From the NCBI GenBank assembly GCA_024401915.1, contig JAKSKA010000019.1, forward strand, positions 1-13,468: a stretch of 13,468 nucleotides of DNA, written 5' to 3'. A program made the translations under genes and the position numbers. The notes beneath the pieces were generated by a model that made no database searches, was not told where the DNA came from, and saw only the letters and a program-made list of their open reading frames with translations. The DNA comes from Bacteroidales bacterium (GTDB taxonomy: Bacteria > Bacteroidota > Bacteroidia > Bacteroidales > UBA932). Numbering within the stretch: position 1 is the first letter of the stretch; each line of letters opens with the position of its first letter. This document shows positions 1-13,468 of the stretch, one piece after another.

Positions 1-630
1 GGATATGGGGACTTCCGCTGGGTCGGGGATAGAGATCGTTGAAGAGGAGCGTGCGTAGCGGGACAGGCTCGCGGCGGGATGAGCCTGCATCGAGGTGCCC
101 ACGATGAGGATTATGTCCGCCTGGCTGACCACGTCTATCGCCGCTTCCAGCTTGGGGACCGATTCCCCGAAAAAGACGATATGGGGCCTGAGCTGGCTAC
201 CGTTGGGAGCCTTGTCGCCCAGGTTGACCTCGTCATATCCTATGTCGAAGACCTCCTTCTCGGAGAAGCACTCGTCATAGACGCCTGTTTCCGGGCGCAC
301 CTTGGTGGCCTCGCCGTGGAGGTGGATGACGCGCGTGGACCCGGCGCGCTCGTGAAGATTGTCCACGTTCTGGGTGATGACGGTGATGTCGTAATCCTTC
401 TCGAGCCCGGCAATGGCCAGGTGGGCCGCATTGGGCCGGGTATCCTTCAGCTTGGCCCGCTGCATGTTGTAGAAGTCCAGGACCTTCTTCCTGTCCCTTC
501 TCCATCCCTCTATCGAGGCCACTTCCATCGGGTCGTAATTGTCCCAGAGGCCACCATTGTCGCGGTAGGTCCCCAGACCGCTTTCCGCGCTTACTCCTGC
601 GCCCGTAAGAACTGCAATCTTCTTTTTCAT
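1..630 (-). CDS. cobB: Sir2-family NAD-dependent protein deacylase (partial, C-terminus cut)
   Basis: Sirtuin: removes acyl groups from protein lysines using NAD+, giving nicotinamide and O-acyl-ADP-ribose, in the cytoplasm. The reading frame runs from ATG at 630 to the window edge, 210 residues; about 20-30 C-terminal residues should lie outside. Visible motifs: NAD-binding GAGVSAESG at 10-18, TQNVDNLHERAG at 86-97, catalytic His105 in HLHG, PHIVFFGE at 149-156, and GTSMQ at 178-182. No zinc-binding cysteine quartet is visible, only Cys121. The short class III (SIRT5/CobB-like) form normally has a Tyr-x-x-Arg pair that reads dicarboxyl-acyl lysines; here it is FYNMQR, Tyr54 with Gln57 at the Arg position and Arg58 next to it. 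The gene diverges from murB across 55 nt. Family assignment is secure; acyl preference is open. Confidence 0.93.
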   Translation of the reverse strand, partial: MKKKIAVLTGAGVSAESGLGTYRDNGGLWDNYDPMEVASIEGWRRDRKKVLDFYNMQRAKLKDTRPNAAHLAIAGLEKDYDITVITQNVDNLHERAGSTRVIHLHGEATKVRPETGVYDECFSEKEVFDIGYDEVNLGDKAPNGSQLRPHIVFFGESVPKLEAAIDVVSQADIILIVGTSMQAHPAASLSRYARSSSTISIPDPAEVPIS

Positions 631-651
631 AATAGCGATGTTATTTCTCCG

Positions 652-659
652 TAAAGTTA
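652..659 (-). promoter_or_regulatory. candidate -7 promoter word for the sirtuin gene
   Basis: The minus strand reads TAACTTTA, matching the Bacteroidota -7 consensus TAnnTTTG in all but the last base, and would place transcription start about 18 nt upstream of the sirtuin ATG. No clear -33 TTG is seen at the expected distance. The word lies back to back with the murB candidate on the other strand. Confidence 0.35.
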
Positions 660-670
660 GAATTTTTTAC

Positions 671-678
671 CATATTTG
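671..678 (+). promoter_or_regulatory. candidate -7 promoter word for murB
   Basis: CATATTTG matches TAnnTTTG except at the first base and ends only 7 nt before the ATG at 686, so the transcript would have almost no leader. The same arrangement is seen in front of murA (1920-1927). No good -33 TTG is visible, so this rests on the -7 match and on the parallel with murA. Confidence 0.4.
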
Positions 679-685
679 TGAATAT

Positions 686-1741
686 ATGAGAGTAGAAGAA
701 AATTTCGACCTTTCGGCCCTCAACACCTTCCGTATGAAGGTAAGATGCGCCAGATACATAGAATACGACAGCGAAGCCGAGCTGAAGTCCATCCCCTGGG
801 ACGAGCTTCCCCGGCCCGTAAAGCACATAGGTGCCGGAAGCAATCTCCTTTTCGAGAAGGATTTCCCCGGGACCATACTCCATTCCAGAATAAGGTATAT
901 CAAGTACTTCGACGTCGGCGCGGACAAGGTCCCCGTTGCCGTCGGAGCCGGTGTGGTCTTCGACGACTTCGTCGCGAAAGCCTGTGCGGACGGCCTCTGG
1001 GGCGTGGAGAACCTTTCGCTGATCCCGGGAGAGGTGGGCGCTTCCGCTGTCCAGAACATCGGGGCCTACGGTGCCGAGGTGGGGGACGTCATCGCCGGCG
1101 TGGTCTGCTATGACACCGTGAAGCACGAGAAGTGCAGCTTCAAGCAGGCCGAGTGCCACTATGGCTACCGCGACTCCTTCTTCAAGCACGCGGACGGACG
1201 CTATATCGTCACCTCCGTGCTGTTCAGACTCGACCGCAACTACTCCCCGAAGACGGAGTACAAGGGCGTCAGGGAGGCTCTGGAGGCTGCCGGGCTCCCC
1301 GTCCCGGGCACGGATAACGCCGCTAAGCTCACGCCGTCCCAGGTGCGTGATGCCATAATCGGCATCCGCCGCATCAAGCTCCCGGACCCGGCCGAGACGG
1401 GCTCTGCTGGCTCGTTCTTCAAGAATCCCGTCATCGGCAGGGAGCAGTACTCCGCATTTCTCACGAAGGTGGCGAAGACGCTCGGACCCGAGGTGCAGCC
1501 GCCCCATTTCGACCTTCCAGACGGGAGCGTCAAGGTGCCTGCCGCCTGGCTCATAGACCGTTGCGGCTTCAAGGGGGCGGAGAACGGTGGCGCGGCAGTT
1601 TACCGCAACCAGCCTCTTGTCATCGTGAATGCCAGCGGGGAGGCTTCCCCGGAAGACATCATAGGGCTGGAAAAACGCATAATCGACGGTGTCCGCAGCA
1701 CCTTCGGTATCGAACTCCACCCGGAAGTGGAGCATATTTGA
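686..1741 (+). CDS. murB: UDP-N-acetylenolpyruvoylglucosamine reductase MurB, type I
   Basis: FAD enzyme that reduces the MurA product to UDP-MurNAc with NADPH, the second committed step of peptidoglycan precursor synthesis; cytoplasmic. The 351 residues match the length of E. coli-type (type I) MurB. The FAD domain shows HIGAGSNLLF at 47-56 and the conserved segment GVENLSLIPGEVGA starting at 106 followed by QNIGAYGAEV. The type I Tyr loop is present as YGYRDSFFK, with the FAD/substrate Arg at 162. The proton-donating Ser is Ser243 in GSAGSFFKNP, and the acidic residue near the C-terminus is Glu347 in HPEVE. The frame is open upstream to 638, but family homology begins at MRVEENFDLSALNTF, so 686 is taken as start; the -7-like word directly upstream agrees. 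The gene ends 30 nt before the long palindrome. Confidence 0.97.
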   Translation: MRVEENFDLSALNTFRMKVRCARYIEYDSEAELKSIPWDELPRPVKHIGAGSNLLFEKDFPGTILHSRIRYIKYFDVGADKVPVAVGAGVVFDDFVAKACADGLWGVENLSLIPGEVGASAVQNIGAYGAEVGDVIAGVVCYDTVKHEKCSFKQAECHYGYRDSFFKHADGRYIVTSVLFRLDRNYSPKTEYKGVREALEAAGLPVPGTDNAAKLTPSQVRDAIIGIRRIKLPDPAETGSAGSFFKNPVIGREQYSAFLTKVAKTLGPEVQPPHFDLPDGSVKVPAAWLIDRCGFKGAENGGAAVYRNQPLVIVNASGEASPEDIIGLEKRIIDGVRSTFGIELHPEVEHI

Positions 1742-1770
1742 GAAGCAGCCCAAAAACGTTATGGAATGGT

Positions 1771-1911
1771 AAAAAAATAAGTTGGTAAAGATTTGTGCAA
1801 GATTGTTCTAGGATTTTGGATGCGGAATGAAGGAGCGTAGCGGGCTACGCGACCGAATGACGCATTCAAAAGACGGAACAAGATGCATAAAGATTACCAA
1901 GTTATTTTTTT
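1771..1911 (+). repeat. 141-nt imperfect palindrome with six tandem G.A mismatches; probable structured RNA and/or murB terminator
   Basis: Arms run from A7-TAA at 1771-1780 to TTA-T7 at 1902-1911, with the tip GCGTAGC-GG-GCTACGC at 1835-1850. Nearly the whole element pairs with itself. The interruptions are not random: at six places a GA on the 5' arm faces a GA on the 3' arm, giving tandem G.A/A.G pairs (1790-91/1892-93, 1801-02/1882-83, 1812-13/1872-73, 1825-26/1859-60, 1829-30/1855-56, 1833-34/1851-52). Such pairs stack well in RNA of this strand, whereas the other strand would have U.C mismatches, so the plus strand is the likelier RNA. The T7 tail and A7 start make it a plausible, possibly two-way, intrinsic terminator for murB. 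It may be a dispersed element, which cannot be judged from one copy. Confidence 0.8.
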
Positions 1912-1919
1912 ATAATGAC

Positions 1920-1927
1920 TATATTTG
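1920..1927 (+). promoter_or_regulatory. -7 promoter word for murA and the DAP gene run
   Basis: TATATTTG is a perfect match to the Bacteroidota -7 consensus TAnnTTTG. It begins 9 nt after the T7 tail of the palindrome and ends 6 nt before the murA ATG, so the transcript would be leaderless or nearly so. No TTG is found at the usual 19-21 nt upstream, a position that falls in the palindrome's 3' arm. Confidence 0.55.
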
Positions 1928-1933
1928 TAGATT

Positions 1934-3241
1934 ATGAGTTCATTTGTGATAGAAGGAGGCCGCAAGCTCAGCGGCACCATTACGCCACAGGGTGCGAAAA
2001 ACGAAGCGCTCCAGATTCTGAGCGCCGTCCTGCTGACAGCCGATACCGTCCGTGTCAAGAATCTCCCCGAGATACTTGACGTCTGCAATCTCATCTCGCT
2101 GCTCGAGAATATGGGCGTCGGAGTGGTGCGCCACGCAAAGGGCGACTACAGCTTCTGCGCCGCGGAGATCAACCGCGAGTTCATCGGAAGCGACGATTTC
2201 GTGAAACGCTGCGCCTCCCTGAGAGGTTCCGTGATGATAGCCGGTCCTCTGCTCACCAGGTTCGGAGAGGCTTTCTTCCCGAAGCCGGGAGGAGACAAGA
2301 TAGGCCGCCGCAGGGTCGATACCCACATCGAGGGCTTCGTGAACCTCGGCGCCGACTGCGAGTACGACAGTGAAAAGAAAGCATACCACCTCAGGGCTCT
2401 CGGTGGCCTCACAGGCCGCTTTATGCTGCTTGACGAGGCGTCCGTGACTGGTACGGCCAACATCATAATGGCAGCCTGCCTTGCCGACGGGGCCACCACC
2501 ATCTACAACGCCGCCTGCGAGCCCTATATCCAGCAGCTTTGTTCTATGCTTGTGAATATGGGCGCACGCATCGACGGCATAGGGTCCAACCTCCTGACCA
2601 TCCACGGCGTCTGCTCGCTTCACGGCACGGACCACACCATCCTGCCGGATATGATCGAGGTCGGCTCGTTCATCGGAATGGCCGCCATCACGCGCAGCGA
2701 ACTGACGATCAAGAACGTGTCCAACCGCAACCTGGGCATCATCCCCGAGGCGTTCAGGCGCCTTGGCGTGCATCTCGAGCAGAAAGGTGACGATATCTAT
2801 ATCCCCGCCCAGGAGAGCTATGAAATCGAATCGTTCATCGACGGTTCCATAATGACGATAGCGGACGCACCCTGGCCGGGCCTGACACCTGACCTCCTCT
2901 CCGTCCTGCTCGTGGTCGCCACCCAGTGCAAGGGCAGCGTGCTCATCCATCAGAAGATGTTCGAAAGCAGGCTCTTCTTCGTGGACAAGCTGATAGATAT
3001 GGGTGCACAGATTATCCTCTGCGACCCCCACCGCGCCGTCGTCATCGGCCACGACCACCATCACGAGCTGAAAGCCGGAAGGATGACGTCTCCCGACATA
3101 CGCGCCGGCATCGCTATGCTGCTTGCCGCGATGAGCGCGAAGGGCACTTCGACGATAGACAACATTGAACAGATAGACCGTGGCTACGAAGACATAGAGA
3201 GCCGTCTCAATGCACTCGGAGCCAATATTACCCGCAAATGA
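1934..3241 (+). CDS. murA: UDP-N-acetylglucosamine 1-carboxyvinyltransferase MurA, Cys-to-Asp active-site form
   Basis: Transfers enolpyruvate from PEP to UDP-GlcNAc, the first committed step of peptidoglycan synthesis. The 435 residues cover the two-domain EPSP synthase fold without truncation. Lys22 and Asn23 in QGAKNE are the conserved substrate-binding pair. The mobile active-site loop reads PGGDKIGRRRVDTHIEGF, starting at 118: Asp121 sits where E. coli has Cys115. Asp at this position is the known natural form in, for example, Mycobacterium tuberculosis and Chlamydia, and prevents covalent attack by fosfomycin, so low fosfomycin sensitivity of this enzyme is inferred. Further conserved segments include LPDMIEVGSFIGMAA and the C-terminal DNIEQIDRGYEDI. 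The ATG follows a perfect -7 word by 6 nt. Its TGA overlaps the next gene's ATG (ATGA, 3238-3241), suggesting translational coupling. Confidence 0.97.
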   Translation: MSSFVIEGGRKLSGTITPQGAKNEALQILSAVLLTADTVRVKNLPEILDVCNLISLLENMGVGVVRHAKGDYSFCAAEINREFIGSDDFVKRCASLRGSVMIAGPLLTRFGEAFFPKPGGDKIGRRRVDTHIEGFVNLGADCEYDSEKKAYHLRALGGLTGRFMLLDEASVTGTANIIMAACLADGATTIYNAACEPYIQQLCSMLVNMGARIDGIGSNLLTIHGVCSLHGTDHTILPDMIEVGSFIGMAAITRSELTIKNVSNRNLGIIPEAFRRLGVHLEQKGDDIYIPAQESYEIESFIDGSIMTIADAPWPGLTPDLLSVLLVVATQCKGSVLIHQKMFESRLFFVDKLIDMGAQIILCDPHRAVVIGHDHHHELKAGRMTSPDIRAGIAMLLAAMSAKGTSTIDNIEQIDRGYEDIESRLNALGANITRK

Positions 3242-5439
3242 AAGTATTGAAGTTCGGCGGGAGTTCGGTCGCTGACGCAACGGCGATTTCCCGCTCCCTC
3301 GACATAATCGAGACGTCCGCCAGAGCCGGGACCACAGTGGTCATCAGCTCCGCGATCAAGGGCTGTACGGATACGCTTATCCGTATCGGAGAGCTCTGCG
3401 CTGCGCGTGACATCCTCTGGAAGAAAGTCGCCGTCGAACTGCTTGAAAAGCATTTTGCAATTATACGGAGACTGTTTTCCGGGGAGGAGGCCGAGGCCGT
3501 CAGGAAGAAGGTCGAAGAGCTCTTTTCCGAACTCCAGTCCCTTGGGGAGAACGTGTTCGCCCAGGGGGCGATCAATGATGCGCTGAGCCGCCGTTTCCAG
3601 ACTTTCGGCGAGCTGTTTTCCACAACGATCATCGCTGCAAAGCTCTCGGGCGAGGGCTGGGAGAGCCTCTGGCTCGACTCGCGCAACCTGGTCAGGAAGA
3701 AAGGTGGGGAACTGGACGAGACGCTGACTTACAGCAATATAGCCGCGGCTCTCAGCGAGAGTGCAAGGATATTCGTGGCTCCCGGCTTCGTGGCACGGGA
3801 CGAAATGGGCCTTCCGACGACTCTCGGCCGTGGCGGGTCCGACTACAGCGCCGCAATCTTCGCTGCCGCCGCAAAGGCCGATGCCCTTGAGATATGGACC
3901 GACGTCCCGGGAATGATGACGGCCAACCCCAAGGTCGTGTCCCGTGCGCGCACCATCACCACGCTCTCCTATTCCGCGGCGATGGAGCTTGCCGCCCACG
4001 GTGCCAAGGTCCTTTATGCACCGACGGTCGTTCCCGCTATGAAGGCCGGCATTGCATTCAGCATACGCAACACCTTCGACCCGGCCAATCCCGGCACTGT
4101 CATCAGCTCCGCCGTCAGCGAAGTGCCCGTATGGAAGGGTGTCACGAGCGAGGATATGGGTGACGGAACGGCGCGTGTCGTGCTTGTGGGCGAGAAAACC
4201 GAAGGGCTTCCGACCACTGCCCACCGCATCCTGTGTGCTCTCGAGGACTCGGGAATAAAGGCGCTCGGGACGGTGGAGACAAGTTCCGACATCTGCTATG
4301 TCCCTGTGAGGCTCAACGTGGCGGACAATGCCGTTGCCGCAATCCACAGGGAGTTCTTTGAGGACAGGACGCCTGCCGTCACGGACATCTTCATCGCTGG
4401 CTGGGGCTCGGTAGCGCGCTCCCTTGTGGAACTCATTTCCGCAAACGGAGAGAGGATAGCTCGTTCCAGCGGCCGCAGGATAAGGATTTCCGGCGTCTCG
4501 GACAGCCGCCGCTTTTTCGTGGACCTCAGGGGCACGGAACCCGCTCTCGTCGGGAAGCGTCTGGACGAGGAGGGCCGATGCACAGCGGATGGGGCATTTA
4601 TCACTGAAATCCTCGCTGCAGCGCCGCGCCACAGCGTTTTTGTGGACTGCACGGACAGCCTGGACCTTTTTGAGAATTACACGGCCCTTTTCGACAAGGG
4701 CGTCAACATAGTCACGTCCAACCGCCGCAGCATCGCGGTACCGTATGTCAAATATGCGGCGATGAAGGTCTCGGCCGCCGAGAACGGCTGCACCTTCCGC
4801 TACGATACGACGGTCGGAACGGCGCTGCCTATACTCGAGAGTGTGGCCGGAAGCGCCAACTGCAGCGACGCGATCCTCTCCATAGAGGCGGTGCTTTCCT
4901 GCACTATGAACAATATCCTCACTTCCTACGACGGCTCGGAGAGCCTTGCCACCCTGCTTCGCCGCGCCCAGGATTCGGGACTGACGGAGCGGGACCCGCG
5001 CACCGACCTCGGCGGCCGTGATGCGTTGAGGAAGCTGCTCATCATCGCCCGTGAGGCCGGAATGCCGCTTGAAGAGGAGGACGTGGAGATAGTTCCCGTT
5101 CTCGGGAAAGAGTATTTCGAATGCGGGCTGGACGAGTTCTACGAAAGGCTCGAGGACGCCGAGCCGGAATTCGTGAAGAGGGAGGCGGAACTGGATATGA
5201 TGGGACGCAGGCAGCGTTTCGTAGCGTTCCTGCGCCGCGACCCCTCCGCCCGTTGCGGGTTCAAGGCCGGCATCAGTATGCAGCCGGTGGGCGTGGACAG
5301 TCCGTTCTACTGGATCAGCGGCACGGAGAACGTGACCGTGATCAGGAGCGAGAATTCGGCTCCTCTGGTCATCAGGGGTGCCGGCGAAGGCGCACGGGAG
5401 GCGGCTTCGGGAGTATTGAATGACATATTAAAACGTTAA
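3238..5439 (+). CDS. thrA: aspartokinase-homoserine dehydrogenase fusion (ThrA-like), one ACT domain missing, divergent dehydrogenase site
   Basis: N-terminal aspartokinase (about 1-290) phosphorylates aspartate with ATP, the entry to the lysine/DAP and threonine branches: KFGGSS at 5-10, FGELFS at 123-128, LGRGGSDYSAAIF at 196-208 and WTDVPGMMTANP at 220-231 are intact. A single ACT-like segment follows (about 298-375); usual ThrA proteins of about 810-820 residues carry two, and the 733-residue length accounts for the loss. The C-terminal homoserine dehydrogenase domain (about 382-733) keeps TERDPRTDLGGRDALRK with Lys599, but the nucleotide loop is GWGSVA rather than GxGxxG, the catalytic-Lys motif NKK is NRR (Arg496), NVGAGLP is TVGTALP and SGS/SGT is SCT. 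Kinase function is well supported; dehydrogenase activity is doubtful. It overlaps murA by 4 nt and sits 4 nt before dapB, with no thrB or thrC nearby. Confidence 0.9.
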   Translation: MKVLKFGGSSVADATAISRSLDIIETSARAGTTVVISSAIKGCTDTLIRIGELCAARDILWKKVAVELLEKHFAIIRRLFSGEEAEAVRKKVEELFSELQSLGENVFAQGAINDALSRRFQTFGELFSTTIIAAKLSGEGWESLWLDSRNLVRKKGGELDETLTYSNIAAALSESARIFVAPGFVARDEMGLPTTLGRGGSDYSAAIFAAAAKADALEIWTDVPGMMTANPKVVSRARTITTLSYSAAMELAAHGAKVLYAPTVVPAMKAGIAFSIRNTFDPANPGTVISSAVSEVPVWKGVTSEDMGDGTARVVLVGEKTEGLPTTAHRILCALEDSGIKALGTVETSSDICYVPVRLNVADNAVAAIHREFFEDRTPAVTDIFIAGWGSVARSLVELISANGERIARSSGRRIRISGVSDSRRFFVDLRGTEPALVGKRLDEEGRCTADGAFITEILAAAPRHSVFVDCTDSLDLFENYTALFDKGVNIVTSNRRSIAVPYVKYAAMKVSAAENGCTFRYDTTVGTALPILESVAGSANCSDAILSIEAVLSCTMNNILTSYDGSESLATLLRRAQDSGLTERDPRTDLGGRDALRKLLIIAREAGMPLEEEDVEIVPVLGKEYFECGLDEFYERLEDAEPEFVKREAELDMMGRRQRFVAFLRRDPSARCGFKAGISMQPVGVDSPFYWISGTENVTVIRSENSAPLVIRGAGEGAREAASGVLNDILKR

Positions 5440-5443
5440 GGAT

Positions 5444-6109
5444 ATGAAAATCATTATCAGCGGTTATGGCAAGATGGGCCATATGATTGAGGACGTCATC
5501 ATCAGGCGTGGTCACGAACTTGTACTTGCCAGCGAGGATGTCTGTTCTGTGGATCCCGCCCTCGCGAAGGAGTGTGTGTGCATCGATTTCACGACCCCTG
5601 CGGCGCTCAGGGAGAATTACAAGTTCCTTGCTGAGAACTTCAAGGCCGTCGTCATCGGCACCACCGGCTGGGACGACATCCTCGGCGAAGTGATAGGGTA
5701 TTTCTATATGAAGGGCACCCCGATGATATATTCGTCCAATTTCTCCATCGGCGTGAATGCCGTCTATGCCGCTCTCGAGAAGGTCTGCCAGATACTCAAG
5801 GGCAACGGATATGTTCCCCATATCGAGGAAACCCATCACGCCGCCAAGCTCGACGCTCCCAGCGGGACCGCCAAGGAGATGGCCCGCCTCATAGGCGACA
5901 AGCTCGGAGTGACCCCGGACATCACGTCCCTGCGCATAGGCGAGGTGCCCGGCACCCACGTCGTGAAGCTCAAGTCCGAAACCGACAAGATAAAGATTTC
6001 CCACGAGGCCTTCTCCCGTCAGGGCTTTGCCGAAGGCGCGGTCGTGGCCGCTGAACTGACAGAGGGACTGAAGGGCGTGCATACATTCAAAGAACTGATA
6101 CTGAAATGA
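5444..6109 (+). CDS. dapB: 4-hydroxy-tetrahydrodipicolinate reductase
   Basis: Reduces the DapA product to tetrahydrodipicolinate with NAD(P)H in the DAP/lysine pathway. The 221 residues are short compared with the usual 240-270. Visible: Rossmann loop SGYGKMGHMIE at 6-16, DFTTPAALREN at 49-59, VVIGTTGW at 69-76, YSSNFSIGVN at 97-105, and the catalytic motif EETHHAAKLDAPSGTA, in which His131, His132 and Lys135 align with the E. coli catalytic His-His-x-x-Lys. The C-terminus ends with AELTEGLKGVHTFKELIL, typical of the family. The shortness lies mostly between the Rossmann loop and DFTTP. An AAGGAT stretch overlaps the upstream stop and lies just before the ATG. The gene overlaps dapA by ATGA (6106-6109). 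Confidence 0.96.
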   Translation: MKIIISGYGKMGHMIEDVIIRRGHELVLASEDVCSVDPALAKECVCIDFTTPAALRENYKFLAENFKAVVIGTTGWDDILGEVIGYFYMKGTPMIYSSNFSIGVNAVYAALEKVCQILKGNGYVPHIEETHHAAKLDAPSGTAKEMARLIGDKLGVTPDITSLRIGEVPGTHVVKLKSETDKIKISHEAFSRQGFAEGAVVAAELTEGLKGVHTFKELILK

Positions 6110-6972
6110 TCTTCAAGGGTACAGGTACCGCTCTGGTGACCCCTTTCCGGGACGGGGCGGTCGATTACGACTCTTATGAACGGCTGCTTGACAGGCAGGT
6201 GGCGGCTGGTGTGGACTTTCTCGTTCCGCTTGCCACGACAGGTGAGACCCCGACCCTTTCGGCCGAAGAGAAGGTGCGCCTGCTGGCCCTGACCTACAAG
6301 CACTCCGCTCCTGCGGGATTGCCGCTCCTGGTCGGCTGCGGCTCCAATTCGGTCCCGGCCACGCTGGAGAATATGGCGCTTCTCGACGGCCCTGCCGTTT
6401 CCGGCTGGCTGGTGGTCGTGCCTTTTTATAACAAGCCCAACCAGGAGGGCCAGTACCGCTATTTCAAGGCTGTGGCCGCGGCCACAGAGAAGCCTGTCGT
6501 CATCTATAACGTTCCCGGCCGCACCGGAGCGAATATGCTTCCGGACACCGTCCTGCGCATCGCCCGTGACTGCCCCAACGTCATCGGCATCAAGGAGGCA
6601 TCAGGGAAGATGGAGCAGGTAGAGGCCATCCTCGCCGCCGCTCCTGCGGATTTCGCAGTTCTCAGCGGTGATGACGACCTGACCCTGCAGATGATGAAGA
6701 AAGGTGCCGCCGGGACCATCTCGGTGGCTTCCGACATAGTCCCCGACAAGCTGTGCGCCCTCGTGAAGGCCGCTGCTGCCTCAGATCCCGCGGCGGATGA
6801 GCTCGACGCTGCGCTGCAGCCCCTCTACAGGGCCTGCTTCGTGGAGCCGAATCCTATACCAGCAAAGGCTGCACTGTCGCTTCTGGGCCTGTGCAGCGAT
6901 GAAATGCGCCTGCCCCTCGTAAGCGCGACGGAGCAGACGCGCGAACTTATGAAAACCATACTTGGAATATGA
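6106..6972 (+). CDS. dapA: 4-hydroxy-tetrahydrodipicolinate synthase
   Basis: Condenses pyruvate with aspartate-semialdehyde through a Schiff base, the first step specific to DAP/lysine. It is a full-length (beta/alpha)8 barrel of 288 residues. The catalytic set is complete: Thr44-Thr45 in LATTGET, Tyr108 in PFYNKP, Tyr134 and Arg139 in YNVPGRTG, and Schiff-base Lys163 in GIKEASG; the conserved VLSGDDDLTLQMM segment lies at 185-197. Its substrate comes from the aspartokinase two genes upstream via aspartate-semialdehyde dehydrogenase, which is not encoded here, and its product goes to DapB encoded just upstream. Both junctions are ATGA overlaps (6106-6109 and 6969-6972), pointing to coupled translation. 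Confidence 0.97.
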   Translation: MIFKGTGTALVTPFRDGAVDYDSYERLLDRQVAAGVDFLVPLATTGETPTLSAEEKVRLLALTYKHSAPAGLPLLVGCGSNSVPATLENMALLDGPAVSGWLVVVPFYNKPNQEGQYRYFKAVAAATEKPVVIYNVPGRTGANMLPDTVLRIARDCPNVIGIKEASGKMEQVEAILAAAPADFAVLSGDDDLTLQMMKKGAAGTISVASDIVPDKLCALVKAAAASDPAADELDAALQPLYRACFVEPNPIPAKAALSLLGLCSDEMRLPLVSATEQTRELMKTILGI

Positions 6973-7862
6973 TAAAAGTAGCAATAGTAGGTTACGGCAA
7001 CATTGGCCGTTATGCTCTTGAAGCCTTGCTGGCGGCACCCGATATGGAGTGCGCCGGCATAGTCAGACGCGACCCTTCCGCACCGGCGCCGGGACTGCCC
7101 CGTGACATCAGGGTGGTCGGTGACATACGCGAGCTCGGGAAGGTGGATGTGGCGATCCTGGCCACTCCGTCCCGCAAGGTGCGCGAGAATGCGGAGAAGT
7201 ATCTGGCGATGGGCATCAGCACCGTGGATAGCTTTGACATCCACGCCGGAATCTGCGAGCTGCGTGCGGCTCTCGACCCGATAGCGAAGGCCGGCGGCGC
7301 GGTCGGCATCATTTCCGCGGGCTGGGATCCGGGCAGCGATTCGGTCGTGCGCGCGCTTATGCAGGCCATTGCGCCCAAGGGCGTGACCTATACCAATTTC
7401 GGTCCCGGACGCTCTATGGGCCACAGCGTGGTCGCCAGGTCCGTTGCCGGTGTGAGGGATGCGCTCAGCGTGACCATTCCGCTCGGGACGGGAATCCACC
7501 GCCGTATGGTCTATGTCGAGCTCGAGGAAGGTGCTGATTTCGCCGCAGTCGAAGCAGCGATAAAGACCGACCCCTATTTCGCTTCGGATGAGACACACGT
7601 TGAGGCTGTGGAGAGCATCGACGCCCTCAATGACGTCGGTCACGGTGTGAATATGGTGCGCAAGGGCGTGTCAGGCTCCACCCACAACCAGATGCTGGAG
7701 TTCAATATGAGGATCAACAATCCCGCTCTGACCGGACAGGTCCTGGTGTGCGCTGCCCGCGCGGCGATGCGTCAGGCTCCCGGCTGCTATACTATGCTTG
7801 AAGTGCCGGTCGTCGATCTCCTGGAAGGTGATCGCGAGACCGCAATACGCCGCCTCTGCTAG
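6969..7862 (+). CDS. ddh: meso-diaminopimelate D-dehydrogenase
   Basis: NADP-dependent enzyme that converts tetrahydrodipicolinate plus ammonia to meso-DAP in one step, bypassing the succinylase, acetylase and DapL routes. The 297 residues are slightly shorter than the Corynebacterium enzyme (320). Visible: nucleotide loop VGYGNIGRYALEAL at 7-20, ILATPSRKVRENA at 63-75, SFDIHAG at 88-94, the characteristic SAGWDPGSDS at 116-125 with Trp119 and Asp120, GPGRSMGHSVVAR at 145-157, IPLGTG at 170-175, and the substrate-binding THNQMLEFNMRINNPA at 238-253. Placement directly after dapB and dapA supports DAP synthesis rather than D-amino-acid breakdown. It overlaps dapA by ATGA and ends 4 nt before the SDR gene. 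Confidence 0.94.
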   Translation: MIKVAIVGYGNIGRYALEALLAAPDMECAGIVRRDPSAPAPGLPRDIRVVGDIRELGKVDVAILATPSRKVRENAEKYLAMGISTVDSFDIHAGICELRAALDPIAKAGGAVGIISAGWDPGSDSVVRALMQAIAPKGVTYTNFGPGRSMGHSVVARSVAGVRDALSVTIPLGTGIHRRMVYVELEEGADFAAVEAAIKTDPYFASDETHVEAVESIDALNDVGHGVNMVRKGVSGSTHNQMLEFNMRINNPALTGQVLVCAARAAMRQAPGCYTMLEVPVVDLLEGDRETAIRRLC

Positions 7863-7866
7863 CCCT

Positions 7867-8691
7867 ATGAAAACCATTTTCATCACCGGCGGTTCGACCG
7901 GCATCGGAGCCGCCTGCGTCCGCCGTTTCTTTTCGGACGGCTGGAATGTGGGCTTTATGGATATCAACCGTCAGGCGGCCCTGGCCCTGCTTGAGGAACT
8001 GGGAGGAGACCACGCTGGAGAGGACGAAGTCTCCGGCCTGGAAGTTGGCAATGGCGGGTGCGCAGGTGGGGAAAGGCTGCTTTTCGTCGAGGGTGACACA
8101 CGGTCGAAGGAGGACATACACCGCGCCGTCGAAGCGGTGGTGGCGCGTTTCGGAGGGCTGGACAGCGTGTTTGCCAATGCCGGGATCCATCGTTCAAACA
8201 CCATTCTCGACATCAGCGACGAGGAGCTCGACCTTATGGTCCGTACAAATATCTATGGCACGGTCAACACCCTCCGCGAAGCCGTCCCACAGCTGATAAA
8301 GGCTGGCGGCGGCACCATCGTCATCAATTCTTCGGACCAGTGGTTCATCGGCAAGGCCCATAGTTTCGCCTATGGGATGACCAAGGGCGCCACCGGACAG
8401 ATAGTGCGCAGCCTGTCGATAGATTTGGGAAAATACAATATCCGCGTGAATGCGGTATGCCCCGGGACCATTGCGACCCCGTTGGTCGACGGGGTCTTCG
8501 AGAGATACTCCGAAGCCCACGGCTGCAGTGTCGAAGACTGCTGGAAAGAGGAGAACGGCCTTTTTGCGAGAGGATCCGTCGGCCGTCCGGAGGAAGTCGC
8601 CGCGATGGTCAGCTTCCTCGCTTCGGACGAGTCCGGCTTCTGTACGGGAGGCCACTATCTCATCGATGGCGGCCTCGTCGCAGGAAGATAG
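7867..8691 (+). CDS. short-chain dehydrogenase/reductase (SDR), substrate unknown, with a glycine-rich insertion
   Basis: Classical SDR fold of 274 residues. TGGSTGIG at 7-14 is the cofactor loop; Asp32 at the end of the second strand (FMDIN) favours NAD(H) over NADP(H). ANAG at 103-106, Ser156, Tyr169 and Lys173 (YGMTK) give the catalytic set with the usual 13-residue Ser-Tyr spacing. CPGTIATPLV and the C-terminal LIDGG complete the fold. Between LLEELG and ERLLFVEGD lies an extra stretch of about 22 residues (47-68), acidic and Gly-rich, absent from typical SDRs; removing it in thought leaves an ordinary sequence. The frame is open upstream within ddh, but homology starts at MKTIFITGG, so ATG at 7867 is chosen. 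It is last in the gene run; whether it acts in cell-wall or lysine metabolism is not shown by the sequence. Confidence 0.88.
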   Translation: MKTIFITGGSTGIGAACVRRFFSDGWNVGFMDINRQAALALLEELGGDHAGEDEVSGLEVGNGGCAGGERLLFVEGDTRSKEDIHRAVEAVVARFGGLDSVFANAGIHRSNTILDISDEELDLMVRTNIYGTVNTLREAVPQLIKAGGGTIVINSSDQWFIGKAHSFAYGMTKGATGQIVRSLSIDLGKYNIRVNAVCPGTIATPLVDGVFERYSEAHGCSVEDCWKEENGLFARGSVGRPEEVAAMVSFLASDESGFCTGGHYLIDGGLVAGR

Positions 8692-8694
8692 GCT

Positions 8695-10977
8695 TTACTT
8701 TTTTACCTTGTATTTCAGGGTGCGGGCGTCATTGATCACGCCGCTCCAGTTCAGGCCGTATGCGAAGTCGTACGTGTTGCCTGCAGCGTCGGTGTAGCAC
8801 TCCATATCGTGGGGTACGTCCTCGCACTGCGCCTCGACGGTCTCCATATTCTTGGGCATCTGGCAGGGCAGCAGGCCGTAGGGCTCGAACGCGCCGCTGA
8901 TGATGTCGAGAATGGCATTGTTGCTCACGCCGAAGCCGATGAGGAGCGCATCGCACCAGGGCTCGATCTCTGCGGGCACGAACGGGCGCTCCGTGGCGAC
9001 ATAGACCACGACGGGCTTGTCACCCATTGCTTTCTTCGTGTCCTGAACAAGATACATATCGCTCTCGTTGGATGAGGTCTCGGAGTATCCGCGGTAGCTG
9101 CGGTTGTCGGAAGCCTCCTGAGGGTCGCCACCGGCAACGCTCTTTTCGCGGGCGGTCGTTGCCGTATAAGGACCCCACTGAAGGCTGATGGGGTTGTAAT
9201 GGCCTTCTTTGGCGAGGTCTTCGTTCTGGATATATCCCCAGTGACCAACGGGACTCTTGATGTAGACGATGGCGAAATCCGCTTCTTCCGGAGTATCGAC
9301 GACGTCATAATAACGCTCGAGGACCTCCTTTGAAATGGGATATTCGTCATATTCCGCAGTGGGTTTCATCCAGTGGGTGAGTCCTGCCGGAACGTGGCGC
9401 AGAGGTTCGTAAACCTTCAGGCGTCCCTGCTTGGGAAGTGCCTCGGAGGCGTTTTTGAGCATCACCACGGACTTGAGCTGTGCGTCATAGCCGGCGGCGA
9501 CGTATTCCTTGCATCCTACGGTCTCGGCTGCCTTCTGAGGATCCACGTAAGGGTTCTCGAACACACCGACGTTGAAGATATTGACGAGCAGCCTGCGTGC
9601 CGACAGTTCCATACGCTCGCGTGCGCTCTCCTCGCCGTATTTCTCCGCCCAGAGGCGGAAAGCCTCAATGCTGATGTCGCTGTCCTTGGCGCCGCCGAGC
9701 TGGTCCACGCCGGCTTCGAAGCATTTAAGACGCCTTTCCGCGGGGGTGGCGTTCTCCATACCCCAGGGCGTTCCGGTATTGCCGCTGATGCGAGCCCAGG
9801 GAACCTGGTTGTTCCTTACGATGCCCCAGTCCGTGCAAACGACACCCTGATAGTCGTTCTTGTCGCGGAGGAGGTTCTGGATTATGTATTTGCTGAATCC
9901 GTTCCCCACGTTCTCACCCTCGGGGTCCTGTCCGTATGAGATTGTATAATAAGGCATTACGGCAGAAGCCATCCTGGTCTTTCCGGGAAGCTTGAATGCG
10001 CCGTCGACAAAGGGAAGGGTGTTGCCTTCGAAGTTGCCGCCGGGATAAACTCCGTATTTGCCGATTCCGAAATGGGCGTCACGTCCGCCTTCTCCGGTGC
10101 CTCCGCCCGGCCAGTGCTTGACCATACAGTTGACGGACTCCGCTCCCCATCCCGTCTTGCTTCCGGTGGTGGTCTGGAATGCGTCGCAATAGGTCATAAC
10201 GATATCGCGAAGGAGTATGGGGTCTTCGGAGAAAGTGCCGTAGAAACGCCTCCAGCGGGGTTCCGAGGCCAGGTCAGCCTGGGGTGAGAGCGCTGTGGTG
10301 ATGCCGAGGGCACGGTATTCAGCGGACGCTACTTCGCCGTGGCGGCGGATGACGTCAAGGTCGAATGTCGCTCCCAAACCCATCTCGCGGGGCCATTTCG
10401 AAATGTCGTTGACACCGGTAGGGTCATATTCTCCGTCGTGCTCCGGCTTGTAGTTGTTCACGTTCGCCGTGCCGTTGGTGTAGTGGCGCGGGTCGGTGGA
10501 GTTGTTGGAAGGAATTCCGAGCGGGGCGTTCTCGCAGTATGCCTGGACGGCATTTGACCAGCGTGCTCCTGTCTCCGGCGTTGCCACGCTTCTGACGAGC
10601 ATATGGCGTATGTTGTCGGTGCCGAGAAGAGCGATTTCCTTCTGTCCGAGTTCGGGTGTCTTAACGTCCAGGGCGGAAGAATAAAGCATCAGTCCGCAGA
10701 TCTGCTCGGGGGTGAGGCGGGATGCGAGGTCGGCGGCGCGCTTCTCCACGCTCTGGCGCCAGTCTTCGTAGACATCAAGTTCACCGTTCCTGTTGAGGTC
10801 CTTGAAGACGTAGCCTTTGACTTCGAGGAGCGGGGCGGAAGTGTAACCCAGGGTGGCGCCCTTGCTTTGTATTACAAGGTTGTACCCGTCACATTCGAGC
10901 TTTGTGATCTCGTTGCTGCAGGCCGCGGCCGTCAGAACAAGGCCCAGTGCAGCGGAAATGTAAAGTATTTTGTTCAT
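8695..10977 (-). CDS. glycoside hydrolase family 3 lipoprotein (beta-glucosidase/xylosidase-like)
   Basis: Hydrolyses terminal beta-linked sugars from oligosaccharides; exported and lipid-anchored. The 760 residues begin with a lipoprotein signal (MNKILYISAALGLVL, then TAAAC with Cys20). Residues 60-71, DLNRNGELDVYE, form a perfect EF-hand-type calcium loop. The GH3 N-terminal barrel follows: LGTDNIRHM at 118-126, PQADLASEPRWRRFYGTFSE at 232-251, Lys287-His288 in VKHWPGGG, and the nucleophile Asp383 in VVCTDWG. The GH3 C-terminal domain spans about 500-750 (SVVMLKNASEALP; LLIGFGVSNNAILDII; FAYGLNW). The general acid/base is not certain; Glu638 in SNESD is a candidate. There is no FnIII tail. 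Substrate cannot be assigned. The stop lies 3 nt from the convergent SDR stop; a good promoter precedes the start. Confidence 0.93.
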   Translation of the reverse strand: MNKILYISAALGLVLTAAACSNEITKLECDGYNLVIQSKGATLGYTSAPLLEVKGYVFKDLNRNGELDVYEDWRQSVEKRAADLASRLTPEQICGLMLYSSALDVKTPELGQKEIALLGTDNIRHMLVRSVATPETGARWSNAVQAYCENAPLGIPSNNSTDPRHYTNGTANVNNYKPEHDGEYDPTGVNDISKWPREMGLGATFDLDVIRRHGEVASAEYRALGITTALSPQADLASEPRWRRFYGTFSEDPILLRDIVMTYCDAFQTTTGSKTGWGAESVNCMVKHWPGGGTGEGGRDAHFGIGKYGVYPGGNFEGNTLPFVDGAFKLPGKTRMASAVMPYYTISYGQDPEGENVGNGFSKYIIQNLLRDKNDYQGVVCTDWGIVRNNQVPWARISGNTGTPWGMENATPAERRLKCFEAGVDQLGGAKDSDISIEAFRLWAEKYGEESARERMELSARRLLVNIFNVGVFENPYVDPQKAAETVGCKEYVAAGYDAQLKSVVMLKNASEALPKQGRLKVYEPLRHVPAGLTHWMKPTAEYDEYPISKEVLERYYDVVDTPEEADFAIVYIKSPVGHWGYIQNEDLAKEGHYNPISLQWGPYTATTAREKSVAGGDPQEASDNRSYRGYSETSSNESDMYLVQDTKKAMGDKPVVVYVATERPFVPAEIEPWCDALLIGFGVSNNAILDIISGAFEPYGLLPCQMPKNMETVEAQCEDVPHDMECYTDAAGNTYDFAYGLNWSGVINDARTLKYKVKK

Positions 10978-10997
10978 ATAGGTTATTGTTTACTCTG

Positions 10998-11028
10998 CGA
11001 ATTTAGCGATTTCCGCACTTTTTTACAA
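10998..11028 (-). promoter_or_regulatory. promoter of the GH3 gene (TTG - 20 nt - TAAATTCG)
   Basis: On the minus strand TTG (11028-11026) is followed after exactly 20 nt by TAAATTCG (11005-10998), one base off the Bacteroidota -7 consensus, with the preferred spacing. Transcription would start about 17 nt before the ATG at 10977. The promoter fits entirely within the 64-nt gap behind the phosphoesterase gene, so the GH3 gene can be expressed independently of it. Confidence 0.65.
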
Positions 11029-11041
11029 TAACCGGAGATGG

Positions 11042-12595
11042 CTAGAACCGCAATTGCAACGTCAGGGCGTCATCCGGGACAGGGGTGTGGTCCGTCCCGT
11101 AGTAATTGTAATAAGCACTGTCCAGGAAATCAAATATCATCGCCTTGGTATCGTCCAGGCTCATTCCGAGAACCATTGTAGCGATTACGCTTATGGACGC
11201 TTTTGCTCCGCCGGCAGCCAGCTCATAACTCAGTCCGGGATTGCTTTCCATCAGTTTCCGGGCCATTCCGTCAATGACATAATCCAGGATGCCGTCGACA
11301 GCCGCCTTCGCTTCTTCGGAATTCTTGTCGGGATCGAACAGATGTTCGTTACCGTTGCTTGTGAAACAGGTGAAATTGTAGAAGGGGACCTTGAACCTCG
11401 AACTGATGACGTCCTCCACCTCCTCAAGGCTTTTCAGCCCAAGCATCCCGGTGATGAGGGAATTTGCGGTCTCGTTTTCCCAACACACCTTTGCGGCTTC
11501 CTGCATATAGTATTCCGAGAGGTCGAGCCAGCATTTCCTGCCTTCTTCCCTGAGATCGACACCGCTGGACGGCGTCAGATCCTGGACGTCTCCGGACTGT
11601 ATCGTCATACGTCCTTCTTTCGATATTTCACCGGTGCGATATGCCAGCGGAAGATTGACCAGGGAACTCGTGACGACGCTGAAGATTTCCTGTCCGCCGT
11701 GTTTCTCGGACGTGATGGAATTCATATGTGAATGACCGCTGAACACCACGTCGATCCCGGCGTCGCAGAGGTCTGCCACCAGCTGCCCGTTGGTGTAGTC
11801 GTCGTAGTTCGTGTTGGCGATGTCGTCGCCCCTTATCAATGATGCGTTATTATAGAATCCGAGCAGGTTGTGGTGCATTCCCATAATGACATAGCGCCTG
11901 TCTTTATGCGCCTTTTCAACCATTTCGGCCACCCAGGATACCTGGTCTGTCGTAAGTCCGCCCTGTACCGCCAGTTTCTTCGAAGTGTTCTTTTCATTTG
12001 AATCCAGCCCGATGAAGGCGATGCCGTCGGCCGGATAGCTCATATAGTCAAGTTCCTTCGGGCCGCGTGCAACGGCATCATCATATCCGCACCGGGCGTA
12101 TATCTCCTCGAAATCCGCTTCGGAGACGCTTGGCTCGGGGGTCGATACGTCTCCGTCATATCTGAAGGAACGGGGGTTGGCGATATCGTGATTTCCGGGG
12201 GTCACAAGGATTTTCGCCCCGGTGCGTTTCGAGAACTCTTCAAGCTTTCCGGCGACATATCTGTGGGAAACGAGTTCTCCGTCCTTGGTCATATCGCCGC
12301 ATACGACCAGGAAGTCCGGGTTGTACGCCTGTGCCTTTTCGAGCGCGGCCGCAAATATTTCGGGACTCTCGCGCAGCAGTTTGCACTCCTCCCTGTTGTA
12401 TTTGTCGAAGGCCTCACCTTCACTGACAAGCAGGTCAGGATGCATCAGATGGATGTCGGAAAGAACGACGAACTTCTTGGGGTCGCCCTCAAAAGCCCGT
12501 TTGTAGCCCGTATTCCCTTTGTCCTTCGAGCAGGAACCCGAAAGCCCCGCTATGAGAACCGCTATGGCCAGCGGCAGAAGTTTCCAGTTGTTCAT
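11042..12595 (-). CDS. calcineurin-like metallophosphoesterase lipoprotein
   Basis: Two-metal phosphoesterase of the calcineurin-like superfamily; substrate unknown. The 517 residues start with a lipoprotein signal (MNNWKLLPLAIAVLIAG, then LSGSC with Cys22), so it acts in the envelope; the SKDK after the Cys resembles charged lipoprotein-export signals of Bacteroidota. All metal motifs are present: Asp47 and His49 (LSDIH), Asp101 (CGDMTKDG), Asn135-His136 (PGNHD), His241/His242 (GMHHN), His288 and His290 (SGHSH). Residues from about 300 to 517 form a C-terminal region I do not recognise. The frame is open 66 codons further upstream to 12793, but the signal peptide begins at 12595, which decides the start. 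There is no Shine-Dalgarno sequence. It lies 64 nt upstream of the GH3 gene on the same strand; co-function is only inferred. Confidence 0.93.
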   Translation of the reverse strand: MNNWKLLPLAIAVLIAGLSGSCSKDKGNTGYKRAFEGDPKKFVVLSDIHLMHPDLLVSEGEAFDKYNREECKLLRESPEIFAAALEKAQAYNPDFLVVCGDMTKDGELVSHRYVAGKLEEFSKRTGAKILVTPGNHDIANPRSFRYDGDVSTPEPSVSEADFEEIYARCGYDDAVARGPKELDYMSYPADGIAFIGLDSNEKNTSKKLAVQGGLTTDQVSWVAEMVEKAHKDRRYVIMGMHHNLLGFYNNASLIRGDDIANTNYDDYTNGQLVADLCDAGIDVVFSGHSHMNSITSEKHGGQEIFSVVTSSLVNLPLAYRTGEISKEGRMTIQSGDVQDLTPSSGVDLREEGRKCWLDLSEYYMQEAAKVCWENETANSLITGMLGLKSLEEVEDVISSRFKVPFYNFTCFTSNGNEHLFDPDKNSEEAKAAVDGILDYVIDGMARKLMESNPGLSYELAAGGAKASISVIATMVLGMSLDDTKAMIFDFLDSAYYNYYGTDHTPVPDDALTLQLRF

Positions 12596-12641
12596 ATATC
12601 GGCGAAGGTACTCAAAATAATTGAAAGTTACGCCAAACGCC

Positions 12642-12678
12642 GGTTCGTACACGCGAGTGACTCGCGTCTGTACGAATC
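12642..12678. repeat. strong hairpin with a 2-nt bulge upstream of the phosphoesterase
   Basis: TTCGTACA (12644-12651) pairs with TGTACGAA (12669-12676), and CGCGAGT (12652-12658) pairs with ACTCGCG (12660-12666), leaving TC at 12667-12668 as the only bulge; G12642-C12678 and a G-T pair extend the base. It lies about 47 nt upstream of the phosphoesterase start in its presumed leader. There is no T-run on either side, so a terminator is unlikely; an operator or leader structure is possible. Confidence 0.6.
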
Positions 12679-12705
12679 CCCCGAACAAAAAACGTAGGAA
12701 CTTTC

Positions 12706-12793
12706 TTGAAGCCCCGACGATTTCGCAGCCTCCGTGCGGCGACGGCTCAGAATCCTTACTCATTATCGCAAATCGGGGTGATATTGGCTTCAA
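12706..12793. repeat. long nested stem, possible leader structure
   Basis: TTGAAGCC (12706-12713) pairs perfectly with GGCTTCAA (12786-12793). Inside it, CGATTT-c-GC (12718-12726) pairs with GCAAATCG (12768-12775), and AGCC (12727-12730) can pair with GGCT (12743-12746). The arms are collinear, so an 88-nt multi-helix fold is possible in either strand's RNA. Confidence 0.45.
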
Positions 12794-12821
12794 ACTCCTT
12801 CACCTCCCGTAATTGTCGTTG

Positions 12822-12882
12822 CCCCCGCAATGACTGAAAATTGGATGAATCGGGGGGGACGAAAAGCCTGTTATTCCCCCCG
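12822..12882. repeat. mutually exclusive C-run/G-run pairings
   Basis: The run CGGGGGG (12851-12857) can pair with CCCCCG at 12822-12827 (6 bp) or with CCCCCCG at 12876-12882 (7 bp), but not with both. This resembles the layout of attenuators. If transcribed toward the phosphoesterase (minus strand), the 12876-12882 segment is made first. Confidence 0.4.
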
Positions 12883-12930
12883 TATGTATCTTTCAAGCCG
12901 GGACTCGAACCGGTTTTCCCGTTGGCGTCT

Positions 12931-13007
12931 CATCTTTCACCGCCTCCGTTTCCTTTTCCTTCTTCATCTTTATTTCCTTCTCCTCCACCTCTTTCATCCC
13001 CTTCATT
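12931..13007. repeat. pyrimidine-rich tract (purine-rich on the minus strand)
   Basis: Only 9 of 77 plus-strand bases are purines. On the minus strand a 37-codon Lys/Glu-rich open frame (13006 down to 12893) covers most of it, which could equally be a consequence of the purine bias. Such tracts are known to favour unusual DNA structure; no role can be assigned. Confidence 0.5.
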
Positions 13008-13116
13008 GGCGTTGCGCCGCAATGGCCGGAGACAAATTCGTGTCCTGTTCATTCCCGCAACGGCCGGCAGCGCGAGCGGGCCCTCCATAGCCCGGCGAAG
13101 CGCTGCCGTGTCGTAA

Positions 13117-13143
13117 CCGCCTGGCCCGGTTGCTGCCAGGCGG
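13117..13143. repeat. 9-bp GC-rich hairpin
   Basis: CCGCCTGGC (13117-13125) and GCCAGGCGG (13135-13143) are perfect inverted repeats around a 9-nt loop. No T-run follows on either strand, so it is not a typical intrinsic terminator. Confidence 0.6.
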
Positions 13144-13154
13144 TGGTGCGGCCC

Positions 13155-13214
13155 AAGGAAAGCCTTCTGGCCAGGGAAAACCCTTTGGCTGTCGTCGCGA
13201 GGGCAAAACTTGCC
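13155..13214. repeat. three successive mini-hairpins with A-rich loops
   Basis: AAGG-AAAG-CCTT (13155-13166), GGG-AAAA-CCC (13174-13183) and GGCAA-AAC-TTGCC (13202-13214) follow one another. The middle one gains a further GCCA/TGGC pairing (13169-13172 with 13186-13189). Similar size and loop composition suggest a common design or origin. Confidence 0.45.
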
Positions 13215-13261
13215 TTGGCGCACTTATAAAGCAGAAATTCTGACGCTAAAAGAGCGAAACA

Positions 13262-13332
13262 GGCCCTGAATGCACTTTTGCGACGTGGAACAATTACCAG
13301 CGAGGACAAAATCGGCCTCGAATGTACTTCTG
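13262..13332. repeat. degenerate direct repeat with 52-nt spacing
   Basis: The 19-nt segment at 13262-13280 (GGCCCTGAATGCACTTTTG) recurs at 13314-13332 with 15 of 19 bases identical; all four differences are C/T transitions. A weaker third match around 13210-13228 keeps the same 52-nt register at GCACTT. An inverted repeat AATCGGCCT (13310-13318) / AGGCCGATT (13364-13372) overlaps the second unit. Confidence 0.4.
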
Positions 13333-13414
13333 TCGGCGGCATTCTTGAAATCCGTGCGTCAAAAGGCCGATTCCACGCACAAAATCTTTTCTGGATCGAT
13401 AATTCCGCATAGTG

Positions 13415-13450
13415 ATTTGGTGAGCCAGAACGGCTTTTTCCTCACCAAAT
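13415..13450. repeat. 10-bp inverted repeat enclosing a short hairpin and T5
   Basis: ATTTGGTGAG (13415-13424) pairs perfectly with CTCACCAAAT (13441-13450). Inside, AGCC-AGAAC-GGCT (13423-13435) forms a small stem leading into TTTTT. Plus-strand RNA could thus choose between a short terminator-like stem with U5 and a longer closing stem. The window ends 18 nt later, so the downstream context is unknown. Confidence 0.5.
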
Positions 13451-13468
13451 TGTTTTGAAATGACATTC

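Follow-up and report, generated by a model that had tools for sequence, protein, structure and literature searches.

The DNA analysed here, referred to as the window, is a 13,468-nucleotide stretch from a Bacteroidales bacterium. Our interest is in the gap between murB (positions 686 to 1741) and murA (1934 to 3241), which are both encoded on the forward strand. The protein products score above cut-off against TIGR00179 and TIGR01072, respectively. Genes after murA have profile matches to aspartokinase/homoserine dehydrogenase, a dapB-like protein (which misses its cut-off by 4.5 bits), dapA, and diaminopimelate dehydrogenase. Further along, a phosphoesterase open reading frame (11042 to 12640) was compared with NCBIfam NF053862, ‘anti-phage phosphoesterase’, and scores 51 bits where the cut-off is 420. 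Since this is far under the cut-off, the name should not pass to the open reading frame. The gap upstream of murA is largely filled by a 157 bp element, on the forward strand, at positions 1763 to 1919. It has a GC content of 38%, compared to 58% for the window, and no listed open reading frame inside. The first base of the murA start codon is 14 nucleotides past the end of the element.

The forward strand of positions 1771 to 1911 forms one long hairpin. The arms open with seven A and close with seven T; the outer arms (1770 to 1788 and 1894 to 1912) are 19 nucleotides long and 95% complementary. For positions 1761 to 1921, the predicted folding energy is -65.9 kcal/mol, compared to -27.4 kcal/mol for shuffled sequences (z = -12.6), and none of 200 shuffles equals it. 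The first-pass annotation described this palindrome as being interrupted by six steps at which GA faces GA, and each was found where expected. Step one (1790 to 1791, facing 1892 to 1893), step two (1801 to 1802, facing 1882 to 1883), and step three (1812 to 1813, facing 1872 to 1873) are in the outer part of the hairpin. Unpaired A residues were also proposed near these three steps. Those at 1800 and 1810 are present, while the first is at 1789 instead of 1787. The other steps (1825/1859, 1829/1855, and 1833/1851) make an apical triple step. This reads GA-AT-GA-AG-GA on the 5' side (1825 to 1834) and GA-CC-GA-AT-GA on the 3' side (1851 to 1860), with the apical stem-loop GCGTAGC-GG-GCTACGC (1835 to 1850) between. 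Note that the energy minimum has a shifted register at the last two steps; relatives keep the register with three GA/GA steps.

Alignment to full-length copies in other genomes moves the boundaries originally given for this unit, 1771 and 1911, outwards to 1763 and 1919. The copies belong to one family, called F1, and begin GGAATG and end AATGAC. They share the sharp ends GGAATGATG...GAATGAC (the pair can also be given as GGAATGATGAAAAAATAAG/GAATGAC), for which 1763 and 1919 are the equivalents in the window. The outermost seven nucleotides of the window element (GGAATGG/TAATGAC) pair only partially. In most aligned relatives, tandem G.A pairs also occur at the very ends (GGAATGA.../...GAATGAC). 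On either side of the window element is the triplet TAT (1760 to 1762 and 1920 to 1922), as expected for a 3-bp target duplication. The right TAT also provides the first bases of TATATTTG (1920 to 1927), a possible -7 promoter box.

Copies of the element were sought in 250 genomes of a related genus, the one to which G001, with the closest murA (L001), belongs. Homologues are present in 10 of the 250. In nine the match is full or near full length, with 69-86% identity, and in the other (G616) only the ends match. Two genomes have many full-length copies (16 in G610 and 6 in G579) that are identical within each genome, save for one copy in G610. Hence, in these relatives, the element is dispersed and multi-copy, as is expected of miniature inverted-repeat transposable elements (MITEs). 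Identical 3-bp duplications flank 41 of the 49 F1 sites collected; the remaining eight have no matching duplication. A second family, F2, has the ends GAAGTTGTTTTGAAA...TTTCAAAACAACTTC (terminal sequences GAAGTTG/CAACTTC), a related interior, and identical 3-bp duplications at 8 of 12 full sites, with no match at the other four. The 53 matched duplications, from F1, F2, and short F2 forms, comprise 30 TTA, 20 TAA, and one each of TAT, CTA, and TGA; in this tally some of the short F2 forms, being palindromic, are counted in both orientations. The TAT of the window is thus a departure from the usual TTA or TAA.

The copies also differ in how they are built. At two loci (L218 and L266) F1 copies are nested between F2 ends. 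Of the 49 F1 sites, 13 measure less than 110 bp. Several of the short copies (L262, L274, and L257 among them) have, by eye, the sequence GGTAAAGATTACC, which is what a deletion from one AAAGATT direct repeat to the other would leave; these repeats make up GA step one. At five further loci (L284, L285, L286, L288, and L291), the right end alone remains near gene starts, as TTTTTTAAGAATGACT[AT]A or a variant of it. In three of the five, judged by eye, an ATG follows within 15 nucleotides.

The junction between murB and murA was checked at 11 murA loci. In six genomes (G428, G617, G579, G596, G651, and G725) murB overlaps murA, or is separated from it by no more than about 30 nucleotides, and the element is elsewhere in the genome. 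At the other five loci murB is not directly upstream. Similarly, at L003 to L006, the gap is a few to about 30 nucleotides and is without the element. One locus of Cryptobacteroides avicola (L002) has an insertion before murA with inverted CTGATAAAAA-like ends, which by eye is unlike the window element. The first-pass annotation had inferred a plus-strand RNA rod placed between murB and murA. Because the element is transposed, multi-copy, and missing from the same junction in relatives, an RNA specific to this locus is not supported. We conclude from these comparisons that the palindrome is the body of a transposed MITE-like repeat, one copy of a short mobile element of Bacteroidales. Our main reading, to which we assign a probability of about 0.8, is that a non-autonomous palindromic MITE-like element inserted between murB and murA with a 3-bp target duplication. 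Comparison between genomes shows dispersal as a unit, fixed ends, duplications of the TTA/TAA type, an empty junction in relatives, and a conserved fold specific to one strand.

Judged on sequence, F1 is MITE-like in size (157 bp and non-coding, where MITEs span 50-1000 bp), in its terminal inverted repeats, in its target duplications, and, in relatives, in copy number. Draft genomes often lack transposons and transposase genes. Among single-end matches in such drafts, no larger or autonomous element with F1 or F2 ends was found. In a search limited to one transposase family, PF01609, five of eight genomes have one match each. None of these five loci, one of which is partly masked and one at a contig end, has the ends of the element. 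The closest known MITEs are BrickBuilt, MITE464/PgRS, and MITE239 of Porphyromonas gingivalis (PMC4596501, PMC10969869). As described in the relevant passages, these and other prokaryotic MITEs are likewise short, non-coding, dispersed, and intergenic, with about 10-20 copies, terminal inverted repeats, and target duplications in some copies (PMC4596501, PMC10969869). The ends given for P. gingivalis differ, being GAGACC... (IS5-like) or ACGTGAG... (PMC4596501, PMC10969869). Furthermore, the accounts of P. gingivalis MITEs given there (PMC4596501, PMC10969869) do not describe a rod with GA steps, whereas F1 is nearly all one hairpin with a covarying interior.

Do the GA steps matter, or are they incidental? 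To address this, inner cores of F1, F2, and the window element were set side by side, 25 distinct ones in all; these were kept from 28, with L286, L313, and L322 dropped by eye as non-elements. The script used chooses a 1-bp or 2-bp spacer according to best pairing. At the three apical steps, both arms read GA in 24, 24, and 23 of the 25 cores. Beside them, a five-base stem has 14 different 5' sequences among the 25 cores, and yet pairs fully (with G-U allowed) in 21, and at four of five positions in the other cores. Between the first and second apical steps, the spacer is AT/AT in one group of cores and A/T in another, so one pair has been lost on both arms together. Outside the 25-core count, the third apical step reads GC/AA in place of GA/GA at four related loci, L341, L351, and L354 (G755) and L343 (G735).

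Covariation was measured in two alignments. The first, A4, has 13 rows and 34 pairs and holds only elements with the 2-bp spacer. Overall, 91.0% of cells pair, and 11 of the 34 pairs have changed on both sides, a number reached by 19 of 500 shuffles. The covariation score is 0.252 (reached by none of 500 shuffles), compared to 0.031-0.078 if partners are slid by one to three columns. Further pair types are not in excess (20, against a shuffle mean of 22.1, with 458 of 500 shuffles reaching the observed value). The second alignment, A3, has the eight rows of the full-length clade. Nine pairs have changed on both sides, and the score is 0.105, compared to 0.020-0.050 for slid partners. The doubly changed pairs are in the two inner helices and none is in the outer helix. 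Consistent with this, 0 of 21 pairs in the outermost helix changed on both sides and 15 never vary, so covariation provides no support there. A further alignment, A2, with 16 of the 18 distinct full-length rows, was excluded from the counting of pairs, since MAFFT puts the two types of spacer out of register. In the first-pass annotation, stems that covary around invariant GA/GA steps were named as support for a structured RNA; at the tip, in both the 25 cores and A4, this is what we see.

The outer steps are looser. Counted by eye in A3, both arms are GA in six of eight rows for step one, eight of eight for step two, and three of eight for step three. The first three steps had been noted for an exact 11-nucleotide spacing, and by eye this recurs in one relative (G579). 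Since the third step drifts, the related suggestion that the trio lies on one face of the helix is weakened. We conclude from the alignments that the apical triple step is largely conserved, and that the face-aligned trio with 11-nucleotide spacing is not a conserved feature.

A sceptical explanation is that the GA/GA steps are a mere by-product, either of nested insertions that left direct repeats behind or of a preference of the folding program. The steps do occur within direct repeats such as AAAGATT (which includes step one) and GAATGA, and several short copies look, by eye, like AAAGATT-to-AAAGATT deletions. Against this, the apical steps persist across diverged families while adjacent stems change. 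In addition, GA/GA accounts for 70 of the 82 2x2 loops in minimum-energy folds of 21 distinct elements, compared to 6 of 178 in folds of flanking DNA made with the same program. We consider the by-product explanation improbable.

The fold is also specific to one strand. In all 21 distinct elements the plus strand folds better than the minus strand, whether with RNA parameters (means of -53.7 and -33.2) or DNA parameters (means of -28.2 and -20.2). Compensatory changes in the interior, together with purine mismatches fixed on one strand only, point to selection on the folded strand. The hairpin and its apical GA steps have been kept while the paired arms changed; hence, the single strand, in its folded form, seems to be important in its own right. 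To this extent, the structured plus-strand rod of the first-pass annotation is borne out, but nothing marks the folded strand as RNA over single-stranded DNA. On the sequence patterns described, we regard DNA and RNA as about equally likely to be the selected form.

Single-stranded DNA is the substrate in some known systems. REP/RAYT and integron attC systems both depend on one strand that folds and bears the signal. Here too, one folding strand carries the signal, and GGAG precedes the hairpin at the tip. The element might then be a REP/BIME-type repeat, with a RAYT of the HUH class as its transposase, or resemble attC in being recombined while single-stranded and folded. REPs share the palindromic and dispersed nature of F1 but, according to the portions of the literature consulted, are 21-65 nucleotides long, and most subclasses carry a GT[AG]G foot (PMC6006769, PMC3733652). 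F1 has a length of 157 bp, no GT[AG]G foot, and a 3-bp target duplication. Matches to PF01797 were weak in six of nine genomes and absent from three (G011, G014, and G005); note that the genomes richest in F1 are outside this set of nine. No fold with at least two GA/GA loops was found near the eight PF01797 loci examined. Integron attC sites have RYYYAAC/GTTRRRY ends, and these are missing from the ends of our element, as read from the sequence. We therefore think a REP/RAYT or attC-like origin unlikely, though somewhat less so than the by-product explanation. A separate locus (L168, G006:C1, positions about 309336 to 309590) has a 342 amino acid open reading frame resembling a Y1 transposase, and around it are several similar long repeats, of another kind, that form hairpins. 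Judged by eye, this may be a RAYT together with the repeats that belong to it.

Where copies are found bears on the RNA alternative. The right end of F1 is within 25 nucleotides of a start codon, in the sense orientation, at 19 of 49 sites; the left end shows the mirrored arrangement at three of these sites (two-sided p = 0.0009). Only main-frame open reading frames were accepted in this count, and the background at random flank positions is 11.6%. Since F1 copies tend to be in the sense orientation just before start codons, transcription of many of them, as 5' leaders, is to be expected. Upstream promoter motifs were also considered. The -7 consensus of Bacteroides is TAnnTTTG. This occurs 3-15 nucleotides upstream of the F1 left end at 5 of 49 sites, compared to 1 of 49 in the mirrored position; the expectation of 0.12 derives from mostly coding flanks, so the contrast is overstated.

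These positions are what would be expected if the element were a structured regulatory RNA, that is, a 5' leader rod bound by protein, spread by transposition, and retained for its effect on the gene. The inner stems that covary while GA steps are held fit the same explanation. Two results count against it. First, the start codon bias does not differ significantly between unique copies (11 sense and 0 mirrored) and identical, recent copies (8 and 3; Fisher p = 0.21), so retention for function is not established. Second, at 22 F2 sites, the start codon bias is absent (8 sense and 6 mirrored, with a looser start rule and a background of 15%) and the TAnnTTTG box is on neither side. A regulatory RNA is possible, but we would not favour it.

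Alternatively, the hairpin would be a plain bidirectional transcription terminator, with an A-run, a stem, and a T-run. The seven A and seven T at the limits of the arms would suit this role, and some F1 copies are at or beside the stop codon of the upstream gene (e.g. L216, L224, L244, L260, and L262). However, a simple consensus scan of positions 1700 to 1960, which allows only loops of 3-8 nucleotides, finds no terminator-like site, the T-run is itself paired, and the stem next to it is AU-rich. Moreover, copies precede start codons more often than expected, and the element transposes as a unit. In agreement with the first-pass annotation, which had argued against a plain terminator, we consider this the least likely of the explanations discussed.

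The element resembles no RNA family or repeat that we could match. The first-pass annotation had recognised no family and, indeed, the window has no Rfam match at gathering score; the best match under threshold is MIR5998, a microRNA, at 30.6 bits with a cut-off of 180. A full-text search of the open PMC literature similarly found no described element or RNA family that matches. Among palindromic candidate structured RNAs of Bacteroidetes, one survey describes HMP2_4205 (132 bp) and HMP2_1032 (106 bp) as predicted terminators (PMC8040213). Like F1, these are long palindromes found mostly or entirely in Bacteroidetes; unlike for F1, transposition is not mentioned in the main text (PMC8040213). 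Our comparison is by description. The candidate RNAs of that survey may include relatives of F1 (PMC8040213).

Several searches addressed how widely the element is spread. Direct BLAST with the palindrome, in ten genomes chosen by murA similarity, gave only background, and there was no match in plasmids. Phages gave two short matches, and through one of them, in MT839353.1, a related core was reached. Of the patterns built from the core, one had no matches, and another matched three IMG/VR contigs, none with a long rod and one, by eye, coding-like. A core pattern had no match in 393 genomes of the order, and an inner pattern and three end patterns had none in IMG/VR. A covariance model made from A4 has matches in 10 of 119 genomes of the family. 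Three of these (L346, L348, and L349) have no GA rod on folding and are probably false; four loci (L340, L344, L352, and L353) were viewed on the opposite strand. The model also matches L176, in MT839353.1, with an E value of 6.8e-7 in 78 kb. Here, at about 1100 to 1320, there is a very stable hairpin (-114 kcal/mol for 240 nucleotides) with the same apical GA core. The record is a human gut contig, deposited as ‘Bacteriophage sp.’, but its U32 peptidase, MYG1, and FeoA genes make it look like bacterial chromosome.

Hairpins of similar build occur in Alistipes. The examples at L052 (3246 to 3365 and 3444 to 3571) are 110-130 nucleotides long, with purine-rich internal loops like those of F1. 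L052 and its relatives have 34 matches in G011 and 25 in G014, including fragments and the query's own place, and none in G012 or G013. By eye, these hairpins share conserved blocks, and their middle and outer stems are complementary with sequences particular to each copy; they differ from F1 in that some copies have Watson-Crick pairs replacing a GA/GA step. Since the A4-derived model (R1) misses them, kinship with F1 is unproven. Elsewhere, at about position 1500 of L091 (G010), there are two near-identical small tandem hairpins with a GAAGGAGCGTAGCGG-like loop.

Returning to the reading of the element as a non-autonomous MITE-like repeat, a mechanism can be outlined. A transposase, supplied in trans by an element not found here, would move F1. 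Tandem G.A pairs would let one strand form a stable rod, while the duplex DNA stays an imperfect palindrome. The folded strand itself would then be what is recognised, whether as single-stranded DNA while the element moves or as RNA once a copy is transcribed in a 5' leader. In its fullest form, this proposes that a rod with tandem sheared G.A pairs at its tip, and in most aligned relatives at its very ends too, is the substrate for an unknown recombinase and, after insertion before start codons, is also transcribed as a mobile 5' leader. We offer this combination tentatively, and hold it possible rather than probable. MITEs are usually viewed as terminal repeats around filler. In F1 the interior is what changes in a compensatory manner and what keeps its purine mismatches. 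The family is hence a test case for whether bacterial transposition, or control by 5' leaders, can depend on tandem G.A pairs, and the covariance model can now be used to seek such elements in other Bacteroidales genomes.
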